Assembly: GCF_030167925.1 (NCBI RefSeq)
Contig: NZ_JASKUT010000001.1
Location: forward strand, 3,224,001-3,288,000
Reading direction: 5' to 3'
Source: Paenibacillus silviterrae
GTDB taxonomy: Bacteria > Bacillota > Bacilli > Paenibacillales > NBRC-103111
DNA length: 64,000 bases
The position numbers and the translations under genes are program-made. Below are positions 1-64,000 of this stretch, one piece after another. The notes under the pieces were generated by a model. That model saw only the letters and a program-made list of their open reading frames with translations, was not told the origin of the DNA and made no database searches. The stretch's first letter is position 1; the number at the start of each line of letters is the position of its first letter.

Positions 1-283
1 TCCGTACGATACGCCATAGATCCGGTGAATCCAGCAAAAATTTAAAATTACTGAAGCCAATCCATTCGCTGCCCCATATGCCCTTATTAAACTGAAAGCG
101 TTTAAAAGCAACGATGGCACCGAACATCGGAACATATTTAAATACGAATATGAAGAGAACCATGGGTAGCGTCAGCATCAATAAAAAGCGGTTTTTGCGG
201 AATTGCTTCCACCATCCGGGAGTGCCTGCCTTTATCTGCTGAGCTCGGGTCTGAGGCTTCATGGCAGGCTGGACCTTGCTCAT
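1..283 (-). CDS. Sugar ABC transporter permease (LplB-like), N-terminal part
   Basis: The gene runs off the window edge; only about 94 N-terminal residues are seen. A basic cytoplasmic leader (to about residue 32) is followed by a hydrophobic segment starting RFLLMLTLPMVLF and then VPMFGAIVAFKRF. That order is typical of LplB/YtcP-type permeases, which carry oligosaccharides across the membrane together with a second permease and a lipoprotein binding protein. The ATG at 281-283 is preceded by an AGGAGG-type site at about 291-299. The gene lies downstream of the membrane AraC regulator on the same strand, separated by a terminator at 436-466. That pairing of YesS-like regulator and LplB-like permease is common in Paenibacillus. 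The substrate cannot be told from this fragment. Confidence 0.85.
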   Translation of the reverse strand, partial: MSKVQPAMKPQTRAQQIKAGTPGWWKQFRKNRFLLMLTLPMVLFIFVFKYVPMFGAIVAFKRFQFNKGIWGSEWIGFSNFKFLLDSPDLWRIVR

Positions 284-435
284 ACGTGTACACCTCCTTT
301 GCTCGAAATTGTTGTGCCTGTCGTGAGCTTATCATATGTCATTGAAGCGCTCGGATGTAAGGGGCAAAATCGGGGAATTGGTGTGAAAGTGCGGTGTACA
401 CGGTGAAAAATGGTATGAAATAGCAGCAATTTGCG

Positions 436-466
436 AAAAAAAACCTCTGAACGGAGGGTTCAGAGG
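436..466 (-). terminator. Rho-independent terminator after the YesS-like gene
   Basis: Perfect 9-bp stem (CCTCTGAAC / GTTCAGAGG) with a 5-nt loop, followed on the minus strand by eight Ts. It lies just after the stop of the regulator gene and before the permease gene, so the two are probably transcribed separately. Confidence 0.9.
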
Positions 467-481
467 AGAGAAAGAGCCTGC

Positions 482-2827
482 TCAGGATTTATTGAGCTGA
501 TCGATACTGAGCTTCAATCGGTACTCCGTCGGTGTGGCACCCGTCAGCTTCTTGAAGATGCGAAAGAAGTATTTCTTGTTCTCCCAGCCAATCCGTCCGA
601 TGATCTGGTCGATCGTCAAATTCGTTTCTCCAAGAAGCTGCTTCGCCTTCTCCACCCTGACATGTGTAATGTAATCGCCCAACGAATGCGAAGTTCGTTC
701 GCGGCACAGCTTGTTCAGATAAGCGGGCGTCAGATTGAACAGGTCGGCGATTTGATGCGGCGAAAGCGCAATATCGGCATAATGCTCCTCAATATAGCGG
801 AGCGCCTCCGACACGATCAGGTTTGTTTTTTCATTGGGGATCCGGTTCATACGTGCGGCGATAGCCTCGAATAATCGGCGAAACTCGTCGTCCATCTCCG
901 CAAAGGTTTCCATCCTCTTCAGCTTCCTGTCAAACTCAGTGAAGCTAAGCCCGAAGGAAACGGTACGTTTGCTCTCCATCGTATGCAGAAGGTTGAACAC
1001 GGAGGAGGATAAGTAGGAGACAGCGAACATCATGTTGTCAGGGTCACACCGATACAGCAGCTCCCTTAGCGAGTTGTAGGCTACCTCCGCCTTGTCCGGC
1101 TTGCCCTCTTGAATCCCCTCCAGCAGCTGATCGAGCAGCGGATGATTCATGTTGAAAAAAAACGGCTCCGCGGCTCCGCTCTCCTCGCAGAATAACAGGC
1201 ATCTGTGCCCGGCCTTGATTCTGTTATGAGACAATTCAACCGCATCCCGGTACAAATACGGTATTTCGCGCATTGTTATGGCGGACTCGCTGACAAAAGC
1301 GGAGAAAGCCGATCCGCAATAATGTTCAAAACTCATCCGGGCTTGCCGCAGCAGCTCCGCCAGCGCTTCTTTCCACTTCGGAGCAGGCCACTCATCCTCA
1401 TCTACAATCATCATCACCGCAATCCGGTCTTCTCCCATATCCACCGTTTCACACGCGAAGCTTGCGTGGATAATTTCACCCATAATATTTGTTAGTGCAT
1501 AGCGCAGCAGCGCACGGTCGGATTCATTATACTTTTCACAGAAATCTGCATAGCGGTCTATGCGCAGAACGGCAACGACCCAGTGGCCATTCGGATTCAT
1601 CCGAACCCCGTACGCCTGCAGCCATTCGTCCTCATTCCTGCCCGGCGGTAATCCTGTTCGCATGAAGTCCTCCAGCGCCTTCTGCTTGAGAGCGAGCCAG
1701 TTGCTGTTTCTGAACTGCTGAAGATCAAGCAGCTTATGGCGCGTCGTAGAGAACACCTCCGAGATCATCTCGAACTCGTTGTGGACGGCCGCACTATCCC
1801 CAGCCGGAATATGCGGGCTGAACTTGTTGCGCAGCATGCGTATAGGTGCGTACAGGTTACGCGTCAAAACCACGGCGGCTATTAGGCAAAGCGTCAGCAT
1901 CATGACGCCAATACCGATGGCCAAGCTCTTCACACGCTCCGCTGTTTGGGCGACGGTGTCGAAAGGCGTGACCCCTACCAGCTTCCAACCCAGCAGCTCA
2001 CTGTGTACATAGGTCACCACAGAGGTATCCCCTTCCAGCTGAGCGGTGAAATAACCCGATGACTGCGGCGATTGAAGGATTTGGTTGACATAATCCGTAT
2101 CGCCGATATGCTGCAAAAATAGCTCCTGATTCGTATGGGCAAATACCTCACCTTCGCCGCCAAGAAACCACAGGCTTTTCATATCCATGATGCCTGAATC
2201 GTCTGCTGCCACATTATGAAGGAAGCTCTCCACTTTGACATTAATAATAAGAGCGCTCTTCAAGGTACTGCCATCCCGGAAGAACTCCGGAAGCACATAA
2301 GTAAAAACCTGCGCATCCTTGTTCGGCTGCTCTTCCGTATGCGCAATGAATCTGGGGATAGGAGTCAGGCGCGGAATCGGTGAACCCGCTTTCAATATGT
2401 CGTCGATCTGCGGATCGAACAAGCCACCCTTCCGGATGACCGGATTGGGCCCCATCACATAATACGTATCGCTTCTCGCGTTGTACACATACATGGACTC
2501 CATATAAGGGTTCGCTTCGAGCGCCAGATCCAAGGCGCGAATGCTGCCCAGCGTTTCATATACGGATAATTCCTCCCCGTACATCAAATTTTTGACATCG
2601 GTGTTGCCGGTCAGTGAGACGGAATAGCTGCGGATGTATTTATGAATTTGCTCAGCGTTATGAATCACCTGCTGCATCAACGATTCATTAAGCTGATTAA
2701 CGACCTTAATATTGTAGCTCCTGAAGCTTGTGTACAGAAGGACCGATAAGATGAGAACAATGAACGTCGTGAAGAACGTGATCTTAACGATCATATTGAA
2801 AAAGTAATTGGGTAGCCTTTGCCTCAT
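482..2827 (-). CDS. Membrane-bound AraC-family transcriptional regulator (YesS-like)
   Basis: About 781 residues from the preferred ATG at 2825-2827, which has a GGGAGAT site 8 nt upstream. A longer open frame to 2899 exists, but a TATAAT-like box falls inside that extension. Order of parts: a transmembrane helix near residues 10-35, an extracellular sensor region of about 250 residues, a second transmembrane helix near residues 295-320, a cytoplasmic linker, and a C-terminal AraC/XylS double helix-turn-helix of about 100 residues (HQIADLFNLTPAYLNKLC and IGWENKKYFFRIFKKLTG). In B. subtilis, YesS-type proteins bind DNA directly and control sugar uptake genes. Here the likely target is the permease gene immediately downstream. 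No kinase domain is present, so it is a one-component membrane sensor rather than a YesM-type histidine kinase. Confidence 0.88.
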   Translation of the reverse strand: MRQRLPNYFFNMIVKITFFTTFIVLILSVLLYTSFRSYNIKVVNQLNESLMQQVIHNAEQIHKYIRSYSVSLTGNTDVKNLMYGEELSVYETLGSIRALDLALEANPYMESMYVYNARSDTYYVMGPNPVIRKGGLFDPQIDDILKAGSPIPRLTPIPRFIAHTEEQPNKDAQVFTYVLPEFFRDGSTLKSALIINVKVESFLHNVAADDSGIMDMKSLWFLGGEGEVFAHTNQELFLQHIGDTDYVNQILQSPQSSGYFTAQLEGDTSVVTYVHSELLGWKLVGVTPFDTVAQTAERVKSLAIGIGVMMLTLCLIAAVVLTRNLYAPIRMLRNKFSPHIPAGDSAAVHNEFEMISEVFSTTRHKLLDLQQFRNSNWLALKQKALEDFMRTGLPPGRNEDEWLQAYGVRMNPNGHWVVAVLRIDRYADFCEKYNESDRALLRYALTNIMGEIIHASFACETVDMGEDRIAVMMIVDEDEWPAPKWKEALAELLRQARMSFEHYCGSAFSAFVSESAITMREIPYLYRDAVELSHNRIKAGHRCLLFCEESGAAEPFFFNMNHPLLDQLLEGIQEGKPDKAEVAYNSLRELLYRCDPDNMMFAVSYLSSSVFNLLHTMESKRTVSFGLSFTEFDRKLKRMETFAEMDDEFRRLFEAIAARMNRIPNEKTNLIVSEALRYIEEHYADIALSPHQIADLFNLTPAYLNKLCRERTSHSLGDYITHVRVEKAKQLLGETNLTIDQIIGRIGWENKKYFFRIFKKLTGATPTEYRLKLSIDQLNKS

Positions 2828-3097
2828 ATGCGCTGATCTCCCGTTCATTTGGTGAATTTTATTATAGCCGCTGCCGCCATGACTGGATAGAGCCTCCACG
2901 CAATTTACACCATTTCTTTATTTCTACACTCCAATCCGCTGAAAGCGCCCCCGAACGGAGAGCAAAACAGTAAAAATCCCTCACTGTTGTCCCCAACAAA
3001 ATAAGTTTGCCCCTCCCGCGTCCCCACAACGCCCAAATCCCACGCCCCACAAGGCTCCACAGCCCACTCCCCTATACCCTTTCACCCTTTAAACAAC

Positions 3098-3565
3098 TTA
3101 AAGTTTGCCGCTGAACAGGAGTAATACAAAAGATCCAATCAGGATTCCGCCGCGGGAACAGAAGTGGAGAAAAGGTCTACCGACACACCGTGCTACAGTT
3201 TGCAAGATATGCGGTAGGAAAGCAGGCTCGTTCCGTCCATCCGCGGGCTTTTCCTTTAAGTCCCGCGGAGTCAAAAACGGCGCATCCGTCTCGATCATAA
3301 GCCGGTTGGGCGGAATCATTCGGACAAGGTCCCACAGATGTTTACCTCTTCGTTCATCGCAAATCCATCCGGTGATCCCGATATAAAAGTCCATTTCAAG
3401 GTATGCCCGAAGCTCAGACCGAGTCCCTGTAAAACAATGGACAACCGCCTTTTTGACCCCATGTTCCTTAAGAATCGCAATAAAATCTGAAAATGCCTCC
3501 CGCTCATGCAAAAACAGTGGCATGTTTAGTTCAAGCGCCATACGAATTTGCTCGGTAAACCATTT
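3098..3565 (-). pseudogene. Truncated and frameshifted TatD-family nuclease gene
   Basis: The readable part (ALELNMPLFLHERE, then VKKAVVHCFTGT, then IETDAPFLTPRDLK and NEPAFLPHILQTVA) is the middle and C-terminal portion of TatD, a metal-dependent 3'-5' DNase of about 260 residues. Roughly the first 100-110 residues are missing: the frame closes with a TAG a few codons before WFTEQIRMALEL. Near the C-terminus the homologous sequence shifts frame and meets a stop; a further TatD-like ending (SCSAANFKLF) is readable in another frame. The break on the 5' side falls immediately next to the terminator of the RNA-repair cassette, which suggests that insertion of the cassette destroyed the gene. No 5' half of tatD was found elsewhere in the window. 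Confidence 0.8.
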
Positions 3566-3573
3566 ACGCTATG

Positions 3574-3609
3574 AAAAAAGTGCCCGAATCCACAGAAAGA
3601 TTCAGACAC
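3574..3609 (-). terminator. Terminator of the hen1-pnkp operon
   Basis: An 11-bp stem (GTGTCTGAATC / GATTCGGGCAC, with G-U pairs) followed by six Ts on the minus strand, 10 nt after the pnkp stop codon. Confidence 0.85.
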
Positions 3610-3619
3610 CCTATCATGA

Positions 3620-6205
3620 TTATAAACGCGGATCGATCTCCCGCTCCTGCGCCACCTCAAATAGCAGATTAACCGCTACCTCTTTATAAGCCTCATGCTC
3701 AGGCGTAATTCCTTCAAATGGCACCGCCAGCATTCGCATCCCAAGCTGGTACTCATTAAGTGAGGTGCGAAGCTTTTGATTCACATTCTTCTGCTTGAGC
3801 AGCTTGCGGTATTTATGCGGGAACCTGTAATCATACCCGTAAATGATGGACAAATACTCGGGATTCCGCACCTTCATATAAGGTACCGTTTTTCCGTTCC
3901 ATATCTCGGGCTTGATCACAATACCCTCCATATGGTTCTCCATCGTAAGCTTGGAGAAGAAACGCTCCGCATTCTCCAGGCAGTCCGGCTCGGCCAAATC
4001 CAACATGAGCGCCTCGTCCTTCGACAGAAAACCGTACATCTCGGAGGTCTTCCATTCCGGAATTTCTTCCTTACCGTCTTCATAAACAATCTTCAGAACG
4101 GCAAACGGCTTATACTCCATGGCTTCGTCTTCCGCATACAACTCCAGCTGCCTTCTATACGTCTGATAAGCATCTACGTGCTCAGTTAGCGGGACATAAG
4201 TATCCCTGATTTCATGGACGTACTTGTAGTTTTGGTACACACTAGGGCCATACTTTTCGCTTAAAGCGGACTTCGCGATATGATGCTGGTCTTTTTCAAA
4301 ACCGCTCGCCTCATATTCGGCAATGAGATTGCTAAAGGCTTCCTCAAAACCGTTTTGCTGCAGGAACGTAAGCTCTGTCTCCAACGCTTTTTCAATGGGC
4401 TTGAACTGCCTTTCGATCAGTCCTTCGCCCAGCGCCTTCCACGGCAGAAGCTCTCCATCCAGAATCATCATGGCAATTTTCCGCTCTTCCATAAAACCGC
4501 CGAATTTCTGCAGCAGCTTGCCGTAAATCTCCGTTAAAACCACATGATTAATCTTGTAGCCGTTGCGGCTGACCGCAAAGCACTGCTCCAGATCTTTATT
4601 CAAATAAACGTTGCATCTCGAGCCCATATATTTGGGCTGCAGGGCGACTTGCTGAACGCCGCGTTCCCTGAAATAATCGAGACCGCGTTTCAACGATTCC
4701 AGTTCATTCGTCTCTTCATTCTTGTCCGCCGGTGACATCGTACCTGAGATGAAATTGATTCTATTCCGCGAGCAATAGTGGAGTCTGCGGATGTCATCCT
4801 CACCGAGGTCTTGAACGGAAACCTTTCGTTCCACCTTGAATAAAGTTTGCAGTTCCTCGGTAATCACCGCTTGGCTGGACTTCCGGGACTTCATAAACGG
4901 TTTATACGAAATACTGACGGAGGTCAACAGGTTGCCTTGTACGCTGCCCGTGTCGATATGAATCTTATTACCGATCCGGAAAGACTGCTTGGCCGCGACG
5001 TGCCCGAACACGTGGTACGGATGATTTTTGACCGATTCCTCCTGCAGAAAAGCAAGCTGCCCCTCCAGCGGCGCTTCCCGATCGATTCGAAAATTCCTTT
5101 GATGCCTGACCGAATTCGTATCCAGTTTGCCGATGTATTTATTCCGGCACGGGGCGTGAGTGACATAGAAGGACGGCCCCTTAGTCCCCACATACCAAAA
5201 AAATGGCTTCGAAATCGAGACCAGGTGCTGAAATTTCTCCAGCAGTTCCGGATCGTTCAATAATACCTGTGTCGAGTCAAAATACGTATGGAGCAGCTCC
5301 TGATCAACGCCGTTAATTTCGCCCTTCATATACTTGTCGACGAAATTTTCGTGATTTCCAAGTACGAAGTAAAAATGCTCCCGGTTATCATACAAAAACT
5401 GAACGATATCGTTAGTTTGCTTACCCTTGTCTATCCAGTCTCCGACCAAAATGATCTTGGTTTGCTTCAGCTTATCGGTCACAACCAGCTTGCCCGCTTC
5501 AATCTTATATCCGTGATCGAGCAGCAGCCCCTTCAAATCGTCCACACATTCATGAACGTCGCCAATGATGATGTACTGCTGATCTTGAGGAAGAATGGTT
5601 GCCAAGTAAGCATCCAAATCCCCAACGATGATTTGGTACTCCGAATTCGCCCTTCCCTCTTCGGCCACATAAAAGTCTTTAGCACGCACTTTATGAATCT
5701 TACCGTATCCCTCACGGGGCAGCGAACCGAGAACCTCTTTTTTCAGCCGGTTAATGTGGTTCGTGATCAGCTTCTTCGAACGCTCCGACGCGTAGTAATC
5801 TTCCCTCTTCCGGTAATCAAAGACGATGACCTCGAGGTTGTAGTTGTTTTGAAATGCAATCTCCTTCACTTTTGCCCGAAAATCCTCAGACAACCCGGTT
5901 GTATCTACGACAACAAACTCCGCATTGACCGGGAAAGATGTCACCATCTTCAGTCTTTCAAACAGCAGGTGAAAAGCTTGCTCGCTGGATTCGAGCATCA
6001 CCTGATCATACTTGTCGTATTCATATCCAAGTACCTCTTGGCGGATCTGGTCGGAGGACAAATATTGGACATTGGCCCTGACATTACGGCTGGTATCCTC
6101 AAAACGCAGCCCCGGAATCAGTACTTCCTTGGCAAACGTCGTTTTGCCGCATTCCGTAGACCCGACCAGCATGAAAATCGTGTGAACCCTCGTTTGAATC
6201 TCCAT
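3620..6205 (-). CDS. pnkp: Polynucleotide kinase-phosphatase-adenylyltransferase (bacterial Pnkp), RNA repair
   Basis: 861 residues, close to the 870 of Clostridium thermocellum Pnkp. Three catalytic modules are visible. Residues 10-25 hold the kinase P-loop (VGSTECGKTT). From about residue 210 comes a calcineurin-like phosphatase (IIGDVHECVDDL, LVGDWIDKGKQ, VLGNHENF, THAPCR, FGHVAAK). Near residue 523 is the nucleotidyltransferase motif I (QPKYMGSRCN), whose lysine takes AMP, followed by ligase motifs (ILDGELLP, EGIVIKPE). In the known family the enzyme phosphorylates the 5' end, removes the 2',3'-cyclic phosphate and, with Hen1, ligates cleaved RNA such as ribotoxin-cut tRNA. The ATG follows the hen1 stop by 3 nt and has an AAGGGGGG site, so the pair is a tight operon. 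All key motifs look intact. Confidence 0.95.
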   Translation of the reverse strand: MEIQTRVHTIFMLVGSTECGKTTFAKEVLIPGLRFEDTSRNVRANVQYLSSDQIRQEVLGYEYDKYDQVMLESSEQAFHLLFERLKMVTSFPVNAEFVVVDTTGLSEDFRAKVKEIAFQNNYNLEVIVFDYRKREDYYASERSKKLITNHINRLKKEVLGSLPREGYGKIHKVRAKDFYVAEEGRANSEYQIIVGDLDAYLATILPQDQQYIIIGDVHECVDDLKGLLLDHGYKIEAGKLVVTDKLKQTKIILVGDWIDKGKQTNDIVQFLYDNREHFYFVLGNHENFVDKYMKGEINGVDQELLHTYFDSTQVLLNDPELLEKFQHLVSISKPFFWYVGTKGPSFYVTHAPCRNKYIGKLDTNSVRHQRNFRIDREAPLEGQLAFLQEESVKNHPYHVFGHVAAKQSFRIGNKIHIDTGSVQGNLLTSVSISYKPFMKSRKSSQAVITEELQTLFKVERKVSVQDLGEDDIRRLHYCSRNRINFISGTMSPADKNEETNELESLKRGLDYFRERGVQQVALQPKYMGSRCNVYLNKDLEQCFAVSRNGYKINHVVLTEIYGKLLQKFGGFMEERKIAMMILDGELLPWKALGEGLIERQFKPIEKALETELTFLQQNGFEEAFSNLIAEYEASGFEKDQHHIAKSALSEKYGPSVYQNYKYVHEIRDTYVPLTEHVDAYQTYRRQLELYAEDEAMEYKPFAVLKIVYEDGKEEIPEWKTSEMYGFLSKDEALMLDLAEPDCLENAERFFSKLTMENHMEGIVIKPEIWNGKTVPYMKVRNPEYLSIIYGYDYRFPHKYRKLLKQKNVNQKLRTSLNEYQLGMRMLAVPFEGITPEHEAYKEVAVNLLFEVAQEREIDPRL

Positions 6206-6208
6206 ATG

Positions 6209-7474
6209 TCAGGCCCCCCTTTTCTTGAGAATAACGCCCTGCGTAGTTTGGATATTGTTCACGCCGTCTCCGACAGCGACAAATTCGGCATGCAGATTCG
6301 TTTCCTTAATCACATCGCGCATCCATTGTTTAAAAGATTCTTCGCCCATCTCCCACTTGTGGTCGTCATGCCGGAAATCGCTCAACTCGTAGTACCGGTT
6401 AAAGTCAGCGTTGGGCGTTGTAATGATGAAGTTGTCAAAATCGACATGTGCACAGATTTGATGAATCAGCTGCCTGGCCTCGTCCTGACTCATATGTTCA
6501 ATGACCTCTGTCAAAATCACATCAACCTGCTCCCCATTGTAGCCTTCCAGGAACTGATCGATCGAACTAAATGTGACGATGTTGTCGATCTCTCTTGCCT
6601 CCGCTTTACGCTGTACTTTATCCAACAGATCTTCATTGATGTCGACCGCATAGTAGTTTCCCTCGATTTTTCCGGCAAAAGGGAGTGCATAAAACCCTTC
6701 TCCGCAACCTACATCCAAAATCGACTTATCGAAGGTCAGTGCGCTACCGATATAATTTCTCCGCTGGAGTGCCGTACCGCCGTAGGCGAATTGAATATCA
6801 TAGCGATCCGTTTTCTCGAGTTCCGCTTTGTATTTTTGAAAACGGTCTCTAGTAGACAAGAAATTCCGCACAAAGAGGCTGCGAATATAAAACGGCGCAT
6901 CAATCACATTCATGCTCTTGATGTATTTATCCAGGATGCTGTCTGAGATATCGATATATTCGTTTCCGAACATCGAGAGGAACAAGCACAGCACACTTAC
7001 GGCATGGAGCAGCTGATACAGGCTCTTTTGTGTCGTAATGGTAAGAGAATAGCTCTTATGAGCTTGATGGGCGATTTCGAAAGAGAAATCCTTTAAATGC
7101 TTCTCGAAAAACTCAATGTACCGAACCAGTTCGATATGTATCATATTGATAAAAAAAGTATGCTCGTAGCCTTCAACGTCCCTCTCATCTTGTACCTTAA
7201 GCGGCGTAGAGAAGAATTCGTTAATCGCATTCAGCGGAAATAAGGGCGTGTTGTATCTCGATACGTTAAGATACTCGAAGTTCTCATTTTCGTGCTGCTT
7301 ATAGGAAATCTCATTATCCGCATCTTTAAAATACACATTAAAAGTCTGCTGATCGGTGTACCAGCCGTACGCCATACCTTTGCGGACCGAGCGAAGCATC
7401 ATGCCGGAATTCGGATTTTTCTTGATCAAAAATGAAAACTGCGGATTGGTGGATCTGACTTGGACGATTGCCAT
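6209..7474 (-). CDS. hen1: RNA 3'-terminal 2'-O-methyltransferase Hen1
   Basis: 421 residues. The N-terminal half (about 1-230) is the region that in characterised bacterial Hen1 binds Pnkp and switches on its ligase activity. The C-terminal half is a SAM methyltransferase: ILDVGCGEGF near residue 251, then the metal-binding EVIEHM near residue 321, TTPNADFNRYYE, and DFRHDDHKWE near residue 368, the H-rich signature typical of Hen1. The family methylates the 2'-OH at the cleavage site before ligation, so the repaired RNA resists a second cut. The ATG at 7474 has a GGAG site 9 nt upstream. About 90 nt further upstream lies the Y-RNA-like element, with two tandem 11-mers between the two. Confidence 0.93.
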   Translation of the reverse strand: MAIVQVRSTNPQFSFLIKKNPNSGMMLRSVRKGMAYGWYTDQQTFNVYFKDADNEISYKQHENENFEYLNVSRYNTPLFPLNAINEFFSTPLKVQDERDVEGYEHTFFINMIHIELVRYIEFFEKHLKDFSFEIAHQAHKSYSLTITTQKSLYQLLHAVSVLCLFLSMFGNEYIDISDSILDKYIKSMNVIDAPFYIRSLFVRNFLSTRDRFQKYKAELEKTDRYDIQFAYGGTALQRRNYIGSALTFDKSILDVGCGEGFYALPFAGKIEGNYYAVDINEDLLDKVQRKAEAREIDNIVTFSSIDQFLEGYNGEQVDVILTEVIEHMSQDEARQLIHQICAHVDFDNFIITTPNADFNRYYELSDFRHDDHKWEMGEESFKQWMRDVIKETNLHAEFVAVGDGVNNIQTTQGVILKKRGA

Positions 7475-7498
7475 CTCAATCTACTCCTAAATTACAAA

Positions 7499-7544
7499 TT
7501 GGGAACCTTTTGGGAACCTTGCGAGATACCTTAATTGGTAACCT
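7499..7544. repeat. Tandem 11-mers in the hen1 leader (possible operator)
   Basis: TTGGGAACCTT occurs twice head to tail at 7499-7509 and 7510-7520, and a diverged copy, TTGGTAACCT, lies at 7535-7544. They sit between the structured RNA and the hen1 ribosome site. Equal one-turn spacing suggests a protein-binding site, but no regulator gene is adjacent, so the role is unknown. Confidence 0.5.
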
Positions 7545-7562
7545 GTTATTACGCTTAATGTG

Positions 7563-7706
7563 GAAAGATCATCGAGGAAATAGGTCGGATAGGTACAGAC
7601 TGCTCTACCGCTGAGCTATTCCGCTTTTCAGCGGAAGTTGGATTCGAACCAACGACATGTCGCTTACCAGGCGAAGTAACCCATCCATGCGCCTCGATGA
7701 TCTTGG
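7563..7706 (-). ncRNA. Y-RNA-like (YrlA-type) structured RNA with a permuted tRNA mimic
   Basis: Read on the minus strand, the ends pair as a 13-bp stem (7692-7704 with 7565-7577, core GATCATCGAGG / CCTCGATGATC). After a 5/9-nt internal loop comes an 8-bp helix (7679-7686 with 7587-7594). Inside it follow a hairpin with loop CTGGTAA (7660-7674), a tRNA T arm GTTGG-TTCGAAT-CCAAC (7637-7653), the acceptor 3' strand TTCCGCT (7630-7636), a GAAA tetraloop (7626-7629), the acceptor 5' strand AGCGGAA (7619-7625), the canonical T8-A9, and a D arm GCTC-AGCGGTA-GAGC (7602-7616). The tRNA halves are thus permuted and no CCA end can form. Bacterial YrlA RNAs are known to have this plan: a Ro-binding stem plus a tRNA-mimic module capped by a tetraloop. 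No Ro/TROVE gene is seen nearby; instead hen1 and pnkp follow. There is no clear T-rich terminator after the stem, so the RNA may be cut from a longer leader transcript. Confidence 0.85.
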
Positions 7707-7867
7707 TCACTGATCGTATTTTTGCTTACTTATATGCAAACGAACAGGGTGAAAGTATTACGAAGCCGGAAATTCTAACCAAATTTTTTTTAATAAATGT
7801 TATCTTCAGGCTCCTAATCATCTTAGGGCCCTATTCCAGCAAGCTGGGCTAGGTTTAACGGATAGCA

Positions 7868-7900
7868 CAAAAAATAGAACACCTGTTTCAACAAGTGTTC
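7868..7900 (-). terminator. Terminator of the GntR/Met-type operon
   Basis: A 10-bp stem (GAACACTTGT / ACAGGTGTTC, one G-U) followed by TATTTTTTG on the minus strand, about 80 nt after the last gene of the operon. Confidence 0.85.
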
Positions 7901-7980
7901 CATTCACAATTTTCGCTGGGTACGTGGTCAAAATGTGGTCAATTGGTTGTCCCTCTGTCGTGTGGAGAAAACATCGCTGT

Positions 7981-8745
7981 TTAATTAAAAACATATTCTC
8001 CTTCACCAATCCGGAGGGTTTTCCCTTTTAGCATTGTTGAATCCGTTTCAAAAATCACCTGTTTGAATTGGTTCTCGTCCCCTTTTACGAACTCAAAATA
8101 CTTTTCGCCAATCTTTAGGGTGACGGATTTGTCTTCTGACTCTGCGACAGACAATCCAAATAAATCCCCCCAATGCGAAGCGGTTGCCGCTGGATCTGAG
8201 ACATGGAATACCGCTCTTTTGATTTCGGCATGACCCGCAGGATGCGGCTTAATGATGCCGGATGACGTTAATTGCTCCAATCTTTCTGCATCCGTCCCTT
8301 TCCATTGAATAATAAACGGATAGACTAACCCTTGAAAGTCACCATCAATGGTCATCATACGCCATTCTATTAATCTGCCGTTCTTATCCAGACGTTTGCC
8401 GTCCATAATAGGGGACAATATTAAGCCAGTTGCTCCTAAGGAAGCAGCCATTTCTTCAATATCATCGGTCCGAATCACGACTCTGCTCAAGATTTCATGC
8501 TCCGGTAATGCGTCAACCGCATCTTTCACCACACGGTTATGTTCCGTTGCCTTCGCTAATTCAAGATTCTCAATACCTAGAAACTCGATATAGGTTATAC
8601 CAAAGTAACTTAATGTATTAAGGGTTCCCCATTCCTTATGGGAACCTCCCTTAAAGGCAACTAAACCGTGCTCTCCAAAGATTTCAACCGGTTTGTCCAG
8701 TTCTTTGACATAATGAACAAGATGATCCCAATGTTTTGTTGCCAT
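7981..8745 (-). CDS. VOC superfamily protein (Glyoxalase-like domain)
   Basis: 254 residues. The N-terminus (KHWDHLVHYVKELDKP) and ITYIEFLGIEN fit the glyoxalase-3-like branch of the vicinal oxygen chelate fold. A second half-domain begins near residue 178 (IKRAVFHVSDPAATASHWGDLFGL). These proteins usually bind a metal and act on small carbonyl or aromatic compounds; the exact reaction cannot be read from the sequence. It is the last gene of a nine-gene minus-strand operon, 3 nt after the reductase gene, with a GGAG-type ribosome site. Its place in a sulfur/amino-acid operon suggests that it handles a reactive intermediate, but this is inference. Confidence 0.75.
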   Translation of the reverse strand: MATKHWDHLVHYVKELDKPVEIFGEHGLVAFKGGSHKEWGTLNTLSYFGITYIEFLGIENLELAKATEHNRVVKDAVDALPEHEILSRVVIRTDDIEEMAASLGATGLILSPIMDGKRLDKNGRLIEWRMMTIDGDFQGLVYPFIIQWKGTDAERLEQLTSSGIIKPHPAGHAEIKRAVFHVSDPAATASHWGDLFGLSVAESEDKSVTLKIGEKYFEFVKGDENQFKQVIFETDSTMLKGKTLRIGEGEYVFN

Positions 8746-8748
8746 TGT

Positions 8749-9555
8749 CTACCCCGCTCCTAACTCCGTTGTCCGCTTTACGGCTGCTAAGACACTTCTT
8801 TGTAGGCCGGCAGCGAAATCACTGTTGTTCAGTTCGTATAATCCGTGAATGCCTACACCGCCGGGCGAGTTATTAATGTCAAGCAACTGCCTCGGATGCA
8901 AGCCGGACCGTTGAAGCATGGCAACAGCTCCGGTTAGATTTTCCAGCACAACCTTCCACGCTAGCTCCCGTGGCAAACCGGCGAGTACACCGGCATCCGC
9001 AAGAGATTCAATAAAATAATAAATATAATTCGGTCCTGCCACACCAAATCCGGTGAAAATATCTATGAATGCTTCGTCCAAATATTGTACTTTTCCGAAT
9101 CCGAGCAGAAAATCGTGTACTTGATCTTGCGTTGCGTAGGCATTTAAGGCAACCCCGCTATAGCCGTATCCCGTATCCGTCAAAGTATTTGGAATGACCC
9201 GAAATATGGGACGATCGGCTCCAAAAAAGCCAGCCAGCTTCTCAATCGTTACACCCGCCACAATCGAAACGATTGCGGCGGATGGTGCAGCGAATTGATG
9301 AACAGCTTGTCCTAGTGCAGTCAAATGATCCTGTGGCCGTACGGCAAGCACAATCATGTCGGCTTCAGGGAGAACCCTCTCTCGAGAACGGTCCGTATTT
9401 ATTCCGTAAGATTTGCTCAGAAATTGAAGACGTGCCTCATTGATGTCAGTGACGCTGATTTGATCTGCAGATACCGTTTGATTGGATATAACAGCGCGAA
9501 TGATGGCCTCAGCCATTTGTCCGCCGCCGATAAAATGAATCCGTTTCTTTGTCAT
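8749..9555 (-). CDS. Pyrroline-5-carboxylate reductase family protein
   Basis: 268 residues, the usual ProC length. A Rossmann nucleotide-binding start is seen (IHFIGGGQMAEAII), then VLAVRPQD, FRVIPNTLTDTGYG and the C-terminal dimer helices with GVAGPNYIYYFIESLADAG and NSPGGVGIHGLYEL, which match the ProC signature. True ProC reduces pyrroline-5-carboxylate to proline with NAD(P)H. Its position inside an operon with an amino-acid importer and a PLP lyase suggests a catabolic or specialised paralogue (such as ProG/ProI-type duplicates in Bacillus) rather than the main biosynthetic enzyme. The substrate is not settled. Confidence 0.82.
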   Translation of the reverse strand: MTKKRIHFIGGGQMAEAIIRAVISNQTVSADQISVTDINEARLQFLSKSYGINTDRSRERVLPEADMIVLAVRPQDHLTALGQAVHQFAAPSAAIVSIVAGVTIEKLAGFFGADRPIFRVIPNTLTDTGYGYSGVALNAYATQDQVHDFLLGFGKVQYLDEAFIDIFTGFGVAGPNYIYYFIESLADAGVLAGLPRELAWKVVLENLTGAVAMLQRSGLHPRQLLDINNSPGGVGIHGLYELNNSDFAAGLQRSVLAAVKRTTELGAG

Positions 9556-9571
9556 CCCGCCACATCCTTAC

Positions 9572-10417
9572 TTAGTTGGTTTTCCACGCTTCAGGCAGAA
9601 TGAAGCCGTCATATTTCTTAATTCCCTTAATATATTCTTCAAACTCTTTGGACTCATATGCAGCTTTTAAATCTTTGGCCCATTGTGTATTTTCATCTTT
9701 CTTATTAATCGATATAATGATTCTGTGCTGCATAGGCGTATTTTCTATTTTCAATGCGTCTGTAATCTTTTTGTCGGCATTTGCAATGTAATTTCCGTTT
9801 ACAACGCCATAATCGACATCTTGCAGCGATACAAGGATTTGAGCAGGGTCCAGAATTTTAAAATCAATTTTATACTTGTCCGGCTCCATGCTGTTAATGT
9901 TAAAATCCGCCACACCTGCCCCTTTTTTAATTTTGATCCAACCGAGTTCTTCCAGAATTCGAAGAGCGCGCTCCTGGTTAACCGGATCATTGGGAATAGC
10001 AACGGTAGTGCCGTCTTTTACATCATTGAGCGTGGTGTGCTTGACAGAATAAAGACCTTGCGGCGCACTCGGCACATAAGCAATTCCAACCATATCGGCT
10101 TTAATTTCTTTGTTAATCGCCTCCATATACGCTGTACTTTGGAATACACTTGCGTCAATGGAGCCCTCCTTCATGGCAGGGTTTACCTGCATGTTTTGAG
10201 AGAAGGTTTTCAAATCAACTTTGTAGCCTTTCTTCTCTAAAAGCGGCATAATCGATTGGCGGAATTGCTCTTCATAGGTTCCGACGCCAAATCCAACGGT
10301 AATTTTTTTCTTCTCTTCCTGTCCTGCGCCTGAAACTGAGCTCTTGGCTTCACTTCCGCCGCACGCCGATAACAGCATGACAATCCCAACTAAAATGACG
10401 AATAATGCCTTTTTCAT
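9572..10417 (-). CDS. metQ: MetQ/NlpA-family substrate-binding lipoprotein
   Basis: 281 residues with a lipoprotein signal peptide (KKALFVILVGIVMLLSAC; lipobox LSAC, lipidated Cys near residue 19). The mature part starts KITVGFGVGTYEEQF and contains DLKTFSQNMQVNPAMKEGSID, YVPSAPQGLYS and AIPNDPVNQERALRILEELGW, all characteristic of MetQ/NlpA proteins that capture methionine or related amino acids for MetNI. The start overlaps the stop of the UroD-like gene by 4 nt (ATGA), so the two are translationally coupled. It is separated from metI by that UroD-like gene, which is unusual. The ligand may be a methionine or cysteine derivative rather than methionine itself. Confidence 0.9.
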   Translation of the reverse strand: MKKALFVILVGIVMLLSACGGSEAKSSVSGAGQEEKKKITVGFGVGTYEEQFRQSIMPLLEKKGYKVDLKTFSQNMQVNPAMKEGSIDASVFQSTAYMEAINKEIKADMVGIAYVPSAPQGLYSVKHTTLNDVKDGTTVAIPNDPVNQERALRILEELGWIKIKKGAGVADFNINSMEPDKYKIDFKILDPAQILVSLQDVDYGVVNGNYIANADKKITDALKIENTPMQHRIIISINKKDENTQWAKDLKAAYESKEFEEYIKGIKKYDGFILPEAWKTN

Positions 10418-11448
10418 ACTTTTGTCTCCTTTGCAAAAACAGATTTTTTAAACTGCTCCAGAGCCTCATCCGTTACGTTAAGCGGGATTGCGCAATTTGG
10501 CGCAAGAATAAACGGTTGTTCTTTCATTAAGTTCAATGCTTCCTCCGCCTGCTTTTGAATTTGAGGAATGTCATTGGAAGCAAACAATACATGATCGACG
10601 CCGCCGATCTTTGTAGCGTTTAAAGCGGCATCCAATCCCGGATTTCCTTCAGCCTTTGTATCCCAGCTGATTCCATCGATCGGGTAGTCGTTAAATCTCT
10701 CGGGCTGTGAATTCGCTCCACAAGTATGAAGGACATTTTTTCCGTAGCTCGCAGCCTCCAGCACAATGGAATCATAGGGTCTGGAAAATTCATTAAACAT
10801 CGATTCGTTAAACAAGCCCGGATGAGCCGTACCGGTCACCGCGTAAAACAGACCATCTGAACCCGCTTGCTTAAGCTCTTGTACATAATCGGCCATGGTT
10901 AATGAAATTGCATGCAGTGCATGATGTGCGGCTGCTCGATGTTCTTTAAATAAAGATTCCAAGGTGACAGGATTTTCAATGCCAAAAACCGTTTTGGTTA
11001 CATAAGCGGACCGGCCTACAATAAACAAAAGAACAGTTAAAGGCGAAAAGACAGTTTGAATTAAAGGGGTGTCAGGCAACCCTTGGCGAATCTTTCTTAC
11101 CGCAACTAGCTGCTCCAATAAGGGTGCTGTATGCATTGCCTTTTTTATATCCAGATCCCAAAGATTAGCGGCTGTCGGAACGACGGTCGTTTGCTGGCGG
11201 GGAAATACGGTTTGATAGTCCTGAAAGTCATACTCATTCCCCCAGGCTTCAGCCAAATAGGTTGCTCTGGGATTGATTTTGACCCAATCCCAATCATATT
11301 TCTTTGTAAAAGAAATCGTCGCTTCCGTTAAATCGGCTGCATTTTGTTCCTTATCGATGAAATGGCGCCAGCCGCTGACAATCGGGCGATCCGCCCGTTC
11401 CCCGGATAATATGGCATTAAATCGGTCTTGTTTGCTCCATTCACTCAT
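10414..11448 (-). CDS. Uroporphyrinogen decarboxylase (URO-D) family protein
   Basis: 344 residues. The fold is recognised from the N-terminal ERADRPIVSGWRHF, the internal DYVQELKQAGSDGLFYAVTG, the HTCGANSQPERFNDYPIDGISWDTKAEGNPG region and the final ILAPNCAIPLNVTDEAL. The last is the Cys-containing end typical of the methyltransferase-like branch (MtaA/CmuA/MetE-related) rather than haem-pathway HemE. Some members of that branch move methyl groups from thiol or corrinoid carriers. Lying between the permease and the binding protein of a Met-type importer, it could demethylate or otherwise modify an imported methylthio compound; that role is a guess. Ribosome site GGAGG is 7 nt before the ATG. 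Confidence 0.8.
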   Translation of the reverse strand: MSEWSKQDRFNAILSGERADRPIVSGWRHFIDKEQNAADLTEATISFTKKYDWDWVKINPRATYLAEAWGNEYDFQDYQTVFPRQQTTVVPTAANLWDLDIKKAMHTAPLLEQLVAVRKIRQGLPDTPLIQTVFSPLTVLLFIVGRSAYVTKTVFGIENPVTLESLFKEHRAAAHHALHAISLTMADYVQELKQAGSDGLFYAVTGTAHPGLFNESMFNEFSRPYDSIVLEAASYGKNVLHTCGANSQPERFNDYPIDGISWDTKAEGNPGLDAALNATKIGGVDHVLFASNDIPQIQKQAEEALNLMKEQPFILAPNCAIPLNVTDEALEQFKKSVFAKETKV

Positions 11449-11476
11449 TTGTTGTCCTCCCTGCTTAAGTTAATCA

Positions 11477-12136
11477 CTAATAGTGGCGAATCTTCCTCGC
11501 TACCGTGTTTCCTAAAGATTGAATGCCTTGTACGAAAATAATAAGAATAATGACAGTAGCAAGAACGACTACGGGATCAAATCTTTGGTATCCATAGACA
11601 ATAGCCATATCTCCGACGCCTCCGCCGCCAACCGTTCCGGCCATCGCCGTTGCGCCAATTAACCCGATTGTCGCAGTCGTCAAGGAAAGGATTAACGATC
11701 CGATGGCCTCCGGCAACAGAAAGTACCAAATGACTTGAAGCGGTGTTGCCCCCATCGACTCGGCTGCTTCAAGTATTCCCGGATTTACTTCGAGCAGGGA
11801 GTTCTCTACCAAGCGTCCGATATAAGGTGCGATATAGATAATAAGCGGTACGATCGCTGCGCTTGTCCCAATCGAAGTATGAACAATTAAGCGTGTAAAC
11901 GGGATGATGGCAACGAGTAAAATAATAAAGGGCAAGGAGCGGACAATGTTAATCACGGGATTTAAAATGCTATAAAGCACTTTGCTTTCCAACACGCCGC
12001 CCGGACGGGTAACCACCAATAAAATTCCCAGCGGAATGCCGATCAAAGACCCCAATAACAGGGACATCCCCACCATATGTAAGGTATCGATGATTGCCTC
12101 CAGAAATTGATCAGTTGTAACAGTAGTTGACATCAT
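11477..12136 (-). CDS. metI: Methionine-type ABC transporter permease MetI
   Basis: 219 residues, the normal MetI length, with five hydrophobic segments and the typical permease signature region (GILEAAESMGATPLQVIWYFLLPEA) that docks on the ATPase, followed by GLIGATAMAGTVGGGGVGDMAI. It forms the membrane channel of the MetNIQ importer. The gene overlaps the end of metN, and an AGGAGGTGG site lies before two consecutive ATGs at the start. Confidence 0.93.
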   Translation of the reverse strand: MMSTTVTTDQFLEAIIDTLHMVGMSLLLGSLIGIPLGILLVVTRPGGVLESKVLYSILNPVINIVRSLPFIILLVAIIPFTRLIVHTSIGTSAAIVPLIIYIAPYIGRLVENSLLEVNPGILEAAESMGATPLQVIWYFLLPEAIGSLILSLTTATIGLIGATAMAGTVGGGGVGDMAIVYGYQRFDPVVVLATVIILIIFVQGIQSLGNTVARKIRHY

Positions 12137-13154
12137 GCTTTTCCACCTCCTCCACGCCGACGCCGTTGTTTTTAAAGAAGGACAGGGCGTTATTCACCTC
12201 GTCCGGTTCTCCTTTTAACTGAACAATCATGTTCCCTAAGGTCGTATCTTGAATCTCCGTCATATTGGCGAATAAAATATTAACCTTCACGTTATATGAC
12301 CTGATCATTTCATACATAATCGGCTCGGAGGCGCACTCACCGATGAATTCCAGCTTGTAAAGCCCGCTTCCAGGTTCTTGTTTCACCGTTTTTTGTACGC
12401 TGTTGGTGATGCTGTTCCGAATCACGGTCTTCACAAAATTTTGCGTCGTCGGATGCTTCGGATGTCCGAACACTTCCAAAACGCTGCCTTGCTCGATGAT
12501 CCGTCCACTCTCCATCACCGCGACCTTGTTGCAAATCTCCTGAATCACCGACATTTCGTGGGTGATGATCATAATCGTAATATGATATTCCGCATTAATT
12601 TTCTTCAAAAGCTGTAAAATCGAGTGCGTCGTCTGCGGATCTAACGCCGATGTTGCTTCATCGCACAGGAGAATGGAAGGATTGGAGGCCAGCGCTCTTG
12701 CAATCCCTACGCGCTGCTTCTGCCCGCCCGATAATTCGCTCGGATAGCTGCCCGCCTTGTCGCCTAACCCGACAAACTCCAGCAGTTCCATCACGCGCTC
12801 GCGAATTTCATTTTTATTTCTTTTTAATAACACCATGGGGATCGCCACATTATCGAATACTTTTTTCGATTCCAGCAGGTTAAAGTGTTGGAATATCATG
12901 CCAATATTTTTTTTGGCTGCACGCAGCTCCTTCACGCTATATGCGCCTAAGTCATGTCCATCTACAAAAACCTGCCCTTTCGTCGGTCTTTCCAAATAGT
13001 TGACCAGACGGATCAACGTACTCTTTCCCGCACCGCTGTACCCGATAACCCCAAATATATCTCCTTTCTCTACCTTTAAGTTGATCCCTTTTAGAGCATC
13101 GTTGGAGATCCCTTTCCGGGTATAGGTTTTATGAATGTCTTTTAATTCAATCAT
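12111..13154 (-). CDS. metN: Methionine-type ABC transporter ATP-binding protein MetN
   Basis: About 347 residues from the ATG at 13152-13154, chosen because GAGG lies 7 nt before it. The open frame extends five codons further. Walker A (GYSGAGKST), Q-loop, ABC signature (ELSGGQKQRVGIARAL), Walker B (ILLCDEATSALD) and the switch His (MIITHE) are all present. The last ~80 residues (KLEFIGECASEPIMYEMI onward) form the NIL regulatory domain that in MetN proteins binds the transported amino acid and stops uptake when the cell has enough. The ATPase powers MetI/MetQ encoded downstream. Confidence 0.95.
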   Translation of the reverse strand: MIELKDIHKTYTRKGISNDALKGINLKVEKGDIFGVIGYSGAGKSTLIRLVNYLERPTKGQVFVDGHDLGAYSVKELRAAKKNIGMIFQHFNLLESKKVFDNVAIPMVLLKRNKNEIRERVMELLEFVGLGDKAGSYPSELSGGQKQRVGIARALASNPSILLCDEATSALDPQTTHSILQLLKKINAEYHITIMIITHEMSVIQEICNKVAVMESGRIIEQGSVLEVFGHPKHPTTQNFVKTVIRNSITNSVQKTVKQEPGSGLYKLEFIGECASEPIMYEMIRSYNVKVNILFANMTEIQDTTLGNMIVQLKGEPDEVNNALSFFKNNGVGVEEVEKHDVNYCYN

Positions 13155-13170
13155 AAACATTCCTCGCATT

Positions 13171-14367
13171 TCATTTTGAGTTTTGGTGATAAGCTTTCAC
13201 TTTCAGTTTCAACAGTGCTTGCTCCGCCAAAAAAGCAAAGTATTGGGAAGCCGGTAATAACGTCCCCTCATCGACATCGAATTTCGGATGATCCAGGGCA
13301 TGGGCAGCGCCTGTTCCGATATTGACAAAAGCACCCGGTATGTTCTGTAAATACAAGGAGAAATCTTCACCTCCCATTTGCGGCGCGATATCATATACCT
13401 CATATCCTGTCTGTTTGGCGATCTCTTTGGTGAAATCAGTCCAGTACCCATCATTTATCGTTGCAGGCGGACCTGGAAACCAATGCAACTTTGCCTCCGC
13501 CCCGGATGCTGCGGCAATTCCTTCTATGATTTGAGTCATTTTTTCTGGAATCATGCGTCGAATTTCTTCATTATGTGTCCGAACCGTGCCTTCCAATTCA
13601 ACAATCTCCGGCAGTACATTCCAAGTGAATCCCCCATTTATTCGGGTTACACTTAGCACAACCGGCTCCAGAGCACTGTTTTGGCGGCTTACGATCGTTT
13701 GAAGCGATGTAATGATTTGAGCCGCTGTTACAATGGAATCCACACCGTTTTGCGGATAAGCGGCATGAGCGCCGATCCCTTTTACCTTAATTTCAAACCG
13801 GTCAACCCCGGCTGTTAAAGCTCCGATTCTCGTTCCAAACGCTCCAGCAGGCAAATCGGGCGAGTTATGAAGTCCGAATATGGCCTCTACCCCTTCAAGC
13901 CCTCCCGATGCCAGCACGCTTTCAGCCCCGTGACCGGTTTCTTCCGCCGGCTGAAATAATACTCTAACCCTTCCGGGCAGTTCATCTTCACGGGCTTTCA
14001 GCAAGTATGCGGCACCTAAAATTACGGCCGTGTGAAAATCATGACCGCATGCATGCATTTTCCCCGGAACTTCTGACGCAAATGGCAATCCGGTTTGCTC
14101 TTCAATCGGGAGTGCGTCAATATCGCAGCGAATGGCTACGATGGGCCCTTTACCTTGTCCGATTTCTGCGATAAGCCCTGTTGTTAGAGGGAGATCCAAT
14201 ATGGAAATATTGGCGTCTGTCAGCCATTTCCGCAATTTTCCTGTTGTTTTAAACTCTTCGTAAGATAATTCAGGCTCCCGATGAAGGTTTCTACGAACTT
14301 CAATTAATTGACTGCCTAAAGCTTGTTCCATCTCATCGAGCTGTTTAATAGACATAAACTTATACAT
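13171..14367 (-). CDS. M20-family amidohydrolase / aminoacylase
   Basis: 398 residues. The metal ligands and catalytic motifs of the peptidase M20D family are visible: HREPELSYEEF, then AIRCDIDALPIEEQTGLPF, GKMHACGHDFHTA, FQPAEETGHGAE, and the closing MGGEDFSLYLQNIPG. Members remove N-acetyl or other acyl groups from amino acids, or hydrolyse IAA-type conjugates. In this operon, with a Met-type importer and a PLP lyase, the likely task is to free an N-acylated sulfur amino acid inside the cell (inference). The start is uncertain: the first ATG lies directly against the GGGAGG site, and an alternative ATG four codons on has a 12-nt spacing. Confidence 0.85.
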   Translation of the reverse strand: MYKFMSIKQLDEMEQALGSQLIEVRRNLHREPELSYEEFKTTGKLRKWLTDANISILDLPLTTGLIAEIGQGKGPIVAIRCDIDALPIEEQTGLPFASEVPGKMHACGHDFHTAVILGAAYLLKAREDELPGRVRVLFQPAEETGHGAESVLASGGLEGVEAIFGLHNSPDLPAGAFGTRIGALTAGVDRFEIKVKGIGAHAAYPQNGVDSIVTAAQIITSLQTIVSRQNSALEPVVLSVTRINGGFTWNVLPEIVELEGTVRTHNEEIRRMIPEKMTQIIEGIAAASGAEAKLHWFPGPPATINDGYWTDFTKEIAKQTGYEVYDIAPQMGGEDFSLYLQNIPGAFVNIGTGAAHALDHPKFDVDEGTLLPASQYFAFLAEQALLKLKVKAYHQNSK

Positions 14368-14395
14368 CCTCCCTTCCAGTTATGGATCAAACGTA

Positions 14396-15610
14396 TTATT
14401 TCGTTATGCTTTTCATTTCAGAACCGGAAAGCAGGCCTGTTAACGCTTGATCGAAATCTTGGATAATATCATCCGCATCCTCTAATCCGACCGAAATGCG
14501 AATTAATCCATCGGTAATTCCAAATATCATTCTCTCTTCCTTTGGTATAGAAGCATGGGTCATGGATGCCGGATGCTGCACCAAAGTTTCCGGATCTCCC
14601 AAGCTGAATGAAATCATCGCTAATTTTAGCGAGTTTATTAATTTTTGCCCCTCAGTCAAGCCTCCCTTTACTTCAAAAGAAACGATTCCTCCCATTCCCT
14701 TCATTTGCTTTTTGGCCAGCATATGTTGAGGATGAGACGCTAAACCCGGATAATAGACTTTATCGATCATAGGATGGGACTCGAGGTACTCGGCAACTTT
14801 CTGGGCGTTGCCGCAATGTTTCTCTACCCTCAGGGCCATTGTTTTCATTCCTCTTAAAATTAAGAATGCGTCCCACGCGTTTAAATGTTGTCCCAAATCA
14901 CCCATTAGTTTCTTTCTCATAAACTGGATCATATCTTTTTTCCCTACAATGAATCCTGCCAGGACATCCCCGTGTCCATTAATATATTTAGTAGCGCTGT
15001 GAACCACCACATCGGCGCCAAGCTCTAAAGGCTTCTGCAAGCAAGGGCTCATAAAGGTATTGTCGACAATGACGGGCAGCCGGTAGGTTTTGCAGGCTTC
15101 CGAGATGTTTCCGATATCCAGAATGGTCAATCTCGGATTGGACGGCGTTTCGATATATACCGCTCTCGTATTGGGTTTTATCGCCTGAATCATTGCCGGG
15201 ATATCCGTGCAATCGACAAAATCAAATTGGATACCGAAGCGGGGAGCCAATGAAGTCAGGAAGCTATAGGTTCCTCCATAAACATCCTTCGTTACAAGGA
15301 CATGATCCCCGTTCTTCAAAAAGCCGAGCAAGGCGATGGAGATCGCAGCCATTCCACTGGAAACGCCCAAAGCGTCTTCTCCACCCTCTAATGCAGCTAT
15401 CTTTTTTTCCAGGGTGCGGGAGGTGGGATTTCCGTATCTGCCGTAATAGACGCCTTCCGACTCTCCGGCCACAACAGCCGCTGCTGTTTCCGTATCAGGG
15501 AAGGCATAGGCGACTGCGGGAACAATACTTTGAGAGATGGCGCCGGTGTGAGGGTCGGGAAACTGTTTTTCATGAATAATCTTCGTATCCATATTCCATT
15601 CTGTTTTCAT
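14396..15610 (-). CDS. Cys/Met-metabolism PLP enzyme (trans-sulfuration family lyase)
   Basis: About 404 residues from the ATG at 15610 (GGAG-rich site upstream; a TTG two codons earlier is in frame). Family signatures are present: YYGRYGNPTSRTLEKKIAAL, SSGMAAISIALL, the PLP-lysine motif SATKYINGHGDVLAG and VQHPASMTHASIP. Relatives include cystathionine gamma-synthase/lyase, methionine gamma-lyase and O-acetylhomoserine sulfhydrylase. The position that is a reactive Cys in methionine gamma-lyases (YGCTF) reads YGGTY here, so a true methionine gamma-lyase is less likely. It is second in the operon, right after the GntR regulator. Confidence 0.87.
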   Translation of the reverse strand: MKTEWNMDTKIIHEKQFPDPHTGAISQSIVPAVAYAFPDTETAAAVVAGESEGVYYGRYGNPTSRTLEKKIAALEGGEDALGVSSGMAAISIALLGFLKNGDHVLVTKDVYGGTYSFLTSLAPRFGIQFDFVDCTDIPAMIQAIKPNTRAVYIETPSNPRLTILDIGNISEACKTYRLPVIVDNTFMSPCLQKPLELGADVVVHSATKYINGHGDVLAGFIVGKKDMIQFMRKKLMGDLGQHLNAWDAFLILRGMKTMALRVEKHCGNAQKVAEYLESHPMIDKVYYPGLASHPQHMLAKKQMKGMGGIVSFEVKGGLTEGQKLINSLKLAMISFSLGDPETLVQHPASMTHASIPKEERMIFGITDGLIRISVGLEDADDIIQDFDQALTGLLSGSEMKSITK

Positions 15611-15617
15611 GTCCAAC

Positions 15618-16298
15618 TCACTCCTCCTCGTTTGTCTGAATTCCTTTAATTCTCTCTAATGCAGTAGCTAGACTATTCATGATATGATCCTGCATTGCTT
15701 TTTCCGCGCCTTCCTCATCCTTTTCGGTAATCTTCTGCAAGATCAGGCTATGTTCTTCATCTGCCTGCTTGTTCCAATCGCCTTGCAGGGATACAAACCG
15801 GCAGTAGCGAAGCGCATGATCCCTTAACTGATTCAAGATTTTGGCAAATGTTTTAAGCCGGCTGATTTCAGATAAATAATCATGAAATTCAAAGCCGTAG
15901 GAAACAAATTCATCATTATAGCCCAGTTGAAAAGATTGCTTCATTTTGTCAATCATAGCCGTTAAATGCTGAATATCTTTATCTGACGCATTTCTGGTCG
16001 CATTCTTAGCTATGTAGCCTTCCAGCATGCTGCGGATTAGAAAGATTTCCTCAACCTCTTTCAATGTTACTGGCGCCACTTTCAACCTTCCATTCGGTTG
16101 CCGGACTAGAAATTCCTCATTCTCCAACCGTTGAATCGCTTCCCTTAAAGGAGTGCGGCTGACGCCCAGCATGGCTGCCAAGCTTTCTTCATGTACAATT
16201 TCATCCGGCTTTAATTCGTTATCTATAATTTTTTGTTTCAATGCAAAGTAAGTATTGTCCTTTGATAACCTGCGTGTCTGCATGATTGAAGTTTTCAT
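15618..16298 (-). CDS. GntR-family transcriptional regulator (FCD/FadR subfamily)
   Basis: About 226 residues from the ATG at 16298 (AGGAG site 6 nt upstream). The N-terminal winged helix-turn-helix includes EIVHEESLAAMLGVSRTPLREAIQRLENEEFLVRQPNG, the standard GntR signature. The C-terminal all-helical part (EEIFLIRSMLEGYIAKNATR, then the FVSYGFEFHDYLSEIS and HSLILQKITEKDEEGAEKAMQDHI regions) is an FCD ligand-binding domain with the usual acidic and His metal ligands. It is the first gene of the operon and an 18-bp palindrome lies about 54 nt upstream, so it probably represses its own operon until an effector binds. Confidence 0.92.
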   Translation of the reverse strand: MKTSIMQTRRLSKDNTYFALKQKIIDNELKPDEIVHEESLAAMLGVSRTPLREAIQRLENEEFLVRQPNGRLKVAPVTLKEVEEIFLIRSMLEGYIAKNATRNASDKDIQHLTAMIDKMKQSFQLGYNDEFVSYGFEFHDYLSEISRLKTFAKILNQLRDHALRYCRFVSLQGDWNKQADEEHSLILQKITEKDEEGAEKAMQDHIMNSLATALERIKGIQTNEEE

Positions 16299-16351
16299 AT
16301 ACATCTCCTAGTCAAGATTTTGATCGTCCCTGTCTCCAAAAGTATAATTGT

Positions 16352-16369
16352 ATAATTGTATACAATTAT
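16352..16369. promoter_or_regulatory. Palindromic operator upstream of the GntR operon
   Basis: ATAATTGTATACAATTAT is a perfect 18-bp palindrome. It contains TTGTATACAA, the TNGTNNACNA-like core bound by many FadR/FCD-type GntR proteins. A half-copy (TATAATTG) precedes it, and a TATACT hexamer on the minus strand could be the -10 box, so binding here would block the polymerase. Confidence 0.7.
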
Positions 16370-16812
16370 TTAATTAGTCTTCCCGGATTCAATTCCCTCA
16401 AATTGACATTACAATTCAAACCTAACATATACATGTCTCTAATTGTGGAATTTTCCTTATTATACTTACAAAAAACGCATTTGTCTACACGTTTATGTAA
16501 TGTTTAATGACATATTAGAGGTTATAATTCAAAAAAACAGAGTGTTTGTGAAGAAATACACTGTTAGTGTTATGTTTTATAACATTAAATTGACATTATT
16601 GCATAAAAATAGAACTCTCAGAAGTTATTGAAAGGCCGCAAATCTATTGAGACGTGGTCAATCGTGGCTTCCCCTTACGGGGAAGCATAATGCATAAGGG
16701 CTTACGGCCCTTATTACATCAAGCCGCCAATGTCGGAGCATTTACATACGCATCAAAAGAAAAAGCCCTTTCTTAGAAGGGCCTGCATTTCAAACTGTTA
16801 CTTCTCGTTATG
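16370..16812. other. Gene-free stretch with two TTACG hairpins
   Basis: No coding region is convincing here. Two adjacent perfect 8-bp hairpins with nearly identical loops lie at 16667-16686 (GCTTCCCC-TTAC-GGGGAAGC) and 16694-16714 (ATAAGGGC-TTACG-GCCCTTAT), followed by the terminator at 16755-16782. Their role is not known; they have no T tract. Confidence 0.5.
16755..16782 (-). terminator. Terminator belonging to the displaced rlmCD 3' end
   Basis: Stem GCCCTT / AAGGGC with a short loop, followed by TTTTTCTTTT on the minus strand. It lies about 30 nt after the stop codon of the rlmCD fragment, which is the expected position for the original rlmCD terminator. Confidence 0.8.
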
Positions 16813-16868
16813 TCATTCCAGAACTAATAGTGAACAGCATTCCACATGCACCGTATGCGGGAACATAT
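16813..16868 (-). pseudogene. Displaced 3' end of an rlmCD-type gene
   Basis: The minus strand reads [18 protein letters not shown] followed by a stop at 16813-16815. This is the C-terminus of a 23S rRNA m5U methyltransferase of the RlmCD/TrmA family; compare [15 protein letters not shown] at the end of the intact gene at 36154. Upstream of the repeat the frame stays open for about 21 codons but no longer matches the enzyme. With its own terminator downstream, it looks like the original chromosomal gene end left behind when the island inserted. Confidence 0.8.
16841..16868. repeat. 28-bp direct repeat, left copy (candidate att site)
   Basis: Identical to 36188-36215 in the same orientation. 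It encodes the MFPHTVHVE stretch of RlmCD on the minus strand. Matching stops exactly on both sides, as expected for attL/attR. Confidence 0.8.
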
Positions 16869-17099
16869 TAACTTGGGTTGTGATCTGTAGCAATCGCTGA
16901 AACCTTGGTTTTACGGGCTTTTTGTCAATTTATTTTTGCTCTAGAAGGCTTCAATCCGAGGACTTCTGTTGATGCTTTACATCAATTTCACATCAACACC
17001 AAAGAATCTCTTCATCGTAGCAAGCGCGCTTAAATACCGCATATGTTTGAAAAGGAAAATGGTGCTATAAAGCCGCGATGCTTCATGTTGGGAGAACTT

Positions 17100-17516
17100 C
17101 TAAGATCCTTCGTTAGTTACTTGCACCTTTTTTGCCAATGATTGCATCTTTAGCTTCATATGCTCTTTCAACAACCACCTACGATGACGTGCAGCCATGA
17201 TCAGACAATCATGGCAGACAAACTGTGGTACATTTGTATCTTGATCATAATAAATGTCACCGTCATGTACACTAGAATACTGTGACTTACACTGTGAACA
17301 TTCATACTGTTTCTGAAACATCACATCAACTGGTAAAATGAAGGCATCTTTCTCCGGGTCTGATTCATACCCTTGCTCTTTCCAATAAGCACACAAAGCA
17401 GCCAATACACCATTTTCCCAATCTACTTTAGTGGGTCCAAAATGTTTATAAAATGTATTCATTGACGAATATATTTTGATTCTCTGCTTCTGGATCATCC
17501 GGTTCACGCCAAACAT
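17100..17516 (-). CDS. Small protein with a CxxC...CxxC zinc-ribbon-like pair, possibly frameshifted
   Basis: 138 residues in the open frame, not recognised. Two cysteine pairs, ECSQCKSQYSS and VCHDCLIMAARHRRW, separated by about 30 residues, suggest a zinc site like those in HNH-type or ribbon proteins, but no HNH catalytic His-Asn pattern is clear. A likelier methionine start is MNTFYKHFGPTKVDW at codon 19. Just upstream, a different frame from an ATG at 17526 reads MAIYVWREPDDPEAENQNIF, which looks more protein-like than the in-frame extension, so the gene may have suffered a frameshift. It sits downstream of the large helicase gene on the same strand. Confidence 0.5.
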   Translation of the reverse strand: MFGVNRMIQKQRIKIYSSMNTFYKHFGPTKVDWENGVLAALCAYWKEQGYESDPEKDAFILPVDVMFQKQYECSQCKSQYSSVHDGDIYYDQDTNVPQFVCHDCLIMAARHRRWLLKEHMKLKMQSLAKKVQVTNEGS

Positions 17517-17610
17517 AAATGGCCATTACTCGTTAACCCCTATTCCATTGGTAATAATCAGTTTTTCCACCTAACATAATTGGTGAATCTTTAAATCACT
17601 GAAAAGAAAG

Positions 17611-20583
17611 TTAGTGAATAGAAGCGACACTTGATAGTGGATTGCTTTGGATTAATGATTTAATTAATCCGCTGGCGCTATTTTGATTATCTTTCAAACA
17701 TCGAATATCACCAAATACAAAGAAATGGTCTTTTGCCCGCGACACAGCTACATTCATGAGACTCTTATTTGCATCGATAAAGTAACTTCCATCGTTCTTG
17801 CCATACACAGTTGAAAGTATGATAATGTTACGTTCCGCACCCTGAAATGTATGAACCGTGCCCACGCTTATTTTATTGCATAAATGAGGCATCTTTTTCT
17901 TTAATGCCGCTTTGATATACCACACTTGTGTTTTAAATGGGGTAATTACTCCAATTAGATTGTTTTCCGAATCTTCTGGATATGCACTGCGAATCATCTC
18001 GAAATGTTGATACAACCATTCAGCGATATAAGATGCTTCCACCTCGTTATACCTGCTGCCTCCTTGTTTTTTTGAACCTTCCGTAGCGATGTGGTTATAC
18101 CCCATTTGCGGCCAATGTTCTAGAGGGCGGTTCTTACGATCGCTCCCCTTTCCACGCATGGGATTGAGATTTCCTCTATACACCAGTTTGTTAGAGTAAT
18201 CGATAATTTCGTTATAGCAGCGCCGATGCTCCGAAAGAAACAAACCTTTTTGATTGTGTTTTTCATACTTACAGCTCTTTGAAGCAACCATCATTACACT
18301 TGAACCGAAGCTTGTTAATCCAGCCTCTTCTAACTTTTTGAACTGATCAATGGATTTGATCATACCATTGGCGAGAGCCAATGCCTTGTCTAATGATTTG
18401 TTGACACTCCATACAGGCTCAATCTGATGAATGTCTCCGACGACAACAGCTTTTTTAGCGAGTGCGAATGCGCCAGCCGCAATTTCAGGTGACACTTGTC
18501 CCGCTTCATCTACGATTAATAAATCAATAAAGTTAAATAGAAACGTATTCTTCTGCTCGTTAAATGCCAAAAACTGTTTTGGAAGCATGTAGAACGTCAT
18601 TACTAAGCAAGGAGTAATCATTGAAAGCCTGCTATAAAACTTTGTTAGAACATTAGTGAAGGTTTTTCCTTTTTGCTTTTCGGTAAGTTCATCTTCACCA
18701 TTTGCCCATCTACATTCAAAATAATGAACGGCTATCCAAAACTCTCGATAACGTATCGTTTTATCTATTAGTTCGTTAACCGTATCTATCGAAATATTAT
18801 ATCTAGTCGATTCACTGTTATGGAGAATGACCCCGTGCTCTCCTAAGGTCTTTAATTCATTGTTATACCTTTTTATCCAGTCCCTAATTAACTCAGCATC
18901 ATCTTTTAGTTTTACAAACGACCTACTCAACTCCGCAACCTGTAGACTATATATTTCTTTAATTCGCTCGATACTCATAGATTCATCAAGAACTGCAAAC
19001 TCTTCAGTGGAAATAAACAACCTGAAATCCGTTTGGATTCTTTTAAGGTTTTTCTTTGTTATCCTCGAGATAAACCTGATGATGAAAGGTATTTTACTGT
19101 AAACGATTTCCCATTCAGACACTCTATCTTTAATATTTTGAATTCTTACTTGAATATGATCCATTTGTTCTTCGAGCAATTTTAATTGTACGTCGATAGG
19201 AATATCAAGGTGCTGAAATTGATTGGACTCGTCACATAGTGCGAGTAGACTCCGTTTGCTTTCTTCGAAGAACAATAACTCTTTATGAAGAGCAATACGG
19301 CATTCTTCCAGATTATTAAACTTCGATTTAAAAAATTCGCTACAATTTTCGATTATTCTCGTTCTCGACTTATTTAGATTAGCTTCCGTCTCGATATCGG
19401 ATAAAAAGTATTCGCCCTTATTATTAGTGCATTGATAGCCTTGATTTGTTGCTTCCTTTACTTTCGATCCAGAAGGAAAATAAGTAGCAAAACTATGTAC
19501 ACCTTCTATCCAACGATCTTCAAGGTTCGAGTCACTCATTTTTTTAATATTACCAAATGAAGCAATAATGTTCGTAACGGCTTGATTATTGGTCGATGTC
19601 GCAACAATGAGCGGCGCCTTTTCTTCTAATATCGCCCTTTTCACGTATGTATCAGCAACAATGGATTGCAATAGCGTGGTTTTCCCCGTTCCCGGTGGTC
19701 CATTGACAGCTAGAACTTCACCAACATTCATATGATTATAATGATTAATAGCCTCCCTCTGAGAAGGAGATAATGGATGCTCTCCTCCCATTTGCCCAGC
19801 ATGCAGCTGCATATTGGAGGTCGAATTGGATATTAGTGACTCTGATATTACTTTTGGTATTGAAGTAAAATTATCATATAGCGGTTTAAGCTGAAGATCT
19901 TGAAGTAAGTAATTATACAATTTCAAAATATGAAATGTTGAGTTTACTGTATTATCTATAAAAAGATACATATTTCTTTCCAAGGCAAACGACGAAGTAG
20001 ATTCTTCTTCTTGACTAAAAATATGGCTATCTTCAAATTTGCTATTCGTTACGTTTTCATAAAACTCTTTAAAGAATGACACATATTGTGCCCATGTACC
20101 TATTAACTCTACTCGATCGACATGATCACTAATAAAAGAATCAACATTACTTGCACTACCAATAGCCAACTTAGGCTCAACCATGGGTTGTAAGTATTCT
20201 CGAGGGAACCAGGGCAGCTTTTTATTTTCAGAATCAAAATACAGTTTACCGTTATTATCCATTTTTGCGGGTACAAAAAATAGACCTGATAATTCATCAA
20301 CATCTTCTTGAATTTTAGCATTCGCTTCATACATCGTCTTTACTGTTTTCGCACTTACGATGACGTTTATAGTCGTTTTCTTAAATTTATTATCCTCATT
20401 GTTTGAACCTTTATTAGCTTCAGTAAATACCTTATCGCATGTCTCACTATGAATGCTTCCCTCTAACAACTGAGAAGCCTCAATAATGAAGAATGGCTCG
20501 TTCTTAAAATCTAGGCCCGTATTCGCCTGAGCCGATACGGCACTTCTAAAGTACTTTGTAATATTCTGCGATTGTCTGCTCAT
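17611..20583 (-). CDS. Large superfamily 1 (DNA2/NAM7-like) helicase, possible defence protein
   Basis: 990 residues. Helicase motifs: Q-like region LSPSQREAINHY, Walker A VNGPPGTGKTTLLQ (near residue 295), Walker B LLIVDEAGQVSPE, motif III VVVGDIHQIEPVW, and C-terminal motifs IGVITPFKTQVW, GTVHTFQGAERNIIILSTVYG and NVAVSRAKDHFFVFGD, the hallmark of the DNA2/UPF1 branch. About 350 residues sit between motifs I and II. The N-terminal 280 residues are unlike the helicase core and not recognised. Such stand-alone SF1B helicases are frequent in bacterial defence islands; here it shares an island with a type I restriction system. No nuclease motif was found. The ATG has an AGGAG site 6 nt upstream. 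Confidence 0.85.
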   Translation of the reverse strand: MSRQSQNITKYFRSAVSAQANTGLDFKNEPFFIIEASQLLEGSIHSETCDKVFTEANKGSNNEDNKFKKTTINVIVSAKTVKTMYEANAKIQEDVDELSGLFFVPAKMDNNGKLYFDSENKKLPWFPREYLQPMVEPKLAIGSASNVDSFISDHVDRVELIGTWAQYVSFFKEFYENVTNSKFEDSHIFSQEEESTSSFALERNMYLFIDNTVNSTFHILKLYNYLLQDLQLKPLYDNFTSIPKVISESLISNSTSNMQLHAGQMGGEHPLSPSQREAINHYNHMNVGEVLAVNGPPGTGKTTLLQSIVADTYVKRAILEEKAPLIVATSTNNQAVTNIIASFGNIKKMSDSNLEDRWIEGVHSFATYFPSGSKVKEATNQGYQCTNNKGEYFLSDIETEANLNKSRTRIIENCSEFFKSKFNNLEECRIALHKELLFFEESKRSLLALCDESNQFQHLDIPIDVQLKLLEEQMDHIQVRIQNIKDRVSEWEIVYSKIPFIIRFISRITKKNLKRIQTDFRLFISTEEFAVLDESMSIERIKEIYSLQVAELSRSFVKLKDDAELIRDWIKRYNNELKTLGEHGVILHNSESTRYNISIDTVNELIDKTIRYREFWIAVHYFECRWANGEDELTEKQKGKTFTNVLTKFYSRLSMITPCLVMTFYMLPKQFLAFNEQKNTFLFNFIDLLIVDEAGQVSPEIAAGAFALAKKAVVVGDIHQIEPVWSVNKSLDKALALANGMIKSIDQFKKLEEAGLTSFGSSVMMVASKSCKYEKHNQKGLFLSEHRRCYNEIIDYSNKLVYRGNLNPMRGKGSDRKNRPLEHWPQMGYNHIATEGSKKQGGSRYNEVEASYIAEWLYQHFEMIRSAYPEDSENNLIGVITPFKTQVWYIKAALKKKMPHLCNKISVGTVHTFQGAERNIIILSTVYGKNDGSYFIDANKSLMNVAVSRAKDHFFVFGDIRCLKDNQNSASGLIKSLIQSNPLSSVASIH

Positions 20584-20836
20584 GTCCGACTCCTAATAAT
20601 TACAACAAATTTAAACTCCGATTAGGTCAATATGCCTAATAATATCATAAAGATAAATGGAAGTCCTTACCTATTCAAGATTAGATTTCATAAACCGAAC
20701 ATCAGACCAATTGAAATAGAAAAGGCATCTGCCTCAAGAAGCAGAGCCTACGGTAACGGAATCTAGTAATTAGCGAAAAATTCACTATTTAAAAAGAAGA
20801 AAAGAACAGCCCTAATTAATTACTTGGCTGTTCTTG
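20584..20836 (-). terminator. Terminator of the zeta-like toxin module
   Basis: The main hairpin lies at 20795-20836: AAGAACAGCC / GGCTGTTCTT followed by TTCTTC on the minus strand, right after the toxin stop. A second, weaker hairpin (GGCTCTGC / GCAGATGCC then TTTT) lies near 20728-20752. The rest of the gap before the helicase gene holds nothing recognisable. Confidence 0.7.
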
Positions 20837-21424
20837 CTATGGTTCTAGCTTCTGCACAATGCATTCAATCCAAGAAGGAACGGCCTCCGATCGATAGGTT
20901 ATTGAACCATCATCTGCGCCCAGAATAATTCTTCCCTCAGATAAACTGTTGTCAATCACAATTAAATGATCAATTAAATCAAGATGAGAAAGTAAATTTT
21001 GAATCGATGTTTGATGCCGCCTTATGATATCTTCAGAGGGAATATGATGTCCACCATTTTTAACCCGTACTGCTACCCTCTCAAGATTCAAATGATAATC
21101 GCCTAGACCGACATAGAACATTGTAACTTCGAACCCATTGGCCTTAGCATCACGCATAAGCCTGATGACATTACCTCCGGCCAATGTAGTTTCTACCGAA
21201 AAATCGCGCCTGTTAAGGATACAATCTTTGGCTAGTTTAATGGCTTCTTTCCCTGCCGATATTTTACGGCCTTCAGGATGAATCGAATCGATTGCCCGGG
21301 CTAAAGCGTCGGGATCAATATTAACACTTGTTCCGAGTCGATCGACAATAAGGTTTCGTATTGTGCTTTTCCCGCTCCCATTGTTTCCAGCAAAAATGTA
21401 CATGACCGGTAACAATTCATGCAT
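20837..21424 (-). CDS. Zeta-toxin-family P-loop kinase
   Basis: About 195 residues from the ATG at 21424 (MHELLPVMYIFAGNNGSGKST), chosen because AGGA lies 8 nt upstream. Earlier in-frame ATGs exist at 21433 and 21466. The P-loop GNNGSGKST, the INPD-like VNIDPDALARAI, SVETTLAG and a later basic HHIPSEDIIRRH stretch match zeta toxins, which phosphorylate UDP-N-acetylglucosamine in characterised members. Short zeta-like kinases without proven toxicity are also common. It overlaps the end of a 58-residue protein on the same strand, the usual tight layout of toxin-antitoxin pairs. Confidence 0.8.
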   Translation of the reverse strand: MHELLPVMYIFAGNNGSGKSTIRNLIVDRLGTSVNIDPDALARAIDSIHPEGRKISAGKEAIKLAKDCILNRRDFSVETTLAGGNVIRLMRDAKANGFEVTMFYVGLGDYHLNLERVAVRVKNGGHHIPSEDIIRRHQTSIQNLLSHLDLIDHLIVIDNSLSEGRIILGADDGSITYRSEAVPSWIECIVQKLEP

Positions 21425-21593
21425 GAGAGGCATCCTGCTCGGTAACTGGAATAATATGACCGTCATTGTATTCCTTTACGATCTGGCCTTCTGCGGTTTT
21501 ATAAACAATATATGTCTCGTTAGCCTTAGCATCCAACTTAGCGCGATCACCCGTTAGTTTGATAAGCTTTTGGAGATCTTTGATTTGATTCAT
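21417..21593 (-). CDS. 58-residue protein preceding the zeta-like kinase (putative antitoxin)
   Basis: Starts MNQIKDLQKLIKLTGDRAKL and ends PVTEQDASHA. No homology to epsilon antitoxins is recognised. The central part (NETYIVYKTAEGQIVKEY) looks like a beta-hairpin. Its stop codon overlaps the start of the kinase gene, so translation is coupled. Function inferred only from position and size. Confidence 0.6.
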   Translation of the reverse strand: MNQIKDLQKLIKLTGDRAKLDAKANETYIVYKTAEGQIVKEYNDGHIIPVTEQDASHA

Positions 21594-21963
21594 TTTTTTT
21601 CACCGTCCTATATGCTAAGTATCAGCGTCTTGTTTTAATTATAACATAAAAAAAGAAGGACATTCGATCAGATCAATCCATTTAAAAAGCGCAAAGAAGC
21701 ATAGAACCCGAACGATTTCTGTACCAATCGTTCGGGTTCTTTTCGTAAGGACTAGAACAGTTCATTCAGAATGCGCCCTGTTTTACACTGTTTTCTGATG
21801 ATTTCCGCTCATTTTGGTTCATTTGTGTTGCACTTTTACACCAACTTTGCACCAATGGCTAAAAAATCAGTGAAAATCACCGCTGTATCACTAATTTCAA
21901 CCCGTTGTTTCATCAGAAAAACCCAGTATTAATAAGTATTAATAAGACTTTTCAGCACCTATT
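21594..21963. terminator. Bidirectional terminator in a gene-free gap
   Basis: At 21703-21740 a 14-bp perfect stem (GAACCCGAACGAT with its complement) has a 10-nt loop and T-rich flanks. It would end transcription of the serine recombinase. The rest of the gap has short repeats such as AATAAGTATTAATAAGT but no gene that can be supported. Confidence 0.7.
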
Positions 21964-23736
21964 TCATTCCGTACAAGCACTGCTACCGACTCCACATGTG
22001 TCGTTACTAGTATTGGAACACAAATCATTATCCTCGTTTCCAGTATAGGAACACAATTCATCAGTTACTTTTTTTTGCTTGCTATTCTTTCGCTCAGGCT
22101 TATGGATATTGCCATCAATGTTATTTGTAAAGCCAGTCTTATATATGAACGTGAGCATAGATGGGTCTTTATTACCGTCATCATCATAACCACCAACAAT
22201 AACTTTATCTACAATACTTTCGAAAACATAACGGTCAAATTCGGTAAGGACATCGTTTTGCTCTAATACTTTACGAAAGTCAACAATTCGTTTTTTTATA
22301 TTCTGCTCACGACTAGTTGTATCCTTGAATTTCACCTTTTCATTGTTTAGCAGTGCTAGTTTAGATGCTAATTCGTAGTATTTAACCTCATAAGTTTCCT
22401 TGTCAATTATATCTTCTAACCGCATATCAACAAGTTTTTTACGTTTTTGTTCAAGTGACAGAATTTCTTTTTCTATACGAGTTAAATCTCTTGTAGCACT
22501 ATTTGCACATAATGTATCTTCTATACGTTTAAGCAAATCGTCCATCACATCTTTATTGTTAATACACAAAAGTCGATAACTTTCAAGAAAAGCTTGTTCA
22601 ATAGTATCTTCGGCTATTCCTTTGGCATCTGGGCAGAATTTTTTGCCTTTTTTTGTGTTTGTTATACACTGCCATATAATTTTTTGGTACTCACTTCCGC
22701 TGTGCCAACTTCTCCTTGATAAATTACTCTCGCAAAAACCACATTCTAACATCGAACTAAAAGGATATTTTCGGCTGTATTTTTCTCTTTTACCGTCAAT
22801 AGATTTTTTGTTTTTACTTCTGCGAAGCAATATCTGTTGAGCCATTTCAAAGACATCCTCTGAAATTATCGGTTCATGGTGATTTTTTATATAAAATTGG
22901 TCTTCTTCTCCGAAATTATCTAACCGACGTTTTGAAATGGGGTCAAGAGTAAACGTCTTCCCTTGTCTTATATCCCCCTTATATTTTTCATTTTTTATAA
23001 TACCCATTACAGTTGTTTCTGCCCATTTATTATTACCACGCTTTGTTTTATATCCAAGACGTTCCAATTCTTGTCCTATCAGAAGACATCCTGCACCTTC
23101 AACATAACGATTAAAAATATATTTAACTATTTCTGCTTCTTCATTGTTAATTGAGATACTTTTATTTTCAGAGTGATAATCATACCCTAAGCAACCTTGA
23201 AAACCAACGAGTTCACCACGCTGCATTTTCATCTTTAAGCCCTTTTTCACATTAGCCGAAATATTTTCAACTTCCTGTTGAGCAACTGAACTTAAAATGA
23301 CAAGCAGTAGCTCACCATCCATAGTGAGAGTATTAATATTTTCTTCTTCAAAAAAAACTGCAACGTTCTTTTCTTTAAGCATTCTTACATATTTCAAAGT
23401 ATCTAATGTGTTACGAGCAAATCTCGATATGGATTTTGTAATAACCATATCAATATTACAATTCAAGCAGTCATTTATCAGCCTTTGAAAGTCTTCACGC
23501 TTTTTTGTCTGTGTCCCAGTGACAGCCTCATCTGCATAGATATCTACTAATGCCCAATCTTGTTTCCCATTTATGTAATCCGTATAATGTTGAACCTGAG
23601 ATTTATAACTATTTAGCTGATCTTCATTATCAGTACTAACACGGCAATATGCTGCAACTCTTAAACGCTCTACCATTTGGTTAAATGACCTATTTTTCAG
23701 GCTACTTTTTGCCTTTATAACTTCAACCTGCTTCAT
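21964..23736 (-). CDS. Large serine recombinase (site-specific integrase)
   Basis: About 590 residues from the ATG at 23736 (AAGGTGA site upstream). The N-terminal resolvase domain has the catalytic serine in AAYCRVSTD and the arginine-containing SISRFARNTLDTL. A recombinase domain follows (NGLGY-like FQGCLGYDYHSE, then NKWAETTVMGIIKNEKYKGD). A zinc-ribbon domain (LECGFCESNLSRRS with WQC and FC downstream) and a long coiled coil (LTRIEKEILSLEQKRKKL) complete the phiC31/TnpX-like plan. Such enzymes insert and excise elements between short att sites without a host factor. It follows two small genes and rep on the same strand. It is the only intact recombinase in the island and the likely integrase. 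Confidence 0.95.
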   Translation of the reverse strand: MKQVEVIKAKSSLKNRSFNQMVERLRVAAYCRVSTDNEDQLNSYKSQVQHYTDYINGKQDWALVDIYADEAVTGTQTKKREDFQRLINDCLNCNIDMVITKSISRFARNTLDTLKYVRMLKEKNVAVFFEEENINTLTMDGELLLVILSSVAQQEVENISANVKKGLKMKMQRGELVGFQGCLGYDYHSENKSISINNEEAEIVKYIFNRYVEGAGCLLIGQELERLGYKTKRGNNKWAETTVMGIIKNEKYKGDIRQGKTFTLDPISKRRLDNFGEEDQFYIKNHHEPIISEDVFEMAQQILLRRSKNKKSIDGKREKYSRKYPFSSMLECGFCESNLSRRSWHSGSEYQKIIWQCITNTKKGKKFCPDAKGIAEDTIEQAFLESYRLLCINNKDVMDDLLKRIEDTLCANSATRDLTRIEKEILSLEQKRKKLVDMRLEDIIDKETYEVKYYELASKLALLNNEKVKFKDTTSREQNIKKRIVDFRKVLEQNDVLTEFDRYVFESIVDKVIVGGYDDDGNKDPSMLTFIYKTGFTNNIDGNIHKPERKNSKQKKVTDELCSYTGNEDNDLCSNTSNDTCGVGSSACTE

Positions 23737-23798
23737 CAAATCACCTTTTCATTTTTGTATTCCTTTCATAGTGTATAACAACTAAACAAGGAATACAA

Positions 23799-23948
23799 TT
23801 ATGTTAGTGTAATAGAATCAGAATAAATTTTGTAATCCTTCATTAATGTTAATTTAAAGAGAGTATATTCCTGTTCTGATATTATCCCTTTTTTTAATAG
23901 TTTACTTAACATCGCCAACTGCATACTGTAGCTCACTAAATTTGACAA
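23799..23948 (-). CDS. Small SHOCT-like protein upstream of the recombinase
   Basis: 49 residues from a TTG start at 23948 with a strong AGGAGGGG site. The sequence SKLLKKGIISEQEYTLFKLTLMKDYKI resembles the short SHOCT-type helical pairs that often precede serine recombinase genes in Firmicutes elements. Function unknown. A start at an internal ATG would remove the first 8 residues. Confidence 0.6.
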   Translation of the reverse strand: MSNLVSYSMQLAMLSKLLKKGIISEQEYTLFKLTLMKDYKIYSDSITLT

Positions 23949-23972
23949 TTAATTCCCCTCCTATTTTACTTA

Positions 23973-24143
23973 TTATCTAGTGCCAAGATTGTCTAACACA
24001 TCATCAAGACTGATTGTATTTATTATGGTATCTCGTAAATATACATTTTTTGGGGAATTCTTTTGGAAGTAACCACCAGATTTTAAATCGTATTCTAAAT
24101 CAATCAAATGATCGTTTATCACCTTTTCTTTCTTCCCCATCAT
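23973..24143 (-). CDS. Small protein coupled to rep
   Basis: 56 residues (MMGKKEKVINDHLIDLEYDL ... LDDVLDNLGTR). Its ATG overlaps the rep stop codon (ATGA), so it is translationally coupled. Not recognised; no signal peptide or metal motif. It lies between rep and the SHOCT-like gene in what appears to be one operon. Confidence 0.6.
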   Translation of the reverse strand: MMGKKEKVINDHLIDLEYDLKSGGYFQKNSPKNVYLRDTIINTISLDDVLDNLGTR

Positions 24144-24736
24144 AAAAAGTTGGTTGGTCTGATGTGATTAGTAGGATTATGACGCCTTGAATCTAATAGC
24201 TTTGAGAAAAAATAAGTTTTTGCTACGATTAATTCAAGCAACAAATAGTCATTCTTTCTCGCAAACATCACCAAATCATCGAATTCCTTGAAATTATTTT
24301 CCTCAATCACATCAATAACACTATTCAAAAAATCCCCTGTACTATTCTCTATAAGAAATTTTTCTAACTCAAATCCACAACCCCCTTCAATATCTTCTGT
24401 TCGGTAATGTGTCTTATCTGGATTTTCCGCATGAGTGAAATACTCGTACATTCCCTTTGGAGACATCACGACTTCAACATGACTCGGGGCATTCAGTTTT
24501 TTGCTAATTATTTCAGAAACTTGGGAATAACTTTTCAAAGAATCAAAGTACAGTGCACCGTGTTTGTGTGCCTTTTTAATTTCCCCTGTCTCTTTATTCA
24601 CATCCTTATCGTGCCAAGGGCTCAACACAAAGGGTATCTGCATTTCTTCTAAAATATCCAAATAGTTCTCTGGAGCACTCTCTTGATAGAAAATGAACGC
24701 CCATTTGTTGCTTCGCTGCTCTTTTTTCTTTTCCAT
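24140..24736 (-). CDS. Rolling-circle replication initiator (Rep_2 / pMV158 RepB type)
   Basis: About 198 residues from the ATG at 24736 (GAGGGG site 8 nt upstream); a 48-residue upstream extension is open but unlikely. NKWAFIFYQESAPENYLDIL, then PFVLSPWHDKDVNKETGEIKKAHKHGALYF (HxD and HKH metal ligands), and PKGMYEYFTHAENPDKTHY with the nucleophilic tyrosine fit the RepB family of pMV158-type plasmids. Such proteins nick the double-strand origin; in integrative mobilizable elements they also act as relaxases together with an FtsK-like coupling ATPase. Both partners are present here: the nick site just upstream and the ATPase gene two genes before. Confidence 0.88.
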   Translation of the reverse strand: MEKKKEQRSNKWAFIFYQESAPENYLDILEEMQIPFVLSPWHDKDVNKETGEIKKAHKHGALYFDSLKSYSQVSEIISKKLNAPSHVEVVMSPKGMYEYFTHAENPDKTHYRTEDIEGGCGFELEKFLIENSTGDFLNSVIDVIEENNFKEFDDLVMFARKNDYLLLELIVAKTYFFSKLLDSRRHNPTNHIRPTNFL

Positions 24737-24767
24737 AGTCCATTCCCCTCGATTATTGATTATTGAT

Positions 24768-24795
24768 CCCACGGGGGTCGTAGTAACCCCGTGGA
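24768..24795 (-). other. Rolling-circle double-strand origin (pMV158-type nick site)
   Basis: On the minus strand CCACGGGG and CCCCGTGG form an 8-bp stem whose loop presents TTACTACGAC. TACTACG/AC is the known nick sequence of pMV158-family origins, and it lies in a hairpin loop as required. It is about 30 nt upstream of the rep start. Confidence 0.85.
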
Positions 24796-24819
24796 ATATC
24801 TTTTTCTGCCATCTATTAA

Positions 24820-24872
24820 GAATAGCGGAGCTCCTTTGCTTCTGCCCAAGGCAGGCAAAAGCTCCGCTATTC
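24820..24872. repeat. Long hairpin next to the origin
   Basis: Outer 13-bp arms GAATAGCGGAGCT / AGCTCCGCTATTC enclose further pairing (TTTGC/GCAAA, CTGCC/GGCAG). It could be an initiator-binding element, a single-strand feature of the origin, or an attenuator between the upstream genes and rep. It lacks a clean T tract. Confidence 0.7.
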
Positions 24873-24873
24873 G

Positions 24874-25464
24874 TCACCTCATTTTTGTTCCCTCAACTGT
24901 CAGCCAGTGCTTGTACCTTTCAAAATTCGAGAAAGTGTAATCTGGAAAACGACTTGATATTTCTTCTCGAAGAACTTCTTTTGCGTCTAAGATTAGTTTT
25001 TGGGCTTGCATGTCATTTGGCAATTTAACGAGATAGGTGATTTTCTTATTCCTAATATCAATGACGGATTTTCGAATTGATTTATTATGCTGTTGAATCT
25101 TGAGAACACCTTCTCCTTCATGGTCGGTTTGCCTGACTAGAAACCTTCTTAAACGGTGGCTCACCCAGATTGACTTGAACCAATTCCCTAGTGAATCTTT
25201 AGATACCCTTGTTATAATTTCAGGAATCACCAACATAATAAGCAGCAGGAAAGATACCGCAGTCATGCCTTCTAAGAGTTTGGAAACTACATCCACAACT
25301 TTGTACAAGAATTTTGTATATTCAAACAGTGGTCTTTCGGCTTGCAGAAAAGCGCCTTTTATCTTGAATATGACTAGAACTAAAAGTAGTAGTATCGAGC
25401 TCATTAACAGAAATTCGTTAATGTGAAACGTGCGTATGAAGTATGATTTACCTAGTTTCCCCAT
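24874..25464 (-). CDS. Membrane protein of the transfer module, unknown function
   Basis: 196 residues with two hydrophobic segments (FLLMSSILLLLVLVIF near residue 20 and MTAVSFLLLIMLVIPEII near residue 70), then a basic cytoplasmic part of about 110 residues. No domain recognised. It sits directly between the FtsK-like ATPase (1 nt apart) and rep, a place often taken by small accessory membrane proteins of coupling ATPases in mobilizable elements. Confidence 0.7.
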   Translation of the reverse strand: MGKLGKSYFIRTFHINEFLLMSSILLLLVLVIFKIKGAFLQAERPLFEYTKFLYKVVDVVSKLLEGMTAVSFLLLIMLVIPEIITRVSKDSLGNWFKSIWVSHRLRRFLVRQTDHEGEGVLKIQQHNKSIRKSVIDIRNKKITYLVKLPNDMQAQKLILDAKEVLREEISSRFPDYTFSNFERYKHWLTVEGTKMR

Positions 25465-26535
25465 CTACATTATTCCTTTCAAATCATTAAATGTTGGCGT
25501 TAGTAATGGAACAATTTGAAACGGATGCTCTGAGTCAATAACCTGTATCAATCCCGTCCCGATTCCTTGCGGTATAACTATTCCTTCAAGTGACAAATCT
25601 GGGAACAAAAACTGTGTCGTTTTGCTATTTATATTGCCCACTTGGATTAGTACATTAAGTTGTTCTCTGCAAGAAATAGGAATGGCATTACTATCAAATC
25701 TCTGCGATACCAGTAGCAAATGAACTTTTGTAGCCCTGCCTAACAATGCAATTTGTGATAGTAGACTAAAGAACGCCTCTTTAATCGGCTTGGCAGTCCC
25801 ATCTGATAGAGCCAGAACCTCGTCAATGACCAGCGTGTAGTGTTCAAAGTCGGCTTGAGGGTTATTGTAAAGCACCTGTTGCCGCTGGTGAATTAGCTCC
25901 AAGCTCTTGCTAAGTTCGGCATTCACACTTGAAACATAATCGCTTTTGTTACGATTATCGCTTGGGGCAATAACCTTAACGTTGTTCTCCCTGCCCCATC
26001 TACTTGGCATATCAAATTTAGGGTCTACAATTACTAGCTTCGAGCTCTTCTTCAATACGCATAGAAGGTAGGTGAGGAAATAAGATTTACCTGACCCTGA
26101 ATTTCCTGCGATAGCAATACTTGTAACCTTATTTAGGTTGAACTCGAAATTTTCCATGACAGGCACTTTGTTCGCTGGTAATTTCGCAACATATTCGTCA
26201 ATGTCCCGAATAACCAATCGCTTAGAAATACCATTTATCCACGGGAAGAAAAGAGCACGTTTCATATGGATATCATCCGTTTTCAATGGGACAAAATAAG
26301 CTCCCGCTTGTTTTATTAACGTAAAATCGGGGTATAGAGCTGCGTTACTAATAAGATAGATTTTTTGATAAAGGTCGTTATCGACGACATAGCTTGCAGG
26401 GAGGCGGGGGATGAAGAAAATGCCTTCATCCGCCACTCGAACATCAAACGAATTTGTGTAAGAGGTCTCTCCGTTAATCTGCAGAGCCATGTTCAGAGCC
26501 TGGAGCAAGTAGCCTTCAAGTTCTGATTTTTTCAT
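25465..26535 (-). CDS. FtsK/SpoIIIE-like DNA-translocating ATPase (TcpA-type coupling protein)
   Basis: About 356 residues from the ATG at 26535, which overlaps the end of the preceding gene; a longer frame to 26586 exists. Walker A AIAGNSGSGKSYFLTYLL, KLVIVDPKFD, Walker B HYTLVIDEVLAL and the later LGRATKVHLLLVSQRFDSNAIPISCREQ mark the FtsK/HerA translocase family. No N-terminal membrane helices are seen, so it may rely on the small membrane protein downstream. In related elements this ATPase delivers the Rep-nicked strand to a conjugation pore. Confidence 0.87.
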   Translation of the reverse strand: MKKSELEGYLLQALNMALQINGETSYTNSFDVRVADEGIFFIPRLPASYVVDNDLYQKIYLISNAALYPDFTLIKQAGAYFVPLKTDDIHMKRALFFPWINGISKRLVIRDIDEYVAKLPANKVPVMENFEFNLNKVTSIAIAGNSGSGKSYFLTYLLCVLKKSSKLVIVDPKFDMPSRWGRENNVKVIAPSDNRNKSDYVSSVNAELSKSLELIHQRQQVLYNNPQADFEHYTLVIDEVLALSDGTAKPIKEAFFSLLSQIALLGRATKVHLLLVSQRFDSNAIPISCREQLNVLIQVGNINSKTTQFLFPDLSLEGIVIPQGIGTGLIQVIDSEHPFQIVPLLTPTFNDLKGIM

Positions 26536-26845
26536 TAACAACCCGTATCCCTTCTGATCGGAAATACACATTTGATCGGATTTCAATGGCTTCTAGCTTA
26601 GCGAGCGTAACCTCAGCAAGGAAGGGTGGCAGTATCGGCTTCTTTTCAAATTTTACAGCAAAAGGATTTACGCCCTCTTGAGAGAAGAAAAGTTTGTAGC
26701 CTGTTACTTCGTCAGTGCGTTTTCCATCAATCCAATTGTATTGTGTTTCGAGAGCTGACGAGACATTAATAATAGGTTTGTTGTCAGAAATATAATGACG
26801 TGCCGTATCTTCGTTGTATGCGTTTTGAGAATTTTTCGTTTTCAT
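26516..26845 (-). CDS. Small conserved-looking protein, first gene of the transfer operon
   Basis: 109 residues; a strong AAAAGGAGAAAATC ribosome site precedes the ATG. Not recognised. It overlaps the FtsK-like gene by about 20 nt, so the two are coupled. The content (ILPPFLAEVTLAKLEAIEIRSNVYFRSEGIRVV) suggests a compact alpha/beta fold with no membrane segment. Confidence 0.65.
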   Translation of the reverse strand: MKTKNSQNAYNEDTARHYISDNKPIINVSSALETQYNWIDGKRTDEVTGYKLFFSQEGVNPFAVKFEKKPILPPFLAEVTLAKLEAIEIRSNVYFRSEGIRVVNEKIRT

Positions 26846-26947
26846 GATTTTCTCCTTTTCGCAAATATGACTAGTACATATTGCATAGATTTATTTATCT
26901 CAGGACTCGCGATTCCTTTGACATCATTTTATTGCAGTTAAGGATGG

Positions 26948-26976
26948 TTGCATATATGTAAAAAAATTCGTATAAT
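26948..26976 (+). promoter_or_regulatory. SigA-type promoter of the 318-residue regulator-like gene
   Basis: TTGCAT, 17 nt, TATAAT on the plus strand, 34 nt before the start codon at 27010. The divergent transfer operon starts about 100 nt away on the other strand. Confidence 0.75.
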
Positions 26977-27009
26977 CAATCATATATTCCACCACCCTTG
27001 GGAGCTAAT

Positions 27010-27954
27010 ATGATTTATACAGAAACCAAAAAGTACATTTTCTCTGAGATTGGGAAAAGAGTACATGTAAAAAAAGATGAGTTGAATTTGTCGTATTACC
27101 AATTAGCAGGGTATGAAAATAAGGATGACTATGATGGATATAATACAGAAAAAAAACAAAGATCCGCGAAATACGACCTTTCAATTATCAAAAATATTGC
27201 AGGCGGGAAAGCCTATCCTAGGAAAAATCCGAATTTAATATCTGAATCGCTACTGGTTCATTTAACAGAGAAGTTGGGATTTAAAAATAAACTTGAATTA
27301 CTATGGGGTGGCTTTGAAAATAGCGACCTATCGAAAGTCTTATTTGAGAAACTTCTTATTGATGTTTTATATGGGGATGATGACAAAATAAAAGAAACTT
27401 ATAATAATGTCCTATTTGACTATGTTCCATATGCTGAATATCACTCCTATTGGCAAATGTTTGTGATTGGAGAGATAGAAATGCCTAATTTCCCCAATAG
27501 CCAATTAAGTATTTCTTCTCATTTTTATAATCTTAAAGAGGATGATGTTTCCGAGAAGTATGAATCCATACAAAAAAATGCAATTGAATTTCTTTACTAT
27601 AAGTGCGGAAAACATTTTCATATTTTGTTTGTAGATTTCATAATGCAAGAAGGGGATTCCTTGAAGAAACTAGATAAGAAATTAGATAATTTTGTTTCAC
27701 TTTTAACTAGGCTTCTTCTGAAATATGTTCCGAACGAAGATTCCTTGGGATTAAGGGCTCGCAATATAATTATTTCTGATTATAAGAAATTTGGGACTTT
27801 GATAGCTAAAGAAATGAAAGGTGAGCCATGGACATTAGATGAATATACGTTTAAACTGTTGGTGGAATCTTCCCTGTCGTACATTACAGAATTAAAAAGA
27901 GTGCAGTCGATAGAGCTTGAGGTAATTAACAAATACAATTTTAGCGGTAAATAA
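27010..27954 (+). CDS. Putative regulator of the mobile element
   Basis: About 314 residues from the ATG at 27010 (GGGAG site 5 nt upstream); a TTG four codons earlier is in frame. The first 90 residues include NLSYYQLAGYENKDDYDGYN and SIIKNIAGGKAYPRKNPNLISESLLVHLTEKLGF, which look like a diverged XRE-type DNA-binding domain followed by a helical region; the rest is not recognised. It is transcribed away from the transfer operon across a shared control region, a typical place for a repressor or activator of excision and transfer. Very AT-rich. Confidence 0.6.
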   Translation: MIYTETKKYIFSEIGKRVHVKKDELNLSYYQLAGYENKDDYDGYNTEKKQRSAKYDLSIIKNIAGGKAYPRKNPNLISESLLVHLTEKLGFKNKLELLWGGFENSDLSKVLFEKLLIDVLYGDDDKIKETYNNVLFDYVPYAEYHSYWQMFVIGEIEMPNFPNSQLSISSHFYNLKEDDVSEKYESIQKNAIEFLYYKCGKHFHILFVDFIMQEGDSLKKLDKKLDNFVSLLTRLLLKYVPNEDSLGLRARNIIISDYKKFGTLIAKEMKGEPWTLDEYTFKLLVESSLSYITELKRVQSIELEVINKYNFSGK

Positions 27955-28529
27955 AAAGGTGATGATGTAGAATGAAATAATTCTACAACACCACCAATGC
28001 AATTTTGTTCCTTTAGAATAAGACTAAAATATTCTGGTGTTTAACCGCAATTTTAGATTTATTAAATCCTTCCACCTACACCTTTAAACTTATCTACAAA
28101 GGCAAGGATTTTTTGGAAAACGATCTGCTGATAATTAACCTCCCTACCGCGAAGCGTTTTAATGCTAAATCCTTATAAGCGACAAACAGCACTCCACATG
28201 TATGAAGTGCTTAATATTGACGTAATTACAGGGGGCGAATTACACCGCCGCGGACAACGGGTTACCAAAATTATTGTGGATAACGATTCCATCATCCTTG
28301 CACAATACGTTCATTGGCTTCACACTAACTCAGAATCGCCTCCTAGATGGCCGCTCTTGTCTTCATAGCATGTTGTTCATCCTTTAAAGCGGTATTGCTC
28401 ATCTGAAACGTATCATCATCGATCAGCTTACGAGTCATAGCGCGAACCAATTTCTAACTACTCTTATTCTCATCATTCAAGAGTTAGAGAATCAAGATAA
28501 CGATAAAATCGTACGGCATTTATCCGAGC
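27955..28529. other. Gap with gene remnants
   Basis: No intact gene can be supported. On the minus strand 28062-28160 encodes an open fragment (IKTLRGREVNYQQIVFQKIL, ending FKGVGGRI and a stop) without a start codon. On the plus strand 28162-28368 has a 68-codon frame from ATG (MLNPYKRQTALHMYEVL), and 28388-28537 holds a start-less frame ending IVRHLSELI. These look like debris of older genes at the join between the transfer module and the restriction operon. Confidence 0.45.
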
Positions 28530-29771
28530 TCATATAAACATCCTTTGTAAATACGCTGCCTTTAACTGTCGTAGCTGCTCAAGTTTAGCAGTTTGGGCGG
28601 CGATTTGCTCGTCAAAGTTCTTGAAAAAGTCAATGATTCTGTTTTGTTCAGAAATTGTGGGTGCTAAAACGATTATCTTTAAAAAATCCCTTTCGTGTAT
28701 GCGCCACTGTCCGTACATTACACCTTGTCGATAATGAATCATTTTATTAATGAAGTCTTTCCGTTTGGATAGTAATCCAACAAATAGACTCTCTGAATCG
28801 TTGCTTGAATAAAAAATGCTATATACGGGCGATATTACTGCCTTGCCTGTTCTATTTAAACCAATAGACCCAGTTTCTAAGTTGTTTGAACTGTATATAA
28901 AGTCATTCAGTTCGGTTTTTTTATATTTTTTCCCATCATCTTTTACCAAAAAACTTCTGTCATACTGTTCCCCCTTGGGTACAACACCAACATTCCCAAC
29001 GAACGACATCAATGGGTAATCTTCCGATTCCTCAAATTGCTCATTTCTTTCAGTAAGCATTTCGTCCAGTCGCCGCTCTTCCCAATTACCTGTAAATCCT
29101 GCGAATCTTACTCTTGGCACGACTTCATTGGCTGCCGGGAACATTTGCTGTAGAAAGCCGTCCTTCAGCGTTACGAGCCCATCCAGCTTACGCTGATGAA
29201 GGGTGATGAGGTGGTCGAGTTGGGTGAAAAAAGAACCGATTTTCTGTTGCTCTTCAATTTTTGGTATATCAATTATAAAATCATTTACATGTTCTTTTGT
29301 AATTGTGCTAATAGTTGCACCCCACGCTCTTTCCTTTTCTTTTTCAAATATTTTTTTAATTGATTGTGCAAAATACTGTTTATCCATGGGGAATTTGTAC
29401 TCTTCAAAAATCAATATTGTGCGATCAAAATAAGCGTCATATTGTGTAATAGCCGTTCTGCCGATACTTTTCTCAATACTTCCTTGTAAAGCAACTACTA
29501 CCTTTCCAGCTTCAACAAATCGACTTTTAGGTTCGGCTAATTTACTGATATGTGCTTTTGTATCATGATTTAATCTCAAATCAAATCCAATATCTGCAAC
29601 TTGAACAAATGGTTTTCCATTTTCTTCATCATAAAAGTCTGGATTTGTATAAGGTTGAGGGAATGACCCCCTTATATAATTTGCCACATCTTTTAACTCA
29701 CGCTGTTCCCAAGCGTTAGTGAAGCCTTTAAATCGGATTTCGGGTACTAAATGCTGATTGTTTTTCGTCAT
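28530..29771 (-). CDS. hsdS: Type I restriction-modification specificity subunit HsdS
   Basis: About 413 residues from the ATG at 29771 (AGGTGG site upstream). Two target-recognition halves, each starting with the typical PEIRFKGFTNAWEQRELKDVA and PRVRFAGFTGNWEERRLDEML, and each ending in a helical spacer (LDHLITLHQRKLDGL; FDEQIAAQTAKLEQLRQLKAAYLQRMF). The protein tells the HsdM/HsdR complex which bipartite sequence to bind. It is the last gene of the operon and overlaps nothing; there is no second hsdS or inverted repeat pointing to phase variation. Confidence 0.95.
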   Translation of the reverse strand: MTKNNQHLVPEIRFKGFTNAWEQRELKDVANYIRGSFPQPYTNPDFYDEENGKPFVQVADIGFDLRLNHDTKAHISKLAEPKSRFVEAGKVVVALQGSIEKSIGRTAITQYDAYFDRTILIFEEYKFPMDKQYFAQSIKKIFEKEKERAWGATISTITKEHVNDFIIDIPKIEEQQKIGSFFTQLDHLITLHQRKLDGLVTLKDGFLQQMFPAANEVVPRVRFAGFTGNWEERRLDEMLTERNEQFEESEDYPLMSFVGNVGVVPKGEQYDRSFLVKDDGKKYKKTELNDFIYSSNNLETGSIGLNRTGKAVISPVYSIFYSSNDSESLFVGLLSKRKDFINKMIHYRQGVMYGQWRIHERDFLKIIVLAPTISEQNRIIDFFKNFDEQIAAQTAKLEQLRQLKAAYLQRMFI

Positions 29772-29784
29772 GATCGCCACCACC

Positions 29785-31362
29785 TCACACAAAAATCCGC
29801 TTTGTAGCTTCGATTAGCTCTTTCGTTTCGTCAGTCACAGCAAGCTCATCAAGCAAGTCTAAGAAATCCGTTTCTTTTTTCTTTATTTGCAAATTTAAGT
29901 CAGATATTTCGCGCCCAATTGCTACAATGTCGATTTGTTCTTGCTCCTCGAAGGTATCTATATAGCGAGGAATGTTGAGATTGTAGTCATTCGCCACGAT
30001 CTCATCATAATTTGCTAAATGTGCGTATTTCACAATGTTTTCACGCTTTTTATAGGTATCAACAATTTTCAGAATATCTTGCTGACGTAAGGTGTTTTGA
30101 TTCTTCTGTTTTTCATAATCGTTAGAAGCATCAATGAAAAGCACATCACGACCTACACGGTTTTTCTTCAAGATAAGCACAACCGTTGGTATGCTTGTTC
30201 CATAGAAAATGTTAGAGGGCAAGCCAATTACAGCTTCTATTGCTCCCATTTCAAGAAGCACCTTGCGAATGACACCCTCGGCAGCACCACGGAACAGAAC
30301 ACCATGCGGCAGTACAATTCCCATCGTACCACTGTCTTTTAGGTGGTAATAGCCATGTAACAAGAAAGCAAAGTCGGCCTTAGATTTTGGTGCGAGTTTT
30401 CCATAGCGTTCAAAACGTGGGTCACTCAAAAACTTATCGGAAGCACTCCAATTCGCAGAGTATGGAGGATTTATAACAACAGCGTTGAAAAGGAAAGGCT
30501 CGTCTGTCGGCCAGTCTGCATCTAAAGTATCGCCATTATTGAGCCTCATTTGTTCACGGTCAACGTTGTGTAGAATCAGGTTCATTCGAGCAAGGTTGTA
30601 AGTGGTGGTGTTTAGCTCCTGTCCGTGAAAATACACCTTATCGGGATTGCTTAGAAACTGACGGATATTCAACATCAGCGAACCCGAACCCATAGCGGGG
30701 TCGTAAATATGGAATGGTGCTAGTTCCTCTTGCCCGATACTAACAATCTCAGAAATGATTTTTGAAACAGCTTGCGGGGTATAAAACTCTCCGGCTTTCT
30801 TGCCTGCGCCTGCGGCAAATTGGGCGATGAGGTATTCATAAGCATCGCCAATAACGTCACCATCATGCCCAAACAAATCTATCTCATCTAAAGTTTTTAT
30901 AACTTCCATAATGGTTGTACTTTTTTGCTGTGCGTGTGATCCGAGCTTAGTTGAGTTTAAGTCAACATCATCGAACAAGCTGATAAAACTTTCTCCTTGA
31001 CGAGAAAGCTCGATAAAGGCAGTCTGCAAGTCATCAATTTGAAATTCATATTGTGATGCATTATTGCGGAGCATGTAAAACAGATATCGCGGCTCTATAA
31101 AATATCCGATTTTGCGGCGCATGGTGTTCTTTAGTTCTTCGGCATCATCATTATACCAATCAGTAAGTTCGGCAAATTGGATATCACGAGATGGGTATTC
31201 ATCGGGCTTTCCGTTTGCTTCTTCGTACACAGCGCGCAACTCTAAATCGGAAAGATACTTATAGAAGACAAGACCGAGCAAATAGTTTTTATATTCGCTT
31301 GCATCCATTTTCCCTCTAAGAATATCGGCGCTTGCCCATAGTTGTTGCTCTAAACGACTCAT
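29785..31362 (-). CDS. hsdM: Type I restriction-modification DNA methyltransferase HsdM
   Basis: About 525 residues from the ATG at 31362 (AAGGAAG site). The N-terminal helical domain (LEQQLWASADILRGKMDASEYKNYLLGLVFYKYLSD) is followed by the SAM-binding IYDPAMGSGSLMLN and the adenine-methylation motif VVINPPYSANW. These mark an N6-adenine methyltransferase. It overlaps nothing and is 14 nt from hsdS. Confidence 0.96.
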   Translation of the reverse strand: MSRLEQQLWASADILRGKMDASEYKNYLLGLVFYKYLSDLELRAVYEEANGKPDEYPSRDIQFAELTDWYNDDAEELKNTMRRKIGYFIEPRYLFYMLRNNASQYEFQIDDLQTAFIELSRQGESFISLFDDVDLNSTKLGSHAQQKSTTIMEVIKTLDEIDLFGHDGDVIGDAYEYLIAQFAAGAGKKAGEFYTPQAVSKIISEIVSIGQEELAPFHIYDPAMGSGSLMLNIRQFLSNPDKVYFHGQELNTTTYNLARMNLILHNVDREQMRLNNGDTLDADWPTDEPFLFNAVVINPPYSANWSASDKFLSDPRFERYGKLAPKSKADFAFLLHGYYHLKDSGTMGIVLPHGVLFRGAAEGVIRKVLLEMGAIEAVIGLPSNIFYGTSIPTVVLILKKNRVGRDVLFIDASNDYEKQKNQNTLRQQDILKIVDTYKKRENIVKYAHLANYDEIVANDYNLNIPRYIDTFEEQEQIDIVAIGREISDLNLQIKKKETDFLDLLDELAVTDETKELIEATKRIFV

Positions 31363-31402
31363 ATATTTACTTCCTTCCAATAGACAGATTATTTGAAAGA
31401 CA

Positions 31403-32242
31403 CTAAATTGTACTTACATTATTCGTAGACCAGTTGAATTTCTGTGCGGCACTTTTTAACTCTTCTTTCTGGGTTACATTATCTAACACGCTTGTGACTA
31501 ATGTATACAGTGCCCCGAAATATTCAAGTGCATCTTCCTCACTTCCATCGCCATGTATTATTTCACTGAGTTGGCTAAAGAGTTTATATCTATTTGCCGA
31601 GAAAGACACTGGGATAATTGAGTGCTGCTCATCCACCTCTTTCAGTATTTCAGAAAAAGGGCGTCTGTTTCCATTCCCCCTAATAAGAGGAATGTTATTG
31701 GCATTTGCAATGCTGTAGGTTATAGATTCATATACCTTTCTTAGATAAATAACAGCGCCTGAACCAAGTCCATCTCTGTGTGCTCGGTTTGCTTTTTCGA
31801 GCCATTCGCTAAACTCACCGTATTTCTCAGATTGTAATTTTACACGTTCGGTTAATTTTTCTCTAAAATGCAATATGCGTACTTTAGGTGACTGATACCG
31901 AATATCCTCTTCGGCTTCGACTAAATACCAAGTATGGACAACTGAACCACAATTGCATCGCAAAATGCAATCTATGCTAATTACTTGTTTATTCACAATA
32001 ATTCCTCGAAGCCCTTGCTCTTTATTAGAGTTAAAAGTGCGTAAGTCCTCACATTCTGTGCAGTAGTAGTTCAAAGATACTTGTCCAGCCTCTAATATTA
32101 TATGTTGCCCAATTAGCAGAGAGGTATCATCCTCATTTTCATCACTATATTCATAGTCTTCCCTTTCTTCTGGAACCCAGAACGTGTCAACTTGTTGGTA
32201 ATCCTCCGCTGGCGGTTTTCTCAATAATTTACTCAAATCCAT
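31403..32242 (-). CDS. Zinc-ribbon protein inserted in the hsd operon, unknown function
   Basis: 279 residues. An acidic N-terminus is followed by a likely zinc ribbon (NYYCTECEDLRTF and CILRCNCGSVVHTWYL: Cys pairs about 45 residues apart). The C-terminal helical half (HRDGLGSGAVIYLRKVYESITYSIA, then SQLSEIIHGDGSEEDALEYFGALYTLV) resembles DUF4145-like domains, which turn up in restriction and other defence loci. It lies between hsdR and hsdM, 12 nt after hsdR and 40 nt before hsdM. Classical type I systems have no gene here. It might control the nuclease or add a sensing step; no catalytic motif is seen. Confidence 0.75.
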   Translation of the reverse strand: MDLSKLLRKPPAEDYQQVDTFWVPEEREDYEYSDENEDDTSLLIGQHIILEAGQVSLNYYCTECEDLRTFNSNKEQGLRGIIVNKQVISIDCILRCNCGSVVHTWYLVEAEEDIRYQSPKVRILHFREKLTERVKLQSEKYGEFSEWLEKANRAHRDGLGSGAVIYLRKVYESITYSIANANNIPLIRGNGNRRPFSEILKEVDEQHSIIPVSFSANRYKLFSQLSEIIHGDGSEEDALEYFGALYTLVTSVLDNVTQKEELKSAAQKFNWSTNNVSTI

Positions 32243-32254
32243 ATCATCGCCACC

Positions 32255-35200
32255 CTAACACTCATCTTTTAGCGGTATTAATTTTTCATCTAAAACAGTT
32301 TTCCAATACTGTTCTATAACGAGAAGACGCTTTCGGTATTTTTCGTTAAACATAGCTTCAAAATCTTCTTTGCTTAACCCTGATGCTTCGCTTATTACAT
32401 TGATGAAAGGCACAACCCCGCTATTCGGGCGATATTCGTTAAAGCTGGTTTGCAGGTTAGCGACAGGCACTTTCAATAACTCAGCAGTATTCTGTAGTAT
32501 ATAATCAATCTCATCAGCAAAATAAGCCGTCCAATCCTTTGTCGGTCGATTGTTGTCAATGACGTCTAAGATGGCATTATATATTGCCTGAACGGATGCG
32601 GGCTTTGTATTAATCTCTTTCATAATTTTTTCACGCAAATCATATTTATCTCTTTTGTCCGAAGACTTCTGATATCTGTTCAGAAGCTGATTTATGTAGA
32701 AGCTATCAATGCGTTCCTCATGCACAGCCCTTTGTTCGCTCGTAAATTCGATGTCTTGGAGCAAGTTTTCCATCTCATCCCCAGTTTGATCCTCTAACTC
32801 GGCTCGAATTTCAGCTTTCAGATTTTCACAATGTCCCTTTTCTTCGGGAAGTACCTTCACAATATGTTCAAATTCCTCAAAATCTTCTTGATAATTCTCA
32901 TAGCTTTTCATGGCTCTTTGGATTTTTTCAAGTTTTTGATAGGCTCTTACTTGTGCAATCTTGTTTTTTATATTATTTGGGTCGTCTTGCAGATCCTCTT
33001 TTGCTTGTTGAAGTTGCTCATGTGCCGTTAAAAATGCGGCTTTCACCTCAGCATATTCTTGTGGCACTAAGGCTTCCCAATTCTGCTGTTGGTTCGTAAA
33101 AAGTCGAATGGCATCCTCTACATTTTTTCGCATAGTAGCAGGTTTTCGGAACGATACCACGATGCCATGCTCTTTGCCAGGTGCAATACGATTTGTGCGT
33201 GAAAAAGCCTGTAGCAGCTTTTGATATTTCAGTTCTCGGTCAACATACAAAGTCTGTATCGTAGGCGCGTCAAATCCTGTCAGCAGACGGTCAACTACAA
33301 TAACCATATCAAGCCATTTTCCGTCCTTTTGATATTGAGCGTCTTTTCGTGCTAAACGGCTATTAATATTTTTGTTAAACTGATCGGTATCTGTGTAATT
33401 CGTACCAAAAACAGTGTTGTATTCCTGCATAATGGCATTGACTTCTGCTTGCGCTTCGTTCATCTCACCTTGAGTTTCGCTAGTGGAATAAGTGATTGTC
33501 ACTCTCGGAAAATCAGGGTCACGAAGCGTGTGGCGTTCATCTAACTCTCGCCCGTTTAACAAAATTCCACTACTTCTCATTTCTTGTAACTTGTGATAAA
33601 TACGCTTAGCTTGAGCGATAGAGTGTGTTGTTAAAACAGCACTCATAGTCGGGTATCCGTTTATCACCTTGAAACGCTCTATCACGGATTGGCGCTTGAA
33701 TATTTTTTTAAGCATCGCTTCGATATATTCATCACGCTCAAATAACTCTTTGTCTTGCAGTTCCTCTTTATCATTTTCTGTCATGTCGGCAAGTTTTTTG
33801 ATAGGATCAAGCTTCGGGTATTTTCCTTTTACCGTTCTATACAAAAATTCTGCTTTGCTATCCTCATCTAATAGGCAATGGTACTCCACTTGGAAGTTCA
33901 AAACGGAGTTATCGTCCATAGCATTTTTCGTTGTGTAGGCATGGAGTAAGTTTCCATACTGTTGTTGTGTTGTTCTTGCGAATGTTCCGTTTTCTTGTTT
34001 TTGGTTTTCCTCAAAAATTGGCGTGCCAGTTAAGCCGAACCATGTTGAGTTAGGCAGGAGCTTTTTAATTTCTTTCATCTGCTCATCGCTGACTGCACGA
34101 TGGCACTCATCCACCACAAAAACAATATGTTCGCTTTTCAGCTTCTCGAATTTATTGTTTTCCGTTTCTTTAGCACCTCTGACAGCGGCACTCAATTTTT
34201 GAATGGTTGTGACGATAATGGTGTTGTTATTTTTATTGCTCAATAGGCTATTGCTAAGTTGACGTTGATTATCAACGCCGACAATAAGCGCATTATCTTT
34301 AACATTGCCCGTTGCCAACCCTGTGTGGAACTCAGATGCAAATTTACTAAACTCATCTTTGGTTTGGCTGTCTAAATCTGTTCTATCAACAACCATAACG
34401 GTGCGGTCTACGCCAATGGATATCTGTGCTAAAAGTTTGGTTGCCACAAAACTTGTTATTGTTTTCCCTGAGCCGGTGGCGTGCCAAACAAAACCTCCCT
34501 CATGCTTCGCCGCTTTACCGATAATCTTTTGAATAGCGTGGACTTGGTACGGTCTTAGAACCATTAAAAACTTTTGGTTTTTCTGATCGTCCACTAAAAT
34601 AGTGAATTTGCTAATCAATTCGTGGGCAGAAGGGATACTCAAAACCTGCCTTGTGAAATCGTAAAGATTTTCAACAGGCTCATTATCCGACGTTCTCCAG
34701 TTGAACAGGAATTTCTTTGCCGCTTCAAAGGCTTTAGAAGTGTTCGCTCCAGGACGTGCAAAGTATTTTGTAGATACTTTGTTACTAACTACGAAAATTT
34801 GGGTGGTCGCAAGAATGCCATCAAAAAATCCTGCTTCTGCATACCGTTGTATCTGCTCGAAAGCTTGCATATAACCATCTTTGGCAGATTCAGCTTTTAA
34901 TTCAACATGAATAATCGGCAAGCCATTTATCAATAGGGTTACATCGCCACGCATATCAGTATTTGTATCTGGCTTAATTTGGTTTACAACTTCATAGCTT
35001 GAAATGCCCCCAGCTATATCCTTATTACTGAATAGAACAACCGACACCCTGCCACGCTTCACATCTTCCCGCTCAACATGAATGGCGGCAACACCATTTT
35101 CGCCTCGTAGCCATTGAGAAGCGTTAAAAGGTGTAGCTGTCAGTCTCATAAATTCGACTTTTAGCTGTTCGAACTCTTTGTCTGTAAGCGGCACACCGTC

Positions 35201-35350
35201 CAGTCGCGCCAAGTTAATACGATTGATATGCCTACGCAAATTATCCCACAGAGCAGCTTCGGTCTTTATATCATCACGATATGTCCATTGGTTTTCCCGT
35301 TGAGTTAAGATTTCAATGAAACTCTTTTCTGTTTGGGCTTCGTGGTTCAT
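32255..35350 (-). CDS. hsdR: Type I restriction endonuclease subunit HsdR
   Basis: 1031 residues. An N-terminal PD-(D/E)xK-type nuclease region includes the LLINGLPIIHVELKAESAKD motif. The SF2 helicase follows: GFVWHATGSGKTITSFV, the DEAD-like VFVVDECHRAVSDEQM, GLTGTPIF, and motif VI LLQAFSRTNRIAPGKEHG. The long helical C-terminus binds the methyltransferase core. It translocates DNA and cuts away from the recognition site when DNA is unmodified. First gene of the operon, with GGAGG 9 nt before the ATG. Confidence 0.96.
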   Translation of the reverse strand: MNHEAQTEKSFIEILTQRENQWTYRDDIKTEAALWDNLRRHINRINLARLDGVPLTDKEFEQLKVEFMRLTATPFNASQWLRGENGVAAIHVEREDVKRGRVSVVLFSNKDIAGGISSYEVVNQIKPDTNTDMRGDVTLLINGLPIIHVELKAESAKDGYMQAFEQIQRYAEAGFFDGILATTQIFVVSNKVSTKYFARPGANTSKAFEAAKKFLFNWRTSDNEPVENLYDFTRQVLSIPSAHELISKFTILVDDQKNQKFLMVLRPYQVHAIQKIIGKAAKHEGGFVWHATGSGKTITSFVATKLLAQISIGVDRTVMVVDRTDLDSQTKDEFSKFASEFHTGLATGNVKDNALIVGVDNQRQLSNSLLSNKNNNTIIVTTIQKLSAAVRGAKETENNKFEKLKSEHIVFVVDECHRAVSDEQMKEIKKLLPNSTWFGLTGTPIFEENQKQENGTFARTTQQQYGNLLHAYTTKNAMDDNSVLNFQVEYHCLLDEDSKAEFLYRTVKGKYPKLDPIKKLADMTENDKEELQDKELFERDEYIEAMLKKIFKRQSVIERFKVINGYPTMSAVLTTHSIAQAKRIYHKLQEMRSSGILLNGRELDERHTLRDPDFPRVTITYSTSETQGEMNEAQAEVNAIMQEYNTVFGTNYTDTDQFNKNINSRLARKDAQYQKDGKWLDMVIVVDRLLTGFDAPTIQTLYVDRELKYQKLLQAFSRTNRIAPGKEHGIVVSFRKPATMRKNVEDAIRLFTNQQQNWEALVPQEYAEVKAAFLTAHEQLQQAKEDLQDDPNNIKNKIAQVRAYQKLEKIQRAMKSYENYQEDFEEFEHIVKVLPEEKGHCENLKAEIRAELEDQTGDEMENLLQDIEFTSEQRAVHEERIDSFYINQLLNRYQKSSDKRDKYDLREKIMKEINTKPASVQAIYNAILDVIDNNRPTKDWTAYFADEIDYILQNTAELLKVPVANLQTSFNEYRPNSGVVPFINVISEASGLSKEDFEAMFNEKYRKRLLVIEQYWKTVLDEKLIPLKDEC

Positions 35351-36153
35351 TTGCTTAATCCTCCGTAATTAAGATTTTTCCTGAATTCTTCACCGCGGCA
35401 ACAAAATTTTCGAATAAGGAATAATAGTGTTATGCTCTATCGCTATCCCCTCATGTTTTGTAAAGTTGGGGACATTATCCACAATTAGGGAGTTTGGTTT
35501 ATGATATCTCAAAACTTTTAATATGCGGTAAACCAAGTTTCCTGACTTTTCATCTTGTCAACCGTTTTGTTCACCATCCTTTGAAAACGGTTGACAAGAA
35601 CCCCCCACATTTATTTTTCTTATATCCCCATGTTGCTCGATATCAATGTTTCGAGAGTGCAAAAACGCATGTATGTCCTAGGCTACTTAAGGCTAAATTA
35701 AAAGCCATCAAGCCCAGCAAACAAATCTATTAATCTCATATTCTAATTCCCCCGTATCTAAGAAACTCGTTTCTGACCAAATATATTGGGAGTAATTAAA
35801 TTAAGACATAACCTCTCTATAATACGACTATTGTACTACAATGAGAGCTAGATTTGGATATTTTGTTATGAAAAATGAGAATATATGGGATTTGATGTCG
35901 AAAAAAAGAGGTAGTGCACCTTGCACCCCTCTTCAGATTTACTCATTATCAAACACACATCGATAAGTTAAGCGAACTTGCCACATCACGTTTATGAACC
36001 ATCAATATGACCGACTCTATTTTCTTGTGTTCCCACACTCCATATCAATTACAACTTTAACAGTGATGAAGTTTTTGAGTAGCTTATTTCGGCTTTTTTC
36101 ACCGTCATTATTAAACACCATATGCTTCACAAAGTGCCTAAATACAAGGATTT
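35351..36153. other. Gene-free island end with a large inverted repeat
   Basis: No supported gene in about 800 nt. At 35554-35568 and 35584-35598 a perfect 15-bp inverted repeat (CTTGTCAACCGTTTT and its complement) has a 15-nt spacer and no T tract. A terminator on the minus strand lies at 35901-35933. Short open frames are present, but none has a good ribosome site or recognisable product. The stretch is very AT-rich and belongs to the inserted element. Confidence 0.6.
35901..35933 (-). terminator. Element-borne terminator after rlmCD
   Basis: AAGAGG...CCTCTT stem with an inner TGCA pairing and seven Ts on the minus strand, about 220 nt after the rlmCD stop. It would replace the original terminator left at 16755-16782. 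Confidence 0.65.
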
Positions 36154-37584
36154 CTAAGTATCTTGACGTTGTAGTGAAACTACCGTCTCCACATGCACCG
36201 TATGCGGGAACATATCCACCGGCTGCACCTGCACCGTGCGGTAGCCGCCGTCCTCCAACACGCGCAGATCGCGGGCAAGCGTCGACGGATTGCACGAGAC
36301 GTACACGACGCGCTCCGGGCACATCGCGAGGATCGTCTCCAGCAGCGCGTTGTCGCAGCCCTTGCGCGGCGGGTCGACGACGATGACGTCGGGGGCGATG
36401 CCCTTCTCGCGCAACGCGGGGATGACGACCTCCGCCGGGCCGACCTCGAACCGCACGTTGCGGATGTCGTTCAGCAGCGCGTTGCGGCGGGCGTCCTCGA
36501 TGGCCTCCGGCACGATCTCGACGCCGTACACCTCGCCCGCCTTCTGGGCGAGGAACAGCGAGATCGTCCCGATGCCGCAATACGCATCGATGACGGTCTC
36601 TTCCCCGCGCAGCTCGGCGTACTCCAGCGCCTTACGATAAAGCACTTCCGTTTGCACCGGATTCACCTGGTAGAACGACCGCGCCGAGATGGCGAACCTT
36701 ACTTCGCCGATCGTATCATAGATGACCTCCGAGCCCCACAGCACCTTGGTCCGCTCGCCGAAGATCACATTCGTGGCACGTGGATTCACGTTCTGCACAA
36801 TGCTTCGGACACCTGGGATGTCCTCGCGAATCAAACCGACAAGCTCCGCCTTGCGCGGAATGTCCTCACCGTTCGTCACCAGCACGACCATGATCTCGCT
36901 GGTGTTAAACCCGTACCGGGCCACCACATGGCGAAGCAGTCCCTGCTGCGTCTCTTCGTTGTACGGCCGGATGCCGAGCTCCCGCGCAATGCGTTTCACC
37001 GCCGCGACAACGGCGTCGTTGTTCTCATGCTGGATGAGGCAAGCCTCCATGTCGATGATGCGATGGCTGCCCTGCGCGTAGAAGCCGGCAACAAGGCCGC
37101 CCTCCTCGCCAAAGCCGATCGGCACCTGAGCCTTGTTGCGGTAACGCCAAGGCTCGCTCATACCCAGCGTCGGATGCACTACGATGCCAGCCCCCTCACT
37201 CGCACCGCCGCCACCGGCTACCTTCAGCTTCCCGATCCGCTCGAGGTTGTCCACCACCAGCTGCCACTTCCACCGAAGCTGCGCCTCATAGCTCATGTGC
37301 TGCAGCTGGCAGCCGCCGCACTGCTTATAGATCGGGCACGGCGCCCCGATGCGGTCCGGGCTGGCCTCAAGGATCTCAAGCAGCTTGGCGTAGCCATACT
37401 GCTTCTTGACCTTGAGCACCTTGACCCGCACCCGCTCACCCGGCAGCGCTCCCACAATAAAAAGGGTAAAGCCGTTCACCCGGCCTACCCCTTCCCCTTC
37501 ATGCCCGATTCCGATGATATCGGCGATGTACTCTCCATTTTTCTCGACGGGTACCCCGATCATCTCTTTATTCTTCTGTTTCAT
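36154..37584 (-). CDS. rlmCD: 23S rRNA (uracil-5-)-methyltransferase RlmCD
   Basis: 476 residues. An N-terminal TRAM domain (to about residue 65) is followed by the Fe-S cysteine cluster ([17 protein letters not shown]), then the SAM domain ([16 protein letters not shown]) and the catalytic motif [15 protein letters not shown]. The family makes 5-methyluridine in 23S rRNA. The last ~11 codons (after HVE) come from the inserted island: the 28-bp repeat covers MFPHTVHVE and the new tail reads [10 protein letters not shown]. The gene thus stays whole after insertion, as is usual for elements that target gene ends. It overlaps dgkB by a few codons; this pair is also adjacent in B. subtilis. Confidence 0.93.
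36188..36215. repeat. 28-bp direct repeat, right copy (candidate att site)
   Basis: Identical to 16841-16868 in the same orientation; lies within the last codons of rlmCD. Confidence 0.8.
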
Positions 37585-38560
37585 CTTCGTCCACTCCGGA
37601 TTTCGTTTTCCAAGGAAATTTCAACGCCAGGTTCATGCTTTGCTGCTTATAGGTGGATTGCCCCGATTCATCGACAAAAATACGCAAGTGCTGCGGCAAA
37701 TTCGTAAACACGCACGGCAGGGTGCCCCCGAACTCCCCGTCCAGGTTGATCTGCACGTAATCCGGCGACGTTACCTCAATATAGTTGGTCTGCAAATAGA
37801 TGATGTTCGGATCATCCAAATGCTCGCCGCGCAGCGCCAGGGAGACGACGCGGATGAATTCCGCCAAGTTGCACTTTTTCAGGATCAGCACGTCGAACAG
37901 CCCGTCACTGAGCGACGCATCCGGCGCCAAACGCTCAAACCCGCCCACGGAGTTGCTGTTGGAGATCAGGAACAGCATGACCTCCTCATGGAACTCCCGC
38001 TCCGGCGTTCGCAGGAGCAGCTCGATCGGGCGCAGCCGCGGCAGCTTCTCGAGCCCCTTCATATAATAGGCCATCTGGCCGATCATCGTCTTCAGCTTGC
38101 TCGGCACCTCGTAGGTCAATTCCGTAAGCGAGCCCCCGCCGGCAATGTTGATAAAATAGCGCTGATTCATCTTCCCCACATCGATAACCCGCGTATGCTG
38201 CTGCAGGATCACGTCGATCGCGAATTCCCAGCTTCGCGGAATGCCCAGCGCCCGGGCGAAATCGTTCGTCGTCCCGAGCGGCAGAATGCCGAGCGGCGGA
38301 CGGTTCTCCTTCTCGGCCATGCCGTTGATCACTTCATACAGCGTCCCGTCCCCGCCGGCCGCAATGATCAAGTCAAAGCCGCGTTCCACCGCCTCGGCCG
38401 CCGCCAGCGTCGCATCACCTTCCCCTATGGTCGCATGCGTGCTCGTCTCAATGCCGCCCCGCTCCAGCCGCTGGAGAATATCCGGCAGCCGCTTCTTAAT
38501 CTCCTCTCTGCCGGAGGAGGGGTTATAAATCAGTCTTGCCCGCTTCACTCTTACCGCCAT
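37568..38560 (-). CDS. dgkB: Diacylglycerol/lipid kinase (DgkB type)
   Basis: About 330 residues from the ATG at 38560 (GAGG 6 nt upstream). The catalytic-domain signatures [35 protein letters not shown] and [19 protein letters not shown] are those of the DAGK_cat family, and [28 protein letters not shown] closes the second domain. DgkB returns diacylglycerol to phosphatidic acid so that it can re-enter phospholipid and lipoteichoic-acid metabolism. It overlaps the rlmCD start and follows the chelatase gene. Confidence 0.93.
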
Positions 38561-38568
38561 CTTCGTCC

Positions 38569-39342
38569 TCACCCGTTCACTAGTATCGGCGCCGCCTGCT
38601 GCTCGATCCACCGCGAAATGCCCTCATGCGGCAGCAAAGCCCGTCCGTTATATCGATAATCATATCCGGCTAACCGCTCCGGTATGACTTGCTTTGTAAA
38701 ATATCCTTCGCTTAGAAAAAGCGGAGCCACAATCACCGAATAGTCCTTCGGATCGTACCGCTTCCGCCACAGCTTCATGCGAACCTGGATTTGATCGGGC
38801 AGCAGCATTGCCGTCTGCGCATCCGCGTACCCGCCCAGCGCCTGCAAGCGCTTAGCCAATTGCTCCATTCCTTGCCGCCAGAGGGCGTGAAAGCCCCGCT
38901 CCACACTGCCGTGAGCCACTAAGAGCAGGAGCTCCTTAGAAGGTTCAACGGATAACGGCTTGATTTTTTCATGCAAAATCCCGGCAATAACCGGATCGTC
39001 ATCGATCGGCGATCTCATATGAATGCGCGCCCGAATCCGGAACGGCGACATATCCGTCGGCAGCAGCGGCTCCGGCTTCACGCCGAGTGCGTAGCTGATC
39101 TCATCGATGTGCGTGCTTCCCGAAGACACGAATAAGGGCACCACGATGATGTCCGTGACCCCAAGTTCCTCCAGATAGGTAATTCCGTCCTGGATCAATC
39201 GCCCTTCCACCAGCTCCAGGTACGAGGAAAACACCGGCACGTCAGCAGGCAGCCTTGCTCCCGCAACCGCCTCATCCACGAGCCTGACCCACGCTTCGCT
39301 GCGCGAGCCGTGACTTATGACTAATATACCGTGTTTTGCCAT
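38569..39342 (-). CDS. Sirohydrochlorin chelatase-like protein (CbiX/SirB family)
   Basis: 257 residues: two tandem CbiX-like halves, each with the active-site His region (GILVISHGSRSEAW; LLLVAHGSVERG) and the second metal-binding segment (VPLFVSSGSTHIDEIS; APLFLSEGYFTKQVIP). The family inserts cobalt, nickel or iron into sirohydrochlorin on the way to cobalamin or sirohaem. No other tetrapyrrole gene is nearby, so the metal is not assignable. It has a GGAGG site 8 nt before the ATG. Confidence 0.85.
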   Translation of the reverse strand: MAKHGILVISHGSRSEAWVRLVDEAVAGARLPADVPVFSSYLELVEGRLIQDGITYLEELGVTDIIVVPLFVSSGSTHIDEISYALGVKPEPLLPTDMSPFRIRARIHMRSPIDDDPVIAGILHEKIKPLSVEPSKELLLLVAHGSVERGFHALWRQGMEQLAKRLQALGGYADAQTAMLLPDQIQVRMKLWRKRYDPKDYSVIVAPLFLSEGYFTKQVIPERLAGYDYRYNGRALLPHEGISRWIEQQAAPILVNG

Positions 39343-39383
39343 GTGTTATCCCTCCTGCAAGCCCAGCTTATGGAACCGGAACA

Positions 39384-39419
39384 CGAAAAATCCCGCTCAC
39401 CCCTAGGCGAGAAGGATTT
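39384..39419 (-). terminator. Terminator after yerC
   Basis: AAATCC..CTCGCC pairs with GGTGAG..GGATTT on the minus strand and runs into TTTTTCG. Confidence 0.75.
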
Positions 39420-39437
39420 GGGCGGACTGTCTATTCG

Positions 39438-39728
39438 TTAGCGTCCGAGGCGCTCGAGGGTCATTTTGTACCCGTCGTTGCCGTAGTTCAGACACCGCTT
39501 CACGCGGGAGATCGTCGCCGTGCTGGCGCCGGTTTCCGCCTCGATCTGGTTGTACGTATTGCCCTTGCGAAGCATCCTCGCCACCTCAAGCCGCTGCGAC
39601 AGCGACTGAATCTCGTTCACCGTGCACAGATCGTCAAAAAACACATAACATTCTTCAATATCCTTAAGTGTGAGGATCGCCTCGAACAGCTGGTCAATCG
39701 CTTTATCGTTAAGCTTCTTTAATTGCAT
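39438..39728 (-). CDS. yerC: YerC/TrpR-like DNA-binding protein
   Basis: About 96 residues from the ATG at 39728 (MQLKKLNDKAIDQLFEAIL), which agrees with B. subtilis YerC; ten further codons upstream are open. The TrpR-like helix-turn-helix is clear: LSQRLEVARMLRKGNTYNQIEAETGASTATISRVKRCLNYG. The role of YerC is not established; it is a compact all-helical DNA binder like the Trp repressor. Confidence 0.92.
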   Translation of the reverse strand: MQLKKLNDKAIDQLFEAILTLKDIEECYVFFDDLCTVNEIQSLSQRLEVARMLRKGNTYNQIEAETGASTATISRVKRCLNYGNDGYKMTLERLGR

Positions 39729-39758
39729 GGTTTCGTTCAACCCCTTGATGGTCATCAT

Positions 39759-40058
39759 TACTTCTGCGATAGGGTAGGGATTACCGTTTCCGCCTGATCC
39801 GCCGTCGCTTTTCTATGGTAAGACTCTGTTAAGAGTGTATTCGACATCTGGGGATGAATTCCTCCCTTTAGATTAGCGAAACGTTACTATTTTTATGCGG
39901 TAATGGGGTAAAATCTCCGAATTTCCGGAAAACCGTGACAGGAGTCCAATCCAACCATTCGCCTATCTCATACAGTATACTAGGAATTCGTCTATAGTCA
40001 AAAGCCCGCAGGGCAGACAGCCTTGCAACAAATCTATGTATAAAAGGACTGTGAAGCT
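39759..40058. other. Intergenic region between divergent genes
   Basis: About 300 nt between yerC (minus) and the Gly/Arg-rich gene (plus). It must contain both promoters; no strong -35/-10 pair, riboswitch or repeat stands out. Confidence 0.5.
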
Positions 40059-40547
40059 ATGAGTTATCAAAAACCGATCATCGGTAACCAAGGCAAGGAT
40101 GTGCATACACGCAGTTTTGCCTCCGGGAATCCGTATGGGGATTATCCGGGGCTTGGAGGAGCGCAGTTTCCCGCTCCTTATTCAGGAGGCATGGAAGGAG
40201 GAGCCGGCGGGGGCGGAGGACTCGGCGGGGCGCTGGGCAATTTGCTCGGCGGCGGGTCCGGGGGCGGCAGCGGCCTCAATATAAACCAGATTAAGCAATT
40301 TGTCGATAAAATGGGCGGCATTGAGGGCATCATGACCCGCATGCAGCAGGCGCAGAAGATGATCTCGATGTTCCAGCAGATGGCGCCGATGGCGAAGCTG
40401 CTCTTCGGCTCGATCGCCAAGGGGGGCAGCGTGAAATCGGAGTCTACCGACTACGACTTGGACGGTCTGGCGCCGACCGGCCGGCGGCGCCGCAGACGGA
40501 AGCGCCGCGGAACCGGTCCGGTGCGGGGACGCCGGCGCAGACGGTAA
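40059..40547 (+). CDS. Gly-rich/Arg-rich small protein, unknown function
   Basis: 162 residues. Residues 1-45 are low-complexity with Tyr, Pro and Gly; 46-75 are almost all Gly, Leu and Ser. Then comes an amphipathic stretch (LNINQIKQFVDKMGGIEGIM, then AQKMISMFQQMAPMAKLLF). The last 25 residues contain two Arg/Lys runs. The middle resembles the YqfQ/VrrA-type helix of spore-former proteins; the basic tail suggests binding to nucleic acid or another polyanion. Ribosome site AAGGA is 10 nt before the ATG. A terminator follows. Confidence 0.75.
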   Translation: MSYQKPIIGNQGKDVHTRSFASGNPYGDYPGLGGAQFPAPYSGGMEGGAGGGGGLGGALGNLLGGGSGGGSGLNINQIKQFVDKMGGIEGIMTRMQQAQKMISMFQQMAPMAKLLFGSIAKGGSVKSESTDYDLDGLAPTGRRRRRRKRRGTGPVRGRRRRR

Positions 40548-40629
40548 GCTTTATAAGGGCTATCGCATGCTATATGCGCTAGGATGCTAAGCCGGATGAA
40601 GAGGGCAGATTGTGGAAAGAAATAAGGGA

Positions 40630-40664
40630 AGGAGCATGGGAGCAGGTACCCGTGCTTCTTTTTT
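40630..40664 (+). terminator. Terminator after the Gly/Arg-rich gene
   Basis: GGAGCATGGG / CCCGTGCTTC stem (with G-U pairs) followed by six Ts on the plus strand. Confidence 0.85.
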
Positions 40665-40740
40665 GTTAGCAGCTTATGTATAATAAAATTACACCCCGAC
40701 TCTCAACAAACCATCCACTGCAAAGGAGTGTTTACATACT

Positions 40741-41748
40741 ATGCTGTTTACCCCTTATACGATCAAGCAAGTAACCTTCAAAAACCGCATCGTGATGTCC
40801 CCGATGTGCATGTACTCCTGCCACGACGAATCGGGCAAGGTGAACCACTGGCACAAGGTGCATTACCCTACCCGCGCGGTCGGAGGCGTCGGCCTCCTTA
40901 TCGTGGAGGCGACGGCGGTAACCCCGCAGGGACGCATCTCGCCGCAGGACCTCGGCATCTGGAGCGATGAGCACATCGCCGGGCTGAAGGAGCTCACGGA
41001 GCTCGTCCACGAGCAAGGCGCGCACATCGGCATCCAGCTCGCCCATGCCGGGCGTAAGGCGATGATCGACGGCCCGATCATTGCGCCATCCGCGATCGCG
41101 TTCAACGAACAGTCGAAAACGCCGGAGTCCATGAGCGAGCAGCAGATCCGCGAAACGATCGACGCCTTCGTGCAGGGAGCGCGGCGCGCCAAGGAAGCCG
41201 GCTTCGACGTCATCGAGATCCACGGAGCGCACGGCTACCTGATCAACGAATTCCTGTCGCCGCTCGCCAACAAGCGCGACGATGCCTATGGCGGTGACCG
41301 CGACCGGCGGTACCGCTTCCTGCAGGACGTCATCAACGGTGTGCGAACCGTCTGGGACGGCCCGCTCTTCGTCCGCGTATCGGCCCACGAGTACGATCCG
41401 GCCGGGAACACGCCGGAGGATTACGTGTACTACGCCGCGCGCATGAAGGAGCAGGGCGTCGACCTTATCGACGTCAGCTCCGGCGCGGTCGTACCTGCGG
41501 CACCTGCAGCGTATCCCGGCTACCAGGTGCCCTTCTCGGAAGCCATCCGCCGCGGTGCGGAGATCGCCACCGGGGCGGTCGGCCTGATCACCTCGCCGCA
41601 GCAGGCGGAGGAGATCCTGCAGAACGGCCGCGCCGATCTCGTGCTGCTCGGCCGCGAGCTGCTGCGCGACCCGTACTGGCCGCGAACCGCTGCACAAGCT
41701 CTTGGCGTGCAGCTAACCGCGCCCAAGCAGTACCAGCGCGGCTGGTAA
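40741..41748 (+). CDS. namA: NADPH dehydrogenase NamA (YqjM, old yellow enzyme family)
   Basis: 335 residues against 338 for YqjM. The FMN-binding start [15 protein letters not shown] includes the family cysteine; [37 protein letters not shown] and [10 protein letters not shown] follow, with [13 protein letters not shown] and [13 protein letters not shown] closing the barrel. The enzyme reduces activated C=C bonds of enones and nitro compounds using NADPH and is linked to electrophile stress. AAGGAG lies 10-15 nt before the ATG. Confidence 0.95.
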
Positions 41749-41751
41749 CAG

Positions 41752-41801
41752 AAAAAGAAGGCTATTCCGCCCGCACCACTTATGGATCAGCGGGGGAATA
41801 G
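41752..41801. terminator. Bidirectional terminator between namA and the ThuA-like gene
   Basis: 14-bp perfect stem (AAGAAGGCTATTCC and complement, 41755-41768 with 41785-41798) with T tracts on both strands; it serves the two convergent genes. Confidence 0.9.
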
Positions 41802-41821
41802 CCTTCTTTTTTAACCATAAT

Positions 41822-42550
41822 TTACTTCGCTTTGATTTCTTCCAGCGGCTTATGATTGCCGTACTTCGGATATTCGCGCGTCGTCGGAGCGGCCCAATGG
41901 ACGCCGTTGCGGATGACCGTACGGATCTGCTCATTGTAATATGTCGGGTACGTCTCGTGGCCCGGACGGAAGTAGAAGATTTTGCCCGATCCGCGATGGA
42001 ATGTGCAGCCGCTGCGGAACACTTCGCCGCCTTCAAACCAGCTCACGAAGATCAGCTCATCCGGCGCCGGAATATCGAAATGCTCGCCGTACATTTCTTC
42101 CTGAGGAAGCTCGATGTACTCGCCGATGCCTTCCGCAATCGGATGTCCCGGAGCTACAACCCAGAGACGTTCCTTTTCGTCGGCTTCGCGCCATTTGAGG
42201 TCACACGTTGTGCCCATCAGCTTCTTGAACACCTTCGAGAAATGACCCGAGTGGAGCACGACAAGTCCCATGCCCTTCAGCACGCGCTGGTGCACACGGT
42301 TCACGATCTCATCCTGCACCTCGCCATGCGCCTTGTGCCCCCACCATACGAGCACATCCGTATTGTCCAAACGCTCCTGGCTCAGCCCATGCTCCGGATC
42401 GTCCAGTGTAGCGTAGCTTACTTCCACCTCGGTGCCTAATCCTTCTCCGATCGCGGTATGAATCCCGTCAGGGTATACCGAACGGACCTTTTCGTTTTCT
42501 TTTTCATGGCGGAATTCGTTCCACACAACAACTCGCAGCTTCTGGCTCAT
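41822..42550 (-). CDS. ThuA-like domain protein
   Basis: 242 residues. [16 protein letters not shown], then [44 protein letters not shown] and the late [31 protein letters not shown] match the ThuA family (class I glutamine amidotransferase-like fold), linked in rhizobia to trehalose and other disaccharide use. The usual catalytic Cys of amidotransferases is absent at the expected place, as in most ThuA proteins. It is divergent from the AraC regulator at 42754, its probable controller. Confidence 0.88.
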
Positions 42551-42753
42551 TGCGCAGTCAACCTCCCATAGTGGTTTCTTATGTACCTTGAGTATAGTCT
42601 TCGGACAGGCAAAAAGATATTCTCGATCTTGTTTGATCTATATCCAAAACTGTCTTCCCCCTGGCAATCATGGTATACTTAGTGGTGTTAATCTTTCATA
42701 ACGTTATGCAATCCTGTTGTATCCAACCTTTTACAATCCGAGGTGCTGCCGCC

Positions 42754-43674
42754 GTGCCTGCTGTAGTCGAGACCGGTCCCGATATCGTCAACGAAGAGGT
42801 AATTTATCAGAATCCGCTGCTTTTTCTCAAAATATGGCAAATCCACGAGTCCAGACCGCACCACGGTAAGCCGGGTGGCTTCTGGCGCTGGCATTATCAT
42901 AAACAGGTGGAATTCCTTGTGATCGTCGAGGGGGAGCTCGGGATCCAAACCAAGCATGAGTACCATGTGCTGGGACCCGGCGATGTTTACCTGCTCGGCT
43001 CCTCTCAGCTGCACCGCACGCATAAGCAGCATCCGGGCGAGCTCCGCTATGTGGTGTTCCAGGTGGATTTGGCGCAGCATTTTGACCAGAGCACGATGCC
43101 GTACCTGCACTGCTTCTCTGAGCTGACGCGGCCGCTTGGGGTGATGAACTATATTTTCCAGGAGCATCCCGAGGCCCGCAAGGAAGCTTACTTGCATATT
43201 ATGGACATTTTCGAGGAATCGCAATCAGGACGGCGCGGCTACGAGATGGCGATCAGCGCTTCGATCAAACGGCTGCTTCTGCTTCTCTTGAGATACGACT
43301 CTCGCGGCCTTCTGCAGGGAACCGAGAGTGAGGAGCTTATGCGCATCCGGCCGGCGCTCGATTATGTGGATCAACATTTGGCGGAGAAGATTGCCGTCGA
43401 GGACGTCTGCAGTGTGCTGAATTTGAGCTATCATTATTTTATCAAGTATTTCAAAAAGGTCATGGGCCTCTCGTTCGTCGACTACGTCAACTACAAACGG
43501 ATCAAGAAGGCGGAGCGGCTGCTGCTGACGCGGGATCTCAGCATTATGGAGGTCGGCTGCGAGGCGGGCATTCCGAATATGGCCCAGTTTTATAAAATGT
43601 TCAAGCGGTTCAATCGATGCTCGCCGAAGGAATTCAAGCAGCGCATGCGCGGCGAGGCGAAGGCGCCGGAATAA
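42754..43674 (+). CDS. AraC-family regulator with cupin sensor domain
   Basis: About 306 residues from a GTG at 42754, chosen because GAGGTG lies 8 nt before it; the open frame extends 28 codons further but lacks such a site. The cupin half (FWRWHYHKQVEFLVIVEGELGIQ, HVLGPGDVYLLGSSQLHRTHK) would bind a sugar. The C-terminal AraC domain (VEDVCSVLNLSYHYFIKYFKKVMGLSFVDYVNYKRIKKAERLLL and IPNMAQFYKMFKRFNRCSPKEFK) binds DNA. It likely controls the ThuA-like gene and/or the GH88 gene that converges on it. Confidence 0.9.
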   Translation: MPAVVETGPDIVNEEVIYQNPLLFLKIWQIHESRPHHGKPGGFWRWHYHKQVEFLVIVEGELGIQTKHEYHVLGPGDVYLLGSSQLHRTHKQHPGELRYVVFQVDLAQHFDQSTMPYLHCFSELTRPLGVMNYIFQEHPEARKEAYLHIMDIFEESQSGRRGYEMAISASIKRLLLLLLRYDSRGLLQGTESEELMRIRPALDYVDQHLAEKIAVEDVCSVLNLSYHYFIKYFKKVMGLSFVDYVNYKRIKKAERLLLTRDLSIMEVGCEAGIPNMAQFYKMFKRFNRCSPKEFKQRMRGEAKAPE

Positions 43675-43677
43675 AGA

Positions 43678-43711
43678 AAGCCGCAGGTTCTCCAGATGAG
43701 GCCTGCGGCTT
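43678..43711. terminator. Bidirectional terminator between the AraC and GH88 genes
   Basis: AAGCCGCAGG / CCTGCGGCTT, a 10-bp perfect stem in the 48-nt gap between convergent genes. The T tract is weak on both sides. Confidence 0.75.
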
Positions 43712-43721
43712 GTTCGTATGT

Positions 43722-44873
43722 TTAGAAAATCCGATGCTTCCAGCCCAGCAGTTTGGCGAGCGCTTCGACGTAGTAGTAGTCCCCATAGATCAGGGAGACG
43801 TCGATGTTCTGGCCTGCAGGCAGGTTGCCCGTGCCGGCCACAAGAATCGCCTCGTGCTCCGGCTGATCCCACGTGGCGTAATGCTTCGTGAGCGAGAGCA
43901 GGATGCGGTCGGCGGCGCGGCGGTACAGCGAGCCCTCGACGCCCGGCAGCGCAGCGGCCAGCTCGAGCAGGCCCGAGGCGGCGCAGGAAGCCGCCGAGGT
44001 GTCGCGCGGCAGGCCGGTGAGGTCGTCCGCCGCGCGGAAGTCCCAGTGCGCGACGTAGTCGTCCGGCAGGCACGCGAGGAAATAATGCGCGACGCGCTGA
44101 GCCGCGTGCAAGTATTTCACGTCACCGGTATACCGGTACGTGTTGGCCATGCCGTGGAGCGCCCAGGCTTGCCCGCGGCTCCACGAGGAGTTCGGCCCGG
44201 CGCCCTGTCCGCCGAGCGGTTCGACCAGCTCGCCCGTCTTCGGGTCGAAGCTGAGAATGTGGTTCACCGAGCCGTCCTCTCGGATGAACTTGGTGATGAC
44301 CGTGTCGGCGTGGGCCCTTGCGATCTGCTCGAAGCGCGGATCGCCGATCTCCGCCGCCGCCCAGAACAGGATCGACAGGTTCATCGAGGAATCGACGATG
44401 GCCCAGCCGATCTTCTCCTGGTTCCACGCCCGCAGGAACTGACCCGCCAGGTTGAAGCGGCCTGCCAGGAAATTAGCCGCTTGAAGTCCGCGTCTTCTGG
44501 CGTCCTTGTCGCCGGTCAGCATATATTTGATTACGGCCGTAGGCGAGAATTGGAATCCAACATCGTGGTGGAAGTTGTTGTCCTCAATCATTTTGCGCTC
44601 GAAGCGCTCATCCCAGCCCCACGCGGCTTCCTTGTAATGCTCCTTGCCCGTTTGCTCGTGCAGGATCCACAGGATCCCCGGCCAGAACCCGGAGGTCCAC
44701 CAGTCGTGCCGCATATCGTCATAGATCCCGTCCGCTTTGGCGACATGCGGCGATTTGCCCCCAAGCTGTCCGATCATGCGGTCGACCTTGGTTTGTAGCG
44801 CCTCCCATACGTCCGGAAGAGCCTCCTGCATCGTAACGGCGTTCTGCCATTTGCTTGAATCGATTGTGCTCAT
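43722..44873 (-). CDS. GH88-family unsaturated glucuronyl hydrolase
   Basis: About 383 residues from the ATG at 44873, close to the 377 of Bacillus unsaturated glucuronyl hydrolase; a 50-codon upstream extension is probably not translated. The alpha-barrel motifs are visible: RHDWWTSGFWPGILWILHE, then WAIVDSSMNLSILFWAA (catalytic-type Asp), NSSWSRGQAWALHGMANTYRYTG and DTSAASCAASGLLELAAAL. The family removes unsaturated uronic acids left by polysaccharide lyases. With the GH2 gene upstream it probably finishes the breakdown of a uronic-acid-containing glycan. Confidence 0.92.
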   Translation of the reverse strand: MSTIDSSKWQNAVTMQEALPDVWEALQTKVDRMIGQLGGKSPHVAKADGIYDDMRHDWWTSGFWPGILWILHEQTGKEHYKEAAWGWDERFERKMIEDNNFHHDVGFQFSPTAVIKYMLTGDKDARRRGLQAANFLAGRFNLAGQFLRAWNQEKIGWAIVDSSMNLSILFWAAAEIGDPRFEQIARAHADTVITKFIREDGSVNHILSFDPKTGELVEPLGGQGAGPNSSWSRGQAWALHGMANTYRYTGDVKYLHAAQRVAHYFLACLPDDYVAHWDFRAADDLTGLPRDTSAASCAASGLLELAAALPGVEGSLYRRAADRILLSLTKHYATWDQPEHEAILVAGTGNLPAGQNIDVSLIYGDYYYVEALAKLLGWKHRIF

Positions 44874-44905
44874 TCGTGTCCATCTCCCCTGTATTTGGTA
44901 ATAAA

Positions 44906-45096
44906 GGACTTTCAGGGACTTATTCTTAGGAAAACAGGCTTCCCGGAAGGAATAAGTCCTTTTGAGGGACCTATTTAGGCGATAATGGGCTCCGATCTGC
45001 TCGTAGAAGCTCATTTCCGCCAAATAAGTCCCTGAAAATCCGCTAATCTGCTTCTAACCATCCATTTCGCACAAATAAGTCCCTGAAAGTCCGCTA
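44906..45096. repeat. Scattered AAATAAGTCCCTGAAA repeats
   Basis: Two direct copies of CAAATAAGTCCCTGAAARTCCGCTA lie at 45021-45045 and 45072-45096. One inverted copy, GGACTTTCAGGGACTTATT, lies at 44906-44924, and a half-matching AATAAGTCC with a GGGACCTATT partner at about 44951-44976. Function unknown; such stretches behave like dispersed intergenic repeats. Confidence 0.75.
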
Positions 45097-45140
45097 TGGC
45101 TCAGCTCTAATGTGAGATGAAGCTCGGCGGCACAAGAAAA

Positions 45141-45326
45141 GTTACTCCACGCACCCTAGCAATGTTACCGCCGGGACTCTCCTCACTGCACCCTGCAAAC
45201 TATCCGACCATATCGCCTGAGCTTGCCGACCGATGGCACTCTTAGTGTTTTCAGTTACTCCACGCACCCTAGCCACTTTACCGCCGGGACTTCCCTCACT
45301 GCACCTTATAACCTACCCAGCCATAG
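45141..45326. repeat. Two ~70-nt tandem copies, 113-nt period
   Basis: Copies begin at 45141 and 45254, each with GTTACTCCACGCACCCTAGC, then TTACCGCCGGGACT and CCTCACTGCACC. They fill the gap between the GH88 and GH2 genes; the second runs up to the GH2 stop region. No gene is supported here. Confidence 0.8.
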
Positions 45327-45388
45327 CAGCTTACTGAGCGCACCAGCCAACAACACTCCACGCACCCGAGCGCACCCGAACGGCCAAC

Positions 45389-47884
45389 CTACCCCAGCGT
45401 GATCAGCGCCGTCGGCAGGCCCTCGCATCGCACGCTGACCACCGACACCGGCGCGGTCCGCGCGCCTCCTGCTCCGGCCAGCGCCGACGCCGGGCCGCCG
45501 GCCGAGACGAAGCCCGACTCCCCGATGGCTGCCGGAAGGCCGCCGACCGGGTCGACGTAGATGCCGGCACGGCCGCTCGCCAGCTGCACGAGCCGCGAGC
45601 CGCGGATCGTGCCGAGCCCGTCGAGCAGTCGGCCGTCGCCGCTGAGCCCGAAGCGCACGAACTGCGCCGCGTCTGGGCAGAACACGCCATCGGCGTCATA
45701 CGCCCGCGCCTCGACGTACACCCGGCCGTCCTCGCACGTCTCGGCCGTCAGCTGCAGCTGCGCCGGGGCTCCCCATGCCTCCGTCTGGTACTCGAACGTC
45801 AGCTCATCCTCCACCGTGACCCCATCCTGCGTCGCTACGACGCGCAAACGATTCACGCCCGGGACGAACACCGTCTCCCAGCGCAGGCCGGCAGCCGGGA
45901 AGCTCTGCGAATCCCGCCGCTTCACGCCAAGGCTGACTCCGTTCAGGAACAGCTCCGCCTCCCCGCAGTTGGAGTACACCTTCACCAGCTTGCGCTCTCC
46001 CTCTTGGCCCCAGCGTACCGGCATCGTATGCCCGTACAGACGCACCATCGGCTTCGCCGCCCAGTACGATTGGAACACGTAATAGGCTTCCTTTTTCGTC
46101 AGGTCGCGCTCCACAATGCCCTTCATGTTCAGGAACGGAATCGGCGAATCCGGCCGCACCGGCGTGGCGAAATCCTTGAACGACCACTGCGCCGCTCCCG
46201 TCAGCCACTCCATCGTCTCCTGACACTTCAAGTACCAGTCGATCATGTCGCAGAAGTACGTCTCCGACCAATCTCCGTCCCGGGACACTCTAGGCTCGCC
46301 GCCGGTCAGCAGATAATCGCCGTCGCGCTCATCCGTTGAGCCGCCTTCCCCCTTAGGAATGAACTCGAAGCCCGTGAACGGCTTCTCCACATGCCGGGTG
46401 GCCAAATTATCCGCGCCCCACTCCATATGGAAGAACGAATCGACATTCTCGAACGCCGTACGGCAGCTCTCCTCATAATCAGTATAGATGCCCCGGTACC
46501 ATCCGGCCCAGATGGACGGTGAGTACACATCCACAATATCTTTGCAGAACTCACAGCGGCGAATCGCCGTCAAACGCCCGTCGTCCAAACGATGCGACAG
46601 CTCGTGCAGCTCCTTCATAAACCGGCGGATCTCTTCCTGATCGAAATAATCAAAGTCGCACTCCCAATCATTCTCATTGCCCAATCCCCATAGAATGACC
46701 GAAGGATGATTGTAATGCTGCGTGATCATCGCCGTCAGCATATCGCGGCATTGCTGCCGGTACGCCTCGCCTCCGAGACCTCCGCGGCACCAGGGGATTT
46801 CCTCCCACACCAGGATCCCCAGCTCGTCGCATAGCTCCAATACAATGCGGGATTGCTGATAATGACCGAGCCGGATAAAATTCGCGCCCATCTCCTTGAT
46901 CAGCTTCATCTCTTCGCGGATCTGCTCCTCCGTCATCGCCGGACCGACACCTGCGTGATCCTCATGGCGGTGCGTCCCCCGAAGCAGCAGCCTCTCGCCA
47001 TTGAGCATAAAAGGTCCCCGCTTCACGAACTCAAACGACCGTACCCCGAACCGCTCCTGAACGGACGTTTTACCGTGCACACTCTCCAGACTCACCGTAC
47101 AGGCATACAATTCGGGCGACCCCGGCGACCATAAGGAGGCGCCGTTCAGCGCGTACACCGCAAGCTCCTTCTCCCCTTGCCACGGCAGGCATTCCAGCGT
47201 CGATTCCGCCACCAAGTCCCCGTTCGGAGCATGCAGTCGAATCGCCAGCTTCACAGCCTCCGAGCACTTCTCCGGGTTATATAACGAAGCGCGCACCTTC
47301 ACCCGGCACGATCCCGTACCGTCGCCCGCCACACTTACCTCACTTGCTTCCACATGCACCTGCTGTAAGCTAACCTTAGGCACATACACCAGATTCAAAT
47401 ACCGGTAGATACCCCCATACAGGTGAAAATCGCTCGCATCCGACGGGATCGTCTCCAGATCTCTGCTGTTATCGCACATCACCGCTACAGGCACGAGACC
47501 CCGATAACGTTCGATAGCCGCCGCCTGCTCCGCAGCCTCCGTCATATCTATCGTAAACTCGTCATAGCCGCCGATGTGCTCTCCGATCTTCCATGTATAA
47601 ACGTATACCTCCGAGCGCTGCCCAGCCCCTTCGAAATGCAAAAGCGTCCGGCCCCCCGGATACGGATTGTTCACTTCCAGCTTGGCCCGGTACCAGCCCT
47701 GTCCTTGATAGTACTTGCCGTCCGGGTCCATCACGTCGAGCCCGTTGTAGCTGTGCGGCAGAGAAACCGGCTGCCACGGCACGTTATAATGATTTTTCAG
47801 CTTATCCCCGCGCCACACTTCCCAAGGACCGCCCAAACTCCCGCAATAATGCTCCCACTGCTCAACCAATCGCTGCTTCTGCAA
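45389..47884 (-). CDS. Glycoside hydrolase family 2 protein (beta-galactosidase/glucuronidase type)
   Basis: About 831 residues. The TTG at 47884 is preferred because AGGAG lies 8 nt before it; a GTG three codons earlier lies directly on that site. Order: jelly-roll sugar-binding domain (VSLPHSYNGLDV, GQGWYRAKLEV), immunoglobulin-like domain, TIM barrel (LLRGTHRHEDHAGVG; acid/base region ILWGLGNENDWEC; nucleophile region SFFHMEWGADNLA), then C-terminal beta domains. No signal peptide, so it acts on sugars already inside the cell. Pairing with GH88 suggests a uronic-acid or galactose-containing oligosaccharide. Confidence 0.92.
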   Translation of the reverse strand: MQKQRLVEQWEHYCGSLGGPWEVWRGDKLKNHYNVPWQPVSLPHSYNGLDVMDPDGKYYQGQGWYRAKLEVNNPYPGGRTLLHFEGAGQRSEVYVYTWKIGEHIGGYDEFTIDMTEAAEQAAAIERYRGLVPVAVMCDNSRDLETIPSDASDFHLYGGIYRYLNLVYVPKVSLQQVHVEASEVSVAGDGTGSCRVKVRASLYNPEKCSEAVKLAIRLHAPNGDLVAESTLECLPWQGEKELAVYALNGASLWSPGSPELYACTVSLESVHGKTSVQERFGVRSFEFVKRGPFMLNGERLLLRGTHRHEDHAGVGPAMTEEQIREEMKLIKEMGANFIRLGHYQQSRIVLELCDELGILVWEEIPWCRGGLGGEAYRQQCRDMLTAMITQHYNHPSVILWGLGNENDWECDFDYFDQEEIRRFMKELHELSHRLDDGRLTAIRRCEFCKDIVDVYSPSIWAGWYRGIYTDYEESCRTAFENVDSFFHMEWGADNLATRHVEKPFTGFEFIPKGEGGSTDERDGDYLLTGGEPRVSRDGDWSETYFCDMIDWYLKCQETMEWLTGAAQWSFKDFATPVRPDSPIPFLNMKGIVERDLTKKEAYYVFQSYWAAKPMVRLYGHTMPVRWGQEGERKLVKVYSNCGEAELFLNGVSLGVKRRDSQSFPAAGLRWETVFVPGVNRLRVVATQDGVTVEDELTFEYQTEAWGAPAQLQLTAETCEDGRVYVEARAYDADGVFCPDAAQFVRFGLSGDGRLLDGLGTIRGSRLVQLASGRAGIYVDPVGGLPAAIGESGFVSAGGPASALAGAGGARTAPVSVVSVRCEGLPTALITLG

Positions 47885-48005
47885 GATAAACACTCCTCTA
47901 TGTTCGTTGCTTTCAGCTTAGCACGATTCGGCACTCCAAAGTTTTGTCCTCTTATGATAAAATGTTGCTATATTACGGTCGCCGCCAGGCGATGACCGAA
48001 GGGCT

Positions 48006-48878
48006 GTGATCGATTTGAAGCTGATGAACTATATGAACCTTAACCGGCACCCGGCTCAGTTTTCCTTTCAGCTGGACCGCACGCGCGAATTTGCGGAGGT
48101 CTTCCACGCCCATCAGGGCATGGAGCTGCTGTACGTTCACGAAGGGCATGGAACCGTCATTGTGGAGCAACAAATTATAGAGCTCAGGCCCGGCATACTG
48201 TTCTTCTTCAAGCCATTCCAGCTGCATCGCATCCGGGTCCATGACCTGCCGAACAAAACCTACATCCGGTCCCTCTTCGTCTTCGAACCGGCAGTGCTTG
48301 ACGCCAGTCTCGCCTCTTTCCCGTCCCTGCGGGCCTTCTTCGCCAAGCTGTGGAAGGGCGCGCTGACCGAGCAATGCTTCACCAACCTCTCCCAGGAGGC
48401 GATGCTGCAGCTGTTCCAGGTCCATAGGCCCATCCTTGCAAACGCTTCCCAGGAAGAACGTTTGGAGGAGCAGCTTCTGTTCTTAACCGCTCTCCTTCAT
48501 CAGCTCAAAGCAACGGCCGGTCCGCTCACCGACCTGCCTGCCGCCCCTTCCAAGCCCTCTTATACCGCGGAGAGGATTATGGAGTGGATCGAGCTGCATT
48601 ACATGGAGCCCTTCGAGCTCAAGAAGCTGGCGCATGCCATTCATCTCTCGCCCAATCATGTTTCCGCCGTGTTTAAGATGACGGTCGGCAGCAGCATCAC
48701 CGAATATTTGACCGCCCGGCGCATCCGGCAAGCGTGCTGGCTGCTCAAGACGACCGACGCCCCCGTTCAGGAAATCGGGCAGCTGGTGGGGCTGAGCAAC
48801 TTCTCGTATTTTTGCCAAATGTTCAAGAAGCACGTCGGTCTGACCCCTCATCAATTCAAGCGCTCGCCGCAGGCCTAG
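48006..48878 (+). CDS. AraC-family regulator with cupin domain
   Basis: About 290 residues; start uncertain (a GTG at 48006, or the ATG at codon 7). The cupin region (HAHQGMELLYVHEGHGTVIVEQQIIELRPGILFFFKPFQLH) precedes the AraC double helix-turn-helix (KKLAHAIHLSPNHVSAVFKMTVGSSITEYLTARRIRQACWLL and VGLSNFSYFCQMFKKHVGLTPHQFK). It is divergent from the GH2 gene, so it probably activates it. Confidence 0.9.
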   Translation: MIDLKLMNYMNLNRHPAQFSFQLDRTREFAEVFHAHQGMELLYVHEGHGTVIVEQQIIELRPGILFFFKPFQLHRIRVHDLPNKTYIRSLFVFEPAVLDASLASFPSLRAFFAKLWKGALTEQCFTNLSQEAMLQLFQVHRPILANASQEERLEEQLLFLTALLHQLKATAGPLTDLPAAPSKPSYTAERIMEWIELHYMEPFELKKLAHAIHLSPNHVSAVFKMTVGSSITEYLTARRIRQACWLLKTTDAPVQEIGQLVGLSNFSYFCQMFKKHVGLTPHQFKRSPQA

Positions 48879-48895
48879 TCCGGCTGCAGAGCCAT

Positions 48896-49765
48896 TTAAT
48901 CAGTAGACAGTCTCTGCATCAGCTTGCGAAATTCGCTCGGGGACATCCCGTTCATTCGCTTGAATAACCGGGAGAAGTAATACAACTCGAAGCCTACCTG
49001 CTCCGCGACGTCCGTCACCGTAAGCTCCGTTGTGACCAGCAGCTCGCGCGCCTTCTCCATCCGTTTGCGATTGATATACGCAATGGGCGAGACGCCCAGC
49101 ATCGATTTGAAATACGGCATGAAGTAATTCGGGTGAAAATGCACCAGCTGCGCCAGCTCCTCTACAGTAATCGGCTCGTGCAGACGTTCATCGATGTAGG
49201 CGAGAACGCTGTTGATTTTGCCCGTTTCGCTTAAATGCACCATTCGGACCCCACGCTCCTGCTCAGCCGCCGTCTCCATGTAGGCCGATACGATTTCGTG
49301 CAGCACCGATTTGATGCGCAGGGGCGAGGTCAAGGTAGGCTGGCTATGGTGCTTGATCAGCTCCTGGAACCTTTGCTCGAGCCATCCCTCATCGGGAAAA
49401 TCCAGTACATATGGAATATCCAGCATCTGAAACAAACTGATATCCCCCACCGTCGAGGTAAAATGACACCAATACTTGCCGTACGTGTTGCCCCACGCCT
49501 GCGTACCGAAGGACAGCCGCACTCCTGCCGGGAGAAGAATCAGCTGGCCCGGCCGGGGCTCATAATGGCGTCCCTTGATTTTGATCCAGCCTTCTCCCTC
49601 ACGAATGTAATACAAGCGATTCACGTCGGGTGTATGAGGAGGCGATCCCCAGGTATGCGACACCTTCGTATAGGTTGCGATGTGCAGGTTCATTTGCGTA
49701 TTTTCCAAGTAGCTGCGAAGCAGATGTTCCTGCTGCAGGTCGATGGGCTGACTTCTCTCCGCCAT
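48896..49765 (-). CDS. AraC-family regulator with cupin domain
   Basis: 289 residues. Cupin half (GEGWIKIKGRHYEPRPGQLILLPAGVRLSFG) then the AraC domain (VEELAQLVHFHPNYFMPYFKSMLGVSPIAYINRKRMEKARELLV and VGFELYYFSRLFKRMNGMSPSEFRKL). Convergent with the regulator at 48006 and followed upstream by the ECF/binding-protein cluster, which it could control. Site AAGGGGGACGG before the ATG. Confidence 0.9.
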   Translation of the reverse strand: MAERSQPIDLQQEHLLRSYLENTQMNLHIATYTKVSHTWGSPPHTPDVNRLYYIREGEGWIKIKGRHYEPRPGQLILLPAGVRLSFGTQAWGNTYGKYWCHFTSTVGDISLFQMLDIPYVLDFPDEGWLEQRFQELIKHHSQPTLTSPLRIKSVLHEIVSAYMETAAEQERGVRMVHLSETGKINSVLAYIDERLHEPITVEELAQLVHFHPNYFMPYFKSMLGVSPIAYINRKRMEKARELLVTTELTVTDVAEQVGFELYYFSRLFKRMNGMSPSEFRKLMQRLSTD

Positions 49766-49845
49766 GTGCTTCCGTCCCCCTTGGACTGCATGTAGACATA
49801 GTAAATACTCCCATCATACTATTTGCATGAATGGGAGTCGATACG

Positions 49846-51192
49846 TTATTCATTCGATTGAGGTGCCGCCTTGCTCTCCTCCAGCAGACGCTGTACTCTT
49901 TGCTCCAGCCTTTGCAGCCCCTGCTCCACAGTCGCATGGCCTTGCATAATAGCGTCCAGCTCCTCTTCAGCCAACCGGTCGAAGCCTTCATAGAAGCTGA
50001 AGGGCAGAGGCGCATGGAGCGCCTGGTCTGCTGCTTCGTCATAAGCAACGTCATAGAAGATCCGGAGGCTCCGTCCTTCCTCCTGACCTACAAACCCTTG
50101 GCGGGTCAGCAGAGCCTGCGACGTCTTTCTCTCGACCTTGGCGGCCTCCGTACTGTGAAAATATCGGATGACCTGCCATGCGGCTTCCACATTTCCTGCT
50201 CCGGCATAAATGCTGTAGATCGGGCTCAAGGAAAAATCGGGACTGTACCGCTTCCCGCCTTCGGCCGCAGGCAGCGGAGCAATGTCCCATGACACCTTGC
50301 TTCCGCTCCGCTTCAGCTGATCGATCTGCCAGGTCGTATTGATCGTCATGGCCGCCCGTCCCTGACCGAATAGGTCGGTCTTATCCAGATCCTCCTTTTC
50401 CCATCTTTGCTTCATCGCATCTGCAGGCGCCGGCGTGCTGCCGCTGCGTACGGCTTCCTTCACCGATTGAACCACCCGGCGCCAGGAGGGTGTGTTCACC
50501 GTAGCTCTGCTGCCGTCCTCCGTCCAGAAGCTGAGCCCTTGCATTCTCCCGGCTTGGAAGACCATATTGTACACGCTGGACATGAAGGGAAAGTGATATC
50601 CGTACACCTTCGGCTCCTCCTGCTTCCCTCCGAATCTCGCTGCCACCCGGTAAAAATCTTCCCACGTCGTCTTCTCGTTCGGATAAGGGATGCCGTAACG
50701 GTCGAACAGCTCCTTATTGTAATAAAGAACGGAATTGCTGAATTGCGGAGCCAAGCCGTACAGCTGCCCCTTTCCCTTGCTGCGTAAAAGTTGTACTGAA
50801 GCGGGAAGCATACTTTCAATATCGAAGCGGTCCTTCTGGATCATCGGGTCCAGGGATATCAGCTTTCCTAACCCTGCCAGCCTCCCGTAGCTGTTTTTGT
50901 CCAGCAGCAGCAGGTCCGGCTGTTCCCTGTCAAGCAGTCGCTCCAGCTCCCGAAGCCGATCCCCGCCCGCGCTGCTCGCCGGCTTCGTCTCGATTACTTC
51001 TATTTCCAGGTTAGGGAACATGACTGCATAATAGTCGCCGTACTGAAGGTCGAATGCCTGCTTGTCGTAGTACGCAACCTTCAGCTTGCCCTGAGTCGCC
51101 TCCGCGACGGCCGGCTGCTCCTGACTGCAGCCGAGCACATTGATCAGGAATGCACCCATCAGGAAAAACTTCGTATAGGTCATCCGTTTCAT
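49846..51192 (-). CDS. Extracellular solute-binding lipoprotein (family 1), no permease nearby
   Basis: About 448 residues from the ATG at 51192 (AAAGGGGAT 9 nt upstream). Signal peptide with lipobox VLGC (lipidated Cys near residue 20). The mature part shows LERLLDREQPDLLLLDKNSYGRLAGLG, GLAPQFSNSVLYYNKELFDRYGIPYPNEKTTWEDFYRVA and FGQGRAAMTINTTWQID, typical of sugar-binding proteins of ABC importers. No permease or ATPase gene is near. It shares many motifs with the outer domain of the protein encoded just upstream, pointing to duplication, and the pair follows an ECF sigma gene, so a sensory role is more likely than transport. Confidence 0.85.
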   Translation of the reverse strand: MKRMTYTKFFLMGAFLINVLGCSQEQPAVAEATQGKLKVAYYDKQAFDLQYGDYYAVMFPNLEIEVIETKPASSAGGDRLRELERLLDREQPDLLLLDKNSYGRLAGLGKLISLDPMIQKDRFDIESMLPASVQLLRSKGKGQLYGLAPQFSNSVLYYNKELFDRYGIPYPNEKTTWEDFYRVAARFGGKQEEPKVYGYHFPFMSSVYNMVFQAGRMQGLSFWTEDGSRATVNTPSWRRVVQSVKEAVRSGSTPAPADAMKQRWEKEDLDKTDLFGQGRAAMTINTTWQIDQLKRSGSKVSWDIAPLPAAEGGKRYSPDFSLSPIYSIYAGAGNVEAAWQVIRYFHSTEAAKVERKTSQALLTRQGFVGQEEGRSLRIFYDVAYDEAADQALHAPLPFSFYEGFDRLAEEELDAIMQGHATVEQGLQRLEQRVQRLLEESKAAPQSNE

Positions 51193-51212
51193 GCCATCGA
51201 GATCCCCTTTGC

Positions 51213-52733
51213 TCACTTGGCTTCCGCCTTGGCTCTGACAAGTGCCTGCTGACCGGCCTCCTGCAGCTCCTTCAGCGCTGTGTCCACGGCTTTCCTTCCC
51301 GCCAGCACCGCCTGGGATTGCTGCATCGCAAGCTCATTGAACGACTGATAGAAGGAAGACGGCACATTCTTAGGTGAAGATGGAACAGCCGGCTTCAGCA
51401 TCGTAAACACCTCAAGCCGATGCTCGTTTGTTTTCAATACACCCGTACGGGCCGGTACTCCCCACGAGCCGGAACCGGAATCCATCTTGCGCGCCATCTC
51501 GTCGCTGGCAATAAATTTGACCAGCTCCCAAGCGGTCCGCTTATTGGGCGATTTGGCGTTCACCGCGTATACCGTCGGTACGGTGAACGATGTCGTCTCC
51601 TTCGGCCTTGAGGGATCCACGGGCTCGGTCGCAAGATCCCAGGGGAAGGCGGACAGCTTGTAATGTTTCTGCGCTTCCTCCATGCTTCGCACATAGCTGT
51701 ACGTCTGAAGCGACATAGCTGCCTTACCCATGATAAAGGGATTTTTCTTATACAGCTCTTCCATCGTGATGCTTCCCATGATCACTTCGGGCAGATGTAA
51801 GCTCCCTTTGCGGTACGCTTCCATCGTTTGCATGTACAGCTGTTTCCATTCCGGGGTATTCACCGTTACCTGCTGCCCCGCGTCATCGATGATTTGCAGC
51901 CCCTTGGCTCTCCCCGCCTCCTGCACCAGCTGCATGGGATCGTAGGCCGTGCCTATCGTAAGCCCGTACAGCTTATCGCCTTCCGCTGCGGCCGGGAACC
52001 TTTGGGCCAGCTGCAGCAGCTCCTCCCAGCTCATTTGGTCCTTAGGATAAGGAATACCGTATTTGTCGAACAGCTCTTTATTATAAAAGAGCGCCCGCTG
52101 ATTATATTGCGGCGCAAGTCCGTATAGACTGCCGCCCCCCTTGTCCCGCAGCACCTCAGTCAAGCCGCTGTAAAGGCCCTGCAGATCATAGCGGTCCTGC
52201 TTCATAACGGCATCCAGCGCATACAGCTTGCCCTCGGAAGCCATGCGTTCGTATTGCTCCAGCGTTAGGGCCAAGACATCCGGCTGCCGCTGCTCTATCA
52301 GCTGCTCCGGGCTCGGTCCGCTGCTGCTTGCCGGTCCGTTCGGGTGAGAGACGATCTCCAGATCCGTATTCGGATAGCGAATGATAAATGCCTTGCCATA
52401 ATTGGCCATGAAGGTGTCCTCGTGAAAATAATACACCTTCAGCTTCTGCTCCTTTTCCTTATCCATGGCTTCCAATGCCATTCGTTCTTGCGGCTTGGAA
52501 AGCTTGGTCAGAAGCGCGCCGATCTCCTCCTGCTGCGTCAACCCCGCGGCCATCAGTACTGCTGCCGCCAGCACCGGGCTCAGCCTTAGCCAGCTGCTGC
52601 GTTTACGACCTCCGATTTTCTCCACCTCGGTTCGCTCCTTCACCTTCCGAATTAGCTCCTTGGAGAAGCCCCCTTCCTTCAGCGGCAGTCTAGTCAGCTG
52701 CTTCTCCCATGCCTCCGGCTCCATCCGCTTCAT
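51213..52733 (-). CDS. Anti-sigma-like membrane protein fused to a solute-binding-protein domain
   Basis: 506 residues. Residues 1-48 are cytoplasmic and charged (MEPEAWEKQLTRLPLKEGGF, then LIRKVKERTEVEKIGGRKR), like the sigma-binding end of small anti-sigma factors. Residues 49-66 (LRLSPVLAAAVLMAAGLT) form a single membrane helix; there is no lipobox. From about residue 95 an ABC-type sugar-binding domain follows (IRYPNTDLEIVSHPNG, YALDAVMKQDRYDL, LYGLAPQYNQRALFYNKELFDKYGIPYPKDQMSWEELL, FIMGKAAMSLQTYSYV). The start overlaps the ECF stop by 4 nt, so sigma factor and partner are made together. The simplest reading is a transmembrane anti-sigma whose outer part senses a sugar. Confidence 0.8.
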   Translation of the reverse strand: MKRMEPEAWEKQLTRLPLKEGGFSKELIRKVKERTEVEKIGGRKRSSWLRLSPVLAAAVLMAAGLTQQEEIGALLTKLSKPQERMALEAMDKEKEQKLKVYYFHEDTFMANYGKAFIIRYPNTDLEIVSHPNGPASSSGPSPEQLIEQRQPDVLALTLEQYERMASEGKLYALDAVMKQDRYDLQGLYSGLTEVLRDKGGGSLYGLAPQYNQRALFYNKELFDKYGIPYPKDQMSWEELLQLAQRFPAAAEGDKLYGLTIGTAYDPMQLVQEAGRAKGLQIIDDAGQQVTVNTPEWKQLYMQTMEAYRKGSLHLPEVIMGSITMEELYKKNPFIMGKAAMSLQTYSYVRSMEEAQKHYKLSAFPWDLATEPVDPSRPKETTSFTVPTVYAVNAKSPNKRTAWELVKFIASDEMARKMDSGSGSWGVPARTGVLKTNEHRLEVFTMLKPAVPSSPKNVPSSFYQSFNELAMQQSQAVLAGRKAVDTALKELQEAGQQALVRAKAEAK

Positions 52734-53281
52734 CGTCCGTCACCTCCTTCCGCCTGATGTAACTGCTCCGAAACCTTGGCCCGCGCCCGATAAAGCCTCG
52801 ACTTGACCGTTCCCTCCGAGACGGACAGTAGCCGGGCGATCTCAGCGTAGCTCAGGCCATGATGGGCATGCAGCAGCAGCACCTCCCGCAGCTTGGCAGG
52901 CAGGCCCAGCACCACCTGCCATACCTGCTCGGTGACAAGACTGCCGATCGCCTGGCTTTCCGCCGAAGCCATCGTTTCTTCGCGCTGCAGCACGCCGAAG
53001 GGAATGACTCTGCGAAACCAGGCCGAACGCCAGTGATCCCGTACCAAATTGCGCGTAATCGCGAGCAACCACGTCTTGACGGAGGCTTCTCCGCGGAATG
53101 TGTAAATCCGCTCAAACACCTTCACAAACACATCTTGCGTTATATCGTCGGCCAGCTCGGGCTTGCGTGTGAGGAAGAAGGCATAGTTCCACACATCCTC
53201 GCCATAGGCCGCCATTAACTCCTGCAGAATGGCGCTCTTATCCATCCCTGAGGAGAGCGACTTCAAATATTCAAAGGCCAC
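52730..53281 (-). CDS. ECF-type RNA polymerase sigma factor
   Basis: 183 residues from a GTG at 53281 (GAGGTG 7 nt upstream). Region 2 (AYGEDVWNYAFFLTRKPELADDITQDVFVKVFERI) and region 4 (LPAKLREVLLLHAHHGLSYAEIARLLSVSEGTVKSRLYRARAKVSE) are intact. ECF factors are held by a membrane anti-sigma until a signal frees them; the downstream, translationally coupled gene supplies the likely partner. A matching ECF promoter lies just upstream (53306-53331), so the operon is probably autoregulated. Confidence 0.95.
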   Translation of the reverse strand: MAFEYLKSLSSGMDKSAILQELMAAYGEDVWNYAFFLTRKPELADDITQDVFVKVFERIYTFRGEASVKTWLLAITRNLVRDHWRSAWFRRVIPFGVLQREETMASAESQAIGSLVTEQVWQVVLGLPAKLREVLLLHAHHGLSYAEIARLLSVSEGTVKSRLYRARAKVSEQLHQAEGGDGR

Positions 53282-53305
53282 CGGTGTTCACCTCTCAACA
53301 CATTG

Positions 53306-53331
53306 GACGGTACAGGAAGGAAAAGGTTCCC
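53306..53331 (-). promoter_or_regulatory. ECF-type autoregulatory promoter
   Basis: On the minus strand GGGAAC, 16 nt, CGTC: the -35 GGAAC and -10 CGT pattern with the standard 16-nt spacing of ECF promoters, ending 25 nt before the sigma gene. Two more GAACYTTTTGCCATG motifs lie upstream (about 53336-53350 and 53377-53392) without a matching -10. Confidence 0.8.
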
Positions 53332-53433
53332 TTTCCATGGCAAAAAGTTCATCCAAGCCGCCAAGGAATGCATAATCATGGCAAAAGGTTCCGCATACTA
53401 CCCCTGATGCGATATTACCCAGGGGGGACGACC

Positions 53434-54522
53434 ATGACCAAGCGTACCATTACTCCATTGCAGGCCTACATGATGCTGATTCTTGTCATCGGGGTGAACA
53501 ATCATGTGATCCTTCTGCCCTTCCTGCTCGAAACCGCGAAGCGGGATTCCTGGATGGCTGTCGTCATTATGATCATCCCCGCCCTCTTATGGGCCCTGCT
53601 GTGGTACGGCATGATCAAGCGTTCCGACCGGCTGCCGATCCTCCATTGGATTCGGATGCGTTACGGAACCTTCGCTGCGATGATTGTAGCCCTTCCGGTT
53701 CTTCTTCTGCTGCTCGCTTCAATATTTGTTTCCCTGAGAGATACCGCCATGTGGACGCATGTATCTTATCTGCCCCTGACTCCATTGTCCGTCATCGGCG
53801 CCACCTTCCTCCTGCTTTGTGTGCTTGCCGCGATGGCGGGAATCGAATCCATAGCGATTATTTCCGGCATCTTCCTTCCGGGTGTCGTTCTGCTCGGGTA
53901 TTTCGTCATGTTGACGAATTTTCAGTTCAAGGACTATTCGCTGCTCACACCGCTATTCACTCATGGCATTGGCCCTACGATGCAAGCACTTCCTTATCTC
54001 GGAGAGGCGACCGGCGAGCTGATGCTTTTATTGTTTATTCAGCACCATGTCAAAGGCCCGATTCGGCTGCTGCCGCTGCTGTCCGTGGTGCTCATTTTGT
54101 CGGGCCTTACGATCGGACCGTTAATGGGCTCCATTTCTTTATTCGGACCGTTCGAATCCGCGCATCTCAGATACCCGGCCTTCGAGCAATGGAGAATGGT
54201 GATGATCGGCAAATTCATCTCCCATCTGGACTTCCTCTCCATCTACCAATGGCTCTCAGGCGCTTTTATCCGAATCTCGCTTATGCTGTTTATATTGTCG
54301 GACATCATTCCTTTGAAGCAGAGGCGTTACCGGAACGGCATCCTTATCGCCGCTGCCGCACTGATTATGGGCGTCAGCCTGCTTGAGCTTAGCGATATGG
54401 AGTTTATGCAGCTGTTGAAGCAGGTGTATTATCCGTCCCTATTCGCTATATGGATACTGCTCACGGCGCTTATCGCCCTATTTGCATTTCTTCCGGCAGC
54501 GAAAAAGGAAGTAACGTCGTAA
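53434..54522 (+). CDS. gerAB: Spore germination permease-like protein (GerAB family)
   Basis: About 362 residues from the ATG at 53434 (AGGGGGGA site). Roughly ten membrane helices; the N-terminus ITPLQAYMMLILVIGVNNHVILLP is typical of GerAB/GerKB, amino-acid-permease-like proteins of the spore inner membrane that bind nutrient germinants. It is the first gene of an operon with GerAA- and GerAC-type genes; the order B-A-C differs from the classical A-B-C order. Confidence 0.9.
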   Translation: MTKRTITPLQAYMMLILVIGVNNHVILLPFLLETAKRDSWMAVVIMIIPALLWALLWYGMIKRSDRLPILHWIRMRYGTFAAMIVALPVLLLLLASIFVSLRDTAMWTHVSYLPLTPLSVIGATFLLLCVLAAMAGIESIAIISGIFLPGVVLLGYFVMLTNFQFKDYSLLTPLFTHGIGPTMQALPYLGEATGELMLLLFIQHHVKGPIRLLPLLSVVLILSGLTIGPLMGSISLFGPFESAHLRYPAFEQWRMVMIGKFISHLDFLSIYQWLSGAFIRISLMLFILSDIIPLKQRRYRNGILIAAAALIMGVSLLELSDMEFMQLLKQVYYPSLFAIWILLTALIALFAFLPAAKKEVTS

Positions 54523-54558
54523 CCCACAATCGGAATTACATCAGTAGGAGGGAAGCTC

Positions 54559-55998
54559 ATGGAGCGTTGGGACGAACAAAGGCTGCGGAACTTTTTTGCC
54601 CAATCGTCGGATGTCCAGATACATCATCATCAGCTGGGAGAGTCCGGCAGACTGCATAGCGTGGTACTGCTGTATTGCGAAGGGATGGCGGATACGGAGC
54701 AGCTGAACGAGCATGTTCTTCCTTCCCTGAATATCATGCTCTCCGAGCAGGAGCCTGGACTATTGGCGGAGACTTTATCCCAGAACCAGCTGCAGCTGGC
54801 CGCACTTCCCTTCTCGCCTTTCCAGGATGCGGTGATCCGCATCTATTCCGGGCATCTGCTGCTGCTGTTCGAGAAGGAGCAGCTGCTCTACTCGCTCGAC
54901 ATTGCGAAGCTTCCTCAACGAACGCCCGAGGAATCCAGCACGGAAGTTTCGGTGAAGGGCCCGAGGGATGCCTTCACGGAGGAGCTCGCAATCAATACGG
55001 CGCTAATCCGCAAGCGGATTCGAAGCAACAGCTTGTGCAACGAGTCCTTCCAGATCGGCCGAAGGAGCAATACCCGAGTCTCCTTGATGTACATAGCCGA
55101 TGTGTCCGACGCAGCCATTGTGGAAGAAGCCCGCAGCAGACTCCGGCGGGTAGATGTGGATGCCTTGCTCGGCAGCTCCCAGCTGGAAGAGATGCTTGCG
55201 GATACGAAATATCCGCTGTTCCCGCTGTTCGATTATATCGGAAGGCCTGACTTCGTGGCTCAAAGCCTGCTGCGGGGGCGCCTTGTGATTCTGGTTGACG
55301 GCTCCCCGATGGTGCTCATCGGTCCGACGAATTTAACCGCCATTCTGAAATCGCCGGAGGATATGTACCTCCCCTTCTATTTCGTATCTCTTGAAAGGCT
55401 GCTGCGGTTAATCGGCCTGCTGATCGCGATTTTGCTGCCCGGCTTCTGGGTTGCTCTTACGTCGTTCCATATGGATCAGCTACCATTCCCGCTGCTGGCT
55501 ACCATTACCTCCTCCAAGCTGGGTCTTCCGATGTCCGGTTCGCTGGATCTGTACTTCATGCTCGGCCTGTTCGAGCTATTTCGGGAAGCAGGGCTAAGGC
55601 TTCCCCGTGCCGTAGGGCAAACGGTGGCCGTCGTAGGAGGCTTAATTGTCGGGGATGCAGCCATACAAGCGGGAGTCACCTCCCCGACGACGCTGGTCGT
55701 CTCCGCCCTAACGGCGGTCTCTTCATTTACCCTGGTTAACCAATCCTTGAACGGAACCGTTACGGTGCTGCGGTTCTTCATTTTGGCCTGTGCTTCCGCG
55801 CTGGGTATGTACGGGTTTTTCCTGGGAATCTTCGCCACGGTCTTATACCTGTCCGTGCAGCGGTCGTTCGGCGTTTCTTATCTTGCCCCGATCTCTCCTC
55901 CCTTCTGGAAGGAATGGCCCCAGGCTTTGCTGCAGCTTCCCTTGCGGCTGCAGCCCAAAATACCCGCCTTTCTGCGGTCCAAGAAACCCAACCGGTAA
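54559..55998 (+). CDS. gerAA: Spore germination protein GerAA/GerKA family
   Basis: 479 residues. A cytoplasmic N-terminal half ends with DVDALLGSSQLEEMLADTKYPLFPLFDYIGRPDFVAQSLLRGRLVILVDGSPMVLIGPTNL-type family sequence. The C-terminal half has four to five membrane helices (LLRLIGLLIAILLPGFWVALT, FFILACASALGMYGFFLGIF) with FELFREAGLRLPRAVGQTVAVVGGLIVGDAAIQAG, the strongest family signature. It assembles with GerAB and GerAC into the nutrient receptor, where GerAA proteins form the ion channel. The short variable N-terminus may tune germinant choice. Confidence 0.92.
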   Translation: MERWDEQRLRNFFAQSSDVQIHHHQLGESGRLHSVVLLYCEGMADTEQLNEHVLPSLNIMLSEQEPGLLAETLSQNQLQLAALPFSPFQDAVIRIYSGHLLLLFEKEQLLYSLDIAKLPQRTPEESSTEVSVKGPRDAFTEELAINTALIRKRIRSNSLCNESFQIGRRSNTRVSLMYIADVSDAAIVEEARSRLRRVDVDALLGSSQLEEMLADTKYPLFPLFDYIGRPDFVAQSLLRGRLVILVDGSPMVLIGPTNLTAILKSPEDMYLPFYFVSLERLLRLIGLLIAILLPGFWVALTSFHMDQLPFPLLATITSSKLGLPMSGSLDLYFMLGLFELFREAGLRLPRAVGQTVAVVGGLIVGDAAIQAGVTSPTTLVVSALTAVSSFTLVNQSLNGTVTVLRFFILACASALGMYGFFLGIFATVLYLSVQRSFGVSYLAPISPPFWKEWPQALLQLPLRLQPKIPAFLRSKKPNR

Positions 55999-56008
55999 GG
56001 AGGAGCTG

Positions 56009-57181
56009 ATGTTCATGCGCAGCATATACTGGAGAACGGCGGCGCTCATCGGTTGCCTTCTGCTGCTGTCCGGCTGTTGGGACGTGAAGACGATGCAGGA
56101 TATCAACTACAGTACGGCGGTCGGGATCGATTATTTAGACGGGAAGTACGTGGTTTACGTACAGCTGCTGGATTTCACGAATGTAGCCAAGCAGCAGGGG
56201 GGCGGCAAGCCTGGTCAAGAGGCTCCGGTCTTCGTAGGGATAGGGAAAGGAAAGAGCTTAGCGGAGGCGTTTCACGATATCAATCGAGCTGCACAGCAGG
56301 AGATGTTCTGGGGCCACGTATCGGCCTTGGTCATCGGTGATAAGCTGCTCAGGAAGGGACTTCGCTCAGAGGACTTTGACAGTATGATTCGCTTCAGGGA
56401 AATCCGCTTCTCCCAATGGGTCTATGGGACGAAATCGTCGATCGTGGATATTTTCAGCACCAAATCGTTCTTTAACCTGTCCTCCCTCTCCACCATATTG
56501 CATCAGCCCGAGATGAATCACCGCCAAAGCTCGACGATCACTCCTATGCGATATCAGCGGTTCATAGCGGAGCTGCGCGAGCCGGGTAACACCGTGCTTC
56601 TCCCTTCCTTGGGTATCACCCGCAAAAGCTGGAAGATGGATGAGAAGAACGAGCCGCTGCTGTATAAGGACGGTGTCTATGCCCTGTACAAGGAACAGCC
56701 TGCCGTCTATTTCCCTCTGGAGCAAGGGATCGGTACGCGGTGGGTAGAAGGGGGAACCGACCGGGTGACCCTGAGCCTCTCCGGTGCCGGGTTGCCGACT
56801 TCGTCGTTGGTGTGCAAAAAACCGGTGCATGTCATCAAGTCCGAGCTGGCGGGCGATAAGGTGAGCTTTCGCATCGAGGGCCATGTCGGCTGCCGCATCA
56901 ACGAGTTGACCGGGGATGAGTCGGACGAGCTTCTTAAACAGCAGGCCCAGAAGGAAATCGCAGAGGAGATTACCTCCGCCTTCCAAGCGGGTAAGGAAAA
57001 GCAATCGGATGTGCTGAGACTTGAGCACGTCCTTTATAAGCAGGATTTCAAGGCGTGGGCCAGGCTTACCGATTACGGGAAAAAGCCTCTTGCGGACTAT
57101 AGCCTGAAGTCGATCCATTGGAACATCGACCTGCTTCATTCGGGCATGTATAGAAAAGAGCAGGATGGGTCTGATTATTAA
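56009..57181 (+). CDS. gerAC: Spore germination lipoprotein GerAC family (Ger(x)C)
   Basis: About 390 residues from the ATG at 56009 (AAGGAGGAGCTG ahead). Signal peptide with lipobox LSGCW; family sequences include STAVGIDYLDGKYVVYVQLLDF, GKGKSLAEAFHDINRAAQQEMFWGHVSALVIG and RFREIRFSQWVYGTKS. It starts 10 nt after the gerAA stop and is the third component of the receptor, attached by lipid to the outer face of the inner spore membrane. Confidence 0.93.
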   Translation: MFMRSIYWRTAALIGCLLLLSGCWDVKTMQDINYSTAVGIDYLDGKYVVYVQLLDFTNVAKQQGGGKPGQEAPVFVGIGKGKSLAEAFHDINRAAQQEMFWGHVSALVIGDKLLRKGLRSEDFDSMIRFREIRFSQWVYGTKSSIVDIFSTKSFFNLSSLSTILHQPEMNHRQSSTITPMRYQRFIAELREPGNTVLLPSLGITRKSWKMDEKNEPLLYKDGVYALYKEQPAVYFPLEQGIGTRWVEGGTDRVTLSLSGAGLPTSSLVCKKPVHVIKSELAGDKVSFRIEGHVGCRINELTGDESDELLKQQAQKEIAEEITSAFQAGKEKQSDVLRLEHVLYKQDFKAWARLTDYGKKPLADYSLKSIHWNIDLLHSGMYRKEQDGSDY

Positions 57182-57196
57182 CGGCTCCCTGATTTG

Positions 57197-57221
57197 GTTC
57201 ATCGCCGGCCAAAGCGGGTAA
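57197..57221 (+). promoter_or_regulatory. Candidate SigB-type promoter of glsB
   Basis: GTTCAT, 13 nt, GGGTAA. The -10 is a full match to the SigB consensus GGGTAW and the -35 fits GTTT except one base. It lies 49 nt before the start of the GlsB-like gene. Confidence 0.6.
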
Positions 57222-57269
57222 TATCAGGACAAGCGAAATCATCTTACGTGATGAAAGGAGCTGCTTGCC

Positions 57270-57530
57270 ATGATGAGCTTGCTGATTACTCTGCTGATGG
57301 CGATGGTGATCGGAACCGTAGGTTCAGCCGTTGCACCGGGCACCATGCCCGGCGGTATTCTCGGCGCTATGCTGGCCGGCTTCGTCGGCGCTTGGATCGG
57401 CTATTGGCTGCTTGGGTCGTGGGGACCGGTCATTGCCGGCTTTGCGGTTATTCCCTCCGTGCTCGGCGCGGCGCTGTTTACCCTTCTGCTCGGTCTGATT
57501 TCCCGAGGCTCCGCGAACCGGAGAGCCTGA
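57270..57530 (+). CDS. GlsB/YeaQ/YmgE family stress membrane protein
   Basis: 86 residues with three hydrophobic segments and the Gly-rich pattern (VIGTVGSAVAPGTMPGGILGAMLAGFVGAWIGYWLLG) of the transglycosylase-associated YeaQ family. The function is not established; members are often stress induced, which fits the SigB-like promoter upstream. AAAGGAG lies 9 nt before the ATG; a terminator follows at 57541. Confidence 0.88.
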   Translation: MMSLLITLLMAMVIGTVGSAVAPGTMPGGILGAMLAGFVGAWIGYWLLGSWGPVIAGFAVIPSVLGAALFTLLLGLISRGSANRRA

Positions 57531-57540
57531 TGATGGATAA

Positions 57541-57582
57541 GCGGTTATTCCTCTTGGAGACCGGGGGAGAACCGCTTTTTTG
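57541..57582 (+). terminator. Terminator after the GlsB-like gene
   Basis: GCGGTT / AACCGC outer stem with inner pairing (CTCTTGG..CCGGGGGAG) and six Ts on the plus strand. Confidence 0.85.
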
Positions 57583-57595
57583 TTACGAAACGGCA

Positions 57596-57628
57596 CAAAG
57601 AAAACACGCCCCCTAGTAAGGACGTGTT
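57596..57628 (-). terminator. Terminator after sigB
   Basis: AACACGTCC / GGGCGTGTT stem followed by TTCTTTG on the minus strand, immediately after the sigB stop. Confidence 0.75.
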
Positions 57629-58408
57629 CTACGATTCCTTCCTTCCGGCAGACTCCTGGAAGAACGCCTTCAGCTTATCCAGGGCCCGCTTCTGGATCCG
57701 GGACACGCTCATCTGCGATACGTTCAGCTGCGCCGCAATCGTCCGCTGAGACTGCCCCTCGACATAGGCAAGCTGGAGTACCTTCTGCTCCTCCGGCTTA
57801 AGATGAACCAGCGCCTCCTGTAGATCCAATCGCGTTTCGACCAGCTGGTAAGCGTCGCTTAAGGAGCCGATCACATCGCCGATGGTCGATCCGTTATCCT
57901 CCGACGACAGCGGCGTGTCCAGCGAAACATAATGATAATATTCGCGGCCGGCCAAAATTTCGATCGTCTCCTCCACCGACAGCCCCATCTCCGCAGCGAT
58001 TTCGTCGACATTCGGCGACCGTTCCAGGCGCACCGTCAGCGTGTCGATAATTTGCTGAATCTGATTTCCTTTTTCCTTGATCCGCCGAGGCACCTGCACA
58101 TACCAGGATTTATCGCGGAGATAATTTTTCATATGGCCGATGACACTCTTCATCATATATGCCTCGAACTGTACGCCCAAGGAAAAATCAAATTGCTTCA
58201 AAAGGCGAAGCACAGACATCTGCCCCACTTGGTAGAGGTCCTCGAAGAGATCGGGGCGATTGCGCGACATTTTGCCGGCTGCCATTTTCACCATTGGTTC
58301 GTAATGCTGCAGCAAGACGGTCGCGGTTTCGTTGCAGCCCGTCTTCTGATAGTGGAGTATCAACTCCTCAGCGCGCTGGCCTTCGAATCGCTCCGAGTGC
58401 ATATTCAT
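57629..58408 (-). CDS. sigB: General stress sigma factor SigB-type
   Basis: 259 residues. Regions 2 to 4 of the SigB/SigF group are clear: FEDLYQVGQMSVLRLLKQFDFSLGVQFEAYMMKSVIGHMKNYLRDKSW, the region 3 helices (PRRIKEKGNQIQQIIDTL) and region 4 (LKPEEQKVLQLAYVEGQSQRTIAAQLNVSQMSVSRIQKRALDKLK). The start overlaps the rsbW stop by 4 nt and has a GAGG site. In this family RsbW holds the sigma factor inactive until RsbV is dephosphorylated. It could in principle be a SigF-type sporulation factor, but gene order and promoters favour SigB. Confidence 0.9.
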   Translation of the reverse strand: MNMHSERFEGQRAEELILHYQKTGCNETATVLLQHYEPMVKMAAGKMSRNRPDLFEDLYQVGQMSVLRLLKQFDFSLGVQFEAYMMKSVIGHMKNYLRDKSWYVQVPRRIKEKGNQIQQIIDTLTVRLERSPNVDEIAAEMGLSVEETIEILAGREYYHYVSLDTPLSSEDNGSTIGDVIGSLSDAYQLVETRLDLQEALVHLKPEEQKVLQLAYVEGQSQRTIAAQLNVSQMSVSRIQKRALDKLKAFFQESAGRKES

Positions 58409-58848
58409 ACCATTTCCTCACTTTGGCTGACCGTCTTCGTCAGAATCACCTCGGTGCCGTTGCCGGTTTTTACTTCGACGTGATCCATCAGAGCCTGCAT
58501 CAGATAAATACCGAGCCCGCCTACATTGATTTCGTTCAAGCTCTTGTCGTGCAGCGAGCCGGCCTTGCTCGCTTTCTCGGCGTAATCGAAGCTCGGTCCT
58601 TGATCCTTCACGGAAATGCTCAGTGCAGAGCCCACGCGCTCGAAGCATACTTCCATGCTGCCGGGCATCCCCGGGTCATAGGCATGAACAACCACATTAT
58701 TGCATGCCTCGGCGACAGCCACCTTCATGTCCTCGATTTCCTCATAGGAGAATCCGAGCTTGGAAGCGATGCCGTACAGCGTAAGCCGGACCAGATCAAT
58801 ATATTCCGCCTGTGCGGGTACGGTCAAATGTACTTTTTCCGGTTTCAT
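58405..58848 (-). CDS. rsbW: Anti-sigma B factor / serine kinase RsbW
   Basis: 147 residues with the GHKL kinase motifs: N-box MKVAVAEACNNVVVHAY, DQGPSFDY (G1) and NVGGLGIYLMQALMD (G2). RsbW binds SigB and phosphorylates RsbV; the two partner genes flank it. Confidence 0.93.
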   Translation of the reverse strand: MKPEKVHLTVPAQAEYIDLVRLTLYGIASKLGFSYEEIEDMKVAVAEACNNVVVHAYDPGMPGSMEVCFERVGSALSISVKDQGPSFDYAEKASKAGSLHDKSLNEINVGGLGIYLMQALMDHVEVKTGNGTEVILTKTVSQSEEMV

Positions 58849-58892
58849 ACTCTCGCTTCGATCCTTTCTATAACCGTTAATTGGGCCGTGCC

Positions 58893-59228
58893 TCAGCTGG
58901 CGTTGGTCTCGCTTATATGCAAGAACGGCGTGATGCCGGTCAAGTCGAACAGGCGTTTAATTTTGGGAGGAATCTCCTCCACCCGAAATTCGGCCTTCAG
59001 CACATCCCTTGCCTTCAACACCGATACAATCACACCGATCCCGGTGCTGTCAATGTATTGGAGCTGCTTCAGGTTCAAAACCAGCCTGCGATCGGTATCC
59101 GCAACGAAGGGGTCAAGCGCCTGCCGCAAATCGCCCACCTTGGACAAGTCCAGCTCCCCCTGCAGGGAAACGATATTCGCAAGCTCCGTTCGTTCCGTTT
59201 GTAATTGAAAGTCACGGTCTGGAGTCAT
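58893..59228 (-). CDS. rsbV: Anti-sigma factor antagonist RsbV
   Basis: About 111 residues from the ATG at 59228 (GGAGG 6 nt upstream). STAS domain with the phosphoacceptor serine in LQYIDSTGIGVIVSVL. Unphosphorylated RsbV captures RsbW and frees SigB. First gene of the operon; a SigB-type promoter lies directly upstream at 59268-59293. Confidence 0.93.
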   Translation of the reverse strand: MTPDRDFQLQTERTELANIVSLQGELDLSKVGDLRQALDPFVADTDRRLVLNLKQLQYIDSTGIGVIVSVLKARDVLKAEFRVEEIPPKIKRLFDLTGITPFLHISETNAS

Positions 59229-59267
59229 TGGTTGCCTCCACCTCCACATGTACTCATTCTCCTATTC

Positions 59268-59293
59268 TTAACCGGATTTCCGCCTATTGAAAC
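59268..59293 (-). promoter_or_regulatory. SigB-type promoter of the rsbV-rsbW-sigB operon
   Basis: On the minus strand GTTTCA, 14 nt, GGTTAA: consensus spacing and near-consensus boxes (GTTTWW / GGGTAW). It lies 40 nt before rsbV, so the operon probably autoregulates, as in B. subtilis. Confidence 0.7.
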
Positions 59294-59307
59294 ATCGGCT
59301 TGCCCCT

Positions 59308-59333
59308 GTTTCGCTCCTCTGTTCTGAGGTTAA
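59308..59333 (+). promoter_or_regulatory. SigB-type promoter of dps
   Basis: On the plus strand GTTTCG, 14 nt, GGTTAA, divergent from the rsbV promoter and only 14 nt from it. The -10 box is identical. The dps gene starts 117 nt downstream. Confidence 0.6.
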
Positions 59334-59450
59334 ATTATGGACAAGCGGACACGAGACCAAGTGTTCGCTGTGATACGGACGGTCCGGGTGCTGCTGCGCC
59401 GATCCGGGCTGTCCGCCCATCTTTTCGAATGGATAAGGAGGACTCTGAAG

Positions 59451-59912
59451 ATGACAAATCAAACATTGGCGGCAAACCAAGTAGAACTGAATCGATTGCT
59501 GAACCGACAGGTGGCGAATTGGGCTGTACTCTACATAAAGATTCACCAATACCATTGGTTTGTCAAAGGAGCCTACTTCTTTCAGCTGCATACGAAGTTC
59601 GAGGAGCTGTACCAGGAGGCGGACCGCTTTCTGGACGAGCTGGCGGAGCGGGTGCTGGCGCTCGGCGGCATCCCGTTCTCGACGATGAGAGAATTTATGG
59701 AGGCTGCCTCGATCCGGGAGGATAGCCATGACCTGTCGGCGGAACGGATGGTAATACAGCTTACGGACGATTTCCGCCAATTGCTCGGAGAATTGACGGA
59801 AACGATGGCAGCGGCGGAGGATGCGCATGACGAAGGAACGATCGATCTGCTGGTGGACATTCGATCCAAGCTGGAGAAGCATGTCTGGATGCTGCAGTCC
59901 TTTGTAGACTAA
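59451..59912 (+). CDS. dps: Dps-family ferritin-like DNA-protection protein
   Basis: About 153 residues from the ATG at 59451 (AGGAGG 9 nt upstream); the open frame before it is unlikely. The inter-subunit ferroxidase residues are present: NWAVLYIKIHQYHWFVKG (His) and FEELYQEADRFLDELAERVLALGG (Asp, Glu). Dps dodecamers oxidise and store iron and coat DNA during stress. The SigB-like promoter 5' of the gene fits the known SigB control of dps in Bacillus. Confidence 0.93.
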   Translation: MTNQTLAANQVELNRLLNRQVANWAVLYIKIHQYHWFVKGAYFFQLHTKFEELYQEADRFLDELAERVLALGGIPFSTMREFMEAASIREDSHDLSAERMVIQLTDDFRQLLGELTETMAAAEDAHDEGTIDLLVDIRSKLEKHVWMLQSFVD

Positions 59913-59929
59913 GCTGCAGACCGAATGAA

Positions 59930-59969
59930 CGGGCAAGGCCTTGCACAGCAAGGCTTTGCCCGTTTTTTT
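59930..59969 (+). terminator. Terminator after dps
   Basis: CGGGCAAGGCCTTG / CAAGGCTTTGCCCG stem with a short loop and seven Ts on the plus strand. Confidence 0.92.
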
Positions 59970-60083
59970 GCTGACCTTTTTTCATGTGATCGGTAAACAG
60001 AAGTAAAATATATTTACTAATGATACGTTCATAGCTAAACTAGATTACGTAGCGAATACTTACACCAAGGGTGACTATTTCTT

Positions 60084-61781
60084 ATGCTCTCTGTCCTGTA
60101 TCTTAATGCAGCTTTGCTGCTTTCCCACATGTTTTTGATTCATCGCCTCAATCATACATTGCAAAGGTACAGACAGGATGTACGGTACAGTTCGATGGTT
60201 TACGGGATCCTTTACGGCATCGTTGGCAATCTTCTCATGTATTACTCGATCCATTTACAGGACGGGGGCATTCTTGACCTTCGTTTCCTTTCTATTATGC
60301 TCGCGGGGAAACTAGGCGGCTTTCCAGGCGCTCTGATCAGCTCCCTCATTGTCGCCGCGGGCCGGATTCTGCTGTTCCCCCTATCCGAGGCCGCGGTCAC
60401 AAGTTCCCTGCTTACCGTCGTCGGTGGAGTCGCAACCGCTATCTTAGCGTATTTCTACCGGTCCCTTCGTCTAAGTCATTGGGTTCTGCTGATGTTTTTT
60501 TATCTTGCCGCTTCCATTATCGGCTTTACGTTCCTCCTTACGTCCCGTGAGCTTTTAACGACCATCATCATCGAGTTCATCATCTTCAATACCTCCGTCG
60601 GAAGCATGGCTTATTATTTTTGCGTCTATTTAGAAAACGCGGAAAAGGCTCGGGAGAAGCTGCAGCGCAGCAGCCGAACCGATGCCTTGACCGGCTTAAG
60701 CAATTTTCGGGGACTTCAATCGCAGCTGCAAGCTCTGCTTAAGCGAACCTCCTCATCGAAGATTTCCCCTCACCTTTTCCTGCTGGACGGCAAAGAGACC
60801 CGGCTTTTGAACGTCAAGCTCGGATACAAGGAAGTTAACCGGCTGTTAGTCCTTACGGCAGAGGTGCTTCAGGAGTATTTGCCCGGGGCTTATTCGATTG
60901 CCCGATATAACGGGGACAAGTTTGTCATTCTCATCGACGGCCTTCAGCAGCAAAGAACCCGTCATTTTCTTCTTCATGAATTGCCGAGGTATTGCGGTCT
61001 GCAGTTCGAAACCTTGTCCTTGGAGCTAAGAGCCGGGATTTCCGAGCAAGAGATTGTCGCCGTCATGGAGGATCAGATGCTCATGAGCAAGAAGGAGCGA
61101 TGGAAGAAAGAAGAGGAGCGGCTCTTGCACAATGAGAAGCTCAAAACCGTGGGTGAACTGGCAGCAGGACTAGCCCACGAAATTCGCAATCCGCTCACCT
61201 CCGTGAAAGGCTTCCTCCAGATCGGGAAGCAGCAGGGCGATGTAGGCAAATATTACGACATCATCCTGGAGGAGGTGGGCCGAATGAATGAGCTGACCAA
61301 AGAGTTCCTGCAATTCTCCAGACCGAATGCCGCCGATGTCATGAGCATCGCTTTGCTGGAATGCGTCAACAGAGCTTTGCAGCTAGCGGAATCCCAGGCA
61401 CTGCGTCTCGGGCATCAATTGCAGTGGGAGGGCGCTTCGGCAGCGATCACCGTGCAGGCGGATCCGAACAAGCTGGTGCAGGTACTGCTGAACCTGATGC
61501 AGAACGGACTGGAGGCGATGCCGGAGTCCGGTACCTTGCGCGTTACGATGTATGAGAGCCCGGAACGGTTCGCCGTGGTGGAAATCACCGACACCGGCAC
61601 CGGGATCCCGGAGGATCAGCTGGAGCAAATTTTCCATCCTTTCTTCAGCACCAAGGAATCGGGAACCGGCCTCGGCTTATCCATCTGCCAGAAGATCATT
61701 CAGGACCACCAGGGCACCCTCCGCGTCCGCAGCAAGGTTGGCTTGGGTACCACCTTTACCCTTAGCCTTCCGTGTGCGTAG
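60084..61781 (+). CDS. Sensor histidine kinase with LytS-like membrane domain and degenerate GGDEF domain
   Basis: 565 residues. Residues 1-185: about six membrane helices resembling the 5TMR-LYT sensor (LDLRFLSIMLAGKLGGFPGALISSLIVAAGRILLF). Residues 195-345: a diguanylate-cyclase-like domain (TDALTGLSNFRGLQSQL) whose active loop reads ARYNGDKFVI, so GGDEF is changed to NGDKF and it is probably not a cyclase. Residues 365-430: HisKA with the phospho-His in ELAAGLAHEIRNPLTSVKGFLQ. Residues 460-563: HATPase (NLMQNGLEAMPESG, DTGTGIPEDQLEQIFHPFFSTKESGTGLGLSICQKII). No response regulator gene is adjacent. The GGDEF-like part could bind a nucleotide as a sensor. Confidence 0.9.
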   Translation: MLSVLYLNAALLLSHMFLIHRLNHTLQRYRQDVRYSSMVYGILYGIVGNLLMYYSIHLQDGGILDLRFLSIMLAGKLGGFPGALISSLIVAAGRILLFPLSEAAVTSSLLTVVGGVATAILAYFYRSLRLSHWVLLMFFYLAASIIGFTFLLTSRELLTTIIIEFIIFNTSVGSMAYYFCVYLENAEKAREKLQRSSRTDALTGLSNFRGLQSQLQALLKRTSSSKISPHLFLLDGKETRLLNVKLGYKEVNRLLVLTAEVLQEYLPGAYSIARYNGDKFVILIDGLQQQRTRHFLLHELPRYCGLQFETLSLELRAGISEQEIVAVMEDQMLMSKKERWKKEEERLLHNEKLKTVGELAAGLAHEIRNPLTSVKGFLQIGKQQGDVGKYYDIILEEVGRMNELTKEFLQFSRPNAADVMSIALLECVNRALQLAESQALRLGHQLQWEGASAAITVQADPNKLVQVLLNLMQNGLEAMPESGTLRVTMYESPERFAVVEITDTGTGIPEDQLEQIFHPFFSTKESGTGLGLSICQKIIQDHQGTLRVRSKVGLGTTFTLSLPCA

Positions 61782-61802
61782 TTTCCCTGCACCGCCTCCC
61801 AT

Positions 61803-61845
61803 AAGCTATCCTCCGGTTCTCCCCAGCCGGCGGATAGCTTTTTCT
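61803..61845 (+). terminator. Terminator after the histidine kinase gene
   Basis: AAGCTATCCTCCGG pairs with CCGGCGGATAGCTT and is followed by five Ts (one C) on the plus strand. Confidence 0.85.
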
Positions 61846-61936
61846 CGTTTTCCACACATTACATAAGAAACCAAAGCTTGAAGAATACTACCCATGCTGA
61901 AACCATGACTTTCATACGACAGGGGGAAGCCCTCTT

Positions 61937-62824
61937 TTGCAAACAAGACAATTCGGTACAACGGGCCTCCGGTTCCCGATCCTGAGCTTCGGCGCCCAGC
62001 GGATCGTCGATGCTCACGGCTGCAGCGAGGAGGAGGCGATCCGGATCGTGCATCGCGCGATCGATGAGGGCATCACCTATTTCGACACGGCACCGAGCTA
62101 CTCGAAGGGCCAATCGGAGGAGCGGCTCGGCAAGGCGCTCTCGCAGGACGGCCGCCGCAATCGCATCCATCTTGCCACGAAGACCCACGACCGGACGCGC
62201 GACGGCTCCTGGCGGCTGCTCGAAGAGAGCCTGAAGCGGCTGCAGACGGACCACGTCGACGAGTGGCGGCTTCACAACGTGGCGTCGATGGAGGAGCTTG
62301 ATCGCTGCTTCGCCAAGGACGGGGCCATGCAGGCTATGCGGGAAGCAAAGGAACAGGGGCTCGTGAAGCTGGCGAGCATCAGCGGCCATACGAACCCGGA
62401 TGTGCAGATCACGGCGCTGAAGCGGTATCCCTTCGACAGTGCGCTTGTTGCGCTTTCGGTTGTGGATGCGTTCCTCTACAGCTTCGAGCATGAGTTTCTG
62501 CCGGCAGCGGCCGAGCACGGTACGGCCGTCATCGGCATGAAGGTGCTTGGGCTCGGCAAGCTCGCTACCTGGTACGAGAAGGCGCTACGCTATACATGGT
62601 CGCTTCCGATTTCCACCGCCATCATAGGCATGGAGACGATGAAGCAGCTGGAGCGGAATCTGGAGGCGGCCCGGAGCTACCAGCCTCTCACCGAGATCGA
62701 GCGTGCGCTTCTGTGGAAGGAAACTGCACCGCTCATCGATCCGGGTGTCATGAAGTGGAAGGCTGCCGCATGGGAATCAAATGAATGGTACATACGCCAG
62801 AAAACAACACCAACGGAGGGATAA
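61937..62824 (+). CDS. Aldo/keto reductase family protein
   Basis: 295 residues from a TTG start (AGGGGGAAG site upstream). The barrel begins RQFGTTGLRFPILSFGAQRI; catalytic Asp and Tyr lie in GITYFDTAPSYSKGQSEERLGKAL, the catalytic Lys in HLATKTHDRTRDG, and the His in DEWRLHNVASMEEL. NADPH-dependent reduction of an aldehyde or ketone is the expected chemistry; substrate unknown. It ends 7 nt before the BMP lipoprotein gene. Confidence 0.88.
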   Translation: MQTRQFGTTGLRFPILSFGAQRIVDAHGCSEEEAIRIVHRAIDEGITYFDTAPSYSKGQSEERLGKALSQDGRRNRIHLATKTHDRTRDGSWRLLEESLKRLQTDHVDEWRLHNVASMEELDRCFAKDGAMQAMREAKEQGLVKLASISGHTNPDVQITALKRYPFDSALVALSVVDAFLYSFEHEFLPAAAEHGTAVIGMKVLGLGKLATWYEKALRYTWSLPISTAIIGMETMKQLERNLEAARSYQPLTEIERALLWKETAPLIDPGVMKWKAAAWESNEWYIRQKTTPTEG

Positions 62825-62830
62825 GCTGAT

Positions 62831-63898
62831 ATGAACAAATGGATGACCTTAAGTCTGACCGCTGTCCTGGCGCTCGGCTTCACCTTAAGCGGCTGCGGGA
62901 AAACAGCAGCGCCGCAAACCGGTAATACGAATCAAGGCGCAGGCGGCGGAGCGGGAACGGCTGCCGGGGGAGGCGAAAAGCCGGGCGCCGCTTTCAATAT
63001 CGGGATGGTCACGGACGTCGGCGGCGTGAACGATAACTCCTTCAACCAAAGCGCCTGGGCCGGCCATCAGAAGCTGGAGAAGGATACCGGAGCGAAGGTC
63101 AAATATATTCAAAGTAAAAGTGATTCCGAGTATGTTCCCAACCTGACACAGCTGGTGAAAGCCAACTTCAATCTCACCTGGGGCATCGGCCTGATGCTGG
63201 GCGACGCCGTCGGCACCGTGGCCAAGCAAAACCCGGAGGCGAAGCTGGCTATCGTGGATAATGTGGTCTCGGCGCCGAATGTGGTGTCAGTCACCTTCGC
63301 AGAGAACGAAGGGTCGTATCTGGTCGGCGTGGTTGCCGGACTGATGACCAAGTCGAACAAGATCGGCTTCGTCGGCGGGATTGACCTTCCGGTAATCAAG
63401 AAATTCGAGGCCGGCTTTAAGGCCGGCGTATCGGCGGTAAATCCGAATGCAACCGTCACGGTCAACTATACCGGCGCGTTCGATAAGCCTGACCTCGGGA
63501 AGGCGGCGGCAGCGACGATCTATAACTCCGGAGCGGATATTATCTTCCACGCTTCCGGCGCTACCGGCAACGGCGTATTTAATGAAGCGAAGGACCGGGT
63601 AAAAGCCGGCAGCAAGGTGTGGGTTATCGGCGTCGATCAGGACCAGTCGCTCATTTTTGGCGATGATGTAACGCTGACCTCGATGATGAAGCGTGTAGAT
63701 ACCGCCGTGTACAAGGTATCGGGCGATGTCATTCAAGGGAAGTTCCCCGGCGGGACGACGATCGTGCTCGGCCTGAAGGAGGATGGCGTAGGCCTGTCCG
63801 AAACATCGAAGAAGAATGTGCCGGCTGACGTGCTGGCGAAGGTTGAGGAATACAAGCAGCGCATTGTGAAGGGCGAGATCAAAGTACCGGAAAAATAG
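62831..63898 (+). CDS. BMP-family nucleoside-binding lipoprotein
   Basis: 355 residues. Signal peptide with lipobox LSGC (Cys near residue 22) and a Gly/Ala-rich linker. The mature domain shows AAFNIGMVTDVGGVNDNSFNQSAWAG, TFAENEGSYLVGVVAGLMTKSNKIGFVGGIDLPVIKKFEAGFKAGV and DIIFHASGATGNGVFNEA, the marks of the BMP/PnrA/YufN family, which binds purine nucleosides for an ABC importer. The ATPase gene follows 15 nt downstream. Confidence 0.93.
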   Translation: MNKWMTLSLTAVLALGFTLSGCGKTAAPQTGNTNQGAGGGAGTAAGGGEKPGAAFNIGMVTDVGGVNDNSFNQSAWAGHQKLEKDTGAKVKYIQSKSDSEYVPNLTQLVKANFNLTWGIGLMLGDAVGTVAKQNPEAKLAIVDNVVSAPNVVSVTFAENEGSYLVGVVAGLMTKSNKIGFVGGIDLPVIKKFEAGFKAGVSAVNPNATVTVNYTGAFDKPDLGKAAAATIYNSGADIIFHASGATGNGVFNEAKDRVKAGSKVWVIGVDQDQSLIFGDDVTLTSMMKRVDTAVYKVSGDVIQGKFPGGTTIVLGLKEDGVGLSETSKKNVPADVLAKVEEYKQRIVKGEIKVPEK

Positions 63899-63912
63899 GC
63901 GGTGAAGATAGC

Positions 63913-64000
63913 ATGGCGGCAGCAGAAGCCAGAGAAACAGTAGTGGAGATGCGCGGCATTACGAAACGTTTCCCCGGCATTGTAGCCAACGACGGGATCA
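63913..64000 (+). CDS. ABC transporter ATP-binding protein, N-terminal fragment (nucleoside importer)
   Basis: Only about 29 residues are in the window (VVEMRGITKRFPGIVANDGI). The start is that of ribose/nucleoside-type ATPases (YufO/RbsA group); position after the BMP gene supports a nucleoside importer. Site GGTGAAGATAGC precedes the ATG. Confidence 0.85.
   Translation, partial: MAAAEARETVVEMRGITKRFPGIVANDGI

Follow-up and report, generated by a model that had tools for sequence, protein, structure and literature searches.

In Bacillus cereus, RsbY is phosphorylated by RsbK and in turn dephosphorylates RsbV, as the relevant sections of PMC7522486 describe, and RsbK is methylated by RsbM (PMC4574943, in its corresponding part). 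The same mechanism is also covered in part of PMC9912610. For the Bacillales, the text of PMC9847131 gives the SigB motif KTTTW-N12-17-GGGWAW and reports, from an in silico analysis of two Paenibacillus genomes, sigB, rsbV, rsbW, rsbKY, and rsbM, as well as RsbQP. In the open-access library searched, SigB control in Paenibacillus was found treated only in silico. RsbKYM in Paenibacillus is already published there, and what is new here is its placement, not the path itself; the relevant passages of that article mention no promoter pair, dps or GlsB-like target, or RsbW2 for this genus. Mycobacterium smegmatis provides a further point of reference in RsbW3, which the pertinent part of PMC7693655 describes as a kinase-less antagonist acting through RsbW1.

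The window analyzed here is a stretch of 64,000 nucleotides (C1:3224001-3288000) within the 7.44-Mb genome of Paenibacillus silviterrae, and the relatives compared with it are Paenibacillus. It carries an rsbV-rsbW-sigB operon, a divergent dps gene, and a convergent gene for a GlsB-like protein (Table 1). We read these genes, with a probability of about 0.75, as the general-stress switch of Paenibacillus together with its nearest targets, receiving RsbK-RsbM-RsbY input.

Table 1. Features of the sigB region and of the candidate input genes. Positions are those of the window unless marked C1 (contig) or L073 (locus).
Feature	Position	Strand	Product or motif	Basis or remark
GlsB-like promoter, SigB-type	57196..57221	+	GGTTCA-14-GGGTAA	
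GlsB/YeaQ-like gene	57270..57530	+	small membrane protein, 86 aa	PF04226, 28.8 bits (cut-off 25.3)
Putative terminator	57539..57581	+	inverted repeat with T run	3' of GlsB-like gene, between convergent glsB and sigB; by eye
sigB-type sigma factor	57629..58408	-	259 aa	best NCBIfam model TIGR02941 SigB
rsbW	58405..58848	-	anti-SigB factor and kinase, 147 aa	NF003144, 174.7 bits (cut-off 145)
rsbV	58893..59228	-	anti-sigma-factor antagonist, 111 aa	STAS PF01740; NCBIfam superfamily ant_ant_sig above cut-off
rsbVW-sigB promoter, SigB-type	59268..59293	-	GTTTCA-14-GGTTAA	
dps promoter, SigB-type	59308..59333	+	GTTTCG-14-GGTTAA	
dps	59451..59912	+	ferritin-like DNA-protection protein, 153 aa	PF00210; start by eye from ribosome-binding site
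rsbW2	C1:3291596-3292060 (L073:3596-4060)			just outside window, about 8 kb from dps
rsbV2	L073:4057-4422 (with rsbW2, C1:3291596-3292422)			DSTG phospho-acceptor motif kept
rsbY candidate (P0006)	C1:3300894-3302123	sigB strand	receiver + PP2C	PF00072 and PF07228 above cut-off
rsbK candidate	after rsbY	sigB strand	hybrid kinase, 1211 residues	4HB_MCP_1, HAMP, GAF, HisKA, HATPase, three receivers
rsbM candidate	beside kinase	sigB strand	CheR methyltransferase	PF01739 and PF03705 above cut-off

The order rsbV-rsbW-sigB is retained in relatives, and together with an RsbW that scores above the NF003144 cut-off it identifies the operon as a SigB partner switch. RsbW passes one of the two RsbW models, falling about 5 bits short of the other (TIGR01924, 149.7 bits against a cut-off of 155.05). 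The sigma factor does not reach the cut-off of the SigB equivalog (203.1 bits against 315), which is still its top match among all NCBIfam models, and its closest solved structure is 8x6g chain H; judged by its sequence, it is a divergent SigB. The GlsB-like protein has no match among the NCBIfam models. For rsbV, a start at 59249 was dropped in favor of the tabulated one, which is preceded by GGAGG as judged by eye, and for dps an upstream in-frame ATG at 59337 would precede a start made from the dps promoter. A membrane histidine kinase gene follows dps on the plus strand (60084-61781), with no response regulator noticed beside it.

A first-pass annotation had proposed a local SigB regulon from three promoter-like motifs. 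The rsbV and dps sites exist exactly as described there, are conserved in relatives and top-ranked by a matrix built from them, and are indeed divergent and nearly touching, with 14 bp separating their -35 hexamers. The third motif marks a real site read one base out of register: the annotated GTTCAT-13-GGGTAA is correctly GGTTCA-14-GGGTAA, and all three sites have a common spacer of 14 bases. Perfect sites with this spacer occur twice in the window against 0.225 expected, while sites with at most one mismatch number 10 against 6.4 expected (40 first-order Markov shuffles in each case), which leaves the GlsB-like site at chance level by the window alone. Window statistics therefore serve the rsbV/dps pair but not the GlsB-like site, and relatives were compared for this reason.

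Across the whole genome, the strict pattern GTTTCR-14-GGKTAA occurs 11 times, the rsbV/dps pair accounting for two of these, and its reversed control 0 times; the looser GTTT-N13-17-GGGTAA gives no signal (59 matches against 79 in the reversed control). A same-strand frame begins 39-58 nt past the -10 box at three further strict sites (L192, L196, and L199) and 240 nt past it at L195, and the remaining five (L001, L193, L194, L200, and L201) fall within frames or lack a clear target. The perfect site at L196 (C1:3160501-3160526, minus strand) lies 58 nt before a histidine-kinase-like gene whose frame seems also to include a STAS domain. At L194 (C1:2978277-2978302, minus strand), a perfect site is located within a kinase-like gene, 3' of a small RsbT-sized HATPase gene, in an area that also has a STAS match.

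Among 117 genomes, thresholded matches number 84 for sigB, 108 for dps, and 59 for the GlsB-like gene, and the best 30 loci of each were examined, with the genome's own copies left out of the site counts and 50 shuffles as control. The rsbV site is perfect in 26 of 28 relatives (shuffled 0.00) and present in 27 of 28 when one mismatch and a spacer of 13-15 are allowed; locus L063, in which no rsbV aligned, was left out of this count, and an earlier site scan had found two relatives, L048 and L057, without the site. At the GlsB-like gene, which 27 of 29 relatives have on the same contig as sigB and no more than about 9 kb from it, a site with at most one mismatch occurs in 29 of 29 relatives (shuffled 0.42) and is perfect in 19. 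For dps the outcome depends on position: genes beside sigB have a site with at most one mismatch and a spacer of 13-15 in 9 of 10 cases (shuffled 0.36), 5 of the 10 being perfect at spacer 14, whereas unlinked genes have one in 0 of 19 (shuffled 0.90). Of these unlinked genes, 9 come from genomes in which sigB has no match; in the other 10 cases a sigB match exists but on a different contig. Shuffled means stay at or below 0.96 throughout. The alternates used in scoring were picked after the relatives' sites had been seen, and the relatives do not count as independent samples.

In the relatives' sites, each hexamer base carries 1.1-2.0 bits of information, compared with 0-0.5 for the spacer bases. 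A matrix of 59 distinct orthologous sites from relatives, applied to all positions of the window on both strands, ranks the GlsB-like site first (22.3), the dps site second (20.2), and the rsbV site third (18.9), the next best scoring 15.1; this fourth site, at 26310, lies inside a frame on the opposite strand and was taken as chance. In short, a GTTT-type -35 box, about 14 bases, and a GGGTAA-type -10 box are conserved at orthologous genes, as in SigB promoters, and this conservation supports the proposed regulon of rsbVW-sigB, dps, and the GlsB-like gene. Chance similarity, with dps and the GlsB-like gene driven by SigA or oxidative-stress regulators, would accommodate the GlsB-like site being within chance in the window and the linked dps of one relative having no site, but the counts in relatives, set against shuffled means of 0.00-0.42, and the top three matrix ranks make it very improbable. 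Use of the sites by a related sporulation sigma factor is equally hard to credit. SigF and SigG recognize -10 boxes that resemble those of SigB, and two sigma factors above the SigB/F/G family cut-off are encoded elsewhere in the genome (L015 and L016), one of them beside STAS/HATPase genes; the sites, however, surround sigB, and the dps site goes with sigB linkage. They also match the SigB motif given in the text of PMC9847131. Transcription of rsbV, dps, and the GlsB-like gene is thus expected to depend on SigB.

In wider stretches from relatives, dps is found in 15 of 20 and has a site in 14 of these 15. The opposite site in those 14 is that of a DUF948 (ytxG-like) gene, the -35 boxes being 3-38 bp apart, and the rsbV site lies about 600 bp beyond the dps/DUF948 pair in 13 of 14. 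The DUF948 gene has a SigB-type site in 17 of 17 cases examined. In this genome, where a search run without its own positive control found no DUF948 match, rsbV stands opposite dps in its place. Because the near-touching pair involves DUF948 in 14 relatives and rsbV here, the arrangement appears to be old and its partner to have changed. The only other one of the 20 stretches with dps directly beside rsbV, that of G002 (L184), has the rsbV site but no dps site, which counts against a simple story of the near-touching pair. An earlier view of dps beside sigB as a rare arrangement was rejected, as the first loci were too short and the DUF948 gene intervenes in relatives. By analogy with described systems, the rsbV and dps promoters would be induced together. 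The presence of the dps site only when dps sits beside sigB offers a natural experiment in the recruitment of a gene to a regulon.

Other genes of the cluster were scanned for sites within 300 bases upstream. In this genome glgC has GATTCA-14-GGTTAA upstream (L073:6398-6373; C1:3294373-3294398), and a SigB-type site is found near the glgC start in 14 of 15 relatives, suggesting that glgC may belong to the SigB regulon and that in relatives the local regulon would extend to both the DUF948 gene and glgC. Upstream of rsbY lies a one-mismatch site, GTTTCA-15-GGTTAC (L073:14194-14168), with sites in 6 of 12 relatives, which is only suggestive of regulon membership. Sites occur upstream of orf183 in 1 of 16 cases and of the second kinase in 2 of 17, the latter weak and with spacer 13. 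No site was found upstream of rsbM (0 of 14), of rsbV2 in this genome or in the 13 relatives whose rsbV2 row was genuine, or of rsbK wherever its start fell in the stretch. Rows with a different gene as best match or with the start outside were dropped (rsbV2, L184-L187 and L189-L191; rsbY, L172-L176 and L183; rsbV, L188; rsbK, L176).

The first-pass annotation had also observed that the operon contains no RsbU/RsbX-type phosphatase gene and concluded that the signal path must be coded elsewhere. Indeed, none of the six PP2C matches of the genome falls in the window, and a candidate set lies outside the operon, on the same strand and 14-20 kb from sigB. It consists of a REC-PP2C phosphatase, a hybrid kinase, and a CheR methyltransferase beside the kinase, laid out like B. 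cereus RsbY-RsbK-RsbM, followed by a receiver-kinase protein, glgC, and then the RsbV2-RsbW2 pair. The phosphatase and methyltransferase correspond to the RsbKY-RsbM pattern, while the kinase, which shares HAMP, GAF, HisKA, and HATPase domains with B. cereus RsbK, departs from the B. cereus-type layout of CHASE3 and one receiver in having a 4HB_MCP_1 sensor and three receivers. Of the 117 genomes, 80 have both the REC-PP2C phosphatase and sigB and 30 have neither, while 4 have only sigB and 3 only the phosphatase; these last three matches, at 41-43% identity, may be other genes. Where a relative has both genes on one contig, the phosphatase gene is on the sigB strand, to the 5' side of sigB, without exception (74 of 74), at 1.7-39 kb (median 8.3 kb); six more genomes have the two genes on different contigs. 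Of 80 loci, 52 contain sigB, phosphatase, and methyltransferase within the stretch taken.

From gene content and domain make-up, this set probably forms the signal path. An alternative that accepts the SigB promoters but assigns the input to another PP2C or to an RsbQP-like path draws on the number of PP2C matches in the genome and on a second partner-switch cluster (L074:5319-11045; C1:4255-4261 kb), in which a STAS protein, a small HATPase, a transcription-factor-like protein, and two membrane PP2C phosphatases stand in a row. RsbQP is also given for Paenibacillus in the text of PMC9847131. Such input is improbable: the one phosphatase of that cluster that was traced occurs in 7 genomes with sigB and 6 lacking it (13 of 117 in all) and hence does not track sigB, whereas the REC-PP2C phosphatase does.

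With RsbK, RsbM, and RsbY as the input, the circuit would work as follows. In unstressed cells, RsbW would phosphorylate RsbV and hold SigB. On stress, RsbK, a hybrid kinase subject to adjustment by RsbM, would phosphorylate RsbY, whose PP2C domain would dephosphorylate RsbV; RsbV would then draw RsbW away from SigB. SigB-polymerase would initiate at the rsbV promoter, giving positive feedback, and also at the back-to-back dps promoter and the GlsB-like promoter. Phosphotransfer, signaling direction, SigB dependence, and joint induction are assumed here from B. cereus and B. subtilis. We prefer this explanation because the sites keep their register around a spacer of unconstrained sequence, the dps site appears only beside sigB, and the strict pattern is found 11 times against 0; rsbY co-occurs and links with sigB, and the domains of the three candidates and the B. 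cereus mechanism point the same way. Against it stand the chance-level GlsB-like site in the window, the missed SigB model cut-off, the lack of an rsbV site in L048 and L057 and of a dps site in G002, the four genomes with sigB but no phosphatase, the kinase layout, and the RsbQP reported in the text of PMC9847131. On this reading, a motif sighting becomes a testable Paenibacillus stress circuit with predicted responding genes, start bases, and sensor.

The rsbV-rsbW-sigB system is ordinary for the group, apart from the nearby RsbW2. RsbW2 shares 41-51% identity with 13 counterparts. Its N-box Asn and G1 residues are missing from all 14 genomes examined, and G2 from 13 of the 14. We take these residues to be ATP-binding, with roles known from SpoIIAB. 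An arginine close to where the first long helix begins is invariant. Other second copies differ: sp. P25 has another N-box variant, P. ferrarius and P. alginolyticus are among those keeping N-box and G2, and in G043 all three motifs are kept. In the scan that covered sp. P25, P. ferrarius, and P. alginolyticus, the N-box was relied on, as the G1 test used there is strict and fails also for single RsbW copies of Geobacillus. Purifying selection acts on RsbW2, with dN/dS of 0.13-0.39 (nine pairs) against 0.03-0.13 for RsbW (eight pairs), dS being saturated in some. Its structure model (mean pLDDT 81.5) best matches B. subtilis RsbW 6m37, with a TM score of 0.66 normalized to the query and 0.89 to the target.

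RsbW2 thus seems to have lost kinase activity, and any role in SigB control is a guess. We tentatively suggest a pseudokinase that would be unable to phosphorylate an RsbV, has its fold and conserved arginine intact, and could tune SigB either through pairing with RsbW or through contact with RsbV or SigB. It would then be an ATP-independent brake or booster, resembling M. smegmatis RsbW3 but with a separate origin. If so, a duplicated switch would have turned into a modulator; nothing on point about RsbW as a pseudokinase appeared among the papers listed in the open-access library. According to the relevant part of PMC7693655, RsbW3 has no kinase activity, binds the functional RsbW, and on overproduction leads to higher sigma activity, which is the likeness proposed for RsbW2; it targets SigF and sits in the SigF regulon, however, whereas RsbW2 has no SigB-type site upstream in this genome or the 13 relatives.

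The promoters resemble those described for B. subtilis, where the text of PMC9847131 places GTTTAA-N14-GGGTAT-type SigB sites upstream of rsbV, as here. They fit the Bacillales motif in that text except at position 5, where C replaces A/T, and this C in the -35 box sets the Paenibacillus group apart from B. subtilis. The B. cereus cluster, given as rsbV rsbW sigB bc1005 rsbY rsbM rsbK in the pertinent parts of PMC9912610 and PMC4574943, shares with this locus the rsbV-rsbW-sigB order, a ferritin-family neighbor (bacterioferritin Bc1005 in B. cereus, dps here), and, near sigB, genes for a REC-PP2C protein, a hybrid kinase, and a CheR methyltransferase. Here, however, dps is divergent and upstream, and as described there, the B. 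cereus RsbK has CHASE3 and one receiver in place of 4HB_MCP and three. Unlike in B. cereus, the sensor genes of this genome lie 14-20 kb away from sigB, with RsbV2-RsbW2 and glgC intervening.
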